Shown here: piece by piece, positions 1 through 50,073 of the stretch
How positions within the stretch are numbered: the stretch's first letter is position 1
Layout of the letters: every line of letters starts with the position of its first letter
Assembly: GCA_017619445.1 (NCBI GenBank)
Contig: JAFZSI010000037.1
Span: 1-50,073, forward strand
Reading direction: 5' to 3'
Length of the DNA stretch: 50,073 nucleotides
From: Prevotella sp.
GTDB lineage: Bacteria > Bacteroidota > Bacteroidia > Bacteroidales > Bacteroidaceae
The notes under the pieces: generated by a model
The model's input: only the letters and a program-made list of their open reading frames with translations
The model's database searches: none
Told to the model about the DNA's origin: nothing
Translations under genes and position numbers: made by a program

Positions 1-1211
1 ACCTCCTCGGCGATGGTGATGGCGTTCTTGTTCACCTCGTGGATGAGCAGGTTGGCCAGCGTCAGGTAGCAGATGGCGTTGTCGTCCTCGTGGCCGTTGA
101 AATAGTCGCCGTAGCCGCCGAAAGCCTCACCAAGGCCGTGGCTGTAGTAGAGCATGGAGGTGACACCGTCGAAGCGGAAACCGTCGAAATGGAACTCCTC
201 GAGCCAGTACTTGCAGTTGGAGAGCAGGAAGTGAATCACCTCGTCCTTGCCATAGTCGAAGCACAGCGAATCCCATGCGGGATGCTCGTGGCGGTCGCCA
301 GCATAGAAGAACTGGTTGGGGTCACCACAGAGGTTGCCTAAGCCCTCCACCTCGTTCTTCACGGCGTGCGAGTGAACGATGTCCATGATGACGGCAATGC
401 CGTTCTGGTGGGCGGTGTCTATCAACTCCTTCAGTTCCTCGGGCGTGCCGAAACGGCTGCTGGCCGCAAAGAACGAACTGACATGATAGCCAAACGAGCC
501 ATAGTAGGGATGCTCCTGAATGGCCATAATCTGAATGCAGTTGTAGCCGTCGTTGATGACGCGCGGCAGCACGTTGTCCTTGAACTCAGTGTAGGTGCCT
601 ACCTTCTCGGCATCCTCACCCATACCAATGTGGCACTCGTAGATGAGCAATGGAGAGGTGTTGGGACGGAATTTATTTTTCTTCCACGTGTAGGGCTTCT
701 CGGGATTCCATACCTGTGCGGAGAAAATCTTGGTTTGCTCGTCCTGCACCACACGGCGCGTCCAGGCAGGAATGCGCTCGCCCTCGCCGCCGTTCCAGCG
801 CACTTTCATCTTGTAGAGCTGGCCGTGCTTCAGCGCTTTCTCCGAGAGTTTGAGCTCCCAGTTGCCAGTGCCCTCAATACGCTTGCACTTGTATTTCTCG
901 CTCTCCTGCCAGTCGTTGAAATCGCCGATGAGATAGATTTCCGTGGCGTTGGGCGCCCACTCGCGGAACACCCATCCGCGTGCCTGCTTGTGCAGCCCGT
1001 AGTACAGATGACCAGAGGCGAAGTCGCTCAGCGTCTTCTTGCCGTTACGGGTCAGCTGGCCGAGTTTCCACAGGGCGTGGTCGTGCCTACCCTGAATGGC
1101 ACCCTCAAACGGCTCCAACCAGGGGTCGTTCTTCACGAGTCCAATATGCTTTATTTCCGTCTTTTTTTTCGTTGCTGCTTTCTTTGGCGCAACCTTTTTT
1201 GTTCCATTCAT
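1..1211 (-). CDS. glgB: 1,4-alpha-glucan branching enzyme, eukaryotic type (5' part only)
   Basis: The gene runs off the left edge, so about 403 N-terminal residues are present and the C-terminus is missing. The ATG at 1211 gives a Lys-rich leader, then a CBM48-like region (WVFREWAPNA, near residue 78) and the start of a GH13 barrel. Visible GH13 signatures are DIVHSHAVKN (region I) and GFRFDGVTSM (region II, with the catalytic Asp); the window ends in NAITIAEE, which holds the acid/base Glu of region III. HSHAVKN together with TSMLYYSHG is typical of the GBE1-like (GH13_8) enzymes that Bacteroidetes carry rather than the E. coli form. The enzyme would introduce alpha-1,6 branches into glycogen in the cytoplasm. 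The MORN gene lies upstream on the same strand, 71 bp away. Family assignment is firm. Confidence 0.93.
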   Translation of the reverse strand, partial: MNGTKKVAPKKAATKKKTEIKHIGLVKNDPWLEPFEGAIQGRHDHALWKLGQLTRNGKKTLSDFASGHLYYGLHKQARGWVFREWAPNATEIYLIGDFNDWQESEKYKCKRIEGTGNWELKLSEKALKHGQLYKMKVRWNGGEGERIPAWTRRVVQDEQTKIFSAQVWNPEKPYTWKKNKFRPNTSPLLIYECHIGMGEDAEKVGTYTEFKDNVLPRVINDGYNCIQIMAIQEHPYYGSFGYHVSSFFAASSRFGTPEELKELIDTAHQNGIAVIMDIVHSHAVKNEVEGLGNLCGDPNQFFYAGDRHEHPAWDSLCFDYGKDEVIHFLLSNCKYWLEEFHFDGFRFDGVTSMLYYSHGLGEAFGGYGDYFNGHEDDNAICYLTLANLLIHEVNKNAITIAEE

Positions 1212-1232
1212 ATTATATACGATTTAGGGTTT

Positions 1233-1290
1233 CTCAATGCTCAACTCTCAATTGTCAATTAACAATTGTCAATTCTCAATTATCAATTCC
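1233..1290. repeat. Degenerate short-word repeat (TCAATTGTC type)
   Basis: Successive words such as TCAATTGTCAATT, AACAATTGTC and TCTCAATTATCAATT fill the gap between glgB and the MORN gene and supply the MORN stop codon. Similar word repeats occur at 30098-30134, 31131-31170 and 45449-45570. Function unknown. Confidence 0.75.
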
Positions 1291-2392
1291 TCTTCCTGCC
1301 GTTCTCATATACGCCGCTCTCCTTCACGTTGCCGTTGCGGTCTTTTATCACATACTTTCCGTCGCGCTTGTCGTCGCGGTAAGAACCTTCAAAGCGCGTG
1401 CCGTTCTTGTCCTCCTCAATGGCCTTACCGTTGCGCTTACCGTTCTTGTAGATGCCCTTGAACTTGCTGCCGTCGGCCAGGTGGATAATCACCTCACCAT
1501 TGGCCGCACCCTCAAGGAATCCGCCTTCAATCACGTCGCCGTTCTTCTTCACCAACTTGCCGTGGCCCGTCTGCTTGTCGTTCTTCCAGCCGCCGCTGTA
1601 GGTGTCGCCATTCTTCCACACGAGCGTGCCGTTTCCGTCTTTCTCGCCATTCTGGAAGTGGCCCGTATATTTGTCACCGTTGGCATAGGTGAAGATACCC
1701 TGCCCCGTTCGCTCTCCATTCTCATAGCCACCCTCGTACACGTCGCCGTTGGCAAACTTGTAGATTCCTTTGCCGTGCTGCACGTCGTTCTTCCATTCGC
1801 CTGTATAAACGTCGCCGTCGGCATAGCGGTTGGTGCCGCGCCCCGAGCGCTCGTTGTTCACCCACATGCCGTTGTAGGAACTGCCGTCGGCCCAGTCGAA
1901 GAATCCCCTGCCCCACTTCTTGTCGTTCTTCCATTCGCCGTCGTAGTAGGCACCCGACGCATAGGTGTATTTGCCTTTTCCGCTGCGCTTGTCCTGATAC
2001 CAGTTGCCGTCGTAGCGGTCGCCGTTATAGTAGTACATGATGCCGTGCCCCTGCTGGTAGTCGCGGAACCACAGGCCCACATACTTGTTGTTGTTCATGA
2101 AATAGTACGTGCCCTGTCCGTGCTGCTGGTCCTGAAACCATTCGCCCTCGTATTTCTCTCCGTCAGAAAAAGTATATACGCCATAGCCCTGACGCTTACC
2201 CTTCTCATACTGACCCTCAAACGTGTCACCGTTCTTGAACAGCGTGTTTCCCTTGCCGTGAGGCTTGCCCGAGAGCATCTCGCCCTTATACTGACCACCG
2301 TCGCGCGTGGTGCACGAGCCTATAGATATTTTCTGAGAGAATCCTGCTACGGGCAGGAACAAAAACATTGCCAATAATATATTATGTTTCAC
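1283..2392 (-). CDS. Exported MORN-repeat protein (14 repeats)
   Basis: This 369-aa protein starts at a GTG at 2392, which gives a good signal peptide ending in VAGFSQ; an internal ATG nine codons in would shorten it badly. The rest, from about residue 30, is a nearly unbroken run of 14 MORN repeats of 23 residues each, of the form YxGxWxxxxxxGxGxxxxxxGD. There is no second domain. MORN repeats form extended beta-hairpin ladders that bind lipids or proteins, and here the ladder would lie in the periplasm or at the cell surface. A well-formed promoter lies at 2457-2487. Being just upstream of glgB on the same strand may mean co-transcription. Precise function unknown. Confidence 0.85.
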   Translation of the reverse strand: MKHNILLAMFLFLPVAGFSQKISIGSCTTRDGGQYKGEMLSGKPHGKGNTLFKNGDTFEGQYEKGKRQGYGVYTFSDGEKYEGEWFQDQQHGQGTYYFMNNNKYVGLWFRDYQQGHGIMYYYNGDRYDGNWYQDKRSGKGKYTYASGAYYDGEWKNDKKWGRGFFDWADGSSYNGMWVNNERSGRGTNRYADGDVYTGEWKNDVQHGKGIYKFANGDVYEGGYENGERTGQGIFTYANGDKYTGHFQNGEKDGNGTLVWKNGDTYSGGWKNDKQTGHGKLVKKNGDVIEGGFLEGAANGEVIIHLADGSKFKGIYKNGKRNGKAIEEDKNGTRFEGSYRDDKRDGKYVIKDRNGNVKESGVYENGRKRN

Positions 2393-2456
2393 TTTTATTT
2401 CGTTTTTATGGGGTTCAACTTCATTAAAAATCCGTCAGGATTTCGATTTCAACTTA

Positions 2457-2487
2457 CAAAACTAAGAAAAAACCTCCACACGACAAA
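2457..2487 (-). promoter_or_regulatory. Promoter of the MORN gene
   Basis: On the minus strand TTTG (2484-2487) is followed after exactly 19 bp by TAGTTTTG (2457-2464), matching the Bacteroidetes primary sigma consensus TTTG-N19-21-TAnnTTTG. Transcription would begin near 2450, leaving a leader of about 58 nt with a small AAATCC/GGATTT hairpin at 2428-2443. Confidence 0.8.
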
Positions 2488-2590
2488 ACATTTTTTACTT
2501 TATTCATATTTCACAAAACATTATTTATAATTATTAGGAACTGAACAAACAAATCGGGAATAATACTTCCCGGGTTTCATACTGATTTTG

Positions 2591-2654
2591 CAAAGTATTG
2601 CTTTAGTAAAATAAAACAGCACGTGGCGATGAAATTCTCTAGAGAATTTGGTGT
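2591..2654 (+). repeat. 21/22-bp modular repeat, copy 1
   Basis: Two 21-bp units begin at 2591 (CAAAGT, with TTTA at positions 12-15) and 2612 (TAAAAC). They are followed in register by a 22-bp core at 2633 whose centre, 2632-2649, is the perfect palindrome AAATTCTCTAGAGAATTT. It lies between the divergent MORN and kdsB genes and ends 18 bp before the kdsB -7 element. Same family as the arrays near 18.1, 23.1, 28.7, 36.8 and 47.2 kb. Confidence 0.85.
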
Positions 2655-2672
2655 TATTTCATGCGTTTTGCG

Positions 2673-2680
2673 TATCTTTG
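2673..2680 (+). promoter_or_regulatory. Probable -7 element for kdsB
   Basis: TATCTTTG fits TAnnTTTG. The nearest upstream TTTG (2647-2650) is 22 bp away, slightly long, and lies inside the palindromic core of repeat copy 1. The repeat may therefore contribute to this promoter. Confidence 0.6.
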
Positions 2681-2731
2681 CCGCAAAACAAATAGTTAAT
2701 GTTGAAAAACAGACCTATAAAAACAAAGTAT

Positions 2732-3490
2732 ATGAAATTCATTGGAGTGATTCCCGCCCGTTACGCCTCGACGCGTTTTCCGGGCAAGCCGTTGGCAATG
2801 CTTGGTGGCAAGCGTGTGATAGAAAGAGTGTATGAGCAGGTGGCCGGGGTGATTGAGGACTGCTATGTGGCTACGGACGACGAGCGTATATATAATGCGG
2901 TGGAAGCGTTCGGCGGTCGCGCGGTGATGACTTCGAAAGACCATAAGAGCGGCACAGACCGCATTGAGGAGGCTGTGACGAAGATTGGCGGAGAGTTTGA
3001 CGTGGTGGTGAACGTGCAGGGCGACGAGCCGTTTATACGACGTGAGCAGATAGAAACGGTCTGCCGGTGTTTCGACGACCAGCAGACGCAGATAGCCACG
3101 CTTGGCAAGCCTTTCGGCACGAACGGCTGCATGGAGGCAATTGAAAACCCGAACTCGCCAAAGATAGTTGTCAATAACCAGGGCTACGCCATGTATTTCA
3201 GCCGTAGCGTGATTCCTTTTGTGCGGGGTGTGGAGCGCGGCGAATGGACGGCGCACTACCCTTTCTTAAAGCACATCGGACTATATGCCTACCGCACGGA
3301 GGTGCTGGCCGCGGTCACACGGCTTCCGCAGTCGTCGCTTGAGGTGGCTGAAAGCCTGGAGCAACTGCGCTGGCTGCAGAACGGTTATAGAATAAAAGTG
3401 GGACTGACAGATGTGGAGACGGTGGGTATTGATACACCCGAGGACTTGGAAAAAGCAGAAAGATTTCTTTTAATGCACAATGAAAAATAA
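2732..3490 (+). CDS. kdsB: 3-deoxy-manno-octulosonate cytidylyltransferase (CMP-Kdo synthetase)
   Basis: KdsB activates Kdo with CTP for lipid A-core synthesis in the cytoplasm. The protein from ATG 2732 has 252 residues, the usual length, and opens with IGVIPARYASTRFPGKPL, the nucleotide-binding signature of the family. VNVQGDEPFI (metal and CTP site), HIGLYAYR and a C-terminal GIDTPEDLE are also present. An upstream in-frame ATG at 2699 would add 11 residues before this motif and is less likely, since the -7 element at 2673-2680 places the transcript start close to it. The gene stands alone and converges on the lipoprotein gene with 7 bp between stop codons. Confidence 0.95.
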   Translation: MKFIGVIPARYASTRFPGKPLAMLGGKRVIERVYEQVAGVIEDCYVATDDERIYNAVEAFGGRAVMTSKDHKSGTDRIEEAVTKIGGEFDVVVNVQGDEPFIRREQIETVCRCFDDQQTQIATLGKPFGTNGCMEAIENPNSPKIVVNNQGYAMYFSRSVIPFVRGVERGEWTAHYPFLKHIGLYAYRTEVLAAVTRLPQSSLEVAESLEQLRWLQNGYRIKVGLTDVETVGIDTPEDLEKAERFLLMHNEK

Positions 3491-3497
3491 TGATTCA

Positions 3498-4307
3498 TTA
3501 AGCATTACCATTATCTACCCGTAGGGAAAGTTGGCCGGCATAGGAGATAATGACCTCCACCACATAACTGCTGGGACTGTCGGGAATGCAGAGCATGGCG
3601 TTGTAGTGGACGCCCTGCTCGTCAAGCCGCCCGAATTCAAAGTCGCTGAGCACACTCTGACGGAGAAAATCCTGTGGAACCTGCTTGGCAAAGTCTTTCT
3701 TGTAGAAATCTTTTGAAAACACCTTGCGCGCTCCGTTGAACACGCTGATGTGGATGATGTTGTCGTAGTAGATGTTCTGCACCTCTACACCCTCGTCGTT
3801 GTAGGATGAGGCATACACTTTATAGGTGGTGGGGTTCACTTGCACGTAGCAATGGTAGCGCTCGTTGTTAAAGACAACCACCGTGTCGCGCTTGATGAGT
3901 TTGCGCTGATTGACGGTTAGCACGCGCTTTTCCTCGAATGAGAAAATGTCGTCGGGGTCCTCGCTTTTCACCAGTCGCACGGCCTCGTTGTTCTGATTCT
4001 TGAAGATGAACAGGTGTTCGCCCTGCTTGACGATGGGATATTTCACGGTCTTCTCGCCCTTGAGCACCAGCGTGTCGCCGATAACCATGAAATGCACAGG
4101 CATGCTCATGCTGTCTGGATAGAGAATAGAGTCGCCCACAGCACGGAAGGCCACATCACCAGCGTCTTCGTTCAACCAAATGCCCTGCAACATCTGCTTG
4201 GCTTTCTTGTTCTCCTTTACAACAGGCGCAGACGGCTGCTCCTGACGGGTTTTCTTGCAACCTGCCAGGCAAACAATAAGCAGCAAAAGATAGGTGAAGT
4301 TTCTCAT
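3498..4307 (-). CDS. Hypothetical lipoprotein (possibly DUF4738)
   Basis: The 269-aa product starts with a type II signal peptide and lipobox (LAGC, Cys17), so it should be a lipid-anchored envelope protein. After a charged linker (residues 20-38) comes a beta-rich region opening with MLQGIWLNEDAG; this start resembles small lipocalin-like or DUF4738-type Bacteroidetes lipoproteins, but I cannot confirm a family. No catalytic motif is visible. It lies 100 bp downstream of rfbC on the same strand and could be co-transcribed. No terminator is visible in the 7-bp gap to the kdsB stop. Confidence 0.75.
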   Translation of the reverse strand: MRNFTYLLLLIVCLAGCKKTRQEQPSAPVVKENKKAKQMLQGIWLNEDAGDVAFRAVGDSILYPDSMSMPVHFMVIGDTLVLKGEKTVKYPIVKQGEHLFIFKNQNNEAVRLVKSEDPDDIFSFEEKRVLTVNQRKLIKRDTVVVFNNERYHCYVQVNPTTYKVYASSYNDEGVEVQNIYYDNIIHISVFNGARKVFSKDFYKKDFAKQVPQDFLRQSVLSDFEFGRLDEQGVHYNAMLCIPDSPSSYVVEVIISYAGQLSLRVDNGNA

Positions 4308-4407
4308 CTGTCGGTGTTGTTTGGTGAATAGTTTTGGGTTTTTAAGATGAATGAGCGTTGGTTTTACCTTTATATTATTGTGGGTTCTCGAAAGTGGAAG
4401 TGCTGAA

Positions 4408-4956
4408 TTATTCGAACAGCACGGCTTCTTTCAGGCTGAGAGCCTTGAGGTCTTTGTCGCTCAGCAGCATGTCCTTGGCTTCGATGGGCCATTCGATGCC
4501 TATATCAGGGTCATCGAAACGGATGCTTGCCTCGGCTTGAGGCGCATAAATATTATCTACCTTGTATGTAAACACAGCCTCGGGACTGAGAACTAAGAAT
4601 CCGTGGGCGAATCCGCGGGGAATGAAGAACTGACGCTTGTTCTCGTCGCTCAACTCCACCATGACATGCTGGCCGAACGTGGGCGAACTCTTGCGGATAT
4701 CAACAGCCACATCTATCACACATCCCTTGATGACCCTCACCAGCTTGGCCTGAGAGTAGTCGCCCTTCTGGTAGTGCAAGCCACGGAGCACGCCATAGCT
4801 TGACTTCGATTCGTTGTCCTGAATGAAATCGGTCTTACCAACATGAGCCTCAAACTCATCTTTCTTGAATGCTTCGAAGAAATAGCCGCGTGCATCTTTG
4901 AAAACCTTCGGCTCAATGATATAGACCCCTTCAATCTTAGTTTTCTTATAGTCCAT
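4408..4956 (-). CDS. rfbC: dTDP-4-dehydrorhamnose 3,5-epimerase
   Basis: RfbC (RmlC) epimerises dTDP-4-keto-6-deoxyglucose at C3 and C5 for dTDP-L-rhamnose synthesis. From ATG 4956 the protein has 182 residues, the family length. It shows the cupin signatures YGVLRGLHYQ (catalytic His61), VIDVAVDIRKSSPTFG, and FIPRGFAHGFLVLS. A longer reading frame back to 5121 would start upstream of the -7 element at 4995-5002, so 4956 is chosen. The other rml genes (A, B, D) are not nearby; the gene stands alone, divergent from the HU-CCDC81/SPOR gene. Confidence 0.94.
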   Translation of the reverse strand: MDYKKTKIEGVYIIEPKVFKDARGYFFEAFKKDEFEAHVGKTDFIQDNESKSSYGVLRGLHYQKGDYSQAKLVRVIKGCVIDVAVDIRKSSPTFGQHVMVELSDENKRQFFIPRGFAHGFLVLSPEAVFTYKVDNIYAPQAEASIRFDDPDIGIEWPIEAKDMLLSDKDLKALSLKEAVLFE

Positions 4957-4994
4957 TGTTTGTCTATTGGGATAGTACAATATGAAAACAGATG

Positions 4995-5002
4995 CAAAAG
5001 TA
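4995..5002 (-). promoter_or_regulatory. -7 element for rfbC
   Basis: TACTTTTG on the minus strand lies about 40 nt before the start codon. A good -33 TTTG is not visible at standard spacing. It is divergent from the promoter at 5064-5095. Confidence 0.6.
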
Positions 5003-5063
5003 AGAATAAAATTTGGGATATGAGAACAATTTGCAGCCTTTTTTGTTTTTAAACGTTTTTTTA

Positions 5064-5095
5064 TTTGCAGATTTCGGGAAAAAACGCTAATTTTG
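5064..5095 (+). promoter_or_regulatory. Promoter of the HU-CCDC81/SPOR gene
   Basis: TTTG (5064-5067), 20 bp, then TAATTTTG (5088-5095): a full match to the Bacteroidetes consensus. The predicted transcript start, 5-7 nt beyond the final G, coincides with the GTG at 5101, which implies a leaderless mRNA. Confidence 0.8.
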
Positions 5096-5100
5096 CACTT

Positions 5101-6210
5101 GTGATTGAACTTGAGAGACATATTGAGATTCTTTTATTGAGCAATGATTGTGTCATAGTTCCTGGACTTGGGGGATTTATGACAAATCATGTTGATGCCC
5201 GATACGACGACAGCGACGGAATGTTTCTGCCGCCGTTGCGCACGTTGGGCTTCAACCCCAAGCTGACGCTCAACGACAGTCTCTTGGCTCAATCCTATAT
5301 CGAAGCATACGACATCAGCTATCCTGAAGCCATCCACCGCATAGAGGACCAGGTGAACGAACTGCGTCAACATCTTGAGAATCAAGGAAATTATGAGCTG
5401 AACGACATTGGCACGCTCTTCCTAAACAACGAGGGAAATATTGAGTTCAATCCATGCGAGGCAGGCATTCTTACACCCTCGCTCTATGCCCTCAGTTCGT
5501 TTGAAATTGAGCGTCAAGTGACCACCGTTCCGTTCAAGACAAGCGAGATAAAGCAGCAACCCAACCGTCAGACAGACGTACAGCCAGCCGCTATCGTTCC
5601 CGCCACTTCCTCCCCACAGGAGGAGAACAACAAGGTGCCCGTGTCAGCAGAAAACGACGAGTCTGAGGAGAAAACAGCTCGTACGGTGAGTATTCGTGTA
5701 AGCGTGCTGCGCAACCTTGCTGCTGCCGCCGTGGTATTGCTGGCGTTCTTACTCTACTCCAATCCGTTGAGCGACAAGTCGCCCTCAACAGCCGCGATTG
5801 ACAGCAGCGTGCTGCTTAAGGTAATGCCGCGTAACGCTACTGTTGGCACGACAACGATTTCCAACGAGGCCAAAAGCACCAACTCAGAGGCAGAAAGTAA
5901 CAATAAGGAAACCGAAAGTTCAAAATCTGAAGTTCAAGATTCTAAGACGGAGGTTCAAGCTTCTAATGCCGAAGCACAGAATTCTGAGCCCTATTACACC
6001 CTGGTGCTGGCCAGCCATGTGACTAAGGCAAACGCCGCTGCATACGCCGATGAATTGAAGAAACAGGGCTTCGACGCACAAGTAATTACGCGCACTTCCA
6101 CAAAAGTTATTTACGGTAAGTTTGCTACCCAGAACGAAGCCTACAACAAACTCCACCAGCTGGCAGGCAACAAACCGTTCGCAGAGGCATGGGTGCTGAT
6201 GATTAAATAA
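5101..6210 (+). CDS. HU-CCDC81 and SPOR domain membrane protein
   Basis: From GTG 5101 the protein has 369 residues. The N-terminal 130 residues (IELERHIEILLLSNDCVIVP, then GLGGFM) are the Bacteroidetes HU-CCDC81 form of the HU/IHF fold. A low-complexity linker follows, a single transmembrane helix at about residues 195-213 (LAAAAVVLLAFLLYS), then a Ser/Glu-rich linker with five 7-residue repeats (EAESNNK, ETESSKS, EVQDSKT and so on), and a C-terminal SPOR domain (YYTLVLASHV onward). SPOR domains bind denuded septal peptidoglycan, so the protein could link an internal DNA- or protein-binding domain to the division-site wall. Known HU-CCDC81/SPOR proteins start at the same IELERHIE point, which together with the promoter supports GTG 5101. 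The FHA gene follows after 10 bp. Confidence 0.88.
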   Translation: MIELERHIEILLLSNDCVIVPGLGGFMTNHVDARYDDSDGMFLPPLRTLGFNPKLTLNDSLLAQSYIEAYDISYPEAIHRIEDQVNELRQHLENQGNYELNDIGTLFLNNEGNIEFNPCEAGILTPSLYALSSFEIERQVTTVPFKTSEIKQQPNRQTDVQPAAIVPATSSPQEENNKVPVSAENDESEEKTARTVSIRVSVLRNLAAAAVVLLAFLLYSNPLSDKSPSTAAIDSSVLLKVMPRNATVGTTTISNEAKSTNSEAESNNKETESSKSEVQDSKTEVQASNAEAQNSEPYYTLVLASHVTKANAAAYADELKKQGFDAQVITRTSTKVIYGKFATQNEAYNKLHQLAGNKPFAEAWVLMIK

Positions 6211-6220
6211 CCCCAAATCA

Positions 6221-6757
6221 ATGAAGCGAGTACGTTGTCCCAAATGCGACAGTTTCATCACGTTTGATGAAACAAAATACCAACCCGGACAGACTTTGGT
6301 TTTCCAATGCCCTGAATGCAACAAGCAGTTCGGCATACGTATGGGCGTGTCAAAACTCCGCAACACCCAAAAGGAAGAAAACCCCGACGAGAACGCTGAA
6401 GACAACGGCTGTGGTTCCATCGTGGTCATCGAGAACGTATTCCATTACAAGCAAGTAATTCCCCTGCGCATGGGCGACAACGTGATTGGACGTTACATGA
6501 AAGGCAACCCACGGTGCAACACCCCAATAGAGACCGTTGACCCCAGCGTGGACACCTGTCATTGTGTCATCCAGGTGTCGCGCGACAAGAAAGGCCGACT
6601 CCGCCACATCCTCCGCGACGGTCCGAGCAACACCGGCACTTTTGTTGACAACCAAATCCTCGGCGACCGCGAGCGCCGCATCATCTCTGATGGCACCCTC
6701 TTCACCATCGGAGCCACAAGTATTATCCTCAGGCTCACTAAAGATGATGATGTTTAG
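6221..6757 (+). CDS. Zinc-ribbon and FHA domain protein
   Basis: The 178-aa protein begins with a zinc ribbon of MJ0042 type (CPKC at 6-9, CPEC at about 30-33). An acidic linker leads to an FHA domain (about 75-170) with the usual signposts: IGRYMKGNP, the conserved His in DTCHCVIQV, and SNTGTFVDNQ. The canonical Ser-Arg before the His is replaced by Thr-Cys, so phosphothreonine binding may be altered. FHA domains recognise phosphothreonine peptides. The gene starts 10 bp after the HU-CCDC81/SPOR gene, so the two are very probably one operon and may work together at the envelope or division site; that is inference. Confidence 0.85.
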   Translation: MKRVRCPKCDSFITFDETKYQPGQTLVFQCPECNKQFGIRMGVSKLRNTQKEENPDENAEDNGCGSIVVIENVFHYKQVIPLRMGDNVIGRYMKGNPRCNTPIETVDPSVDTCHCVIQVSRDKKGRLRHILRDGPSNTGTFVDNQILGDRERRIISDGTLFTIGATSIILRLTKDDDV

Positions 6758-6821
6758 GTGTAAAGTAGCAAAAAGTCACGCATATCATCATTATTTTTAG
6801 GTATTTTTGTGGGAACAACAG

Positions 6822-6844
6822 CAAATGCAACTCGGTTGCATTTG
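6822..6844. promoter_or_regulatory. Perfect 10-bp inverted repeat upstream of feoAB (operator or terminator)
   Basis: CAAATGCAAC, spacer TCG, GTTGCATTTG: a perfect dyad of 10-bp arms ending 9 bp before the feoAB -7 element and covering the -33 position. The six T residues after it would also make it a terminator for the FHA gene. A repressor operator for an iron-uptake gene is an attractive reading, but the binding protein is unknown. Confidence 0.65.
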
Positions 6845-6853
6845 TTTTTTGTG

Positions 6854-6861
6854 TATCTTTG
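6854..6861 (+). promoter_or_regulatory. -7 element for feoAB
   Basis: TATCTTTG fits TAnnTTTG and lies 23 bp before the ATG at 6885. The -33 region lies inside the inverted repeat at 6822-6844, as expected if the dyad blocks polymerase. Confidence 0.7.
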
Positions 6862-6884
6862 CAAGCAGAAAGAAAGCGTTTGAT

Positions 6885-9305
6885 ATGAAGTTATCGGAAC
6901 TGAAAACTGGGGAGAGCGGAATCATCGTCAAGGTGAAAGGCCACGGCGGTTTCCGCAAGCGCATCATTGAGATGGGCTTTATTAAGGGGCAACGGGTTGA
7001 CGTATTGCTCAACGCGCCGTTGCAGGACCCCGTGAAGTACAAGCTCATGGGCTACGAGGTGTCGCTGCGCCACGACGAGGCGGAGCAGATTGAGATTGTA
7101 GCCGACCTGGATGCTGATGTTGCCCAGCCGACAGAGGAAGTGATACAGAAGGCAACCGCCCCGTCTGCTGACCCCAAGCCGAAGACCGAAAAGACTGTGC
7201 GCGAGAATGCTCAGGAGGCTTTTCTGCGCGAGCGGCGCACCATCCACGTAGCCCTCATCGGCAATCCCAACTGCGGCAAGACCTCGCTGTTCAACTATGC
7301 CAGCGGTGCACATGCGCGTGTGGGCAACTATTCGGGCGTTACGGTGGATGCTACGGAAGCGCACGCCAAATTCGAGGGTTACGACTTCAACTTGACTGAC
7401 CTGCCGGGCACCTACTCGCTGTCGTGCTACAGCCCCGAGGAGCTCTATGTGCGTCAGCACCTCACCAACAACCGCCCCGATATTGTCATCAACGTGCTGG
7501 ACGCCAGCAATCTGGAGCGCAACCTCTATCTGACCACACAGTTGGTGGACATGAACCTGCGCATGGTGTGCGCGCTGAACATGTTTGACGAGTTTGAGAA
7601 ACGCGGCGACCATGTTGACTTGCCTACCCTTTCAACGCTTTTCGGTGTGCCCATGGTGCCCACGTCATTCAAGACGGGCATGGGCGTGAACGAGCTGTTC
7701 CGCGAGGTAATCAGCGTGTATGAGGACCAGAACAAGACCACCCGACACATTCATATCAACCACGGACACGAGATTGAGGACGGCATACGCCACATTCAGC
7801 ATTATCTGAAAGCTGACGAAAATGTGCGCCTGCGCTACTCCACCCGCTATCTCTCAATTAAACTCCTTGAGAACGACAAAGAAGCGGAGCGGTATGTGAG
7901 GAGCCTGGCCAACAGCGCGGAAATTATGAAGGCGCGCGACCATGCTGCCCGCCGTGTGCTTGAAGAAACGAAGGACGACTCGGAGACGGCCATCATGGAC
8001 GCGAAGTATGGATTCATTCACGGCGCGCTGGCCGAGGCGGAGTTCCATCATGGCAACAAGCAGGACACCTATCGCACTACCCACATCATTGACCGCGTGA
8101 TGTCGAACAAATACCTGGGGTTCCCCGTGTTCTTCCTGATTCTCTACATCATGTTCCAGACCACTTTCTCACTGGGCCAGTATCCCATGGACTGGATTGA
8201 GGCAGGAGTGGAGTGGCTGGGCAATTGGGTTGGAGCAGCGTTGCCCGACGGTCCGCTGCGCTCGATGCTGGTAGATGGCGTGATTGGCGGTGTGGGTTCG
8301 GTCATTGTATTCCTGCCGCAAATCCTGATTCTCTATTTCTTCATCTCCATCATGGAAGACTCGGGGTATATGGCCCGCGCCGCATTCATCATGGACAAGC
8401 TGATGCACAAGATGGGTCTTCACGGTAAGTCGTTCATCCCGCTCATCATGGGCTTCGGCTGCAACGTACCAGCCGTGATGGCCACACGCACCATCGAGAG
8501 CCGCCGCTCGCGATTGATTACGATGATGATACTGCCGTTCATGAGCTGTTCCGCGCGCCTACCTATTTATATTATGATAGCCGCCACGTTCTTTACCGTC
8601 AGCTATCAGTCGCTGGTAATGATTTCGCTTTATGTCATCGGCATACTGATGTCGGTAATTATGAGCAAGCTGTTCTCATCGTTTGTTATGCGAGGCGACG
8701 ACACACCCTTTGTGATGGAACTGCCGCCCTACCGAATGCCCACAGCCAAGGCCATCGGGCGCCACACGTGGGAGAAAGGAAAGGAATATTTGAAGAAAAT
8801 GGGAGGAATCATTCTTGTGGCGAGCATCATTGTGTGGGCATTGGGTTATTTCCCCCACAACGACGACCTGACTAAGCAACAACAACAGGAACAATCGTAC
8901 ATCGGACGCATGGGCAAGGCCATTGAGCCAGTGTTCCGCCCTCAGGGCTTCAACTGGAAACTGGATGTAAGTCTCATTGCCGGTGTTGGTGCCAAAGAAA
9001 TTGTGGCTTCGACGATGGGTGTGCTTTATAGTGGCGACGATTCTTTTGGTGGCGACGAAAACATCAGCGAGGACACCGTAAAATATAAGCGTCTGCGCCA
9101 GCAGATGCTCGCCGAGGGCATCACTCCCCTCATTGCCTACTGCTATCTCATTTTCATTCTCCTCTACTTCCCCTGCATCGCTACTATCGTAGCCATCAAG
9201 AACGAAACGGGAAAGTGGAAATGGGCACTCTTTGCTGCCCTTTATACCACCGCCCTTGCCTGGGTGGTCAGCGCTGCGGTCTATCAGGTGGGAATGTTGT
9301 TCTGA
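6885..9305 (+). CDS. feoB: Ferrous iron transporter FeoA-FeoB fusion
   Basis: The 806-residue product moves Fe(II) across the inner membrane. Residues 1-75 form a FeoA (SH3-like) domain (MKLSELKTGE to EQIEIV) fused through a charged linker to the FeoB G domain: G1 GNPNCGKTS (about 126-134), G3 DLPGTYSL, and NMFD in place of the usual NxxD G4. Two Gate/FeoC-like membrane blocks with the FeoB signatures SGYMARAAF and FGCNVPAVMATRT follow, ending in a hydrophobic C-terminus. FeoA-FeoB fusion is usual in Bacteroidetes. ATG 6885 is chosen because it sits 23 bp after the -7 element and starts the FeoA domain exactly. Regulation through the dyad at 6822-6844 is likely; a long hairpin at 9320-9375 ends the transcript. 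Confidence 0.96.
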   Translation: MKLSELKTGESGIIVKVKGHGGFRKRIIEMGFIKGQRVDVLLNAPLQDPVKYKLMGYEVSLRHDEAEQIEIVADLDADVAQPTEEVIQKATAPSADPKPKTEKTVRENAQEAFLRERRTIHVALIGNPNCGKTSLFNYASGAHARVGNYSGVTVDATEAHAKFEGYDFNLTDLPGTYSLSCYSPEELYVRQHLTNNRPDIVINVLDASNLERNLYLTTQLVDMNLRMVCALNMFDEFEKRGDHVDLPTLSTLFGVPMVPTSFKTGMGVNELFREVISVYEDQNKTTRHIHINHGHEIEDGIRHIQHYLKADENVRLRYSTRYLSIKLLENDKEAERYVRSLANSAEIMKARDHAARRVLEETKDDSETAIMDAKYGFIHGALAEAEFHHGNKQDTYRTTHIIDRVMSNKYLGFPVFFLILYIMFQTTFSLGQYPMDWIEAGVEWLGNWVGAALPDGPLRSMLVDGVIGGVGSVIVFLPQILILYFFISIMEDSGYMARAAFIMDKLMHKMGLHGKSFIPLIMGFGCNVPAVMATRTIESRRSRLITMMILPFMSCSARLPIYIMIAATFFTVSYQSLVMISLYVIGILMSVIMSKLFSSFVMRGDDTPFVMELPPYRMPTAKAIGRHTWEKGKEYLKKMGGIILVASIIVWALGYFPHNDDLTKQQQQEQSYIGRMGKAIEPVFRPQGFNWKLDVSLIAGVGAKEIVASTMGVLYSGDDSFGGDENISEDTVKYKRLRQQMLAEGITPLIAYCYLIFILLYFPCIATIVAIKNETGKWKWALFAALYTTALAWVVSAAVYQVGMLF

Positions 9306-9319
9306 GCTACATGTGATGT

Positions 9320-9375
9320 ACAATAACAGTCAAGGATGCAACCTCTGCGGAGATTGCATCCTTGACTGTTATTGT
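9320..9375. terminator. Bidirectional hairpin between feoB and ald
   Basis: Two perfectly complementary 22-bp arms (9320-9341 and 9354-9375) enclose a 12-nt loop. The arms begin ACAATAACAG and end GGATGCAA at the loop. The site lies between convergent stop codons, so it may terminate both transcripts, although neither side has a strong T run. The stem is unusually long for a terminator. Confidence 0.75.
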
Positions 9376-9388
9376 GAGAAAATATATC

Positions 9389-10495
9389 TTAAAGCTCTAT
9401 GGGCTCGTAGGGCAGTCCGAACACGTCGGCAACGGCCTTGAAGGTGACTTTCCCTTCCACGATGTTCAGGCCTTTGAAGAGTGCGGGGTCGTCCTTGCAT
9501 GCCTTCTTCCAGCCTTTGTCGGCCAGCGCGAGCGCATAGCGGAGTGTCGCGTTGGTCAGAGCGATGGTAGAAGTGTTGGGCACTGCGCCTGGGATGTTTG
9601 CCACAGCGTAGTGGACGATGCCATCCACCTCATAGACAGGCTCGCTGTGGGTTGTGGGCCGTGAGGTCTCAAAGCATCCGCCCTGGTCGATGGCTACATC
9701 GACAAGCACGGTGCCTGGCTGCATGAGTTTGAGCATGTCGCGCGTGATGAGATGGGGAGCCTTGTCGCCCGGAATAAGCACAGAGCCCACGACAATATCA
9801 ACGTCGGGTAGTTCCTGCTCAATGTTGAAGCGGCTGGAGTAGAGCGTGTGGACGTTGGCGGGCATCTCGTTGGCAAGCATCTTGAGCAGCGGCAGCGAGA
9901 TGTCGGTAATAACCACCTCGGCTCCCATGCCTGCAGCCACGCGTGCAGCAGCCTGTCCCACGGTTCCTGCACCCAAGACCAGCACCTTGGCGGGTTTCAC
10001 GCCAGGAACACCACAGATGAGCTTGCCCTTGCCACCCTTGGTCTTCTGCAGATAGTAGGCTCCGTTGATGGTGGCCATGCGTCCTGCCACCTCACTCATG
10101 GGAATAAGCAGGGGCAATGCGCCGTTGGCGAGCTGCACGGTCTCGTAGGCCAGACAGACGCCACCGCTTTTTATCATGGCGTCAGTGAGCGGACGGTCGC
10201 AGGCAAAATGGAAATAAGTGAACACCAACTGTCCTTGCTTCACCAATGGATATTCGGGCTCGATGGGCTCTTTCACCTTGATAATCATGTCGGCCACGGC
10301 ATAGGTTTCTTCGATGGTAGGCAGGATCTTCGCACCTACTTTTGCATAGGATTCATCGGTGAAACCGCTGTTTTCGCCTGCGGTGTGCTGCACAAAGACC
10401 TCGTGTCCGTGGCGGATAAGTTCGGCAACGCCAGCCGGAGTCATACCCACGCGGCTCTCGTTGTTTTTGATTTCTTTTGGAATACCAATTTTCAT
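9389..10495 (-). CDS. ald: Alanine dehydrogenase
   Basis: Ald interconverts L-alanine and pyruvate plus ammonia with NAD. The 368-aa length is standard. Visible signatures: MKIGIPKEIKNNESRVGMTP at the N-terminus, KVKEP (substrate Lys), FTYFHFA (active-site His), the NAD-binding GAGTVGQAAARVA at about residues 173-185, and ANIPGAVPNTST near the C-terminus. It is monocistronic, converges on feoB, and shares the hairpin at 9320-9375 with it. I could not find a TAnnTTTG element in the 175 bp upstream. Confidence 0.96.
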   Translation of the reverse strand: MKIGIPKEIKNNESRVGMTPAGVAELIRHGHEVFVQHTAGENSGFTDESYAKVGAKILPTIEETYAVADMIIKVKEPIEPEYPLVKQGQLVFTYFHFACDRPLTDAMIKSGGVCLAYETVQLANGALPLLIPMSEVAGRMATINGAYYLQKTKGGKGKLICGVPGVKPAKVLVLGAGTVGQAAARVAAGMGAEVVITDISLPLLKMLANEMPANVHTLYSSRFNIEQELPDVDIVVGSVLIPGDKAPHLITRDMLKLMQPGTVLVDVAIDQGGCFETSRPTTHSEPVYEVDGIVHYAVANIPGAVPNTSTIALTNATLRYALALADKGWKKACKDDPALFKGLNIVEGKVTFKAVADVFGLPYEPIEL

Positions 10496-10670
10496 AGTGT
10501 ACTACTGATTTTATGGTTAAACAATGAAATGAAAATGCGGCCAAATGAGCGTGTTGCGCTATTCGACCGCTAAGTTAAGAAAAAAACTGCTTCGTTGTTC
10601 TCCAAAAGCGAGTTTTTTTCCAGAAAAAATGCAAAGTGTGGTAGGATATAACGTTTTGATGATAGGAAAA

Positions 10671-11369
10671 CTACTCGTAGTCATCGATAACGGCGTTCAT
10701 GAAGTCCATCATGGGCTTGCCCACTTTGAAAATTTCCACCATTTCATCGAACCATTGCTCACCCTGAAAGAATGTTTCGGGCACCTGTTTCCAACAGCAA
10801 TAGTTTTTCATCCGCAGATAATCAATGTATTCATAGTCGCGCGGGAATCCAGCCGGTGCGGTCTTAAGATATTCCAGTCCAAAGCCGCGGGCGCCACCCC
10901 ACTCTCCTTGACAAGGTTTACCGAAGTACTTCAAGAATTTGTCGGTTTCAACGCACTTTCTCCACTCATCGATGTTTGCCATAATCTCGTTTCTACATGC
11001 CGTGAGAATGTTTGTTGGCAGCCAGTAGTTGCCACAGGCCAGCAGACAGTTGCCGGGCTCTAAATGAATATAGTAACCTCCGTGGAGCGCCTTTTTACCA
11101 TGAGCGGCAATATAGGCCCCGAGATGGTTTTTGTATGGCGACTTGTCTGACGAGAAGCGTGTATCTCGATAGAAACGGTAGGTGGCGTCCTTCACCGTGA
11201 TGTGTGCTACGGAGGGGTCGAACTCTGCAATGCGCAGAATGGCCTTTGCTATGTCTTCCTCGAAGTTAGCACGCACGGCCAGATATTCGTCCTTATGTTC
11301 CATAAACCAGGGGCGATTGTTATTGGCACTGATGTCGCGGAGGAACTGAAGTGTTCTTTGAGTATTCAT
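10671..11369 (-). CDS. DUF2461 family protein
   Basis: The 232-aa protein matches DUF2461 (TIGR02453): an N-terminal LQFLRDISANNNRPWFMEHK, the central TYRFYRDTRFSSDKSPYKNH and GGYYIHLEPGNCLLACGNY. The family is widespread and cytoplasmic, with no agreed function. It begins 6 bp after the nth stop codon, so nth and this gene form an operon; the pairing hints at, but does not prove, a role connected with DNA. No unusual residues stand out. Confidence 0.88.
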   Translation of the reverse strand: MNTQRTLQFLRDISANNNRPWFMEHKDEYLAVRANFEEDIAKAILRIAEFDPSVAHITVKDATYRFYRDTRFSSDKSPYKNHLGAYIAAHGKKALHGGYYIHLEPGNCLLACGNYWLPTNILTACRNEIMANIDEWRKCVETDKFLKYFGKPCQGEWGGARGFGLEYLKTAPAGFPRDYEYIDYLRMKNYCCWKQVPETFFQGEQWFDEMVEIFKVGKPMMDFMNAVIDDYE

Positions 11370-11375
11370 ATTCTA

Positions 11376-12008
11376 TTAAATGAGTTTAGGACAAATGGCG
11401 TTGAATTCGCACTTTTCACAATGTGGCTTGCGCGAGGTGCACACATAGCGGCCATGCAGCAACAGCCAATGATGGGCTTTGGGAATAAGGTCTATAGGAA
11501 TGTTGCGGGTGAGTTCCATTTCCACTTTGTAAGGCGTGGTGTCGCGTTTGCTCACAAGTCCTAAACGATGGCTCACGCGGAACACATGGGTATCAACGGC
11601 CATGGTTGATTTGCCAAAGGCAACGGCCTGGATAACATTGGCCGTTTTGCGTCCAACGCCAGGAAGACTGATGAGTGCATCGGGATTGTCTGGCACTTCA
11701 CCGTTGAAGTCGCTCACAAGTTTACGAGCCATCTCCACAAGATGTTTGGCCTTCGAGTTGGGATAAGAAACGCTTTTGATATATTCAAAAATCTCGGTTT
11801 CATCGGCTTTTGCCATTGTATTGGCATCAGGAAACTGACGGAACAGCTCGGGGGTCACCTGATTGATGCGCTTGTCGGTGCATTGGGCGCTAAGCATAAC
11901 GGCAACCAGCAACTGGAAAACGCTGCCAAACTCCAGCTCTGTGTTTACTTCCGGCATCTGGTTGCGGAAATAGTCCAGCACATGCTCGTATCGTTGTTTG
12001 CGATTCAT
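11376..12008 (-). CDS. nth: Endonuclease III
   Basis: Nth is a DNA N-glycosylase and AP lyase acting on oxidised pyrimidines. The 210-aa length fits. The helix-hairpin-helix motif LPGVGRKTANVI carries the catalytic Lys, VDTHVFRV carries the catalytic Asp, and the C-terminal CTSRKPHCEKCEFNAIC holds the four Cys (spacing 6-2-5) of the 4Fe-4S cluster. The upstream start context at 12008 gives the usual N-terminus. It leads a two-gene operon with the DUF2461 gene. Confidence 0.97.
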   Translation of the reverse strand: MNRKQRYEHVLDYFRNQMPEVNTELEFGSVFQLLVAVMLSAQCTDKRINQVTPELFRQFPDANTMAKADETEIFEYIKSVSYPNSKAKHLVEMARKLVSDFNGEVPDNPDALISLPGVGRKTANVIQAVAFGKSTMAVDTHVFRVSHRLGLVSKRDTTPYKVEMELTRNIPIDLIPKAHHWLLLHGRYVCTSRKPHCEKCEFNAICPKLI

Positions 12009-12061
12009 GGAATGATGGATTTTAGGGTAATTTATGAAAAGAACTGTATGATTTTGACAAT

Positions 12062-12109
12062 AAAAAAGGGAAGGTGTTGCGAAACAGTATTCGTCACACC
12101 CTCCTTTTC
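12062..12109 (-). terminator. Terminator of the Skp-like gene
   Basis: On the minus strand an AAAAGGAGGGTGT arm pairs with ACACCTTCCCTTTT around an internal stem (one mismatch in the outer stem), followed by a run of T. It lies 17 bp after the stop codon of the 12126-12782 gene and before nth. Confidence 0.8.
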
Positions 12110-12125
12110 TTATTATGTCGAACTA

Positions 12126-12782
12126 TTATTTCTTTGTCTCTTTAGCCTCGTCTATTTTCTCTACGGGAGCTTCTTCTTTCTTTTCAGCCTTCTTGGTGTC
12201 ATTTTTCTTATACGACTTGTTGAGTCCGGCAATCACCTCGTTGGTAATGTCGTAGCCCTTGTCGGCATAAAGAATGTTGTCGCCAGCCTTGCTCAGAATG
12301 AGCGCATATTTCTTATCCTTATTATATATGGCCAGGAAGTGCTGAATACTGTCGCGGAGGGCATTGTTGAATTTCTCGGTCTCAGCCTGGAACTCGTTGC
12401 TCAGACGGGTTTGCAATGCCTGAAGGTCAGCCTGCTGTTTCTGAAGGTTGTTGCTGATGGCCTCTGCCTGCTCACGGGTGTAAGCATTCTGCTGAATCTT
12501 CTGCTGGAAATTAGCGGCTGCGGCCTGCAGGTTGTTGCCTTTCTGGTTGATGGTGTTCTGAATGTTGTTGCCCTTTTTCTGAAGAATGAGCGAATACTCC
12601 TTGCAGAACTCATACTGCGACATGATGGAGTCAACCTCAACGTAGGCAATCTTCAGTTCAGCGTTCTCGTTCTCGGTGGTCTGCGACTTCTCGTCAACCT
12701 TGGGTGCAGCATTGTTGCACGATGCAAAGGTTAGCGTAGCAGCGGCTGCAATGGCCAATGTGCCAAAAATGTTCTTTTTCAT
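12126..12782 (-). CDS. OmpH/Skp-like coiled-coil lipoprotein
   Basis: The 218-aa protein has a signal peptide ending in a lipobox-like TFASC (Cys21), then a charged linker, the segment KIAYVEVDSIMSQYEF typical of the OmpH/Skp fold start, a long Gln/Asn-rich coiled coil (about 75-145), and the Skp-like C-terminal DKKYALILSKAGDNILYADK. A Lys/Glu-rich tail follows. Skp-type chaperones hold unfolded outer-membrane proteins in the periplasm; a lipid anchor would be a variation common in Bacteroidetes. It lies 35 bp downstream of the 64-aa membrane protein gene and probably shares its promoter. Confidence 0.83.
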   Translation of the reverse strand: MKKNIFGTLAIAAAATLTFASCNNAAPKVDEKSQTTENENAELKIAYVEVDSIMSQYEFCKEYSLILQKKGNNIQNTINQKGNNLQAAAANFQQKIQQNAYTREQAEAISNNLQKQQADLQALQTRLSNEFQAETEKFNNALRDSIQHFLAIYNKDKKYALILSKAGDNILYADKGYDITNEVIAGLNKSYKKNDTKKAEKKEEAPVEKIDEAKETKK

Positions 12783-12817
12783 TTTCTGTTAGTTATTTGT
12801 TGTTTTAATTATGTTGC

Positions 12818-13012
12818 TCAGAAAGCCTTGCCCTTTTTGCGCGCTTCACGGTCCTGGTCAACTACACAGTGAATGCCGCGATCTTTCATGGCTTTGCTGT
12901 CGTGAATATGCTGGGAAGTGAATTCTCCATTCTTCCTGAAAAGCAACTTAACAAGCAATAAAGCCATGCAGATAGCAATTATTAACACGCTTAATAGCAA
13001 GGTTTCAATCAT
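12818..13012 (-). CDS. Small single-pass membrane protein
   Basis: The 64-aa product from ATG 13012 has one N-terminal transmembrane helix (LLLSVLIIAICMALLLVKLL) and a charged, conserved-looking tail (HDSKAMKDRGIHCVVDQDRE). A longer frame back to 13150 runs through the promoter and is not used. Similar short proteins occur across Bacteroidetes, but I know no function. The excellent promoter at 13033-13063 and its place ahead of the Skp-like gene support it as a real gene. Confidence 0.8.
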   Translation of the reverse strand: MIETLLLSVLIIAICMALLLVKLLFRKNGEFTSQHIHDSKAMKDRGIHCVVDQDREARKKGKAF

Positions 13013-13032
13013 TTTTTCGTACTTTTGCGGTG

Positions 13033-13063
13033 CAAAGATACTGCAATTCAAGTAGAAAACAAA
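13033..13063 (-). promoter_or_regulatory. Promoter of the small membrane protein and Skp-like gene
   Basis: On the minus strand TTTG (13060-13063), 19 bp, TATCTTTG (13033-13040): a full consensus match ending 20 bp before the start codon. Confidence 0.8.
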
Positions 13064-13125
13064 ATAAAAAGCGCGCTTTTTACTTTTTATTAGCTTGATA
13101 ATGCAATATAACTGTGGTGAATTAA

Positions 13126-13137
13126 TGATAATTATCA
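13126..13137. promoter_or_regulatory. 12-bp palindrome upstream of pepD
   Basis: TGATAATTATCA is a perfect palindrome 36 bp before the pepD start, in a gap shared by divergent genes. No TAnnTTTG element is visible for pepD. It may be an operator or chance in an AT-rich stretch. Confidence 0.3.
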
Positions 13138-13173
13138 CATAGAAACACACTATAATAGTAAAAACAAAAAATT

Positions 13174-14622
13174 ATGACAGCATTGAAACCCGCTCGTGTG
13201 TTCGAGCAATTTGCGAAAATCAACGAGATTCCCCGCCCCTCAAAGCGCGAGGAAAAGATGATTGAGTACTTAAAGCAGTTTGGCGAAAGCCGCAACCTGG
13301 AAACCGTGGTCGATGAAACGGGTAATGTAATCATCAGAAAACCTGCTACGAAAGGCCATGAAAACCGCAAAACCGTTATTTTGCAAAGTCACATGGATAT
13401 GGTGTGCGAAAAACTGGTAGATGTGGAGATTGACTTCGACAAAGACCCCATCCAGACTTATGTCGACGGTGAATGGCTGAAGGCAAAGGGTACCACTCTT
13501 GGTGCTGACGACGGCATCGGGTGTGCCATTGAACTGGCTATTCTCGACAGCGATGATATTGAACATGGCCCACTGGAGTGTGTGTTCACACGTGATGAAG
13601 AAACTGGCCTGACGGGTGCCGAAGGCATGAAGGCTGGTTTCATGACGGGTGACATGCTCATCAATCTTGACTCAGAGGACGAAGGACAGATTTTTGTGTC
13701 GTGTGCAGGTGGAAGAAACACTACTGCTACATTTACTTTCCAGAAAGAAGAAGCACCAAAAGGATGGTTCTTCCTTCGTGCTTCTCTGAAAGGACTTGTT
13801 GGCGGTCACTCGGGAGATGACATCAACAAGAAACGCGCCAACTCTTTGAAGATTCTTTCTCGTTTCCTCTATAAAGTGCAGGAGAAATACGGATTGCGTC
13901 TGGCCAGTTTCAATGCAGGAAAGCTTCATAACGCCATTCCTCGCGACGGAGTCATTGTCTTTGGTGTCCCCGAGGCAGACAAGGAGAATGTACGTGCCGC
14001 ATGGAACGTTTTTGTAAGTGAGGTGGAAGAAGAATACCACGTAACTGAGCACACCATGCAATTCAACATGGAGAGTACTGATGCTGAGCCTGTGCTGCCT
14101 CTTGAAGTGAGCACTCGACTTGTACAGGCCATGCAGGCTGTTGACAACGGAGTGTTCGCCATGTGTCAGGAAGAAGAACTTGCTTGGCTTGTGGAAACCT
14201 CAAACAACGTGGCCAGTATTGTAACTACTGACACCCAGGCTAAAGTGCTCATGTCACAAAGAAGCAACGTCATGAGTGCGCTCGACAATCAGGCTGCCAC
14301 GGTAAAGGCAGTCTTCCAACTGGCTGGTGCCGACGTGGTACAGGGTGACGGCTACCCTGCCTGGAAGATGAAAACCGACAGTCTGTTGACAGCCATCACC
14401 GTTGAAACCTACAAAAAACTATTTGGCAAAGACCCCAAAGTGCTTGGCATTCATGCTGGATTGGAATGCGGACTATTCTCTGAGAAGTACCCCAATCTTG
14501 ATATGGTTTCATTTGGTCCTACTCTGCGTGGCGTACACTCACCCGATGAAAGACTCCTGATTCCCACCGTTCAGATGGTATGGGACCACCTGCTGGAGAT
14601 TCTCAAGAACATTCCAGCGTAA
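13174..14622 (+). CDS. pepD: Aminoacyl-histidine dipeptidase (Xaa-His dipeptidase)
   Basis: PepD is a cytoplasmic M20-family zinc dipeptidase cleaving Xaa-His (carnosine-like) and other dipeptides. The 482-aa length fits. Metal and catalytic motifs are visible in order: LQSHMDMVCEK (metal His and Asp), GADDGIGCA (bridging Asp), TRDEETGLTGAEG (catalytic Glu pair) and NLDSEDEG; GGHSGDDINKKRAN lies in the lid domain, and GIHAGLECG near the C-terminus carries the last ligand region. The start at 13174 follows an A-rich stretch, usual here. A small lipoprotein gene follows after 35 bp on the same strand. Confidence 0.95.
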   Translation: MTALKPARVFEQFAKINEIPRPSKREEKMIEYLKQFGESRNLETVVDETGNVIIRKPATKGHENRKTVILQSHMDMVCEKLVDVEIDFDKDPIQTYVDGEWLKAKGTTLGADDGIGCAIELAILDSDDIEHGPLECVFTRDEETGLTGAEGMKAGFMTGDMLINLDSEDEGQIFVSCAGGRNTTATFTFQKEEAPKGWFFLRASLKGLVGGHSGDDINKKRANSLKILSRFLYKVQEKYGLRLASFNAGKLHNAIPRDGVIVFGVPEADKENVRAAWNVFVSEVEEEYHVTEHTMQFNMESTDAEPVLPLEVSTRLVQAMQAVDNGVFAMCQEEELAWLVETSNNVASIVTTDTQAKVLMSQRSNVMSALDNQAATVKAVFQLAGADVVQGDGYPAWKMKTDSLLTAITVETYKKLFGKDPKVLGIHAGLECGLFSEKYPNLDMVSFGPTLRGVHSPDERLLIPTVQMVWDHLLEILKNIPA

Positions 14623-14657
14623 CAAAAACACACTAACACAAGTTCAAGACAATCATT

Positions 14658-15020
14658 ATGAAAAGAATGCTTATATGCCTGTTCGTAGTTCTTACGGCAG
14701 TCAGTTGCCAGCAGTGGAAGGCTGAGCGTCTGGTGAGTAGCTTCCTAAAAGAAAACCTTAAGGAAGAATATGATTTCTCGAAGAAATACAACGACTTAGA
14801 CTCTACGTTCAACATTACGGATAGTGTTGTGAACGTCATGAGGAAAATGGCTGGTAAAAACGAGAAATTCAAAAATCCTATTCAATATGAAGAAGGCCCA
14901 ACCACTCGTCCGCTGATGATAGAACGCGTCAAAATGAAGGAAAACGACACGACTACGTTCACCATGACGTTCTATCTTGACAAGGAACTCAAACGAGTTG
15001 TAGCATTCAAGGAGAACTAA
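14658..15020 (+). CDS. Small hypothetical lipoprotein
   Basis: The 120-aa protein has a signal peptide with lipobox (TAVSC, Cys17), then a mixed charged domain with no motif I recognise (LKEEYDFSKKYNDLDSTFN, ERVKMKENDTTTFTMTFYLD). It would be anchored in the envelope. It lies 35 bp after pepD and is followed by a strong hairpin at 15047-15077, so it is probably the second gene of a pepD transcript. Function unknown. Confidence 0.75.
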   Translation: MKRMLICLFVVLTAVSCQQWKAERLVSSFLKENLKEEYDFSKKYNDLDSTFNITDSVVNVMRKMAGKNEKFKNPIQYEEGPTTRPLMIERVKMKENDTTTFTMTFYLDKELKRVVAFKEN

Positions 15021-15046
15021 TGATTCGTTACGTGTGTTCGCAAAGA

Positions 15047-15077
15047 GCCCCGGCTTATGTTAATCGTAAGCCGGGGC
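15047..15077. terminator. Terminator between the lipoprotein and ECF sigma genes
   Basis: GCCCCGGCTTA pairs perfectly with TAAGCCGGGGC (11-bp stem, 9-nt loop), followed on the plus strand by ATCGTTTT. It serves the upstream plus-strand gene and may also act on the converging ECF sigma transcript. Confidence 0.85.
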
Positions 15078-15142
15078 ATCGTTTTAAAATGATACACTTA
15101 AAATCCTTTAGCGAATCTGGAAAAACCAAAGGCATAAGTGCA

Positions 15143-15658
15143 TCATGCCAACATGCGTTCCATATAGTGTCTTACTTCTTTGCGTGCCGCTCCGAGGCGG
15201 TTTTCCACGTTCTTGTAATTCAAATTCAGTCGCTCAGAAATCTCGCTTACCTGCAAGCCTTCATGAATGTTCATGCGGTAAACCACTTGCTGTTTGTTGC
15301 TCAGACGGGCAATGCCACGCTCCAGAATCTCGTTGATTTCAACAGCCGAATAGACCGACTGCACGTCAAGGTCGTCGCTTGTGCCGTTGTGCACGAGGAA
15401 ATGCTCGTACTCCTCCACCGAATGGCGATGGCGCCAGTAGTCGTAAATCAGGTTGCGCGTGACGGTGTAAACCAGACTGGGCATGGTGATGGGCGTTATC
15501 ATTTTGTCGGACGAAAGCAAACGCAAGAACACGTCCTGCACGATATCCTCCGCCACGCTGGCGTAAAGGATACGCTTCGAAACGAATGCTTTCAGCTCGT
15601 TGTAATGTTCAGAGTAGTATTCGGCAATTATACCGGATTTAGTTTTTGGTTTTTCCAT
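15143..15658 (-). CDS. ECF-type RNA polymerase sigma factor
   Basis: From ATG 15658 the protein has 171 residues. Region 2 (SVAEDIVQDVFLRLL, then YTVTRNLIYDYWRHR) and region 4 (LSNKQQVVYRMNIHEGLQVS, then EISERLNLNYKNVENRLGAA) are clear, giving a sigma-70 family ECF factor of the Bacteroidetes type. An earlier ATG at 15712 lies upstream of the -7 element at 15690-15697, so 15658 is the likely start. No FecR-like anti-sigma gene or SusC/D pair is adjacent, so its signal and target cannot be read from context. It is divergent from htpG. Confidence 0.92.
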   Translation of the reverse strand: MEKPKTKSGIIAEYYSEHYNELKAFVSKRILYASVAEDIVQDVFLRLLSSDKMITPITMPSLVYTVTRNLIYDYWRHRHSVEEYEHFLVHNGTSDDLDVQSVYSAVEINEILERGIARLSNKQQVVYRMNIHEGLQVSEISERLNLNYKNVENRLGAARKEVRHYMERMLA

Positions 15659-15689
15659 GTTAGAATAGATGGCCGTGTGAAATTGTCTG

Positions 15690-15697
15690 CAAATATA
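15690..15697 (-). promoter_or_regulatory. -7 element for the ECF sigma gene
   Basis: TATATTTG on the minus strand fits TAnnTTTG and sits 31 bp before ATG 15658. The nearest TTTG upstream is 23 bp away, longer than usual. Confidence 0.55.
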
Positions 15698-15861
15698 ACA
15701 TTTTTTTTCCATCTACGTAGCAAAAAACATTGAATTTTGTTTAAATGAAACAATTTAATAAGTTTTTGGCATGATTGGTACATTTTCGGGAAAAACGGAT
15801 TGTTTTTATTTCGCCCGATGAAACCGCTAATAACATGAATTAGTACACTTATACCATGATT

Positions 15862-15878
15862 TTGGCACATTATTTGCA
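15862..15878 (+). promoter_or_regulatory. Sigma-54 (RpoN) type promoter upstream of htpG
   Basis: TTGGCAC, 5 bp, TTGCA: the -24 GG (15864-15865) and -12 GC (15876-15877) are separated by exactly 10 bp, as the YTGGCACG-N4-TTGCW consensus requires; only the G after CAC differs. No TAnnTTTG element is visible before htpG. Transcription would start near 15890, about 60 nt before the ATG. A TTGTTT/AAACAA dyad at 15737-15753 lies where an enhancer-binding protein site could be. Confidence 0.6.
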
Positions 15879-15951
15879 GAAAACATTCTGGATGAAGGAA
15901 GAATATTGAAGGATGAATCATGGATAATAAACAATAAAATCAAGTAAAGTT

Positions 15952-18006
15952 ATGCAAAAAGGTAACATCGGGGTTACTACCGAGAACATTTTCCCCGTCA
16001 TCAAAAAGTTCTTGTACAGCGATCATGAGATATTTCTGCGCGAGATGGTCAGCAATGCCATCGATGCCACCCAAAAGATGAAAACTCTGGCCGAAAAGGG
16101 CGATTTCAAGGGCGATTTGGGCGATTTGACCGTCCGCATTAGTCTCGACGAGAAGAAGGGCACGCTTACCATCAGCGACCGAGGCATTGGCATGACCGCC
16201 GAAGAGATTGACAAGTATATCAACCAGATTGCCTTCTCGGGTGTTACAGATTTCTTGGACAAATACAAGGATACGGCCAACGCCATCATCGGCCACTTCG
16301 GCCTGGGATTCTATTCCGCGTTCATGGTCAGCAAAAAGGTGGAGATCATCACGCGCAGCTATCAGGAAGGCGCACAAGCCGTGAAATGGACCTGCGACGG
16401 TTCGCCTGAATTCACCATCGAAGACACAGAAAAGGCCGACCGCGGCTCTGACATCGTGCTCTATATCGACGATGACTGCAAGGAATTTCTTGAGAAGCAG
16501 AAAATCCAGGAACTGCTCAATAAGTATTGCAAGTTCCTGCCCGTTCCTGTTGCATTCGGTAAGAAAACAGAGTGGAAAGACGGCAAGCAGGTGGATACCG
16601 AAGAGGACAATGTCATTAACAATGTTGAGCCCCTGTGGACCAAGACTCCATCAACACTCAAAGACGAGGATTACAAGCAGTTCTACCGTACACTCTACCC
16701 CATGCAGGACGAACCGCTGTTCTGGATACATCTTAATGTAGATTACCCATTCAACCTTACAGGCATTCTCTACTTCCCTCGAATCAAATCGAATATCGAG
16801 CTGCAACGCAATAAGATACAACTGTATTGCAACCAAGTATTCGTAACCGACCAGGTGGAAGGTATTGTACCCGAATTCCTTACTTTGCTGCATGGTGTCA
16901 TCGACTCTCCCGACATTCCTCTCAATGTTAGCCGTAGCTATTTACAGAGCGACCGCGATGTGAAGAAGATTTCCACTTACATTACTAAGAAAGTGGCCGA
17001 CCGACTGAACAGTATTTTCAAGGAAAACCGCAAGGAATATGAAGAAAAGTGGGACGACCTGAAGATTTTCATCCATTACGGCATGCTCTCGCAGGATGAT
17101 TTCTACGACCGCGCCAAGGACTTCGCCCTTTTGAAGGATGTTGACGGCAAATACTTCACTTTCGACGAGTACAAGATGCTTATCAAGGAGAACCAGACCG
17201 ACAAGGACGGCAACCTCGTCTATCTCTATGCCAACAACAAGGAGGAGCAATACACCTTCATCGAGGGCGCTCGTAACAAAGGCTACAGCGTGCTACTGAT
17301 GGACGGTGAGCTCGATACACCTGTGGTTTCCATGCTCGAACAGAAGCTTGAGAAGAGCCGCTTCACCCGTGTTGACGGCGATATCATCGACCGACTCATT
17401 GTCAAAGACGACGCCCCGAAGAACGAACTCGACAAGGAGCAGGCTGACAATTTGTCACAGGTATTCCGTTCTCAGATGCCAAAGCTCGATAAAGCCGAAT
17501 TTTATGTCGAGGTGCAGAGTTTGGGCGAGCAGTCGCAGCCAGTTGTCATTACCCAGAGCGAGTATATGCGCCGCATGAAAGACATGAGCCGCTTCCAGCC
17601 AGGAATGGCCTTCTACGGACAAATGCCCGACTCCTACAACTTGGTTCTCAACAGCGACCATCCACTCTTGAAGCGCGTACTCGACGATGCCACGGCCAAC
17701 ACAGCCGAGGCTTTGAAGCCCATTGAGGCCGAAATGAAAGGTCTTGACGCTCGTCTCGCTGCCATCAATCAGGCACAGAGCAAGAAAAAGTACGACGAGC
17801 TGACCCAGGAAGAGAAAGACGAGAGGAGCAATACGCAGAAGGCCATCGACGAGCAGCGTGACAAAAAGAACCAGCTCATTGCCGACTATGCAAAAGGCAA
17901 CAGCATTGTTCATCAGCTCATCGACCTCGCCCTACTGCAGAACGGAATGTTGAAAGGTGCTGCACTCGATACTTTCCTGAAACGTAGCGTTGAACTGATT
18001 AAATAG
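15952..18006 (+). CDS. htpG: Molecular chaperone HtpG (Hsp90)
   Basis: HtpG is the bacterial Hsp90, a dimeric ATP-driven chaperone of the cytoplasm. The 684-aa length suits Bacteroidetes. The GHKL ATPase motifs are present in the N-domain: EMVSNAIDATQKM (N box), SDRGIGMTAEE (G1), GHFGLGFYSAFMV (G2). The middle domain shows LNVSRSYLQSDRDVKKI with the catalytic-loop Arg. The C-terminal dimerisation region is ordinary. The start at 15952 follows AAGTAAAGTT. It stands alone between a sigma-54-like promoter and a terminator at 18051-18087. Confidence 0.97.
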   Translation: MQKGNIGVTTENIFPVIKKFLYSDHEIFLREMVSNAIDATQKMKTLAEKGDFKGDLGDLTVRISLDEKKGTLTISDRGIGMTAEEIDKYINQIAFSGVTDFLDKYKDTANAIIGHFGLGFYSAFMVSKKVEIITRSYQEGAQAVKWTCDGSPEFTIEDTEKADRGSDIVLYIDDDCKEFLEKQKIQELLNKYCKFLPVPVAFGKKTEWKDGKQVDTEEDNVINNVEPLWTKTPSTLKDEDYKQFYRTLYPMQDEPLFWIHLNVDYPFNLTGILYFPRIKSNIELQRNKIQLYCNQVFVTDQVEGIVPEFLTLLHGVIDSPDIPLNVSRSYLQSDRDVKKISTYITKKVADRLNSIFKENRKEYEEKWDDLKIFIHYGMLSQDDFYDRAKDFALLKDVDGKYFTFDEYKMLIKENQTDKDGNLVYLYANNKEEQYTFIEGARNKGYSVLLMDGELDTPVVSMLEQKLEKSRFTRVDGDIIDRLIVKDDAPKNELDKEQADNLSQVFRSQMPKLDKAEFYVEVQSLGEQSQPVVITQSEYMRRMKDMSRFQPGMAFYGQMPDSYNLVLNSDHPLLKRVLDDATANTAEALKPIEAEMKGLDARLAAINQAQSKKKYDELTQEEKDERSNTQKAIDEQRDKKNQLIADYAKGNSIVHQLIDLALLQNGMLKGAALDTFLKRSVELIK

Positions 18007-18050
18007 AATAAACGGCTAAAGCAATGCTTTAACCATATACACATTCTATA

Positions 18051-18087
18051 AAGCAGGCACATCACTCGTTGGTGTGCCTGCTTTTTC
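18051..18087 (+). terminator. Intrinsic terminator of htpG
   Basis: AAGCAGGCACA (18051-18061) pairs perfectly with TGTGCCTGCTT (18073-18083), followed by a T-rich tail. It lies 45 bp after the htpG stop. Confidence 0.92.
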
Positions 18088-18098
18088 TTATAAGGACA

Positions 18099-18246
18099 CA
18101 ACGCTTCGTATAGTTTCCACGACGTATTACTATGTTTTAGTAAACCTACACTTTACGTTCACAAAGCGGCACTTTACGTTCACAAAGTGGCACTTTACGA
18201 ACACAAAGTGGCACTTTACATTCAAATTTTCTAGAGAATTCATACA
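18099..18246 (+). repeat. 21/22-bp modular repeat, copy 2 (six units and one core)
   Basis: Six 21-bp units begin at 18099, 18120, 18141, 18162, 18183 and 18204 without gaps; the last four are near identical (CAAAGTGGCACTTTACG type). A 22-bp core starting AATTTTCTAGAGAATT follows at 18225. The units closely resemble the first unit after the core at 36.8 kb (TAAACCTAC shared with 18141). The array fills the gap between the htpG terminator and the rpsA promoter region. Confidence 0.92.
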
Positions 18247-18453
18247 TACTTCTTCACGTTGCTTTTTCCATCCTTAGCTTGGCAGAAACAGCACTTGACT
18301 TTGTGCTTGCATTTGTTGATTATTGGACAAATAATGCACTAAATAGAACAACAGACATTGGTTTATGGGGCAGAAATATAGAAAAAGTGTTAAAAAAGTT
18401 GTTGCCAGAGAAAATAATCTGTTATAGATACGGTGTAAGTATCTAAAATGTTG

Positions 18454-18461
18454 TACCTTTG
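18454..18461 (+). promoter_or_regulatory. -7 element for rpsA
   Basis: TACCTTTG, 85 bp before the start codon; no clear -33 TTTG. The leader is about 79 nt long. Confidence 0.65.
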
Positions 18462-18471
18462 CAGCCGCTTT

Positions 18472-18483
18472 CGCGTATACGCG
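18472..18483 (+). promoter_or_regulatory. Palindrome in the rpsA leader
   Basis: CGCGTATACGCG is a perfect 12-bp palindrome just downstream of the predicted transcript start. It could form a leader hairpin used in autoregulation of S1, or bind a dimeric regulator; neither is shown. Confidence 0.4.
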
Positions 18484-18546
18484 CGGAAACATAATTCACA
18501 TAAAGTCTAACTTTATTAATTTCAAACTTATTTTTTTATTATTATC

Positions 18547-20316
18547 ATGTCAAATTTAAAGAACGTACAGCCATTGGAAGACTTCAACTGGGAAGAATTT
18601 GAGAATGGCACAAGTGTGGACATCAGCAAGGCTGACCTTCAGAAGGCTTATGACGAGACGCTGAACAAGGTTGCTGACCATCAGGTTGTTGACGGTAAGG
18701 TGATTAGCGTTGACAAGAAAGAAGTAATCGTGAACATCGGTTACAAGAGCGACGGTATTATCCCCGCCAGCGAATTCCGTTACAACCCCGACCTCAAGGT
18801 GGGCGACACCGTTGAGGTTTATGTGGAGAATGCCGAGGACAAGAAAGGCCAGCTGGTGCTCTCTCACAAGAAGGCTCGCCTGAGCAAGAGCTGGGAGCGC
18901 GTTAACGCCGCTCTCGAGAACGAGGATGTTATTCAGGGCTACATCAAGTGCCGCACCAAGGGTGGCATGATTGTCGATGTGTTCGGTATTGAGGCATTCC
19001 TGCCCGGCAGCCAGATTGACGTTCACCCCATACGCGACTACGACATGTTCGTGGGCAAGACCATGGAGTTCAAGGTTGTGAAAATCAACCAGGAGTTCCG
19101 CAACGTGGTTGTGTCGCACAAGGCTCTTATCGAGGCAGAGCTCGAGGCTCAGAAGCGCGAGATTATCTCTAAGCTCGAAAAGGGTCAGATTCTTGAAGGT
19201 ACCGTTAAGAACATCACCAGCTACGGCGTATTCGTCGATCTGGGTGGTGTTGACGGACTCATCCACATTACAGACCTTTCTTGGGGCCGCGTAAGCGATC
19301 CTCGCGAGGTTGTACAACTCGACCAAAAGATCAATGTTGTGATTCTCGACTTCGACGACGAGAAGAAGCGCATTGCCCTCGGTCTGAAACAACTCACTCC
19401 GCATCCTTGGGATGCTCTTGACAGCGAGCTGAAGGTGGGCGACCACGTGAAGGGTAAGGTAGTTGTCATCGCCGACTACGGCGCATTCGTTGAGATTGCA
19501 CCGGGCGTTGAAGGCCTGATTCACGTCAGCGAAATGTCTTGGAGCCAGCACCTGCGCTCTGCACAGGAGTTCATGCACGTTGGCGACGAGGTGGAGGCAG
19601 TAATCCTGACTCTCGACCGCGACGAGCGTAAGATGAGCCTCGGCATCAAGCAGCTGAAGGAAGACCCGTGGGAGACCATCGAGGTGAAATATCCTGTTGG
19701 CTCAAAGCACACTGCCAAGGTTCGCAACTTCACAAACTTCGGCATCTTCGTAGAGCTTGAGGAAGGTGTGGACGGTCTGATTCACATCAGCGACCTCAGC
19801 TGGACTAAGAAGGTGAAGCATCCCTCTGAGTTCACACAGGTGGGCGCAGAAATCGACGTTGTCGTTCTGGAGATAGACAAGGAGAACCGTCGTCTGAGCC
19901 TTGGTCACAAGCAGCTCGAGGACAATCCTTGGGACACCTATGAGACGCTCTACACTCCCGGTTCTGTTCACACAGGTAAGATTACCGAGCTGCTCGACAA
20001 GGGTGCTGTAATCGCTTTGAACGAAGGCGGCGAAGGTTTTGCCACTCCGAAGCACTTGGTGAAGGAAGACGGCACTCAGGCCCAGCAGGGCGAGGAGCTC
20101 GACTTCAAAGTCATCGAGTTTGTGAAGGAAACCAAGCGCATCATCCTCTCTCACAGCCGTACTTTCGAGGAGGCTAAGGAAGAGAAGCCCGCACGCAAGG
20201 CTCGTCAGCCCAAGAAGGAAGAGGCTCCCGTTATCAACAACGTGGCTGCCGGTACCACACTGGGCGACATCGACGCACTTGCTGAGCTCAAGGCTAAGAT
20301 GGAGAAAGGTGAATAA
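18547..20316 (+). CDS. rpsA: 30S ribosomal protein S1
   Basis: The 589-aa protein has six S1 (OB-fold) RNA-binding repeats, roughly at residues 40-107, 125-190, 208-277, 295-362, 380-448 and 465-530. Clear repeat signatures are VDGKVISVDKKEVIVNIGYK, GTVKNITSYGVFVDLGGVDG, GKVVVIADYGAFVEIAPGVE and AKVRNFTNFGIFVELEEGVD. A Lys/Glu-rich tail (KEEKPARKARQPKKEE) ends the protein. S1 brings mRNA to the 30S subunit; in Bacteroidetes, where Shine-Dalgarno use is weak, it is thought to favour A-rich upstream sequences. It stands alone with its own promoter and terminator. Confidence 0.96.
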   Translation: MSNLKNVQPLEDFNWEEFENGTSVDISKADLQKAYDETLNKVADHQVVDGKVISVDKKEVIVNIGYKSDGIIPASEFRYNPDLKVGDTVEVYVENAEDKKGQLVLSHKKARLSKSWERVNAALENEDVIQGYIKCRTKGGMIVDVFGIEAFLPGSQIDVHPIRDYDMFVGKTMEFKVVKINQEFRNVVVSHKALIEAELEAQKREIISKLEKGQILEGTVKNITSYGVFVDLGGVDGLIHITDLSWGRVSDPREVVQLDQKINVVILDFDDEKKRIALGLKQLTPHPWDALDSELKVGDHVKGKVVVIADYGAFVEIAPGVEGLIHVSEMSWSQHLRSAQEFMHVGDEVEAVILTLDRDERKMSLGIKQLKEDPWETIEVKYPVGSKHTAKVRNFTNFGIFVELEEGVDGLIHISDLSWTKKVKHPSEFTQVGAEIDVVVLEIDKENRRLSLGHKQLEDNPWDTYETLYTPGSVHTGKITELLDKGAVIALNEGGEGFATPKHLVKEDGTQAQQGEELDFKVIEFVKETKRIILSHSRTFEEAKEEKPARKARQPKKEEAPVINNVAAGTTLGDIDALAELKAKMEKGE

Positions 20317-20356
20317 GCGAAAGTGAAATTCGCGCGGTTCACAACCACAATCCACT

Positions 20357-20386
20357 AAGGCGGACGCAATAACGTCCGCCTTTTTT
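20357..20386 (+). terminator. Intrinsic terminator of rpsA
   Basis: AAGGCGGACG pairs perfectly with CGTCCGCCTT around CAATAA, then six T, 41 bp after the rpsA stop. Confidence 0.94.
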
Positions 20387-20447
20387 CGTTATCTTTTCAG
20401 AAGAAAACAACGGTTTGTCCGAATTAATCCTTCATTGAGAAACGCCT

Positions 20448-21698
20448 ATGAAACGAACGATTACCCTACTCTATTGCTTGCTCGTCGTGGCTGCATGGAC
20501 TTGCACGGCCAGCGCGCACAACATATTCAGCAACAACGTGAAGTCGTTGCAGGTGATGGTCAATGGCGACTGGCGTTCGATGCCCGTCATGCGCTTAGGC
20601 ACAAACGACCGGCTTTACATCGGATTTGATGAGCTTTCGCACGATTTCCACCGGATGAAATACCGCATTGAGCATCTGGAAATCGATGGAAGCGTGAGCC
20701 AGGAAATCTTCGAGAGCGACTATCTGGTAGGAATGAACGACCTGTTGATTGACGATTACGAGCAGTCTGTCAACACCAACCTGCTTTATACGCACTATAG
20801 CATCAATATTCCCCACGACCGTTGCCATCTGAAGCTGAGTGGCAACTACCGTCTGCGCGTTTTCGATGAGGATAACGACGACGAGCTGGTGCTCGAGGCT
20901 TTTTTCTATGTGGTTGAACCGCTGATGAATGTAGGGCTGTCGGTTGACACCAACACCGATATTGACTACAACGCCCAGCACCAGCAGGTGAGCATGACGG
21001 TGAACTACAATAATGTGCGTGTGACGAATCCTGATGACCAGATTTTCACCCTTGTCTATCAGAATGGCATCAACAGCATCGCTGAAAAACGTGTCAACGT
21101 GCGCCCCAATCTGCGCAACGACCACAGTTTGCAGTGGGTGCACAACAAAGCGCTCATCTTCAAGGCTGGCAACGAGTTCCGTAAGTTTGAAATGCTGGAT
21201 GTTGACCGCAATTCCATGGGTATTGAGCGGGTGAGATGGGACGGCGAACTGTTCAATGCGTGGCTTTTCACCGATGAGCCGCGACCCAACTATCTTACCG
21301 ATGTTGATGCCGACGGCGCGTTTATTATCCGCAACAGCTACAACAGCGAGATTGATTATACGTGCGAATACATAAAGGTGCATTTCACGTTGAAATCGCC
21401 GTTTTCTGACTTTTGTCCGGTCATCAACGGTGCCTGGACCAACGAGGGCGAAACCAGCCAGTACAACATGCAGTGGGATGAAGAGCAACAGTTGTGGAAT
21501 GCCACCATTCTGCTAAAACAAGGCTACTATAACTACCAATATCTGCTTCCGCAATCATCGGAAGGCGATTTTATCGGGCTTCCCTCTGAGGGAAACTACT
21601 TTCAGACCGAAAACCGCTATCAGGCTTTCGTCTATTATAAACCCATTGGGGCACGCACCTGGCAGCTGGTAGGCTATCAGCAGGTGACGATGAAATAA
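20448..21698 (+). CDS. Type IX secretion system plug protein (DUF5103)
   Basis: The 416-aa protein has a signal peptide ending TASAHN and then the layout of the DUF5103/T9SS plug family: an N-terminal beta-domain with GTNDRLYIGFDELSHDFHRM, YRIEHLEIDG, DYEQSVNTNLLYTHYSINIP and SGNYRLRVFDEDNDDELVLE, followed by a longer beta-rich C-terminal part with NGAWTNEGETSQYNMQWDEE and YQYLLPQSS. In Flavobacteria this protein plugs the empty SprA (Sov) translocon of the type IX secretion system. No other T9SS gene is in the window. The start at 20448 gives a sound signal peptide. Confidence 0.85.
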   Translation: MKRTITLLYCLLVVAAWTCTASAHNIFSNNVKSLQVMVNGDWRSMPVMRLGTNDRLYIGFDELSHDFHRMKYRIEHLEIDGSVSQEIFESDYLVGMNDLLIDDYEQSVNTNLLYTHYSINIPHDRCHLKLSGNYRLRVFDEDNDDELVLEAFFYVVEPLMNVGLSVDTNTDIDYNAQHQQVSMTVNYNNVRVTNPDDQIFTLVYQNGINSIAEKRVNVRPNLRNDHSLQWVHNKALIFKAGNEFRKFEMLDVDRNSMGIERVRWDGELFNAWLFTDEPRPNYLTDVDADGAFIIRNSYNSEIDYTCEYIKVHFTLKSPFSDFCPVINGAWTNEGETSQYNMQWDEEQQLWNATILLKQGYYNYQYLLPQSSEGDFIGLPSEGNYFQTENRYQAFVYYKPIGARTWQLVGYQQVTMK

Positions 21699-21757
21699 GG
21701 CTCGGAAATGAATGTCTTTGGTAAAGCGCGGTATTCCCTAAAAGAACCCGGAAGAAC

Positions 21758-22960
21758 CTAACCTCTGTTCTTCAGCAGCCGGTCCATTTCGTCGAACTGC
21801 TTACCCATGTTCAGGTTCAGATAGACATTATAGAGCGCAGGAGCCCATTTGTCTTTCTGGTCGGGAGCCAACGCGCGGAAACGTTCAAGATAAGGAAGAG
21901 CTTTCTTGTAGTAGCCTTTGATTTGGCTGCGCTTGGTGCGCGACTTTGAAATTCTGTCCATTTCAACGGCCAAATTCGAATATGCCAGGCCTGCATTCAA
22001 ATATGCGTCGGCCAACGAGTCGTTGCGCGCGATGAGTGAGTCGCAAATGGCGATGCATTCGGCATAATGGCCAATGTTCAGCAACACATTGCTTTTGGCA
22101 AACAGAAAAACTTCATTCGTATCGTTGTATTCCAGCAGACGGTCAACAACTGCCAGGGCCGAGTCGGGCTGGTTGTTCTGCGTGAAATGCTCAAGCAACC
22201 GGGGATAGAAATACGGAAAGGTTGGCTCATGGCTGAAACCGCTTCGAAGCGAGCAGACATACTGCTTCTGGTTGCCCATCAGCCGATAGGTTTCTGCCAA
22301 ATATTGAAGCACATAGCTTCTGTTTGCTGTGTCGCGAAGGGCAAGGTCGCGGTATTTCAGCGTCTTTAGCGTGTCTTGCAGATGGAAACCGCAGTACAAA
22401 GCACGGTATGCGGCCAAGGGAAGCCTTTGGTCGGTGGAATCGAGTTTCTCGTTACTAAAAAGAGGCTGCCGTGCACAGTCGATATAGGTATCAAAAAAGT
22501 CGAATCCATCGGCATAATTCTGTTTCAACATCTGAAAAACGCCGCCGTTATAGAGATTTGCCCTGTGCGACATTAGGAAAGCGGCATGCTTTTGTCGGTA
22601 TTTCAAATTGACGCGCCCCTTTTTGTTTGGCTTGGCATCAAGACTGTCAAGCGTCTGGAGGGTGTTGAACATTTTTCTTACCGAAACAAACAGGTTCAAC
22701 GTGTCGTATTTCTGCCGCAAGTATAATTTCTCGTTGCCTTGCTCGTATTGTTTGCGGATGGCTTCGAACAAAACAAGATAGATTTTCTCGTTTTGCCAGT
22801 TGGCTGAGTCTTTCAGCAATCTTGTCATCAATTGCTCAGCCTTGTCGAAGTTCTTGCCACTCTTAATAAAAGCCCGTGCCTGATCCATCTCTTTTTTCTG
22901 AGCGTTCATGCACGGTATTAGGGTTATCAAGAGAAGCGCCATGAATATCGTTCGCTTCAT
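21758..22960 (-). CDS. Exported TPR protein 1
   Basis: The 400-aa protein begins with a signal peptide (LITLIPCMNAQ), then helical repeats of TPR type: FIKSGKNFDKAEQLMTRLLK, an insert with several Tyr/Arg-rich segments, and clearer TPRs near residues 225-350 (PDSALAVVDRLLEYNDTNEV, IGHYAECIAICDSLI, AYLNAGLAYSNLAVEM). It resembles the two exported TPR proteins at 23316 and 24553 in length and plan, so the three are probable paralogues. Function unknown; a periplasmic scaffold is a reasonable guess. It converges on the plug-protein gene. Confidence 0.82.
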   Translation of the reverse strand: MKRTIFMALLLITLIPCMNAQKKEMDQARAFIKSGKNFDKAEQLMTRLLKDSANWQNEKIYLVLFEAIRKQYEQGNEKLYLRQKYDTLNLFVSVRKMFNTLQTLDSLDAKPNKKGRVNLKYRQKHAAFLMSHRANLYNGGVFQMLKQNYADGFDFFDTYIDCARQPLFSNEKLDSTDQRLPLAAYRALYCGFHLQDTLKTLKYRDLALRDTANRSYVLQYLAETYRLMGNQKQYVCSLRSGFSHEPTFPYFYPRLLEHFTQNNQPDSALAVVDRLLEYNDTNEVFLFAKSNVLLNIGHYAECIAICDSLIARNDSLADAYLNAGLAYSNLAVEMDRISKSRTKRSQIKGYYKKALPYLERFRALAPDQKDKWAPALYNVYLNLNMGKQFDEMDRLLKNRG

Positions 22961-23054
22961 ATTGGTATTTCAAACGGAATGTTTGCACGTGCAAAATTAC
23001 ACATAAAATTCTACACACCGCTACCTAATTAAAGAATATTATCAATTAAGCGCA

Positions 23055-23287
23055 AATTTTCTAGAAAATGTTTGGCCAAAGCATCGGTTTATGACAGCAA
23101 AGCATCGGTTTATTCTCGCAAAGAATCGGTTTGTTTGTGCAAAGCATTGAGTTGTGAAAACAGAGTGCGGCTTTACGACTGAATTTTCTAGAAAATTTGC
23201 GAATAAACCGCCGCTTTAGAAAAACAAACAGCAACACCACGATTTTGGCGCTGCTGTTTGTTGTTCTAAGATGATGAATTGTTGTTC
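23055..23287 (+). repeat. 21/22-bp modular repeat, copy 3 (two cores, nine units)
   Basis: Core at 23055 (contains ATTTTCTAGAAAAT), units at 23077, 23098, 23119, 23140 and 23161, second core at 23182, units at 23204, 23225, 23246 and 23267, all in unbroken register. The first four units start CAAAGC or CAAAGA. The right part folds into a hairpin (arms about 23213-23234 and 23253-23271, with ACAAACAGCA/TGCTGTTTGT at the centre). It reaches to within 30 bp of the stop codon of TPR gene 2. Confidence 0.92.
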
Positions 23288-23315
23288 AAAGTATGAGAAT
23301 TGACGGAAAAATCGC

Positions 23316-24425
23316 CTATTTTAGTTTTGCCATTTTGGCAATCTCCTTTGCCTTCGACTTCTCCCCGAGATGGTAGTAAGCCTGATAGAGCGGCTTTGCC
23401 CAGTTTACGATTTTGCGTTCGGGGTCAAACACACGGCAACGCTCCAACAGATTTCTTCCTTCGGTGAACCAGCGCCGCTCTTTGGTGTCAATGCCCTTCG
23501 AAACATGGCACAACCCGCTGTTAAACATTGCCTGGAGAAAGTTGGGATCCAGTGCCAGCGCTTTGTTGAAACCCTCTATGGCCTTATCCCAGTTGCGGTC
23601 GTCCATCTCAACCTCACCATAGAGTGCCCATTTCTTCTTGTCCATATTGTCGAGCTTCACTTCCTCGCGAACAAACTGCTTCAGTTCCTGTTCATGTCCA
23701 GGTTGGGTGTAGTATTCCATGAGCAGACCAAAATAATAGCTGTTGGTGGGGAACCGCAAATGAAGCGCGTCGAGAGCCTCGATGTATTGCAGCGTGTCTT
23801 CCTTCGTGATGCAGCTCTCTTTGATGATGGCAATTTTCAGTTCGGCAGCTTCTTGGGCATATTCCTCATCCGAAAGAGCCACGGCAAGAAACTTATTGGC
23901 AGCATCGTAGTCTTTTGCCTGATATGAAGCCTGAGACGCGTAGAAGGCGCACTGCCCGTAGTATGGGTCAGATTCAGGATTTAAGTCGCTGAACAACGTG
24001 GTGTGGCGACAATTCAGATAAAGGTCGAAACAGTCCATTGCCCTGCTGTAATAACCCTTGTGGTAGGCATCCAAACCTGCGTCAATCACCTTAGGGCGAG
24101 CCCTGAGCAGGCGTTCGTGATTCATTTTGCGGTATTTTGTACGCTCCTCGATGCCTTTGTTTGCCAACACGTCATACATATCGCACAAAATGCCCGCTTT
24201 CAACGCCAAAACAGCCGCGTCGTTAGCAGGTGAAATGAGTGCAGAATCGACAATCAGATTATAGTATCCGGCTTTATCCTTATCGGTGAGCTCGTTTATC
24301 CCTTTAAAATGCAGGATGTCTTCGTTCACACTGGTGTGTTTGATGGTATATATTTCGTTTTGTTCCTGTGCAAAGGCAACGGAACAAATCATGAAGCCAG
24401 CGATAAGGCTGTAGAGTCGGAACAT
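23316..24425 (-). CDS. Exported TPR protein 2
   Basis: The 369-aa protein carries a signal peptide (FMICSVAFAQ) and several TPRs, most clearly AYHKGYYSRAMDCFDLYLNC, AKDYDAANKFLAVALSDEEY and the classic NWDKAIEGFNKALALDPNFL with MFNSGLCHVSKG after it. It ends in GEKSKAKEIAKMAKLK. It lies between the two other exported TPR genes on the same strand, but a terminator (24478-24534) upstream and a repeat array downstream suggest separate transcripts. Function unknown. Confidence 0.84.
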   Translation of the reverse strand: MFRLYSLIAGFMICSVAFAQEQNEIYTIKHTSVNEDILHFKGINELTDKDKAGYYNLIVDSALISPANDAAVLALKAGILCDMYDVLANKGIEERTKYRKMNHERLLRARPKVIDAGLDAYHKGYYSRAMDCFDLYLNCRHTTLFSDLNPESDPYYGQCAFYASQASYQAKDYDAANKFLAVALSDEEYAQEAAELKIAIIKESCITKEDTLQYIEALDALHLRFPTNSYYFGLLMEYYTQPGHEQELKQFVREEVKLDNMDKKKWALYGEVEMDDRNWDKAIEGFNKALALDPNFLQAMFNSGLCHVSKGIDTKERRWFTEGRNLLERCRVFDPERKIVNWAKPLYQAYYHLGEKSKAKEIAKMAKLK

Positions 24426-24477
24426 GGAAATGAAATTAAGGTTAGAAATGATAAAGAAAAGATTGATAAACGAGAGA

Positions 24478-24534
24478 ACAAAAGAAAAAGAATGAAAAGC
24501 GGAAGGAAAAACAATCCGTTTCCGCTTTCCATTC
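24478..24534 (-). terminator. Intrinsic terminator of TPR gene 3
   Basis: On the minus strand GAATGGAAAGCGGAA pairs with TTCCGCTTTTCATTC (one mismatch in 15), followed by a T-rich run, 19 bp after the stop of the 24553-25749 gene. Confidence 0.88.
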
Positions 24535-24552
24535 TTAAGTCTTCAGTTAAGC

Positions 24553-25749
24553 TTATTTCTCTGCTTCAGCAGCCTTTGTGCGCGGGTCGTTCTCGCCATA
24601 CAGGTTATAGTAGGCGTTGTAACGGTTGTAACCCCAGTTGCTTGTGTTCTTGTCTGGGTCAAGCTCCTTAGCCATGTCGAAGTATTTAATGGCCTCAGTA
24701 TAAACCTCGTTACGCTTTGCCTTGTCGGCAATGTCCTGTGCCTGAATGCTCAAGCCAGTAGCGAGATAAGTAACAATGAGTGCGTTGTCTGGTTTCAGCT
24801 CAAAAGCCCTTCTCAGCATAGAAACAGCCTCGGCGGGTTTGTCGTTGAGCAGGTTGATGCCCTTGTCAGCCAAAGCAACGAAGTTGTTGGGATCCTTAGC
24901 CAGCGCATCGTCGAGCACCTTCAGCGCAGCCTCTTTCTCACCCATCATGTTGTGCATGTTGTAGATGCGCTCCAGCAGGGCATTGTTCTGCGGGTGCTCG
25001 GCATAGAGCTGCTCCAGGTTCTTCAGGAATGTCAGCGAGTCGGTCTTTGTCTTGAGGTCATCGCCCAAGATGGCAACCTTCAGGTTCAGAGCGTTCTCAA
25101 ACTCCTCAGGATCCTTCATGGCAATCTCAGTGTATTTCAAAGCCTTGTCCATTTCTTTGTCCTGATAGCAGAATACACCGGTGAATCTTGCCACCTGTGC
25201 GAAGAAAGGCTGCTGCTTTGTACGGTCGCACTCAGCAAAGAGCGAAGCAGCGTCAGAATCAACGAATGCGCTCCAGAACTTCTTGGCGTCAGCGTGGTTC
25301 TGTGCGGTCAGAGCATCCTGTCCTGCATTGACAAGCTGCAGGCGCACGGGCCAAACGCGCGTGCTGTTGTTCTTGGCAAACTTAGGTGCAACCTTTCCTT
25401 TCTCGTTAGGCATCTGGTCGTACTTGTCGCACTCAACGGCAGCCTTAACGGCATTCAGAGCGGCCAGGTTCATGCCTTCTATGTCAACAGGCTTGTTTTC
25501 CTTCATCACCTGATTCTGTGTCTGGGTAGCACTTTCTTTATTGTACTTATCCAGAGCCAGGTCAACGAGTTTGTTGTATGCCTTTGCTTTTTCAGCGGCA
25601 TCTGTCAGTTCGTTGAGCGAACTATTCAGCATCGATTCAGCCTCCGCATAGGTTTTGGCTTTCAAAATGTTCTTCAGCGCAGGGCTGTCGCCTGCAAATG
25701 CACAAGTGGCACCCAGTACCAACAAGGCAATCAAAGTGAATTTTTTCAT
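24553..25749 (-). CDS. Exported TPR protein 3
   Basis: The 398-aa protein has a signal peptide (LLVLGATCAFAG) and TPRs from about residue 165, e.g. FCYQDKEMDKALKYTEIAMK, MMGEKEAALKVLDDALAKDP, LLNDKPAEAVSMLRRAFELK and EAIKYFDMAKELDP. The last segment NWGYNRYNAYYNLYGE resembles the corresponding NWAKPLYQAYYHLGEK of TPR protein 2, direct support for paralogy. It starts 68 bp after the gyrA stop on the same strand and could be transcribed with it. Function unknown; likely periplasmic. Confidence 0.85.
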   Translation of the reverse strand: MKKFTLIALLVLGATCAFAGDSPALKNILKAKTYAEAESMLNSSLNELTDAAEKAKAYNKLVDLALDKYNKESATQTQNQVMKENKPVDIEGMNLAALNAVKAAVECDKYDQMPNEKGKVAPKFAKNNSTRVWPVRLQLVNAGQDALTAQNHADAKKFWSAFVDSDAASLFAECDRTKQQPFFAQVARFTGVFCYQDKEMDKALKYTEIAMKDPEEFENALNLKVAILGDDLKTKTDSLTFLKNLEQLYAEHPQNNALLERIYNMHNMMGEKEAALKVLDDALAKDPNNFVALADKGINLLNDKPAEAVSMLRRAFELKPDNALIVTYLATGLSIQAQDIADKAKRNEVYTEAIKYFDMAKELDPDKNTSNWGYNRYNAYYNLYGENDPRTKAAEAEK

Positions 25750-25817
25750 TTGCTTTTGAATTAAAAGGTTATTCTAAAATGTTTATAATCAGTTGTTTGA
25801 TTTGGTTGTTTATATCG

Positions 25818-28484
25818 TTATGATTCTACGGGTTCGTCGTCAACCTCCAGTTCGATGTCGTCGATTTCCAATTCCTCAATCGGTTCATCGTCAACAACAA
25901 CATTCTCTTCGCCATTATCTGCGGGCTGTGAGTCAGAACGGAACTCGTCGGCTTTTTTCTGCCATTGGGCGCGGCTTTCCTCCTCAACAGTTGCCTCAAG
26001 TTCGCTGCTCATCACCTTGCATACGCTTGCAATGACATCGTTCTTCTTAGCGAGGTTAATGAGACGCACACCCTGCGTGGCACGGCCCATGACACGGCAG
26101 TCGGCCACAGCCAGACGGATGGCAATGCCGCTCTTGTTGATAATCATCAGGTCGTTCTGGTCAGTAACAACCTTGATGGCCACCAGGCGGCCGGTCTTTT
26201 CGGTAATGTTCAGCGTCTTCACGCCCTTGGCACCGCGGTTGGTTTTGCGGTAGTCCTCAACCTCCGAGCGTTTGCCATAGCCTTCCTCGCTCACCACCAT
26301 GATGGTTTCCTCGTCGGGACGGTTCACCGCCACCATGCCTACCACGGCGTCGTCGCCTCCGTCAAGCTGCATACCACGCACGCCCGTTGCCACACGGCCC
26401 ATGGCGCGCACGGTGTGTTCGTTGAATCTTACGGCTCGTCCGTTGCGGTTGGCCATGATGAGTTCGTTCTCGCCATTGGTCAGACGCACGTCAACCACCT
26501 CGTCACCTTCCAGGATGTTGATGGCAATCACTCCGTTGGCCCGGGGACGGCTGTAGGCTTCGAGACAAGTCTTCTTCACAATACCGTTCTTTGTTGCGAA
26601 CACGATGTAGTGTGAGTTGATGAACTCCTGGTCGTTCAGTCCCTGTCCACGCAGCCTCAGGATGTTGTTCACCGAGTCATCGCTGTCAATGTTGAGCATG
26701 TTCTGAATGGCTCTTCCCTTCGAGTTCTTGTCGCCCTCGGGAATCTCATAGCACTTCAACCAGTAGCAGCGTCCCTTGCGTGTGAAGAACAGCATGGTCT
26801 GATGCATCGTGGCCGGATAGATGAACTCCGTAAAGTCCTGGTCGCGCGTCTTGGCGGCCTTGGCTCCCACTCCACCACGGGCCTGCTCGCGGAACTCGCT
26901 GAGCGGCGTGCGTTTGATGTAGCCTAAGTGACTTACGGTAATCACAACGGGGTCGTTGGGATAGAAGTCCTCGGGATTGAACTCCTCGCTCGAATATTTG
27001 ATTTCTGTGCGTCGTTCGTCACCATATTTCTCTTTCACCTCCTGCAGCTCGTCCTTCATCACCTGCTTGCAACGCTCGGGATTGTCGAGAATCTCCTGCA
27101 AGTCGGCAATAAGCTTCTGCAGGTCGTCGTACTCCTGATGCAGCTGGTCAACGCGCAGTCCTGTGAGCTGGCTCAAACGCATATCCACAATGGCTTTCGA
27201 CTGCAGTTCGTCCAGATTGAACCGGCTTTCCAAATTGCGCTGAGCCTCGGTAGGAGTCTTTGAGTTGCGGATGATGTGCACCACCTCGTCAATGTTGTTC
27301 ACCGCAATGATAAGGCCCTCCAGAATGTGCGCCCTTTCCTGTGCCTTGCGCTGGTCGTAGCGGGTGCGGCGGATGGTCACGTCGTGACGGTGTTCCACAA
27401 AGTACTTCACGCACTCCTTCAGTGTCAGCAAGCGTGGACGTCCTTTCACCAATGCGATGCAGTTCACGGAGAACGAACTTTGCAGTGCGGTCATCTTGAA
27501 CAGTTTGTTCAGAATGACGTTGGCGTTGGCATCACGTTTCACGTCGATGACGATACGCATGCCCTGACGGCCGCTCTCGTCGTTGGCATTGCTGATGCCG
27601 TCCAACTTTCCGTCTTTCACGAGGTCGGCAATATACTCAATCAGCTGAGCCTTGTTCACGCCGTAGGGAATCTCCGTCACCACAATCTTGTCGTGCGTCT
27701 CGTGGCTTTCAATCTCAGCCTTGGCGCGCATCACAATGCGTCCGCGGCCCGTCTCGTAAGCGTCCTTCACACCCTGAATGCCATAGATGTATGCACCTGT
27801 TGGGAAGTCAGGAGCCTTGATATACTGCATCAGACCCTCGGTGTCGATGTCGGGGTTGTCGATATAGGCACAGCAGCCGTCAATCACCTCACCCAGGTTG
27901 TGCGTCGGAATGTTCGTGGCCATACCCACGGCAATGCCGTTGCCGCCGTTCACCAGCAGGTTGGGCACCTTCGTAGGCATAACAGTGGGCTCTTGCAGCG
28001 AGTCGTCGAAGTTGGGAGCCATGTCCACCGTGTCCTTCTCCAAGTCGTCCATGATGTGCTCACCCATCTTCGAGAGGCGGCACTCTGTGTATCGCATGGC
28101 GGCTGCTGAGTCGCCGTCAACACTACCAAAGTTTCCCTGGCCATCCACAAGCGTGTAGCGCATGTTCCAGTCCTGCGCCATGCGAACCAAAGCTCCATAA
28201 ACAGAGCTGTCGCCGTGGGGATGGTACTTACCCAGCACCTCGCCCACCACGCGGGCGCATTTCTTGTAAGGTTTGTCACTTGTGTTTCCGATGCCTGCCA
28301 TGCCGTAGAGAATACGGCGGTGCACAGGCTTAAATCCGTCGCGCACGTCGGGCAGCGCACGGGCCACAATCACCGACATGGAGTAGTCGATGTACGAGGA
28401 TTTCATTTCCTCCTCGATGTTGATTCTGATGATTCTGTCATTGTCAACGGTCAAACCGTTGTCGAATGTTTGATTCTCGTCCAT
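25818..28484 (-). CDS. gyrA: DNA gyrase subunit A
   Basis: The 888-aa protein is the breakage-reunion subunit of gyrase. The catalytic Tyr is Tyr132 in [10 protein letters not shown]. The quinolone region reads [19 protein letters not shown]: the position equal to E. coli Ser83 is Ser93, but the Asp87 position is Gly97. The C-terminal beta-pinwheel opens with a GyrA-box-like [11 protein letters not shown], and the protein ends in a very acidic tail (residues about 855-885). The box and tail favour GyrA over ParC. ATG 28484 gives the usual N-terminal extension before [14 protein letters not shown]. The leader is about 110 nt from the -7 element at 28599-28606. Confidence 0.95.
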
Positions 28485-28598
28485 TTATCTGTTTTTTCTT
28501 CTGTTATTTAGTTACCGTTCTGTTACCGATAATCTGTGAAAATCGCATCAGAGGCCCTTTATTTGCGTTCTAAGACGTTTTGGCCCTCTAACAAGTTA

Positions 28599-28606
28599 CA
28601 AAATTA
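28599..28606 (-). promoter_or_regulatory. -7 element for gyrA
   Basis: TAATTTTG on the minus strand, with TTTC (not TTTG) 19 bp upstream. The predicted leader of about 110 nt contains an imperfect AGAGGCCC/GGCCCTCT hairpin. Confidence 0.6.
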
Positions 28607-28718
28607 CACAATTTTTTACAGCCGTGAAAATGTTTTCAACGAATTTTCACCACTCCAAGCCAAAATTATAGTTTATTCACGGTGCATTTCACGGGTGCAA
28701 GGACTAACATCTGCCAGC

Positions 28719-28845
28719 CGATACTCGGCTTTACATCCAAATTCTATAGAAAATTTGGACGTAAAGCAATGGATTGTGTTCATAAAGCGGCACTTTGGAA
28801 AAACAACGTAGGGAGTGGTTTTTCCAAAGTGACGCTTTAAGACAA
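28719..28845 (+). repeat. 21/22-bp modular repeat, copy 4
   Basis: Unit at 28719, core at 28740 (AATTCTATAGAAAATT form), then units at 28762 (TAAAGC), 28783 (TAAAGC), 28804 (CAACGT) and 28825 (CAAAGT). The units at 28783-28825 build a hairpin: arms 28787-28804 and 28818-28835, one mismatch in 18, 13-nt loop. The same hairpin occurs in copy 5 with a compensatory change. Confidence 0.92.
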
Positions 28846-28870
28846 AGATTTCCAACTTATATGATTCACG

Positions 28871-29014
28871 GGAGTTATCTGGAGGAGTGCCTTGAGCAAA
28901 GCGAAAAATATGAATTCCGAATTCATTGTGAGTTAACAGTAGTTAGCAGATTACTTAAGACCGCGATAACTTCAGTTTTTTCGCTCTGCTCAAGGCACTC
29001 CTCCCGATAACTCC
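28871..29014. repeat. Long inverted repeat, 38-bp arms (GGAGTTATC class)
   Basis: Arms 28871-28908 and 28977-29014 match at 36 of 38 positions and start GGAGTTATC; the 68-bp centre contains ATGAATTC-C-GAATTCAT (28910-28926) and more GAGTTAAC/AGTTAGC words. It begins 15 bp beyond the stop of the 51-aa HlyD-like stub. Confidence 0.88.
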
Positions 29015-29028
29015 ATGAATAATTCAGG

Positions 29029-29184
29029 CTATAGAAACCTGACATACCACCAGACAGCAGCTACAGCCAACAGCGTATATAACACCGCCAACACTATGGT
29101 GCTGACCAGTATCAGTGAGCGCGGCATCTTGCCGACAATGCGTTTCACTTTCTCGCTTCTTAACTCTATCTTATCCTGATTCAT
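29029..29184 (-). pseudogene. 51-aa HlyD-like N-terminal stub (small membrane protein or remnant)
   Basis: The ORF encodes 51 residues, MNQDKIELRSEKVKRIVGKM first, then a single hydrophobic helix (LILVSTIVLAVLYTLLAVAA) and the end VWWYVRFL. The phrase IELRSEKVKRIVGKMP followed by one helix closely matches how HlyD-family membrane fusion proteins of Bacteroidetes begin, before their periplasmic coiled coil. Here the frame stops straight after the helix. Its place downstream of a C39-peptidase ABC exporter, where an HlyD gene is expected, supports a truncated fusion-protein gene. Short repeats lie on both sides (29207-29357 and 28871-29014), as would be expected after a repeat-linked deletion. 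A genuine small protein cannot be excluded. Confidence 0.6.
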
Positions 29185-29206
29185 AATGTATTGATATATA
29201 TTTGGG

Positions 29207-29357
29207 GGAGTTATCGGGAGTTAGCAGGAGTTAGCTGACAAATCCGCGATTAAGCGAGAGTCAACCAAGCTTGCTTGGAGTTGGCCGAGCGGGAACGGAT
29301 TATCAAAATGCTTTTTCTCTCCTAACTCCTAACTCCTCTCTCCTAACTCCTTCCCTA
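29207..29357. repeat. GGAGTTATC/GGAGTTAGC and CTAACTCCT word repeats
   Basis: From 29207 the words GGAGTTATC, GGGAGTTAGC, AGGAGTTAGC are followed by CTGACAAATCCGCG, a phrase echoed near 49822 as CTGACGAATCTGTG. A CCAAGC/GCTTGG dyad and then four CTAACTCCT-type words (about 29320-29352) fill the rest of the gap between the stub and the exporter gene. Confidence 0.8.
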
Positions 29358-31592
29358 CTTCCCAAGCTCCAGCTGGTTACGCACAAGACGATAATACACT
29401 CCGCGCTTGGCAGTCAGATTGTCATGCGTGCCTGTTTCTGCCACACGTCCATGGTCAAGAACAACAATCTGATCGGCATCTCGCACCGTACTCAGACGAT
29501 GAGCCACCACAACCACTGTGCGACCACGGTAGAACTCTTCCAAATGCTCTACAATCATACGCTCGTTGGTGGCATCCAATGAGTTTGTGGCCTCATCAAG
29601 GAAGATAAACTCTGGCTGCTTATAAACAGCACGGGCAATCAGTATGCGCTGTTTCTGACCTTGACTCAGCCCCACACCGTCGCGTCCGATCTTCGTATTG
29701 AATTTCAACGGCAGACTCATGACAAAATCCCTGATGCAAGCCATCTCCGCAGCGCGCTCCAGTCGTTCTGTGTCAATCTCACCGTCATCCACGGCAATGT
29801 TGCGGGCGATGGACTCTGAGAAAATCACTCCGTCCTGCATCACCACACCGCATCGGCTACGCCACTCGCGCAGGTTCATCGTGCTGATACCGCACCCGTC
29901 GATGGTGAGCGTTCCTTTGTTCACAGGATAGAAGCCCAGCATCAACTTCACGAGTGTCGTTTTTCCGCTGCCCGACGCACCCACAATGGCCGTCACCTTA
30001 CCATGAGGAATATTGATACAGATGTCCTCAACCGTGTAGCGAGGGTTGTGATAGTCATATTTGAAGCTAACGCTATAGAACATGATGCCCTGTTTCCTTG
30101 AACTTTGAGCATTGAGCATTGAACTTTGAACTTTAGCAGCCCCCTCCGGGGCAGAAAGAGGAGCTTTCCCCTCCTCCTCCATCTGGTGAATCTCGCCGAT
30201 GCGATCCAAACTTATACGCACATCCTGCAGACTGTAGAGCATGCCCATGAGCTGCTCTACGGGTCCGTTCAGCTGGCCGATGATATACTGCACGGCCAGC
30301 ATCATGCCCAGCGTCATGGAGCCATGAATCACTGCCGCTGCCGCAATGACCGTCACCACGATGTTCTTCGTCTCGTTGAGCAGCACACTGCCCGCCTCCT
30401 GCATCTGCTGTAGCTTCAGGCTTTTCATCTGAACCCCGAACAAATCAGCCTGCACATCCTCCCATTCCCAGCGGCGGCGGCACTCGCATCCTTGCAGCTT
30501 TATCTCCTGCATCGACGTGAGTAGCTCGTATGTCTTGTTGCTGTTTATGGCCTGCCGTTCAAACAACTCGTAGTCAAGCACCTTACGGCGGCTTAGGAAT
30601 ATCGTCATCCACGCGCCATACAGCAGGCTTCCCGCCATGAACGCCACAAACACCAGCCAGTTATACACCAGCAGCACCACACCGAATACCACGAAACTCA
30701 CCATTGAGAACGTCAGGCTCAGTGTCTGCGACGTAATGAAGTGCTCCACACGCCCATGGTCACCCATGCGCTGCATCAGGTCACCCATCAGCTTCGTGTC
30801 GAAAAACGCCATGGGCAGCCGCATCAGCTTGATGAAGAAGTCGCTCAGCAGCGATATGTTGATGCGCATGGAAATGTGCAACAGCAGCCAGCTGCGGATG
30901 AAGCCCACCATAGTGCGGCTTACCGTGAGCACCAGCTGTCCTATGAGCACTAACCAGATGAAACCGATGTCCTTCTGCTTGATGCCAACATCCACAATGG
31001 CCTGAGTGAGGAACGGCAGCACTAACTGCAACAGGCTGCCTAAAAGCAGCCCCAGGGCAATATGAACGAAATACTTGCGATACTGACGGATATAACCCAA
31101 CAGAAAACGGAAGCCAAAGTGTCCTCCATCACTCTTAACACCTAACCCCTCACTCCTCACTGCTAATTCCGAGGGTTTCTCTATAAGCATGACGATGCCC
31201 AGATCCTTACCGTCCTGGCAGGTGCTGAGCCAGTGGCGTGCAAACTCCTCGCGGCTGTAGCATATACGACCCCTACCCGGATCTGCCACATAGTAGCGAC
31301 CACGCCGCACACGGTAGAGCACCACAAAGTGATTCTGGTTCCAGTGCAGGATGCAGGGCAGCTGAATATTCCCAAGCTCATCAAGGCTCATGCGTCCGCT
31401 CACGGTGCGCAAGCCTAATTCCTCCGCAGCATCGCTGATGCCCTTCAGCGAAACGCCATCCACCGTGGCATGGCACAGCCGCTCAACGTCACCCGCGGCA
31501 ACCTCAAGCCCATAATACGCACATACCATCTGCAGGCAGGCCACGCCGCACTGCATGGAATCATGCTGACGACGTAAGGGGAATTTCTTCAT
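29355..31592 (-). CDS. Peptidase-containing ABC exporter (C39, bacteriocin-type)
   Basis: The 745-aa protein is a one-chain PCAT: N-terminal C39 cysteine peptidase with the full catalytic set (Gln9 and Cys15 in QHDSMQCGVACL, His88 in NQNHFVVL, Asp104 in VADPGRG), a six-helix ABC membrane domain (about 170-460), and a nucleotide-binding domain with Walker A GASGSGKTT (about 540), signature LSQGQKQRILIARAVY and Walker B FIFLDEAT. Such exporters cut double-glycine leaders and export the peptide. No leader-bearing substrate is recognisable nearby. Both interdomain linkers (about residues 141-154 and 487-499) are encoded by short degenerate DNA repeats. It lies 18 bp after the outer-membrane barrel gene, in one operon with it. 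Confidence 0.95.
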   Translation of the reverse strand: MKKFPLRRQHDSMQCGVACLQMVCAYYGLEVAAGDVERLCHATVDGVSLKGISDAAEELGLRTVSGRMSLDELGNIQLPCILHWNQNHFVVLYRVRRGRYYVADPGRGRICYSREEFARHWLSTCQDGKDLGIVMLIEKPSELAVRSEGLGVKSDGGHFGFRFLLGYIRQYRKYFVHIALGLLLGSLLQLVLPFLTQAIVDVGIKQKDIGFIWLVLIGQLVLTVSRTMVGFIRSWLLLHISMRINISLLSDFFIKLMRLPMAFFDTKLMGDLMQRMGDHGRVEHFITSQTLSLTFSMVSFVVFGVVLLVYNWLVFVAFMAGSLLYGAWMTIFLSRRKVLDYELFERQAINSNKTYELLTSMQEIKLQGCECRRRWEWEDVQADLFGVQMKSLKLQQMQEAGSVLLNETKNIVVTVIAAAAVIHGSMTLGMMLAVQYIIGQLNGPVEQLMGMLYSLQDVRISLDRIGEIHQMEEEGKAPLSAPEGAAKVQSSMLNAQSSRKQGIMFYSVSFKYDYHNPRYTVEDICINIPHGKVTAIVGASGSGKTTLVKLMLGFYPVNKGTLTIDGCGISTMNLREWRSRCGVVMQDGVIFSESIARNIAVDDGEIDTERLERAAEMACIRDFVMSLPLKFNTKIGRDGVGLSQGQKQRILIARAVYKQPEFIFLDEATNSLDATNERMIVEHLEEFYRGRTVVVVAHRLSTVRDADQIVVLDHGRVAETGTHDNLTAKRGVYYRLVRNQLELGK
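30098..30134. repeat. Short-word repeat inside the exporter gene (linker before the NBD)
   Basis: Words TTGAACTTTGAGCATTGAG and TTGAACTTTGAAC run in tandem and encode the VQSSMLNAQSS linker between the membrane and nucleotide-binding domains. They are in frame and resemble the intergenic word repeats. Confidence 0.7.
31131..31170. repeat. Short-word repeat inside the exporter gene (linker after the C39 domain)
   Basis: ACACCTAACCCCTCACTCC and related words encode the LAVRSEGLGVKSDGG linker between the peptidase and membrane domains. Confidence 0.55.
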
Positions 31593-31610
31593 ATTACAGC
31601 CTGTTTTTTT

Positions 31611-33905
31611 TTACAGCTTTATGCCCTGTTCCGAGCCATGCAGCACATTGCCCAGCTTGATTTGTTGCTTGGGATTCCTGCGGAGGGTATAGCGCACGGT
31701 TACCCACGGACTCCAGCATTTCAACTGCTCCTGATGCGTACACGACGACCAGGTGTCTGTACGGACTGTTGTCTCTGTCACATTACCGAACAAATAATCA
31801 ACGTTTACTCCAAGGTACAATTCACGGGTGGCCTGCCAGCCTGCTGCCACCCTTGAAATCAAAGGTCTTTTATATGACAAACTGGATATGGCCGTGTAGC
31901 TGTAGTCTTTCAGTTGGAACAATGAGCTTAATTCCCATTTCTTCAGATTCAGACTACCGCCAAGACTGACAGAATTGCTGTGTTTCGCCGTCTGGTCCTC
32001 AAAGAAGTCCAAGGAATGGCTGTAGCTCAGGTAAACAGCCCCTAAGCCCTTTGCCAGACTGTAGTTTATGCCTGTACTCAGCAGGTTCAGCCTTGCGTAT
32101 TTTCCCGCATTCCTGTATGTCCTTATTAATATGCCATTATCAACATATCCATGGCTTTCTATCATATCTGTGTAAAAAGAGCAGCTCGTTCCGGCGCTGA
32201 AACCCAGGCGATTTGCATAAAGGCGGTAAACACAGCTTATGTCACGGAGGATAATGGGTTTTAAGTCAGGATTGCCCCTTATGACAACCAACGGGTCGGT
32301 TGAAGTGTTAAAGGGGTTCAGCTGGCCGACAGATGGCGAGGTGTTTGTCCGCGTGTAGCTTAGGCGGAAAGACTGAAGCGGGTTGAAAGAATAATTCATA
32401 CTAAGCGAGACATGGGGCCTTGCATAGCTGCTGTTTTTGTCACCGGCTGTGAGCCACGTCCCCTTTATGCCGGCAGACGCCATGAAGCGCATTCGATTCC
32501 ACTGGCCGCTATACGAGGCATAAGCATACTCCTGCCACTCCTTGTGGTCAAACGGCGGCTGCAACACCGTCGTTAATTCTATTCTGTCGATTGTCATTCT
32601 CGTGGAACTACCAACTCCTACGCTGCCTGTATCCCATTTATGGGAGTAGTCAACGTCCAACGAGCCCGAACTGCGGTGGTTTCTGAAACGCATGTCTGCC
32701 AGCGATGACAACAGGTCCGCATCAGTATATGACTCCTCTGTTTTCCCTTCCAGTTTGTTTTCATTCCGGTTATAATACATTTTTATTTCCAGGCTTCTGT
32801 CCTGTTTTATATCATGCCTGTAATACGCGCTGAAAGTGAGCACAGAATATTTATTCTTGTGATTCGTCATATATGAAAACGGGCGGATGGCATCTTCTTG
32901 AAAAAAGCCGTTTCCCCAGCCCTTTGACCTGTCGCTCGATAATGTCAGACTCGTCTCTGCGGCAAAATAGTCATTATCATTGGGGGTCCACTTCAGCATC
33001 AGTTCGCCATAACCGGTTTCACCGTCATTCCGCAATCTGCCCTCATTGCGCTTGTAATAAAGCTCATCCTTTTGCCAGGAAGAAATGCTGAAATCCTTAT
33101 GATGGAGGAAAACGCAGGAAAAGTCCCCATACAAAGACAGTTTAGGATTGCCTGTCTCAAAGCTCACGTTCTCTTTGCCCTGATGCACGGGTATATACTG
33201 TCCTGAGTTCAGCTCTACCCATTTATAAGCCTTCCGCTTCTTTTTCAGCCTGATGTTCAGAATGTTTCTTACGTTATTATGGAGATAACGGGCATCGGCC
33301 ACGTCAATCACCTCTACCGACTCAATGTCTTTGGGATTGATGGGGGCAATCCCGGAGTTAACACTCTTCCCGTCAACCAGGACCAAGGGGGTAATGCCAT
33401 CCATAGTCTTTACACTCTGCTCAAGGCGGCTTACTCTCAGTACGGGTATCTCCTGCAATGCCTTGAACGGGTCACCACTGTTCTTCGCATATTTGGAAAG
33501 ATAAAAGATTTCCCCGTTGGCCGTATGCTTCACATGGTAGCTGCGGTCGCCCTCAACAACCACCTCTTCAAGCATCTGTGTGTCGTGGCGCAGCACAACG
33601 AGGTTCTCTCTCCTGCCTGATAACAGTACAGTGGCCGTGGTCATACCAATGTAACTTACCCTGCCCGTCACCTCAACAGAATCGCAGGCGATGGCGAACA
33701 CGCCCTCCTCGTCTGTAATGCCACCGCCTATCTGCGTGGAGTCTGTTTTGTTCAAAAGGGCAACGGTGGCGTAGGATACAGGATAGTCTTCCTCATCAAC
33801 CACCCTGCCCCTGATTTGTGACTGTGCAGACACTTTCATATTACCCCCGGCAATAAGCAGCAGCGTGACAAGGACTAAATAGGTGTAAGTATGATTTTTT
33901 TTCAT
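31611..33905 (-). CDS. Outer-membrane beta-barrel protein with carboxypeptidase-regulatory domain (copy B)
   Basis: The 764-aa protein has a signal peptide (ending near KVSAQS, residue 28), a carboxypeptidase-regulatory-like domain (about 30-110, IRGRVVDEEDYPVSYATVAL), a TonB-plug-like domain (about 125-225, EEVVVEGDRS, ALQEIPVLRVS, PLVLVDGKSV, PINPKDIESVEVIDVADARY), and a long beta-barrel to the end. It belongs with the TonB-receptor-like outer-membrane proteins of Bacteroidetes; no TonB box is obvious. It is a paralogue of copy A (33841-36231): the first 80 residues are nearly identical, the rest clearly diverged. Its first 65 bp overlap the 3' end of copy A in another frame. Likely role: outer-membrane partner of the exporter, by context only. 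Confidence 0.88.
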   Translation of the reverse strand: MKKNHTYTYLVLVTLLLIAGGNMKVSAQSQIRGRVVDEEDYPVSYATVALLNKTDSTQIGGGITDEEGVFAIACDSVEVTGRVSYIGMTTATVLLSGRRENLVVLRHDTQMLEEVVVEGDRSYHVKHTANGEIFYLSKYAKNSGDPFKALQEIPVLRVSRLEQSVKTMDGITPLVLVDGKSVNSGIAPINPKDIESVEVIDVADARYLHNNVRNILNIRLKKKRKAYKWVELNSGQYIPVHQGKENVSFETGNPKLSLYGDFSCVFLHHKDFSISSWQKDELYYKRNEGRLRNDGETGYGELMLKWTPNDNDYFAAETSLTLSSDRSKGWGNGFFQEDAIRPFSYMTNHKNKYSVLTFSAYYRHDIKQDRSLEIKMYYNRNENKLEGKTEESYTDADLLSSLADMRFRNHRSSGSLDVDYSHKWDTGSVGVGSSTRMTIDRIELTTVLQPPFDHKEWQEYAYASYSGQWNRMRFMASAGIKGTWLTAGDKNSSYARPHVSLSMNYSFNPLQSFRLSYTRTNTSPSVGQLNPFNTSTDPLVVIRGNPDLKPIILRDISCVYRLYANRLGFSAGTSCSFYTDMIESHGYVDNGILIRTYRNAGKYARLNLLSTGINYSLAKGLGAVYLSYSHSLDFFEDQTAKHSNSVSLGGSLNLKKWELSSLFQLKDYSYTAISSLSYKRPLISRVAAGWQATRELYLGVNVDYLFGNVTETTVRTDTWSSCTHQEQLKCWSPWVTVRYTLRRNPKQQIKLGNVLHGSEQGIKL

Positions 33906-36231
33906 TCTGTTTGTTATTATAACGTGAGTTCGACGTAAGCTTTATGCCTTGCTCTTTTATTCGGATGGTGTTGTTCTGCCTTATTTTCTGCTTAGGATTC
34001 TTGCGCAGGTAGTAGCGTATGCCAAAGAGGGGGCACCAGGTGCGTTTCTGTCTGCTCCATGAATAAGACGTATAAGAATCCGTGCTGGTCGTTGTCTCAT
34101 ACTTGTATCCGAAGAGCCAGTATAAGCGTGAGTATATCAGCAGGTTGGGCGTTGTCTGGTAGCTGACTGATACCATTGACAAGTTGGGAGTCAGGTATTT
34201 TGTCCTTGAAATGGGCGTGTATTCACTGCTGGTCAGACCTATATTCCCCGATATGTTCCATTTTTTCGGGTTCAGGTTAAACCCGCAACTTAAGAGACTT
34301 CTGTCCTTACGCTTCATATTCTCGAAGTAGTCAATCTGGCAGGTGTATGAAAGATGTACCTGCCCCAGACCCTTGGGGAGATTGTAATTGATATTGGGTC
34401 CGAATTCGAACAATCCGTAGTGGCCCATGTTTCGATATGTGCTTATGAACGCGCCGTTCTCCGTATATCCGTAAGGCTCGATGACATCTGAGGCATATTC
34501 GAAGTTTGCGCTTAACGATATATACAGGTTGTTGTGGTTGAACGAATAGCCTCCACCTACGTGGCGTTTCATCTCGGGCTTCAGGTTTGGGTTTCCCTTG
34601 GATATGACCATTGGGTCGGTTGACATGTTGTAAGGGTTGAGCACTCCCACTTGGGGAGAATAGCTTGTCTTGCTGTAGCTGAACTGGACAGAATGCGCAT
34701 TGCCGAGACGGTAGCTGCCGCTGACAGAAAGATGTGGGGTGAAGTAGCTGTTTGATTCACCCCCGGCATTGAGCCATGTCCCCTTCACACCTATTGAGCA
34801 CATGTAGTACAGCTTGCCCAACTGGCTGCTGAACGAAGCATAGAGATACTCGCTCAGCTCCTTGTGGATGAAAACGGGCACATGGTCGCTTATCTTGTCT
34901 ATATTGTCATTGGTCCACGAAAAAGAGCTGCCAAGGCCAAGGTAATGCCTGTTGTTCCAATTCTGCGAATAGTCAGCGTCAACCGTGGATGATGTACGTC
35001 TGTTTTTATACTCTAACGGATAAAAGCCTGAAAGCGACTGTAGGTCACTGTAGGTTTCCTCCTGTTCACCTTTTGTCTGGTTGCCGTTCACGTTGAAGGC
35101 ACCGTTCAGCTGAATTTTCTGTGAATTGGAGAAATCGTGCTCGAAGAGCATGCTTGCGGTCAGAATGTAGTATTCTATCTTGTTGAGCGATTCTCGGATG
35201 AATGTGTGGCTGCCGTCCTGATTCATTACGCCGTTACCCGTGTATGAAGAATTACCGTCTATGGCAATCACACTTATCTGGCCGCCAATAAAACTCTTCT
35301 CGTCTGGGTTCCATTTCGCCATCAGTTTGCTGTCTGTCCTCAACGTATTGTTCCTTGTCTGTCCCTCGCTGTACTTGTCGTAGCCTGGACCATGCTGATC
35401 CATCAAGTTTTCTGTCTCCTTGTGATAAGTATTTGACAAGCTCAGATCGCCATATACAGAGAATCGCGGGTTTCCTGTCTCGAAGCCGCCGAAACTGCCC
35501 GACTGCATGAGTGAAGGTATCGTGACGGCTCCGCCCAGTTCATTCCACAGGTAGGGCTTCCGCTTCTTTTTCAGCCTTATATTCAGTATTTTCCTAATGC
35601 CCTTTTGCATATATCTGGCATCCACGGCCTCTATCACCTCAACCGAGGCTATTTCCTTGGGGTCAATGGGAGAGATGCCCGAATTCACACTCTTGCCGTC
35701 AACGAGAATATAATAAGGCAGTCCTTCAATGGTTTCCACACTTTTTGAAATGACATCTATCCTCAGTTTCGGTATTTCCTGCAGTGCCCTGAAGGGATCC
35801 TTGCTTTTCTTTGCATATTTTGAAAGATAATAAATCTCTCCTGTAGCTGTGTGCTTAACGTGGTAGGTACGGTCGCCCTCAACAACCACCTCTTCAAGCA
35901 TCTGTGTATCGGGCTGAAGCATCACCGTGTTCTCCCTGTCAGAGTAAAGGGGAACCATGGCTGTGGAAAGGCCGATGTAGCTCACTTTGCCTATCACCTC
36001 AACAGAATCGCAGGCGATAGCGAACACTCCCTCCTCGTCTGTAATGCCACCGCCTATCTGCGTGGAGTCTGTTTTGTTTAAAAGGGCAACAGTGGCGTAG
36101 GATACAGGATAGTCTTCCTCATCCACCACCCTGCCCCTGATTTGTGACTGTGCAGACACTTTCATATTACCCCCGGCAATAAGCAGCAGCGTGACAAGGA
36201 CTAAATAGGTGTAAGTATGATTTTTTTTCAT
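33841..36231 (-). CDS. Outer-membrane beta-barrel protein with carboxypeptidase-regulatory domain (copy A)
   Basis: The 796-aa protein has the same plan as copy B: signal peptide, carboxypeptidase-regulatory-like domain, plug-like domain (ALQEIPKLRID, YILVDGKSVNSGISPIDPKE) and barrel. After the point where copy B stops (EQGIKL) it reads on for about 31 residues (TSNSRYNNKQNEKKSYLHLF and beyond) because the stop is absent at the junction with the duplicated 5' cassette of copy B; the tail is the first 65 bp of copy B read in another frame. Whether the tail disturbs barrel assembly is unknown. The gene itself starts inside the 105-aa ORF upstream with an identical overlap. Confidence 0.87.
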   Translation of the reverse strand: MKKNHTYTYLVLVTLLLIAGGNMKVSAQSQIRGRVVDEEDYPVSYATVALLNKTDSTQIGGGITDEEGVFAIACDSVEVIGKVSYIGLSTAMVPLYSDRENTVMLQPDTQMLEEVVVEGDRTYHVKHTATGEIYYLSKYAKKSKDPFRALQEIPKLRIDVISKSVETIEGLPYYILVDGKSVNSGISPIDPKEIASVEVIEAVDARYMQKGIRKILNIRLKKKRKPYLWNELGGAVTIPSLMQSGSFGGFETGNPRFSVYGDLSLSNTYHKETENLMDQHGPGYDKYSEGQTRNNTLRTDSKLMAKWNPDEKSFIGGQISVIAIDGNSSYTGNGVMNQDGSHTFIRESLNKIEYYILTASMLFEHDFSNSQKIQLNGAFNVNGNQTKGEQEETYSDLQSLSGFYPLEYKNRRTSSTVDADYSQNWNNRHYLGLGSSFSWTNDNIDKISDHVPVFIHKELSEYLYASFSSQLGKLYYMCSIGVKGTWLNAGGESNSYFTPHLSVSGSYRLGNAHSVQFSYSKTSYSPQVGVLNPYNMSTDPMVISKGNPNLKPEMKRHVGGGYSFNHNNLYISLSANFEYASDVIEPYGYTENGAFISTYRNMGHYGLFEFGPNINYNLPKGLGQVHLSYTCQIDYFENMKRKDRSLLSCGFNLNPKKWNISGNIGLTSSEYTPISRTKYLTPNLSMVSVSYQTTPNLLIYSRLYWLFGYKYETTTSTDSYTSYSWSRQKRTWCPLFGIRYYLRKNPKQKIRQNNTIRIKEQGIKLTSNSRYNNKQNEKKSYLHLFSPCHAAAYCRG

Positions 36232-36484
36232 TCTGTTTGTTATTATAACGTGAGTTCGGCGAATATATTTCAGTTCGGGGGATAAAACTCGTTAAACAAC
36301 TTTGCAATACATAATCACCTGAGAGAGTGGATGGCAGAATGATGCTGCTCGTTGCAGCGGGCATCAGCGTCTGGTAAATGACATCGTCATCGGCCTCTAT
36401 TGGCGTTATCCCGCGGCGGCGGCTGGTTTCCAAGGCTCGCTGTCGCAGCTGCCGGACAATCTGTTCAGATGTACTTTCTGTCAT
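36167..36484 (-). CDS. Unidentified 105-aa ORF at the head of the exporter operon
   Basis: The ORF starts MTESTSEQIVRQLRQRALET, continues with a basic-to-acidic region (RRRGITPIEADDDVIYQTLM) and a hydroxy-rich middle (PAATSSIILPSTLSG), and ends with 29 residues identical to the tail of copy A, since it too reads into the duplicated 5' cassette. There is no signal peptide and no double-glycine leader, so it is not an obvious export substrate. I do not recognise the N-terminal 75 residues. It may be a small regulator, a truncated gene, or a translated leader that couples translation to copy A (65-bp overlap). Confidence 0.55.
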   Translation of the reverse strand: MTESTSEQIVRQLRQRALETSRRRGITPIEADDDVIYQTLMPAATSSIILPSTLSGDYVLQSCLTSFIPRTEIYSPNSRYNNKQNEKKSYLHLFSPCHAAAYCRG

Positions 36485-36800
36485 GCTCTATTTGCTTTCG
36501 TCGTTTGATAATATAACACATAAGAAAAGGAAATGCAAACAGAACTTAACATTAATTATGTTTTTTCTCTTGTATTCGCTTTGAAGGAACTCGTTTTTCA
36601 ACATTTTTGCAGTAAAAGGGGGAAAAGGAGTGAAGGAGAGAAGTAGTAATAGTTGAAAACAGTGAATTTGGTACTATGAATGTGCTGCTACAGTGCGGTG
36701 CAGGCATCGAGGAAGATAATCGCGAGAAGTGCGGTTGTGAAGTGTTTCATAAAGAAAATTAGTTTAATGGTTCTTACTGCAAGAATTATTTATACGAGCA
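36485..36800. other. Upstream region of the exporter operon
   Basis: No TAnnTTTG promoter is visible for the minus-strand operon. The stretch is AT-rich and holds one 20-codon ORF with a lipobox-like end (36688-36750). Otherwise nothing recognisable. Confidence 0.5.
36688..36750 (-). other. 20-codon ORF resembling a lipoprotein signal peptide
   Basis: The minus-strand ORF reads MKHFTTALLAIIFLDACTAL and stops: a charged start, hydrophobic core and LDAC, like a type II signal peptide cut short three residues after the Cys. It may be a micro-lipoprotein, the stump of a decayed lipoprotein gene, or chance. No promoter is visible. Confidence 0.22.
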
Positions 36801-37012
36801 AATATTCTAGAAAATCTGAGCGTAAAGCAAAACGTTGTATTCACAAAGCGGCACTTTAGAAAAACAACGTCGGATGTGGTTTTTCTAAAGTGCCGCTATA
36901 AGACAGAATTTTCTAGAAAATTTGAACGTAAACCTACGAGTTGTGATTGTAATGTGCAGGTTTGTATTTGCAAAGCATCACTTGGCGTTTGTAAGGCATA
37001 GTATTACTGAAT
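36801..37012 (+). repeat. 21/22-bp modular repeat, copy 5 (two cores, eight units)
   Basis: Core at 36801 (AATATTCTAGAAAAT), units at 36823, 36844, 36865 and 36886, core at 36907 (AATTTTCTAGAAAATT), units at 36929, 36950, 36971 and 36992, in exact register over 212 bp. Units 36844-36886 hold a perfect 18-bp hairpin: GCGGCACTTTAGAAAAAC at 36848-36865 with its complement at 36879-36896, loop 13 nt. The array ends 10 bp before the stop codon of the DUF4419 gene. Confidence 0.94.
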
Positions 37013-37022
37013 CTGCATGTTA

Positions 37023-38186
37023 CTACTCCGAATCTGCTTTTCTCACCATCCATCCGATGACGGGTTTCACGGCGAGTGAGGTGGCGTTCTGTTCAACGCC
37101 CACGAATCCTGCGTAGAGTTCCATGGGTGTTTCGTCTATCAATGAGCTATCAGGGGCGATGCGTTTGTAACGGAAGCCCACTCGCACCATTTCCGAATCC
37201 ATATCTGCGTTCCAATTGACTTTGCTGAGGGTGTTGCCATTTTCGTCAGGAAAAAGCCTAAGCATCCAACCGTTGATTTTCGTCGGCTTTTCGTCACTAC
37301 ACGGGCCTCCTTTCAGCTCATCCACCTTGTGTTTCTTCACTACAGACTGCCAAAAGCGGCGGTTTGGCCGGCCTTCAGCCGTATTGATGAACTCCTGAAG
37401 CAATGGTTCGAGCTGCCCGACCCATTTAGTGAGTCCGTACTTGCTCAGTTTGCGTGTTTTTTCGAGCACGAGCCGCCAGTCGGCTGGCGTTCCTAAGAGC
37501 GTAACGGACGGAATGCCGCAGGCAAAGTAGAACACCGTATAGTCAAAAAAGGCCTTGACTGCATCCATCAGAGTGATTTCTGATGCCAATCGTTCGGGCA
37601 GACCTGTGGTGGTAAAGTTGGCCGTGATAGTTTCTGCAATGCCGTCTTTGGTGTATGCGCTTATCTGTTTGTTGAATCCGTCGAGAATGGCGGGCCAGTC
37701 ACCTGTTTCGGCAAGCAAGTCGTTTTGTGACCTGACGGCAATTTCCATTTTTCCTTCGTGGCTTACCAATAGGCTGCGCAACTGTTCGGCATGGGCATTC
37801 ACATATTTCGAGAAGCCCTGAGCGATGAGCAGCCAAATCATGTCTGGCGAAAGCACCACGGGCCGGTGCTCGGCATAGGCTTTGACCAGACATCGGAAAA
37901 ACACATCGGTGCCTACGTGGGCCAGGCTCTGATCAGCGAAGCTGCTGGCGATGAGTTGGAGACTGTCGCCGTCAATTCCAAACTGCCGAAGAAGCATTTC
38001 GGCAAGGTCAGCACCGTCTGTCATGTCCAGCGACGCGGGTTCGGACAGATTCTCGTCAACAACGAAAGTGATGGTTCCCTGACTTTGCGCAACAATCTTG
38101 GCCTCGCCCTTACCTCCGGCAAAGGCACAGATGTTTATGCCTGACATTAGCATGACGATGATAAGACAATAGAAATGGTTTTTCAT
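37023..38186 (-). CDS. Exported DUF4419 protein
   Basis: From ATG 38186 the protein has 387 residues with a signal peptide (LMSGINICAFAG). The body matches DUF4419: ANFTTTG, a hydrophobic FFDYTVFYFACGIPSVTLLG, TPADWRLVLEKTRKLSKYGL and WVGQLEPLLQEFI, then a C-terminal beta-rich part ending VKPVIGWMVRK. The family occurs in Bacteroidetes and fungi and has no settled function. An upstream in-frame start at 38228 would overlap leuB and adds a charged stretch before the signal peptide, so 38186 is preferred. It follows leuB by 38 bp with no terminator between, so it may be transcribed with the leu operon. Confidence 0.83.
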   Translation of the reverse strand: MKNHFYCLIIVMLMSGINICAFAGGKGEAKIVAQSQGTITFVVDENLSEPASLDMTDGADLAEMLLRQFGIDGDSLQLIASSFADQSLAHVGTDVFFRCLVKAYAEHRPVVLSPDMIWLLIAQGFSKYVNAHAEQLRSLLVSHEGKMEIAVRSQNDLLAETGDWPAILDGFNKQISAYTKDGIAETITANFTTTGLPERLASEITLMDAVKAFFDYTVFYFACGIPSVTLLGTPADWRLVLEKTRKLSKYGLTKWVGQLEPLLQEFINTAEGRPNRRFWQSVVKKHKVDELKGGPCSDEKPTKINGWMLRLFPDENGNTLSKVNWNADMDSEMVRVGFRYKRIAPDSSLIDETPMELYAGFVGVEQNATSLAVKPVIGWMVRKADSE

Positions 38187-38224
38187 GGTATTGTATCTAA
38201 AAGATTTTGTTCGTTGCTGACAGT

Positions 38225-39289
38225 TCAATGTGCAGAGTTGATATACTCAACAATCCACTGCCCTACTTCGCGCGTGCCGTAGGTAGCACCGCCTTCGACC
38301 TGAATCTCTGGTGTACGCACGTTGGCATCGAGCGAGGCGGTAACGGCCTCGCGCACAAGTGCGCCCTCGTCGTTGAGCGAGAAATGCTCTAACAGCATGG
38401 CAACGGAGAGTATCTGTGCCAACGGGTTGGCCAGGTTCTTGCCTGCGGCCTGCGGCCATGAACCGTGGACAGGCTCAAACAGAGGCGTATGCTCGCCGAG
38501 CGAAGCAGAGGGCTGCAGACCCATTGAACCGGTGATGCAGGAGGTCTCGTCGGTAAGAATGTCGCCGAAGGTGTTTTCTGTAACAATGACATCGAAGAAA
38601 CGCGGCTCGGTGAGTACGCGCATCGAGGCGTTGTCGATGAACATGTAGTCGGTGGTCACGTCGGGATACTGCGGCTCCATTTCCTTAGCAATTTGTCTCC
38701 ACAGGCGGCTGCTTGCCAAGATGTTGGCCTTATCAACCACGGTGAGATGGCGTTTACGCTTTTGTGCTGTCTCGAAGCCCACACGCAGAATGCGCTCAAT
38801 CTCTGGACGGGTGTAGATGTCGGTGTCGTAGGCAAGGTCGTTGTCCTGGTAGCGTTTGCCAAAGTACATGCCGCCGGTAAGTTCGCGAATGACAATGAAA
38901 TCGGCACCGCGGAGCAACTCATCTTTGAGCGGCGATTTGTGCAAAAGGCAAGGGAAGGTGGCCACGGGACGGATGTTGGCAAAGAGACCTAACTTTTTGC
39001 GCATGGCCAGCAACCCCTGCTCAGGCCGAACGGGAGCTGTGGGGTCGTGGTCGTACTTCAGGTCACCAACGGCGGCAAAGAGCACCGCGTCGGCACGCAT
39101 ACATACGGCGTGCGTGGCCTCTGGATATGGGTCGCCCACAACATCAATGGCATGGGCACCACAAATGGCCTCCTCGAAGGTGAACTCGTGGTTGAACTTT
39201 TGGGCAATGGCGTTCATAACGGCAACGCCCTGTTTCATAATTTCCGGACCTATGCCGTCGCCCGGAAGTACTGCAATCTTTAATTTCAT
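38225..39289 (-). CDS. leuB: 3-isopropylmalate dehydrogenase
   Basis: LeuB oxidatively decarboxylates 3-isopropylmalate with NAD in leucine synthesis. The 354-aa protein has the family signatures: [13 protein letters not shown] at the N-terminus, [20 protein letters not shown] (substrate Arg residues), [26 protein letters not shown], the metal-site region YMFIDNASM followed by [13 protein letters not shown], and [14 protein letters not shown] before the NAD-binding Asn region. It is the fifth gene of the leu operon, 20 bp after the LeuA-type gene. Confidence 0.97.
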
Positions 39290-39309
39290 AATGAATGGTA
39301 TTTTTTTAC

Positions 39310-40890
39310 TTATTCTTTGTTTTCTTGTTCGCCTTCGTAAATGTTGAGCATCTTGAAAGTGGCCTTGATGGCCGCTTCGGTCTGGTCGGCATCAAGCCCT
39401 CGGGTGCGGATGAGCCGTCCGTTGTCGTTCCAAGTAATGACGGTCTGCACAAGTGCGTCGGTACGTCCGCCCGGCGGAATACTCACCTGATAGTTGGCAA
39501 GAATGGGGAAAGTGCGGTCGAGATATTTCTTATAAATGTAGCGCAACGACTTTACGAAAGCGTCGTATTGTCCGTCGCCCGTGGCACTTGCCTCGTATTG
39601 TTTTCCGTTGATTTCTACTTTAATGTTTGCTCCAGGCTTCAGACCGTAAGCCGTTGAAACAACATAACTTACCAACTTTACTTTATCTTCTGGTGCATCG
39701 TGCTTCAAAACGTCGCTCACAATATAAGGAAGGTCTTCTTGGGTAACGATTTCCTTTTTGTCGCCCAGCTCAGTGATGCGCTTTGCCACCTTCTTTTGCT
39801 GTTCGGGTGTAAGCACCAGTCCAAGTTCCTCAAGGTTCTTTACAATATTCGCCTTGCCGCTGTTTTTTCCAAGCGCATATTCGCGGCGACGCCCGAAACG
39901 TTCGGGCACAAGCTCGTTCTGGTAGAGGTTGTTCTTGCGGTCGCCGTCGGCATGAACGCCAGCCACCTGCGTGAACACATTCTCGCCCACAATAGGCTGG
40001 TTCGAAGCGATGGCAATGCCGCTGTAGCCTTCAACAAGTTTGCTGATGTCGTTTAGTTTGCCCTCGTTGATGCTGGTACGGGCATTGAATTTGTCTTTCA
40101 GAATCACCTGAACACTTGCCAGCGGGGCGTTGCCGCAGCGTTCGCCGAGACCGTTGACGGTTACGTGTAGTCCTTTTGCGCCACTGAGCGCAGCTGCCAA
40201 CGAATTGGAAACCGCCAAATCGTAGTCGTTGTGGGCATGGAAGTCAAAGTGCTTGCCGGGATAGCGCTTGAGCATTTTCCTGAAATACTCTACCACCTGT
40301 AGGGGGTTCATAATGCCCAACGTGTCGGGAAGCATGAAGCGTCGAACAAGCGGTTTGCCATCGTTGTCGGCAAGTGCGGTGAGCGCATCCATGAGCTGAT
40401 ACACGTAGGCGGGATGTTCTTTCATACCGCCAGACCAGTCCTCAAGATACACATTCACAGTCATGCCCTTCTCTGCGGCATAGCGTATGCTTTGGGTAAT
40501 GTCGGCAATGTGTTCCTCGGGAGTCTTGCCCAACTGCTCAAGGCAATGCTTCTGCGAGCCTTTGGTCAGCAAGTTGACAACGCGGCCACCGCAAGCATCT
40601 ATCCAGTCGATGCTGCGCCCGCCATCAACAAAGCCCAGCACCTCCACACTTTCAGGCAAGCCTAACTGTCGTGCATAACGGCATATCATAGACACCGCGT
40701 CACGCTCACCTTCAGACACTCGCGCCGAGGCCACCTCAATGCGGTCAACATGCACATCTCGCAGCAACATGCGGGCAATCATCAGCTTCTCGTGGGGAAG
40801 AAACGAAACGCCACTGGTCTGTTCGCCGTCGCGCAGCGTACAGTCAAGAATTTCTATGAAGGGAGATTTTACTGGTTGACTTTTTCCCAT
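39310..40890 (-). CDS. Second LeuA-type synthase (2-isopropylmalate or citramalate synthase)
   Basis: From ATG 40890 the protein has 526 residues. The HMGL-like TIM barrel shows [17 protein letters not shown] (metal Asp and catalytic Arg), the metal-binding [14 protein letters not shown] and [12 protein letters not shown]; a LeuA dimer-type regulatory domain fills the C-terminus ([13 protein letters not shown] to the end). It is clearly different from leuA at 42920. Such second copies act in Bacteroidetes either as isopropylmalate synthase 2 or as (R)-citramalate synthase, which feeds isoleucine synthesis; LeuC, LeuD and LeuB then process both products. I cannot settle the substrate by eye. 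Its start lies 22 bp inside leuD; a longer frame to 40953 is unlikely. Confidence 0.9.
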
Positions 40891-41459
40891 GACTCTGTTT
40901 TGTTTTGATTGGAGAGAAGAAAATCGATGTCGTCGAGTCCGTTCATCAGACAATGCTTTTTATAGCCGTTGATTTCGAAATGCTCACTTCGGCCGGTCGC
41001 TTTGTTGGTTACTTGCTGGTTGGGCAAATCCACCTCCACCTCCATGCGGGGATTCTGCTGGATGGAAGCGAACAGTTCCTGCAGGAACGGCTCGCTGACC
41101 ACTACCGGCAAAACGAAATTGTTCAGTTCGTTGTTCTTGTGAATGTCTGCAAAGAATGAACTGATAACCACGCGGAAACCATAGCCGGCAATGGCCCAAG
41201 CCGCATGTTCGCGGCTGCTGCCAGAACCAAAATTCTTTCCAGCAACAAGGATGCAGCCATCATATGTAGGGTTGTTGAGAACAAAGTCTTTCACAGGGTT
41301 TCCGTCCTTGTCGAAACGCCAGTCACGAAAAAGATAGTCTCCGAAACCTTGTTTGTCAGTGGCTTTGAGGTAACGCGCCGGAACAATCTGGTCGGTATCG
41401 ACATTCTCCAACGGAAGGGGCACACACGTGCTTGTTATGATGTTGAATTTATGTTTCAT
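40869..41459 (-). CDS. leuD: 3-isopropylmalate dehydratase small subunit
   Basis: LeuD pairs with LeuC to isomerise 2- to 3-isopropylmalate. The 196-aa length is normal. Signatures: PLPLENVDTDQIVPARYLK at the N-terminus, VAGKNFGSGSSREHAAWAIA (substrate-recognition loop) and VVISSFFADIHKNNELNNFV. Its last 22 bp overlap the start of the second LeuA-type gene, which suggests translational coupling. Confidence 0.97.
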   Translation of the reverse strand: MKHKFNIITSTCVPLPLENVDTDQIVPARYLKATDKQGFGDYLFRDWRFDKDGNPVKDFVLNNPTYDGCILVAGKNFGSGSSREHAAWAIAGYGFRVVISSFFADIHKNNELNNFVLPVVVSEPFLQELFASIQQNPRMEVEVDLPNQQVTNKATGRSEHFEINGYKKHCLMNGLDDIDFLLSNQNKTESWEKVNQ

Positions 41460-41506
41460 CTCTAATGATGTGTTTATTGAGTACTATCTATGCTAACTTT
41501 TGGTGC

Positions 41507-42904
41507 TTAAGCCATCAGTGTGCGCGGGTCGGTAATGACACCTGTAACAGCAGCTGCTGCAGCAACGAGCGGCGACGCAAGTATGGTGCGCGAACCCGGC
41601 CCCTGCCTGCCTTCGAAGTTTCGGTTGCTTGTAGCAATGCAGAGTTTGCCAGCAGGAACTTTGTCGTCGTTCATGGCAAGACACGCCGAGCACCCCGGCT
41701 GACGGATTTCGAAACCGGCCTCCGCAAGAATCTTATCCAGTCCTTCATCTTTTATCTGTCGGACAACAGCCCATGAACCCGGCACGAGCCAAGCTGTGAT
41801 GTTATCTGCCTTTCTGCGGCCTTTTACCAAGGATGCAAAAGCGCGGAAGTCCTCAATGCGTCCGTTGGTGCAAGCACCGAGAAACACATAATCAACGGTA
41901 TGGCCCAACAGTTGCTCGCCAGGAGTAAAGCCCATGTAGTTTAAAGACTTCAGGAAGCTGGTACGGCCAGCCTCGTTGATGTCGTTGAGTGTAGGGATAT
42001 GGCCTGTAATGGCAATGCCCATGCCAGGATTGGTGCCGTATGTGATGCGAGGCTCAATGTCTTCGGCTGCGAAAGAGAGTTCGCGGTCGAAAACAGCATC
42101 GTCGCCACTATGAAGCGTACGCCAATATGCCACGGCTCTCTCCCACTCCTCACCTTTTGGCGCATGCTCACGTCCACGCAGATACTCAAAAGTTGTTTCG
42201 TCGGGCGCAATGAATCCACCGCGAGCTCCCATCTCAATGGAAAGATTGCACAATGTGAGACGGCCCTCCATCGACATGTGACGCACCACGTCGCCCGCAT
42301 ATTCAACAAAATAGCCCGTTGCTCCCGATGTGGTGAGCTGTGCCATGAGGTAAAGAGCAACATCTTTAGCCGTCACTCCTTTTGCCAGCGTTCCGTTGAT
42401 GGTGATTCGCATGGACTTGGGCTTCTGTTGCAAGATGCACTGTGAAGCCAAAACCATCTCTACCTCGCTGGTGCCAATGCCAAAGGCCACAGCACCCATG
42501 GCACCGTGAGTACTTGTATGGGAGTCACCGCATACGATGGTCATGCCCGGCAATGAAAGACCTTTCTCAGGGCCAACTACATGGATGATGCCGTTGTCAG
42601 GTGACATCATGCCGTAGTAGTTCAGTCCAAACTCACGAGCATTACTTTCCAATGCATCAACCTGTTTCTTCGACACAGGGTCTTCTATGGGCTTGTTCTG
42701 GTCGTGCGTGGGGGTGTTGTGGTCGGGCATGCAATAGATGCGTTCCGGGCGGAAACACTTCAATCCTCTTGCACGCAGTCCGTCGAAAGCCTGTGGTGAG
42801 GTCACCTCATGACAATACAGCCTGTCAATATACAACTGTGTCGGGCCGTCTTCCACTTGCTGGACGACGTGTTTGTCCCATATCTTATCGAATAACGTGT
42901 TCAT
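41507..42904 (-). CDS. leuC: 3-isopropylmalate dehydratase large subunit
   Basis: The 465-aa aconitase-family subunit carries the 4Fe-4S cluster. The cluster Cys motifs are [11 protein letters not shown] and [29 protein letters not shown] is the family signature. [20 protein letters not shown] at the N-terminus is also typical. It starts 15 bp after leuA and precedes leuD by 47 bp. Together with LeuD it forms the dehydratase. Confidence 0.97.
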
Positions 42905-42919
42905 GGATATGTGTATTGA

Positions 42920-44416
42920 TTATTTGAATTTGTTGATACAGTCAATATATGCTTCAACCGATGCGGTCACAATGTCCGTGTTTGCACCGAAACCGTAATA
43001 CAGGTTTCCATTGTATTCCACCTGCATGTGCACTTTTCCCATGTCGTCGGAACCTTTCGAGATGGCCTGAATGGTAAACTCCTTCATGGTCATTTGTTTC
43101 AGGATGATTTTCTTCAGCGCCTTGACCGCAGCATCCACGGGGCCGTTACCCGTCGAGGCAGCCTCGAATTTCTGTCCGCTGATGTCGAGCCCAATGCTTG
43201 CAACGCTACGTACGCCCATGCCAGTAGTGACCTGCAGGAAATCGAGCTTCACGGCATGTGTCTCAGCCGTGTCAGCGCCAGCCAAAGCCAATATGTCGCC
43301 GTCGCTGACTTCTTTTTTCTTGTCTGCCAGCTTGAGGAACTTATCGTATAACTTGTCAATACGGCTCTCGTCGTCGATGTTAACCCCCAACACGCTGAGT
43401 CTGTATTTCAGAGCCGCACGTCCGCTGCGGGCTGTCAGCAAGATGCTGTTGTCGTCGATGCCTACATCTTTGGGGTTGATGATTTCGTAGGTCTGAACAT
43501 TCTTCAACACGCCGTCCTGATGGATTCCGCTTGAGTGCGCGAAAGCGTTGCGACCCACAATGGCTTTGTTGGGTTGCACAGGCATGTTCATCAGGCTCGA
43601 CACCATGCGGCTTGTAGGATAAATCCGCGTGGTATTGATGTTAGTGTCGATGTCCAAGTGCTTGTGGCATTTCAGAATCATGGCAATCTCCTCAAGCGAC
43701 GTGTTGCCTGCTCTCTCTCCGATGCCGTTGATGGTCACCTCCACCTGTCGTGCACCGTTCAGCACACCATTGAAAGTGTTCGCGGTAGCCATACCCAGGT
43801 CGTTGTGGCAATGAGTCGAGATGATGGCCTTGTCGATGCCGTCAACATGCTCCATCAAGTATTTTATCTTATCTCCATATTCGTTGGGAAGGCAATAGCC
43901 TGTAGTGTCGGGAATGTTTACCACGGTGGCACCGGCTTTGATGACCGCCTCAATGACACGGGCCAGGTATTCGTTCTCTGTGCGCCCCGCGTCTTCGGCA
44001 TAGAATTCCACGTCTTCCACAAACTTCTTGGCATACTTCACTGCAGCCACAGCCCGCTCGATGATTTCCTCGCGGGTGGAGTTGAATTTATATTTGATGT
44101 GCGAGTCACTGGTGCCGATACCGGTGTGTATGCGCTTGTGCTTGGCATATTGCAGCGATTCTACAGCCACATCTATATCTCGCTCAACGGCACGTGTCAG
44201 GGCACAGACAACCGGCCATGTGACGGCTTTGGAGATCTCTATCACCGAATTGAAGTCACCGGGGCTTGAAATAGGGAATCCTGCCTCAATGACATCAACA
44301 CCCAGTCGTTCCAAGGCTTTAGCCACCTGTATTTTCTCTACTGTGTTCAGCTGACACCCAGGCACCTGCTCACCGTCGCGGAGCGTTGTGTCGAAAATAA
44401 ACAATCTGTCGCTCAT
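42920..44416 (-). CDS. leuA: 2-isopropylmalate synthase
   Basis: LeuA condenses acetyl-CoA with 2-ketoisovalerate, the first committed step to leucine. The 498-aa protein shows [16 protein letters not shown] (metal Asp and catalytic Arg), [16 protein letters not shown] (metal His pair), [14 protein letters not shown], and the C-terminal regulatory domain where leucine feedback acts (from about residue 385). It is the first gene of the leu operon; the 200-nt leader upstream carries a leader peptide and terminator that look like a classical attenuator. Confidence 0.96.
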
Positions 44417-44461
44417 AATCTAAAATTCATTCATTTGGTTTTGTTCAATCTTTTTGTTCAT

Positions 44462-44505
44462 AAAAAAACTAAAAAGCCTTTCACACATGGAAGTGAGAAA
44501 GGCTT
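44462..44505 (-). terminator. Attenuator terminator of the leu operon
   Basis: On the minus strand AAGCCTTTC (44497-44505) pairs with GAAAGGCTT (44474-44482), a further 3 bp stacks above one mismatch, and TTTTTAGTTTTTTT follows. It lies 46 bp before leuA, downstream of the leader peptide. A competing pairing, GGAAGTGA (44550-44557, in the last codons of the leader) with TCACTTCC (44489-44496), would disrupt its upper part. Confidence 0.85.
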
Positions 44506-44533
44506 CATATATATTCGTTATAGAATACGCTGC

Positions 44534-44617
44534 TCAAAAGCACAAATCATCACTTCCGCCTACTAATCGCAGTCGAATAATAGAAATGATGCTAAGAATT
44601 GTGCTGTTGCTAATCAT
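44534..44617 (-). CDS. leuL: leu operon leader peptide
   Basis: This 27-codon ORF encodes MISNSTILSIISIIRLRLVG followed by GSDDLCF. Eleven of the first 19 residues are Ile, Leu or Val, as expected of a sensor of charged branched-chain tRNA. It begins about 44 nt after the predicted transcript start and ends 29 bp before the attenuator terminator stem. Stalling in the Ile/Leu codons would leave GGAAGTGA (44550-44557) free to pair with TCACTTCC and weaken the terminator; completing translation would cover it. The gene symbol follows the enterobacterial analogue and is functional, not homology-based. Confidence 0.8.
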   Translation of the reverse strand: MISNSTILSIISIIRLRLVGGSDDLCF

Positions 44618-44667
44618 CTGTTGTTTCCTTTGATGTTAATTCTTACATGAATTCTTCAAATCGGCTG

Positions 44668-44699
44668 CAAAAGTAATGTATTATTTTGAACTGAACAAA
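44668..44699 (-). promoter_or_regulatory. Promoter of the leu operon
   Basis: On the minus strand TTTG (44696-44699), 20 bp, TACTTTTG (44668-44675), a full Bacteroidetes consensus. The transcript would start near 44661, about 245 nt before leuA. Confidence 0.85.
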
Positions 44700-44769
44700 T
44701 AAATTATTAGATTTTTAATCAAAAAAGTGATATTTTGTTATTAAACACGGCTACAGAAGTCGTTTTCTG

Positions 44770-45450
44770 TTACTTTCTTGCCAGTTCAGCATTTATTTGC
44801 TGTGCTATCTGTGCCATTCCCTTTATCGAAGGGTGGCCGTTCATCTTATCGATGTCGTGCAGCTGAATATACTTCACGCCATAATAGTTGCAAATGGTTT
44901 TCATAGACTCTGTGATGTCGTCGCGCAGTTCAGAGTTGATGAGAATGTACAGGCGGGTGTTGGGATAACGCTTCTGCATATGGTCTATCATGTAGGCCAT
45001 AGCCGGGCGGAAGGTGTAGAAGTCGCCTTTGTTCCATTTCTCATACTTGTACTCGCCTACGGGTTCGCCCGCCCAGCTGTCGTTTGTGCCGCCAAAAACA
45101 AAGATAATGTCAGGACAACCCAGGTAGTCCATGCGGGTGAGAAACGAGCGCTCGCTATAGTCGTTGCCGTCATAGCCCTGGTAGCCGATGGTCGAGCCAC
45201 TGTAGGAATTGTTCTGGCACAGCTTCCACCCGTTCTGCTTCACCACTTGGTGCCACCACGTCTGTGTCACGTCTTCCACATCGGTATTGCCTACATGCTT
45301 GGCATAATACCACATCTCGTTGGTCTTGGGACTCACATACCCCTCGTAGGTGGAATATGAGTCGCCGAGTATAGAAACCGACTCGCGCACTTGTGCACCA
45401 GCCACAGCGCAGCAGAGCACACACATTATTAAATTAATAAACCTTTTCAT
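44770..45450 (-). CDS. Exported SGNH/GDSL hydrolase
   Basis: The 226-aa protein has a signal peptide (CVLCCAVAGAQ) and the four SGNH blocks: ILGDSYSTYEG (nucleophile Ser31), NNSYSGST (oxyanion Gly), FVFGGTNDSWAG (oxyanion Asn) and MNGHPSIKGM (catalytic His). Family members are esterases, often carbohydrate acetylesterases, in the periplasm or at the surface; the substrate is not readable. Three tandem 15-bp repeats lie directly against the start codon (45449-45493). It follows dnaB on the same strand by 117 bp. Confidence 0.9.
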   Translation of the reverse strand: MKRFINLIMCVLCCAVAGAQVRESVSILGDSYSTYEGYVSPKTNEMWYYAKHVGNTDVEDVTQTWWHQVVKQNGWKLCQNNSYSGSTIGYQGYDGNDYSERSFLTRMDYLGCPDIIFVFGGTNDSWAGEPVGEYKYEKWNKGDFYTFRPAMAYMIDHMQKRYPNTRLYILINSELRDDITESMKTICNYYGVKYIQLHDIDKMNGHPSIKGMAQIAQQINAELARK

Positions 45451-45493
45451 TTACTATTTACGGATTTACTATTTACGGATTTACTATTTACGG
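45449..45493. repeat. Three tandem 15-bp repeats at the SGNH hydrolase start
   Basis: ATTTACTATTTACGG is repeated exactly three times; the first copy shares two bases with the start codon, so the array forms the whole ribosome-binding region of the mRNA. A pyrimidine-rich run of CTCCTTTACTCC-type words continues at 45510-45566. Confidence 0.9.
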
Positions 45494-45567
45494 ATTTAGG
45501 TTTTAGACAATCTCCTTTTCTCCTTTACTCCTTCCCTCCTTCCCTCCTTTACTCCTTTACTCCTTTA

Positions 45568-47076
45568 CTAAAACACATTATCACCTGGGAGTGGTGGCAG
45601 TCCCATCGGGTCAAAATCGCCTGGAGCACTGCCATTCATGCGCGAACCGAGAATCTCTCCACTGCTCGATGGTGGGATGTAGTTGTCGTTTGGATTCTCG
45701 AAGCGGGTGAACTCGCCACGGAAATTCAGCAGCACATCGCCTGTGGCACCCTTACGGTGCTTGGCAATAATGATTTGCGCCTTGCCGTGCAAGTCGTTGC
45801 CTTTCTCGTCGTTGAATATGCGGTAATACTCAGGCCTGTGCACGAAACACACCATGTCGGCATCCTGCTCAATGGCTCCCGACTCGCGCAGGTCGCTCAG
45901 CTGTGGCCGCTTACCCTCCAGTCCTTCGCGCCCCTCCAGTCCTCGGTTCAGCTGCGACAATGCCAGGATAGGAATGTTCAGCTCTTTGGCCAGTCCTTTC
46001 AGCGAGCGGCTGATGGTGGACACTTCTTCCTGTCGGCTGCCGAAGCGCACACCGTTGGCATTCATCAGCTGAAGATAGTCAATCATAATGATTTTCACCT
46101 TTTTCTCCCTCACCAGTCGGCGCGCCTTGGTTCGCAGTTCGAAAATCGACAAGCCCGGCGTGTCGTCTATGAAGAGCGGTGCATCTTCCATATTTCTCAG
46201 GTTCTTGTCTAAGCGGTCCCATTCGTCGGGCGACATCTGTCCGTTCAGTATTTTCTTTCCCGAAATCTCGCATACGTTTGCAATCAGGCGGTTCACCAGC
46301 TGCACGTCGCTCATTTCCAGTGAGAAGAAGCCCACGGGAATGTTCTGGTCAATGGCAATATTCTTGGCCAAGGACAGCGCGAAGGCTGTCTTACCCATAG
46401 CAGGTCGCCCGGCAATAATCACCAGGTCAGAGTCCTGCCAACCCGACGTCTTGTCGTCAAGGTCTGTGTAGCCCGTTGAGATTCCCGTCAGTCCGCCTGC
46501 CGTTTCGTAAGCCTTCTGCAAAATATCCACAGCCGACTTCAGCACAGGCCCTATCTGCGTATAGTCCTGCTTCATGTTGCGCTGCGACAGTTCGAACAGC
46601 GAGCCCTCGGCTTCCTGCATCAGTTCGTCAACGTCAACCGTCTCATCATAAGCCTGCGTCTCCAGTTTGCTTGCATACTGAATGAGTTGCCTTGCCAAGA
46701 ATTTCTGCGCCAGAATCTTCGCGTGATACTCCACGTGTGCCGAGGAGGCCACGTTCTGGTTCAGTTCCAGCAGATAGATGGGGCCGCCCGCATCCTCCAA
46801 ATTGCCGTCGCGCTTCAGCTGTTCCGTCACCGTGGCAATGTCCACGGGCTTCTCCGCCAGGCTCAGCGTCTGAATGGCCTGGAATATCTTCTGGTTACGG
46901 GGTTCATAAAATGTCTCGGGATGCACCATCTCGCTAATCATCGAGAAAGCGTCCTTGTCAACCATCAGCGCACCCAGCACCAGGCGCTCAATGTCTGTTG
47001 CCTGTGGCTGCAAATGCCCGTACTGAGGGTTGATGGGGGTTGATGTGTGTCGTTTGTTAGTATTGTTGTCTGCCAT
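45568..47076 (-). CDS. dnaB: Replicative DNA helicase
   Basis: DnaB is the hexameric 5'-3' helicase of the replication fork. From ATG 47076 it has 502 residues. The N-terminal primase-binding domain starts at ATDIERLVLGALMVDKDAFS (about 25-45); the RecA-like motor has Walker A GRPAMGKTAFAL (about 225), Walker B IMIDYLQLMNA, SRSLKGLAKELNIPILALSQ and the Arg-finger region HRPEYY to GPxG-like end. No intein is present. The -7 element at 47085-47092 lies only 8 bp before the ATG, so the mRNA is nearly leaderless. A GTG at 47085 is part of that element and is not likely to be the start. Confidence 0.96.
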   Translation of the reverse strand: MADNNTNKRHTSTPINPQYGHLQPQATDIERLVLGALMVDKDAFSMISEMVHPETFYEPRNQKIFQAIQTLSLAEKPVDIATVTEQLKRDGNLEDAGGPIYLLELNQNVASSAHVEYHAKILAQKFLARQLIQYASKLETQAYDETVDVDELMQEAEGSLFELSQRNMKQDYTQIGPVLKSAVDILQKAYETAGGLTGISTGYTDLDDKTSGWQDSDLVIIAGRPAMGKTAFALSLAKNIAIDQNIPVGFFSLEMSDVQLVNRLIANVCEISGKKILNGQMSPDEWDRLDKNLRNMEDAPLFIDDTPGLSIFELRTKARRLVREKKVKIIMIDYLQLMNANGVRFGSRQEEVSTISRSLKGLAKELNIPILALSQLNRGLEGREGLEGKRPQLSDLRESGAIEQDADMVCFVHRPEYYRIFNDEKGNDLHGKAQIIIAKHRKGATGDVLLNFRGEFTRFENPNDNYIPPSSSGEILGSRMNGSAPGDFDPMGLPPLPGDNVF

Positions 47077-47084
47077 AGTGGGCA

Positions 47085-47092
47085 CAAAATTA
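47085..47092 (-). promoter_or_regulatory. -7 element for dnaB
   Basis: TAATTTTG on the minus strand, ending 8 bp before ATG 47076; predicted leader 2-3 nt. No clear -33 at standard spacing. Confidence 0.6.
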
Positions 47093-47179
47093 CAATTAAT
47101 TCTTGAAATAAAGAAACAATTAATCTGTTTTCTTCAATCACATCAGAAGATATTTTCCTGTCTTTTACATCCGTAAAAA

Positions 47180-47328
47180 CAACGCTATATTTTACGCATA
47201 AATTCTCTACAAAATCTGAACGTAAAGCACCACGTTGTTCCGGCAATGCTAAGAGCCATTTTCTTAAAGCCAAGCTTTACACATAAATTCTCTAGAAAAT
47301 TTGAGCGTAAAGTACCACGTTAAGAAAC
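47180..47328 (+). repeat. 21/22-bp modular repeat, copy 6 (two cores)
   Basis: Unit at 47180 (CAACGC), core at 47201 (AATTCTCTACAAAAT, palindrome with one change), units at 47223, 47244 and 47265, core at 47286 (AATTCTCTAGAAAATT), unit at 47308, all in register. It lies between dnaB and the M3 peptidase terminator. Confidence 0.9.
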
Positions 47329-47401
47329 TGCCATGTAGATACAGAAATACCACGCAGGCCGTTATGCTACCTATATCAGCCAACAGGTACAAGAAGGAAA
47401 G

Positions 47402-47453
47402 AAAAAAACTGTGCAAAATCTGTTCACGGATTTTGTGAACAAATTTTGCACAG
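47402..47453 (-). terminator. Intrinsic terminator of the M3 peptidase gene
   Basis: 19-bp arms (47409-47427 and 47435-47453, one mismatch; outer part CTGTGCAAAAT/ATTTTGCACAG) followed on the minus strand by seven T. It lies 34 bp after the stop at 47488. Confidence 0.93.
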
Positions 47454-47487
47454 AAGGGGTTTCATTTGTAAAAAAGAGAATAGGAGT

Positions 47488-49677
47488 TTACTCCAGTCCG
47501 CGGGCTTTGAGCAGAGCAGAAGCGTCGGGCGAGGCCATGCCGGTGAAGTCGCTGAACATCTGCATCAGGTCGCCCGTGTTGCCTCGGCTGAGAATCTTGT
47601 CGCGGAAGTCCTGCCCCACCTCGGGCTTGAGCGGGCCTCGTTTGCTGAAGCAGTCGGCGATGTTGACGGCCAGCACTTCTGTCCACAGGTAGCTGTAGTA
47701 GCCTGCCGCGTAGCCTCCTCCCCATACGTGGTTGAAGTATGAGGTGCTGTAGCGCGGTGGTATCTGCGGATTGAGCAGTCCTATGTCGGTGAGTGCCTTG
47801 GTCTCAAACTCTGCGGCCTTGTCTGCTGTGGGCAACTCGTCGGGGCCGAGCATGTGCCATGCCATGTCGAGGCAGGTAGCCGCAAGGTTCTCGCCCAGCG
47901 CGTAGGCGGAGTGGAAGTTTATAGACTTGAGCATGCGTTGCTTGAGTTCCTCGGGCATCGGCTGGCCTGTGTCGGTGTGGCGTGCAAAGTGGTCGAACAC
48001 CTCGGGAATGGATGCAAACGACTCGTTGAACTGCGAAGGCATCTCCACAAAGTCGCGTGCCACGGATGTGCCGCTCAGCGAGGAGTAGTTGCAGTTGGCG
48101 AGCATGCCGTGGAGTGCGTGTCCAAACTCATGGAACATGGTTGTCACCTCGTCCCAGGTGAGCAGCGAGGGCTGTCCGTCGGGTGCCTTGGCGTTGTTGC
48201 ACACGTTGTAGATGACGGGCTTCAGGTGGCGCAGGTTGCTCTGCTGTATGAACTCGCTCATCCATGCTCCTCCGCGCTTGGTGGGACGGCGGAAGTAGTC
48301 GCTGTAGAACAGGGCCATGGGTCGTCCGTCCTTGTCGCACACCTCAAAGACCTTCATGTCGGGGTGATAGGTGGGAATGTCCTTGCGCTCCTTGAACGTC
48401 AGGCCATAGACACGGTTGGCGGCGTAGAACACGCCGTTCTTCTGCACGCTGTCAACGTTGAAGTAGGGTTTCACCTCGTCGTCGCTGATGCTGAGCATTT
48501 CTTTCTTCATCTTGGCAGAGTAGTAGAAGCGGTCGTAGGGCTGCAGTTGGAAGTCCTCGCCCTGTGTGCGGCGGGCATACTGCTCCACCTCGCGTGTCTC
48601 GGCCTCGGCCTTGGGCTTGTAGGCGGCTATGAGCTGGCGCAGGAAGGCATAGACGTTCTCAGGATTCTTGGCCATGGTCTTCTCGAGTGAATAGGAAGCG
48701 TAGTTCTTGTAGCCCATGAGTTGGGCTTGCTCGGCGCGCAGGCGTGCAATCTCGCTGACGAGCGGATAGGTGCAGAAGCGCCCTGTTCCGTCTGCCCGGT
48801 GCACCGATGCCTCAAACACACGGCGGCGCAGGTCGCGGTTGTCGAGACTGGCCAGCAGGGGCTGCTGCGTGGTGTTGATGATGACGATGCAATAGGGAGC
48901 CTTTGCGCCGCGGCTCTCCGCATCCTTGGCACACTGGGCAATGTCTGCCTCGCTCAGGCCGCTGAGTTCCTCTTTCGAGTTCACCCACACCACGGCGTTG
49001 TTGGTGGCGTCGGGCAGCATGTCGCCCCACTGCTGCTGCAGTTCCGAGATGCGCAGGTTGATTTGTTTCATGCGTTCCATCTTGTCGGCGGGCAGCAAGG
49101 CACCAGAGCGCACAAACTGCTTATACACCTCCTCGAGCAGTTTCTTGTCCTCGCCCTTCAGTTGGTTGCGCTCGTGGTCATACACATACTTGATGCGCTC
49201 GAAGAGTTGTTTGTTGAAGATGACTTCGTTCTCGAGGTCTGTCAGCAGGGGAATCACCGCCTTCTCGGTCTCGGCAATGACGGGCGTCTTGTGGGCGCTT
49301 ACCAGGCCGAAGAACACGTTGACCACGAGTTCGCGTGCCGCCCCACTCTCCTCGAATGCCACGATGGTGTTCTGGAACGTGGCCTTCTGCTTGTTGGCGG
49401 CAATGCGCTGGATGGCCTTGCGCTGCTTCTCTATCTCCTGCTTGATGGCGGGCAGATAGTCGGTTTCCTTGATTTTGCTGAAATCGGGAGCGCCAAAGGG
49501 CAGCGTACTTTTCTGCATGAGTGTGTTTGTGGTGGTTGTTTTCACGGCAGTGCGTTTTTTTGATTTTACTACCTTGCGTTTCTGTGGTGTGCCATTCTCA
49601 ATGGCCGACATTTCGGAAATGGGCTGAAAAACCACGGCAGCAAGTGCAAGTGCGAAAAATGTCTTTGAAAATTTCAT
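47488..49677 (-). CDS. Exported M3 family peptidyl-dipeptidase (Dcp-like)
   Basis: From ATG 49677 the protein has 729 residues with a signal peptide, a basic linker (KRKVVKSKKRTAVK) and then the M3 fold. The zinc motif is TMFHEFGHALHGML (HExxH, about residue 510) with the third ligand Glu in the following NESFASIPEVFDH; LPFGAPDFSKIKETDYLPAI is the Dcp-type N-terminus and YFNHVWGGGYAAGYYSYLW the C-terminal substrate loop. Dcp removes C-terminal dipeptides from peptides; here it is probably periplasmic. A frame back to 49719 passes the -7 element (49709-49716), so 49677 is preferred. Confidence 0.94.
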   Translation of the reverse strand: MKFSKTFFALALAAVVFQPISEMSAIENGTPQKRKVVKSKKRTAVKTTTTNTLMQKSTLPFGAPDFSKIKETDYLPAIKQEIEKQRKAIQRIAANKQKATFQNTIVAFEESGAARELVVNVFFGLVSAHKTPVIAETEKAVIPLLTDLENEVIFNKQLFERIKYVYDHERNQLKGEDKKLLEEVYKQFVRSGALLPADKMERMKQINLRISELQQQWGDMLPDATNNAVVWVNSKEELSGLSEADIAQCAKDAESRGAKAPYCIVIINTTQQPLLASLDNRDLRRRVFEASVHRADGTGRFCTYPLVSEIARLRAEQAQLMGYKNYASYSLEKTMAKNPENVYAFLRQLIAAYKPKAEAETREVEQYARRTQGEDFQLQPYDRFYYSAKMKKEMLSISDDEVKPYFNVDSVQKNGVFYAANRVYGLTFKERKDIPTYHPDMKVFEVCDKDGRPMALFYSDYFRRPTKRGGAWMSEFIQQSNLRHLKPVIYNVCNNAKAPDGQPSLLTWDEVTTMFHEFGHALHGMLANCNYSSLSGTSVARDFVEMPSQFNESFASIPEVFDHFARHTDTGQPMPEELKQRMLKSINFHSAYALGENLAATCLDMAWHMLGPDELPTADKAAEFETKALTDIGLLNPQIPPRYSTSYFNHVWGGGYAAGYYSYLWTEVLAVNIADCFSKRGPLKPEVGQDFRDKILSRGNTGDLMQMFSDFTGMASPDASALLKARGLE

Positions 49678-49708
49678 GTTGGTTAGATTTGTATTTGTAT
49701 TTCTGCTG

Positions 49709-49716
49709 CAAAAATA
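49709..49716 (-). promoter_or_regulatory. -7 element for the M3 peptidase gene
   Basis: TATTTTTG on the minus strand, 31 bp before ATG 49677. No -33 TTTG at standard spacing. Confidence 0.6.
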
Positions 49717-49760
49717 CACAATTTATGGCAGAATGAGCCTGATAATTTGCAAAAAATGTT

Positions 49761-49768
49761 TATCTTTG
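49761..49768 (+). promoter_or_regulatory. Orphan -7 element before the right-end repeats
   Basis: TATCTTTG on the plus strand, with no protein gene following for 275 bp. It could start a transcript through the repeat region at 49792-49916 or be chance; there is no TTTG at -33 spacing. Confidence 0.35.
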
Positions 49769-49791
49769 CAAGAAATAATTCATGGAGTTAT

Positions 49792-49916
49792 CAAGAGTTA
49801 AGAGGTCATCGACCTCTGGAGTTAACTGACGAATCTGTGGAGAAAGGATTATGTAATAGTCTTGCTAATGTCCGCTAACTTCCGTTAACTCCAGATAACT
49901 CCAGATAACTCCCGTA
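49792..49916. repeat. GGAGTTATC/GATAACTCC inverted word repeats
   Basis: The left half has TGGAGTTATC, AGAGTTAAG and TGGAGTTAAC, the right half GCTAACTTCC, GTTAACTCC and two GATAACTCCA words, so the whole stretch is loosely palindromic. AGAGGTC-ATC-GACCTCT (49802-49818) is a perfect hairpin. CTGACGAATCTGTG echoes the repeat at 29207-29357. Confidence 0.8.
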
Positions 49917-50015
49917 AATTTAATAGTAAAATATTCTACTTTCGCATGTTTCACATTCTCAACTCTCATTTATACTTTTTTTCGCTAAAACAGAGTTTTT
50001 TTATTTGTTTATTTG

Positions 50016-50023
50016 TACCTTTG
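50016..50023 (+). promoter_or_regulatory. -7 element for the right-edge gene
   Basis: TACCTTTG, 21 bp before the ATG at 50045. Confidence 0.6.
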
Positions 50024-50044
50024 CCACCAGAACAATAAACAATT

Positions 50045-50073
50045 ATGAATTTTTTTGCATATAGGGGTATTTG
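50045..50073 (+). CDS. First codons of a gene running off the right edge
   Basis: ATG at 50045 opens MNFFAYRGI before the window ends. The -7 element at 50016-50023 and the A-rich run before the ATG support a true start. Too short to identify. Confidence 0.55.

Follow-up and report, generated by a model that had tools for sequence, protein, structure and literature searches.

What are the phased, palindrome-rich blocks that lie between genes in this Prevotella genome, and how have they come to occupy so many places in it? The array between htpG and rpsA raises this question, but it is only one of several in the window, which is the whole stretch of 50,073 nucleotides analysed here (G+C content 49.7%). 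Six intergenic loci made of the same two parts, namely about 30 units of 21 bp and nine palindromic cores following each other in register, had been proposed from the letters alone. All six were borne out (Table 1), with nine cores and 29 in-register units at a profile score above 2; several of these units are weak, and the proposed unit at 36865 falls below that threshold. Array B lies 3' of a hairpin that by eye resembles a terminator after htpG (stop at 18006) and 5' of rpsA (start at 18547), while array D is located upstream of gyrA and array F between dnaB and an M3-peptidase gene. Where an array contains two cores, these are spaced 127 bp (array C), 106 bp (array E) or 85 bp (array F) apart. 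A lone perfect palindrome resembling a unit is present just 3' of the htpG stop, out of register with array B, and its membership in the family is uncertain.

Table 1. Coordinates of the arrays and of other repeated features (window positions unless a contig is given)
Feature	Position	Strand	Composition
Array A	2591..2654		units 2591 and 2612 (weaker); core 2633-2648 (AATTCTCTAGAGAATT)
Array B	18120..18246		weak unit 18120; units 18141, 18162, 18183, 18204; core 18225-18240
Array C	23055..23287		core 23055-23070; units 23077, 23098, 23119, 23140, 23161; core 23182-23197; unit 23204; weak unit 23267
Array D	28740..28845		core 28740-28755; units 28762, 28783; weak 28804, 28825
Array E	36801..37012		core 36801-36816; units 36823, 36844, 36886 (36865 below threshold); core 36907-36922; units 36929, 36950, 36971; weak unit 36992
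Array F	47180..47328		unit 47180; core 47201-47216; units 47223, 47265; core 47286-47301; unit 47308
Lone unit-like palindrome	18017..18031		TAAAGCAATGCTTTA
Simple tandem repeats	45449-45569, 1231-1289, 29319-29351, 49886-49912		units of 15 bp (ATTTACTATTTACGG), 8 bp (CTCCTTTA), 7/14 bp and 10 bp
Duplicated part of about 705 bp	33231-33935 and 35557-36261		80.5% identical
Second dispersed repeat family (this genome)	L041:6335-6549, L044:9334-9548, L051:8989-9155, L037:16700-16874, L052:3273-3471, L055:12094-12295		about 165-215 bp

Other repeats were noticed in the same DNA. Besides the simple tandem repeats, a gene for an outer-membrane beta-barrel protein (33841-36231) has a part of about 705 bp in common with the gene next to it (31611-33905), and a second dispersed family, 72-93% identical in the listed matches, was found in this genome independently of the cores.

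The unit consists of a 15-bp imperfect dyad and a 6-bp linker, with the refined profile [TC]AA[AC][GC][CT]...[AG][GC][TG]TT[AG], and the core of a 16-bp dyad, AATT[TC]TCTAGA[AG]AATT, plus 6 bp; on both sides the core is flanked by similar linkers and TAAA. The term unit covers two things, as its outer letters (YA..TR) are conserved and its inner ones are drawn from a small vocabulary. Counting from the core, the first and third units are well conserved and the second is much weaker, and core-unit-weak-unit-core is among the recurrent layouts. Allowing up to two mismatches, AATTTTCTAGAAAATT matched 320 sites in the 2.87-Mb genome and its backwards control, which is the core pattern reversed and itself a palindrome of equal composition, matched none. 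At up to three mismatches, a 450-kb sample gave 79 core sites against 2 for the control, counting one site (L046:18127) that looks like a chance match. The unit profile, refined on the DNA on which it was then scored, returned 301 matches above a score of 9, compared with 81-99 after Markov shuffling and 95 after reversal of the sequence. Extrapolation from the 450-kb sample yields roughly 1000 sites in this genome. Both parts of the repeat are more frequent than chance would give.

The periodicity that the original prediction rested on was recovered as well. Neighbouring units (score above 7, 450 kb) were spaced 21 bp apart 102 times, 22 bp six times, and 20 or 23 bp never; longer spacings were mainly 42/43, 63/64, 84/85, 106 and 127 bp with a few scattered others, and the reversed control produced 25 pairs in which no one spacing occurred more than four times. 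Since the unit profile was seeded from windows at in-register offsets from cores, these unit spacings are not fully independent, and the spacing from core to core provides the independent test. Consecutive cores no more than 330 bp apart were in register (42/43, 85, 106/107, 127 or 148/149 bp) in 39 of 39 cases here and in 13 of 13 in G191, the nearest relative by HtpG (92% identity; 28 genomes searched, 25 matched). In 807 kb of this genome the spacings were 42 bp (4 cases), 85 (12), 106 (13), 107 (1), 127 (5), 148 (3) and 149 (1), and in 784 kb of G191 they were 43 bp (2), 85 (9), 106 (1) and 127 (1); an exception to strict register, detected at the looser threshold of four mismatches, is a G191 array with overlapping cores 12 bp off. 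These results confirm that the phased arrays of cores and units are real, strong and unusual.

With respect to genes, 66 of the 70 core loci examined here lay outside open reading frames (ORFs) and four inside, and the numbers inside were 1 of 40 in G191 and 0 of 25 in a further genus member, G084; by this crude caller, the coding regions are largely free of the arrays, as they had appeared to be. An earlier and looser caller placed 23 of 79 cores inside ORFs. Those overlapped by core-bearing arrays are mostly 81-155 codons long, with exceptions of 185, 270 and 286 codons, and, to judge by eye from the 270-codon case only, they seem to be spurious or to have been extended too far at the 5' end. 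Among the 58 classifiable core loci, 30 fell between tandem, 15 between convergent and 13 between divergent genes, against 129, 43 and 54 background gaps of at least 120 bp, and convergent and divergent gaps did not differ from background (807 kb, stricter gene caller). Preferences for convergent genes and for gene 3' ends looked strong in the first 450 kb; the former was abandoned when the excess disappeared at 807 kb with the stricter caller. Of the latter, a mild nearness of the arrays to gene 3' ends was left, with medians of 134 versus 179 bp here (p = 0.04) and 148 versus 240 bp in G191 (p = 0.01).

How widely is the family distributed? Cores of the form AATTNNCTAGNNAATT were found in 69 of 299 genomes of the genus, with three or more copies in 41; the backwards control gave single matches in 8 of the 299. 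Exact copies number 179 in this genome, 139 in G191, 50 in G218 and 47 in G008. A family-level search found a match in 15 of 301 genomes, four of them within the genus, and outside the genus 11 of 279 genomes had one or two core matches, which does not exceed the level of the control pattern; of these 11, G585 alone showed a true 65-bp pair. Paired cores in named genomes amounted to at least 117 stretches, and among the 80 listed the titles were Prevotella, Xylanibacter, Prevotellaceae or broader uncultured labels. Many of the listed genomes are from the rumen or another ruminant gut, and the cultured carriers among the matches listed are P. ruminicola KHT3, X. ruminicola Ga6B6 and D31d, Prevotella sp. 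P6B1 and ne3005, and P. communis E15-14. The spelling varies: G008 combines AATTTGCTAGCAAATT cores with GAAGC-type units, G077 combines AATTCTCTAGAGAATT cores with TCATCTC/TCAAAG-type units, and the cores of G180 and G283 read AATTTACTAGTTAATT and AATTCGCTAGCGAATT. On these comparisons, the repeat is apparently a genus-level family in which the spelling of the unit is species-specific.

Many relatives carry two AATTCTCTAGAGAATT palindromes exactly 65 bp apart (L080, L081, L083, L089-L092, L094, L098, L102, L107 and others), and several of these stretches are flanked by inverted runs of an 11-bp repeat, for example CCTACATAAAG; such a pair with its flanks resembles a separate element with defined ends, a few hundred bp in length. 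Palindromes at 82-84-bp spacing in G016 were set aside because their centre differs. The sole contig from a viral collection with a paired core (L423:965-1046; IMG/VR, 4,553 bp) is flanked on one side by CCTACACAAAG repeats and may be misassigned Prevotella chromosome.

A comparison with G191 indicates that places and letters can have different histories. In 27 collinear orthologous gaps, taken with and without arrays, cores were present in both species in 3, here only in 1, in G191 only in 0 and in neither in 23 (p = 0.0014), so that the persistence of addresses rests on four array loci, with loose flanks in one shared pair (L369/L393). The tblastx version of this test gave 2, 0, 0 and 43 for the same classes, and with reciprocal best hits (39 pairs) the signal was weaker, at p = 0.24 for 3' ends and p = 0.047 for 5' ends. 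Starting from the arrays, collinear flanks were obtained at 3 of 71 array loci, all three with G191 cores. At one shared address both species have two cores 127 bp apart, with units that by eye belong to the vocabulary of each species. The commonest half-sites are TAAAGC, TAAACC and CAAAGC here (91, 82 and 80 of 870) and TATCTC, TAACTC and TAACGT in G191 (59, 38 and 23 of 424). These few loci suggest that an array can keep its address in two species although the letters of its units are replaced.

Several observations bear on how the arrays arose. With flanks of 84 bp taken to the left and right of all cores, 354 of 22,944 between-locus flank pairs here were identical at 52 or more positions, against 0.17 expected from 30 column shuffles, as were 149 of 5,460 in G191 against 0.2; the shuffles mix flanks in which the array continues with flanks in which it has ended, which makes the expected counts too low and leaves only the top pairs beyond doubt. 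The best pairs matched at 69 of 84 positions here, on one side of the cores of arrays D and E, and at 81, 80 and 77 of 84 in G191, and the shuffled maxima were 56 and 53. On the far side of the core from these best-matching flanks, similarity over 27 bp was at background (12.0 versus 12.4 for 79 pairs here; 13.2 versus 13.5 for 30 pairs in G191), although the similar pairs are not independent and an array that ends at a core gives dissimilar outer flanks without any special mechanism. Three G191 loci align from core to core with unrelated left flanks, two of them partly extending one unit further to the right. Within arrays, blocks of 85 and 106 bp are duplicated in tandem and neighbouring units are alike in direct orientation (z up to 8.3). 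Bounded copies occur in related species as well: G099 has a pair of stretches with inverted ends, each about 547 bp long, that are 93.8% identical. The gene 3' of htpG differs among the inspected relatives, and no insertion site could be read there. The comparisons support the copying of blocks bounded by cores, and because the similarity of the copied blocks stops at cores, the arrays would constitute not just a binding array but also a repeat that moves or recombines. This aspect had escaped the original reading, which saw in them only binding, bending or nucleoid organisation.

The family had not been recognised as a named one. This has to be amended, since a repeat of apparently the same broad kind has been named: PINSR is a 188-bp intergenic repeat of P. 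intermedia with 177 and 184 copies in two strains and a copy downstream of tnaA, and the available part of the report assigns it no function, confines it to one clade by PCR, states that terminal inverted repeats are absent and mentions no repeats inside the element (Naito et al. 2015, PMC4755523). In the literature searched, this is the only paper that names PINSR together with Prevotella, and among the matches listed there was no second description of an array of this kind from the genus. When tnaA was searched for in 398 genus members, G084 emerged, whose two replicons measure 1.97 and 0.71 Mb and in which 200 kb contained 26 repeated peaks, one of them directly downstream of tnaA. Of the 25 aligned copies, from which a 120-bp peak (L328:7925-8044) was left out, 18 are 185 bp long, two are shorter with ends that matched inside the unit, and five had no ends found. 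The centre of the repeat consists of four tandem 22-bp dyads, AAAAS.....STTTT (self-identity 0.66 at a shift of 22 and 0.63 at 44), between imperfect inverted ends, TGTAAAGATAATTCC and TGTAAATATTTTTCA. From the two replicons, the copy adjacent to tnaA and the length of 185 bp, we infer that this repeat is PINSR and that G084 belongs to the P. intermedia group.

By way of G084, PINSR and the present arrays can be compared. Both are intergenic and non-coding, exceed 100 copies and are restricted to a Prevotella lineage, and the dyad design and one frequent word of the G084 repeat are shared. When five 13-bp words from G084 were counted in 0.81 Mb of this genome, AAACCTACGCTTT occurred five times, two others once and two never, with 0 for the backwards controls. 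PINSR differs in being one fixed sequence in a 22-bp register, whereas the arrays here vary in length and order, keep a 21-bp register, contain cores, lack the fixed length and ends of the G084 repeat, and do not have the 188-bp PINSR sequence itself; exact AATTNNCTAGNNAATT is absent from G084.

Other described systems share part of this architecture. Iteron and operator arrays are tandem protein sites on one face of the DNA; the present arrays, unlike these, stand at many loci and do not belong to a single promoter or replicon origin. REPINs consist of two palindromes that span roughly 100 bp and move as a unit. A high-copy extragenic palindrome of the REP size (about 20-40 bp) is present in the form of the 16-bp core palindrome extended by similar linkers and TAAA; a GTAG or CGTC foot is absent around the cores, with CG before TAAA in the positional profile instead. 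Like the arrays, REPs and REPINs are described in the available parts of the literature as high-copy intergenic palindromes that are often clustered (PMC3733652, PMC6006769, PMC3116915), but the arrays differ in their strict two-turn register, in the runs of dyad units between palindromes and in having no consistent RAYT partner. As for the marks of a MITE, inverted ends occur in G099 and, imperfectly, in G084, none could be defined for the arrays here, no target-site duplication was seen around the G084 copies, and a transposase was not found. The BrickBuilt MITE of Porphyromonas gingivalis resembles the arrays as an intergenic element of Bacteroidales with tandem 23-nt units, small and with inverted ends, but its 19 elements consist of direct repeats with a leader and a tail, palindromes go unmentioned in the available part of the report, and indels within an element are given there as 0-6% (PMC4596501). 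The arrays here have 21-bp dyad units and cores, and by eye they share neither a leader nor a tail.

Selection for pairing would be expected to leave compensatory changes in the two arms of a dyad, and unmatched changes leave an RNA or cruciform fold unsupported. No covariation of arms was detected in this genome (unit arms z = -0.4, 435 units; core with linkers z = -0.9, 109) or in G191 (z = -4.4, 212 units; z = +1.8, 53), and a single-position pairing test over 120 positions ranged from z = -3.1 to 3.3, one position reaching 3.3. Neighbouring units are similar in the inverted sense up to z = 3.4 here and not in G191, which may come from the mixing of array with non-array flanks. An RNA hairpin or cruciform was therefore rejected, compensatory change being absent across cores, units and neighbouring units. 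It is accordingly very improbable that the arrays are RNA-level elements, that is, 3' UTR hairpins or terminators, or promoter operators: the dyads are able to fold, a stem is visible by eye between units 36844 and 36886 and the arrays stand somewhat closer to gene 3' ends, but against this Rfam gave zero matches in the window, convergent and divergent gaps are as in the background, and array B sits beyond the terminator-like hairpin of htpG. Curvature by phased A-tracts is not conserved either, as AAA/TTT autocorrelation at 10 bp had weak values of 0.09 in this genome and 0.05 in G077 (18 flanks), and there was none in G191 or G008. Of the original suggestion, bending thus fell away as a conserved property, while binding on one face of the DNA is compatible with the two-turn dyads, the lack of arm covariation and the very few off-register spacings, and so gains indirect support. 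The half-sites of the unit vary independently here and could resemble the sites of a protein dimer. It is possible, though unlikely, that this is the whole explanation, namely that the arrays belong to the host, with a dimeric nucleoid-associated, insulating or condensing protein coating the phased dyads cooperatively, selection acting on the addresses, the letters tracking the specificity of the protein, and copying merely helping sites to arise. The position of array B outside both adjacent transcription units (by eye) and the addresses and 127-bp core spacing common to G191 despite different letters are in accord with such a host system. Its difficulties are that a candidate binding protein was not found, that the distribution is patchy, with no exact core in near-complete relatives such as G004, G024 and G249, that some 1000 sites would hardly switch specificity together by point mutation alone, and that in G191 the two halves of the unit tend to differ beyond chance, unlike simple homodimer sites.

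A mover of the REP type was also considered, in which the cores would be atypical REPs moved by a genome-encoded Y1 (HUH) transposase similar to TnpA_REP. This genome encodes such a RAYT-like protein (a PF01797 match below the curated cut-off, with DHLH and YLHDNPRR motifs by eye), and two scored units and a third seen by eye lie at the 3' end of its gene, as a core does about 100-160 bp downstream of the Y1-like gene in G191 and G099. Such an arrangement recalls the TnpAREP genes of Bacteroidetes, which according to the available part of the source have atypical structures on their flanks that recur at other places in the genome (PMC6006769). A Y1 match was also commoner in core-positive genomes (29 of 43) than in core-negative ones (11 of 37) among genomes chosen from the matches listed, uncorrected for kinship or completeness. 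However, the protein had no match in 14 of the 43 carriers, many of them incomplete, nor did PF01797 match in G084 with its PINSR-like repeat, and a Y1 profile, run without a positive control, returned nothing in 16 genomes (12 of the unmatched carriers, G084 and three others). Cores were only weakly enriched near Y1 genes (4 of 38 loci versus 1.28 expected, p = 0.04; HtpG control 0 of 19 versus 0.80), and with few Y1 genes near repeats, the carriers do not show a cognate RAYT flanked by them. The missing matches and weak adjacency weaken the case for RAYT as a universal mover; the Y1 protein is unlikely to be the general one, and we regard the classical REP/RAYT explanation as improbable. Compared with solved structures, the Y1 family profile gave no match. 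A Prevotella Y1/HUH family (L162:1501-2622, minus strand; homologues L163-L191) was seen with a long conserved C-terminal part that has the motif GAVLVSPxISPGEK; a genome can have as many as 12 matches, and the family lies below the Pfam cut-off for Y1_Tnp.

The explanation that we favour, somewhat above even, is that the arrays are a genus-level, non-coding, palindrome-rich intergenic family, non-autonomous in the manner of REPINs or MITEs, which is copied in core-bounded blocks and whose units are bound by a dimeric protein. In this family, 15-bp dyads in a 21-bp tandem register are punctuated by near-invariant 16-bp AATTNNCTAGNNAATT cores. Blocks have been copied between distant loci, their likeness stopping beyond the bounding core, and arrays also grow locally when single units or blocks of several units are duplicated in tandem. 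The core would then be an end or exchange point of the copied block, its palindrome presumably recognised by a protein of recombination or transposition that is provided in trans, and the units would be bound side by side by the dimeric protein, so that only changes by whole two-turn steps are tolerated. If the versions most common in a lineage were copied again and again between cores, all addresses would come to be rewritten together, and at the few loci compared the addresses can persist in both species with the unit letters replaced. The core-bounded block is not the whole element, because the ends of arrays are sometimes other than cores. Against this explanation, no transposase or recombinase could be linked to the family, and off-register spacings, which are rarer than dead insertions would lead one to expect, and persistent addresses fit a host function as well. 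A bolder version, which we consider rather doubtful, holds that the arrays are fixed addresses at which a recombination system recognising AATTNNCTAGNNAATT swaps cassettes at the cores, rewriting the units genome-wide to suit a co-evolving coat protein, with places, spacings and geometry kept and letters becoming lineage-specific. If true, this cassette exchange would represent a new kind of dispersed, concertedly evolving bacterial nucleoprotein system.

Compared with PINSR, the one repeat that already has a name, the family has a wider range and more internal structure. Dispersed repeats are usually judged by sequence, and relatives with changed letters are therefore missed; here it is the geometry, a two-turn register with a palindromic core, that ties PINSR to repeats found across the genus, including those of cultured Prevotella/Xylanibacter ruminicola. 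For genome annotation, stop-free 21-bp arrays of this kind can mislead ORF callers. The core and a four-unit array would offer a concrete bait for finding the protein, and conserved addresses with replaced letters would amount to a natural experiment on concerted evolution and on the co-evolution of a protein with its sites.
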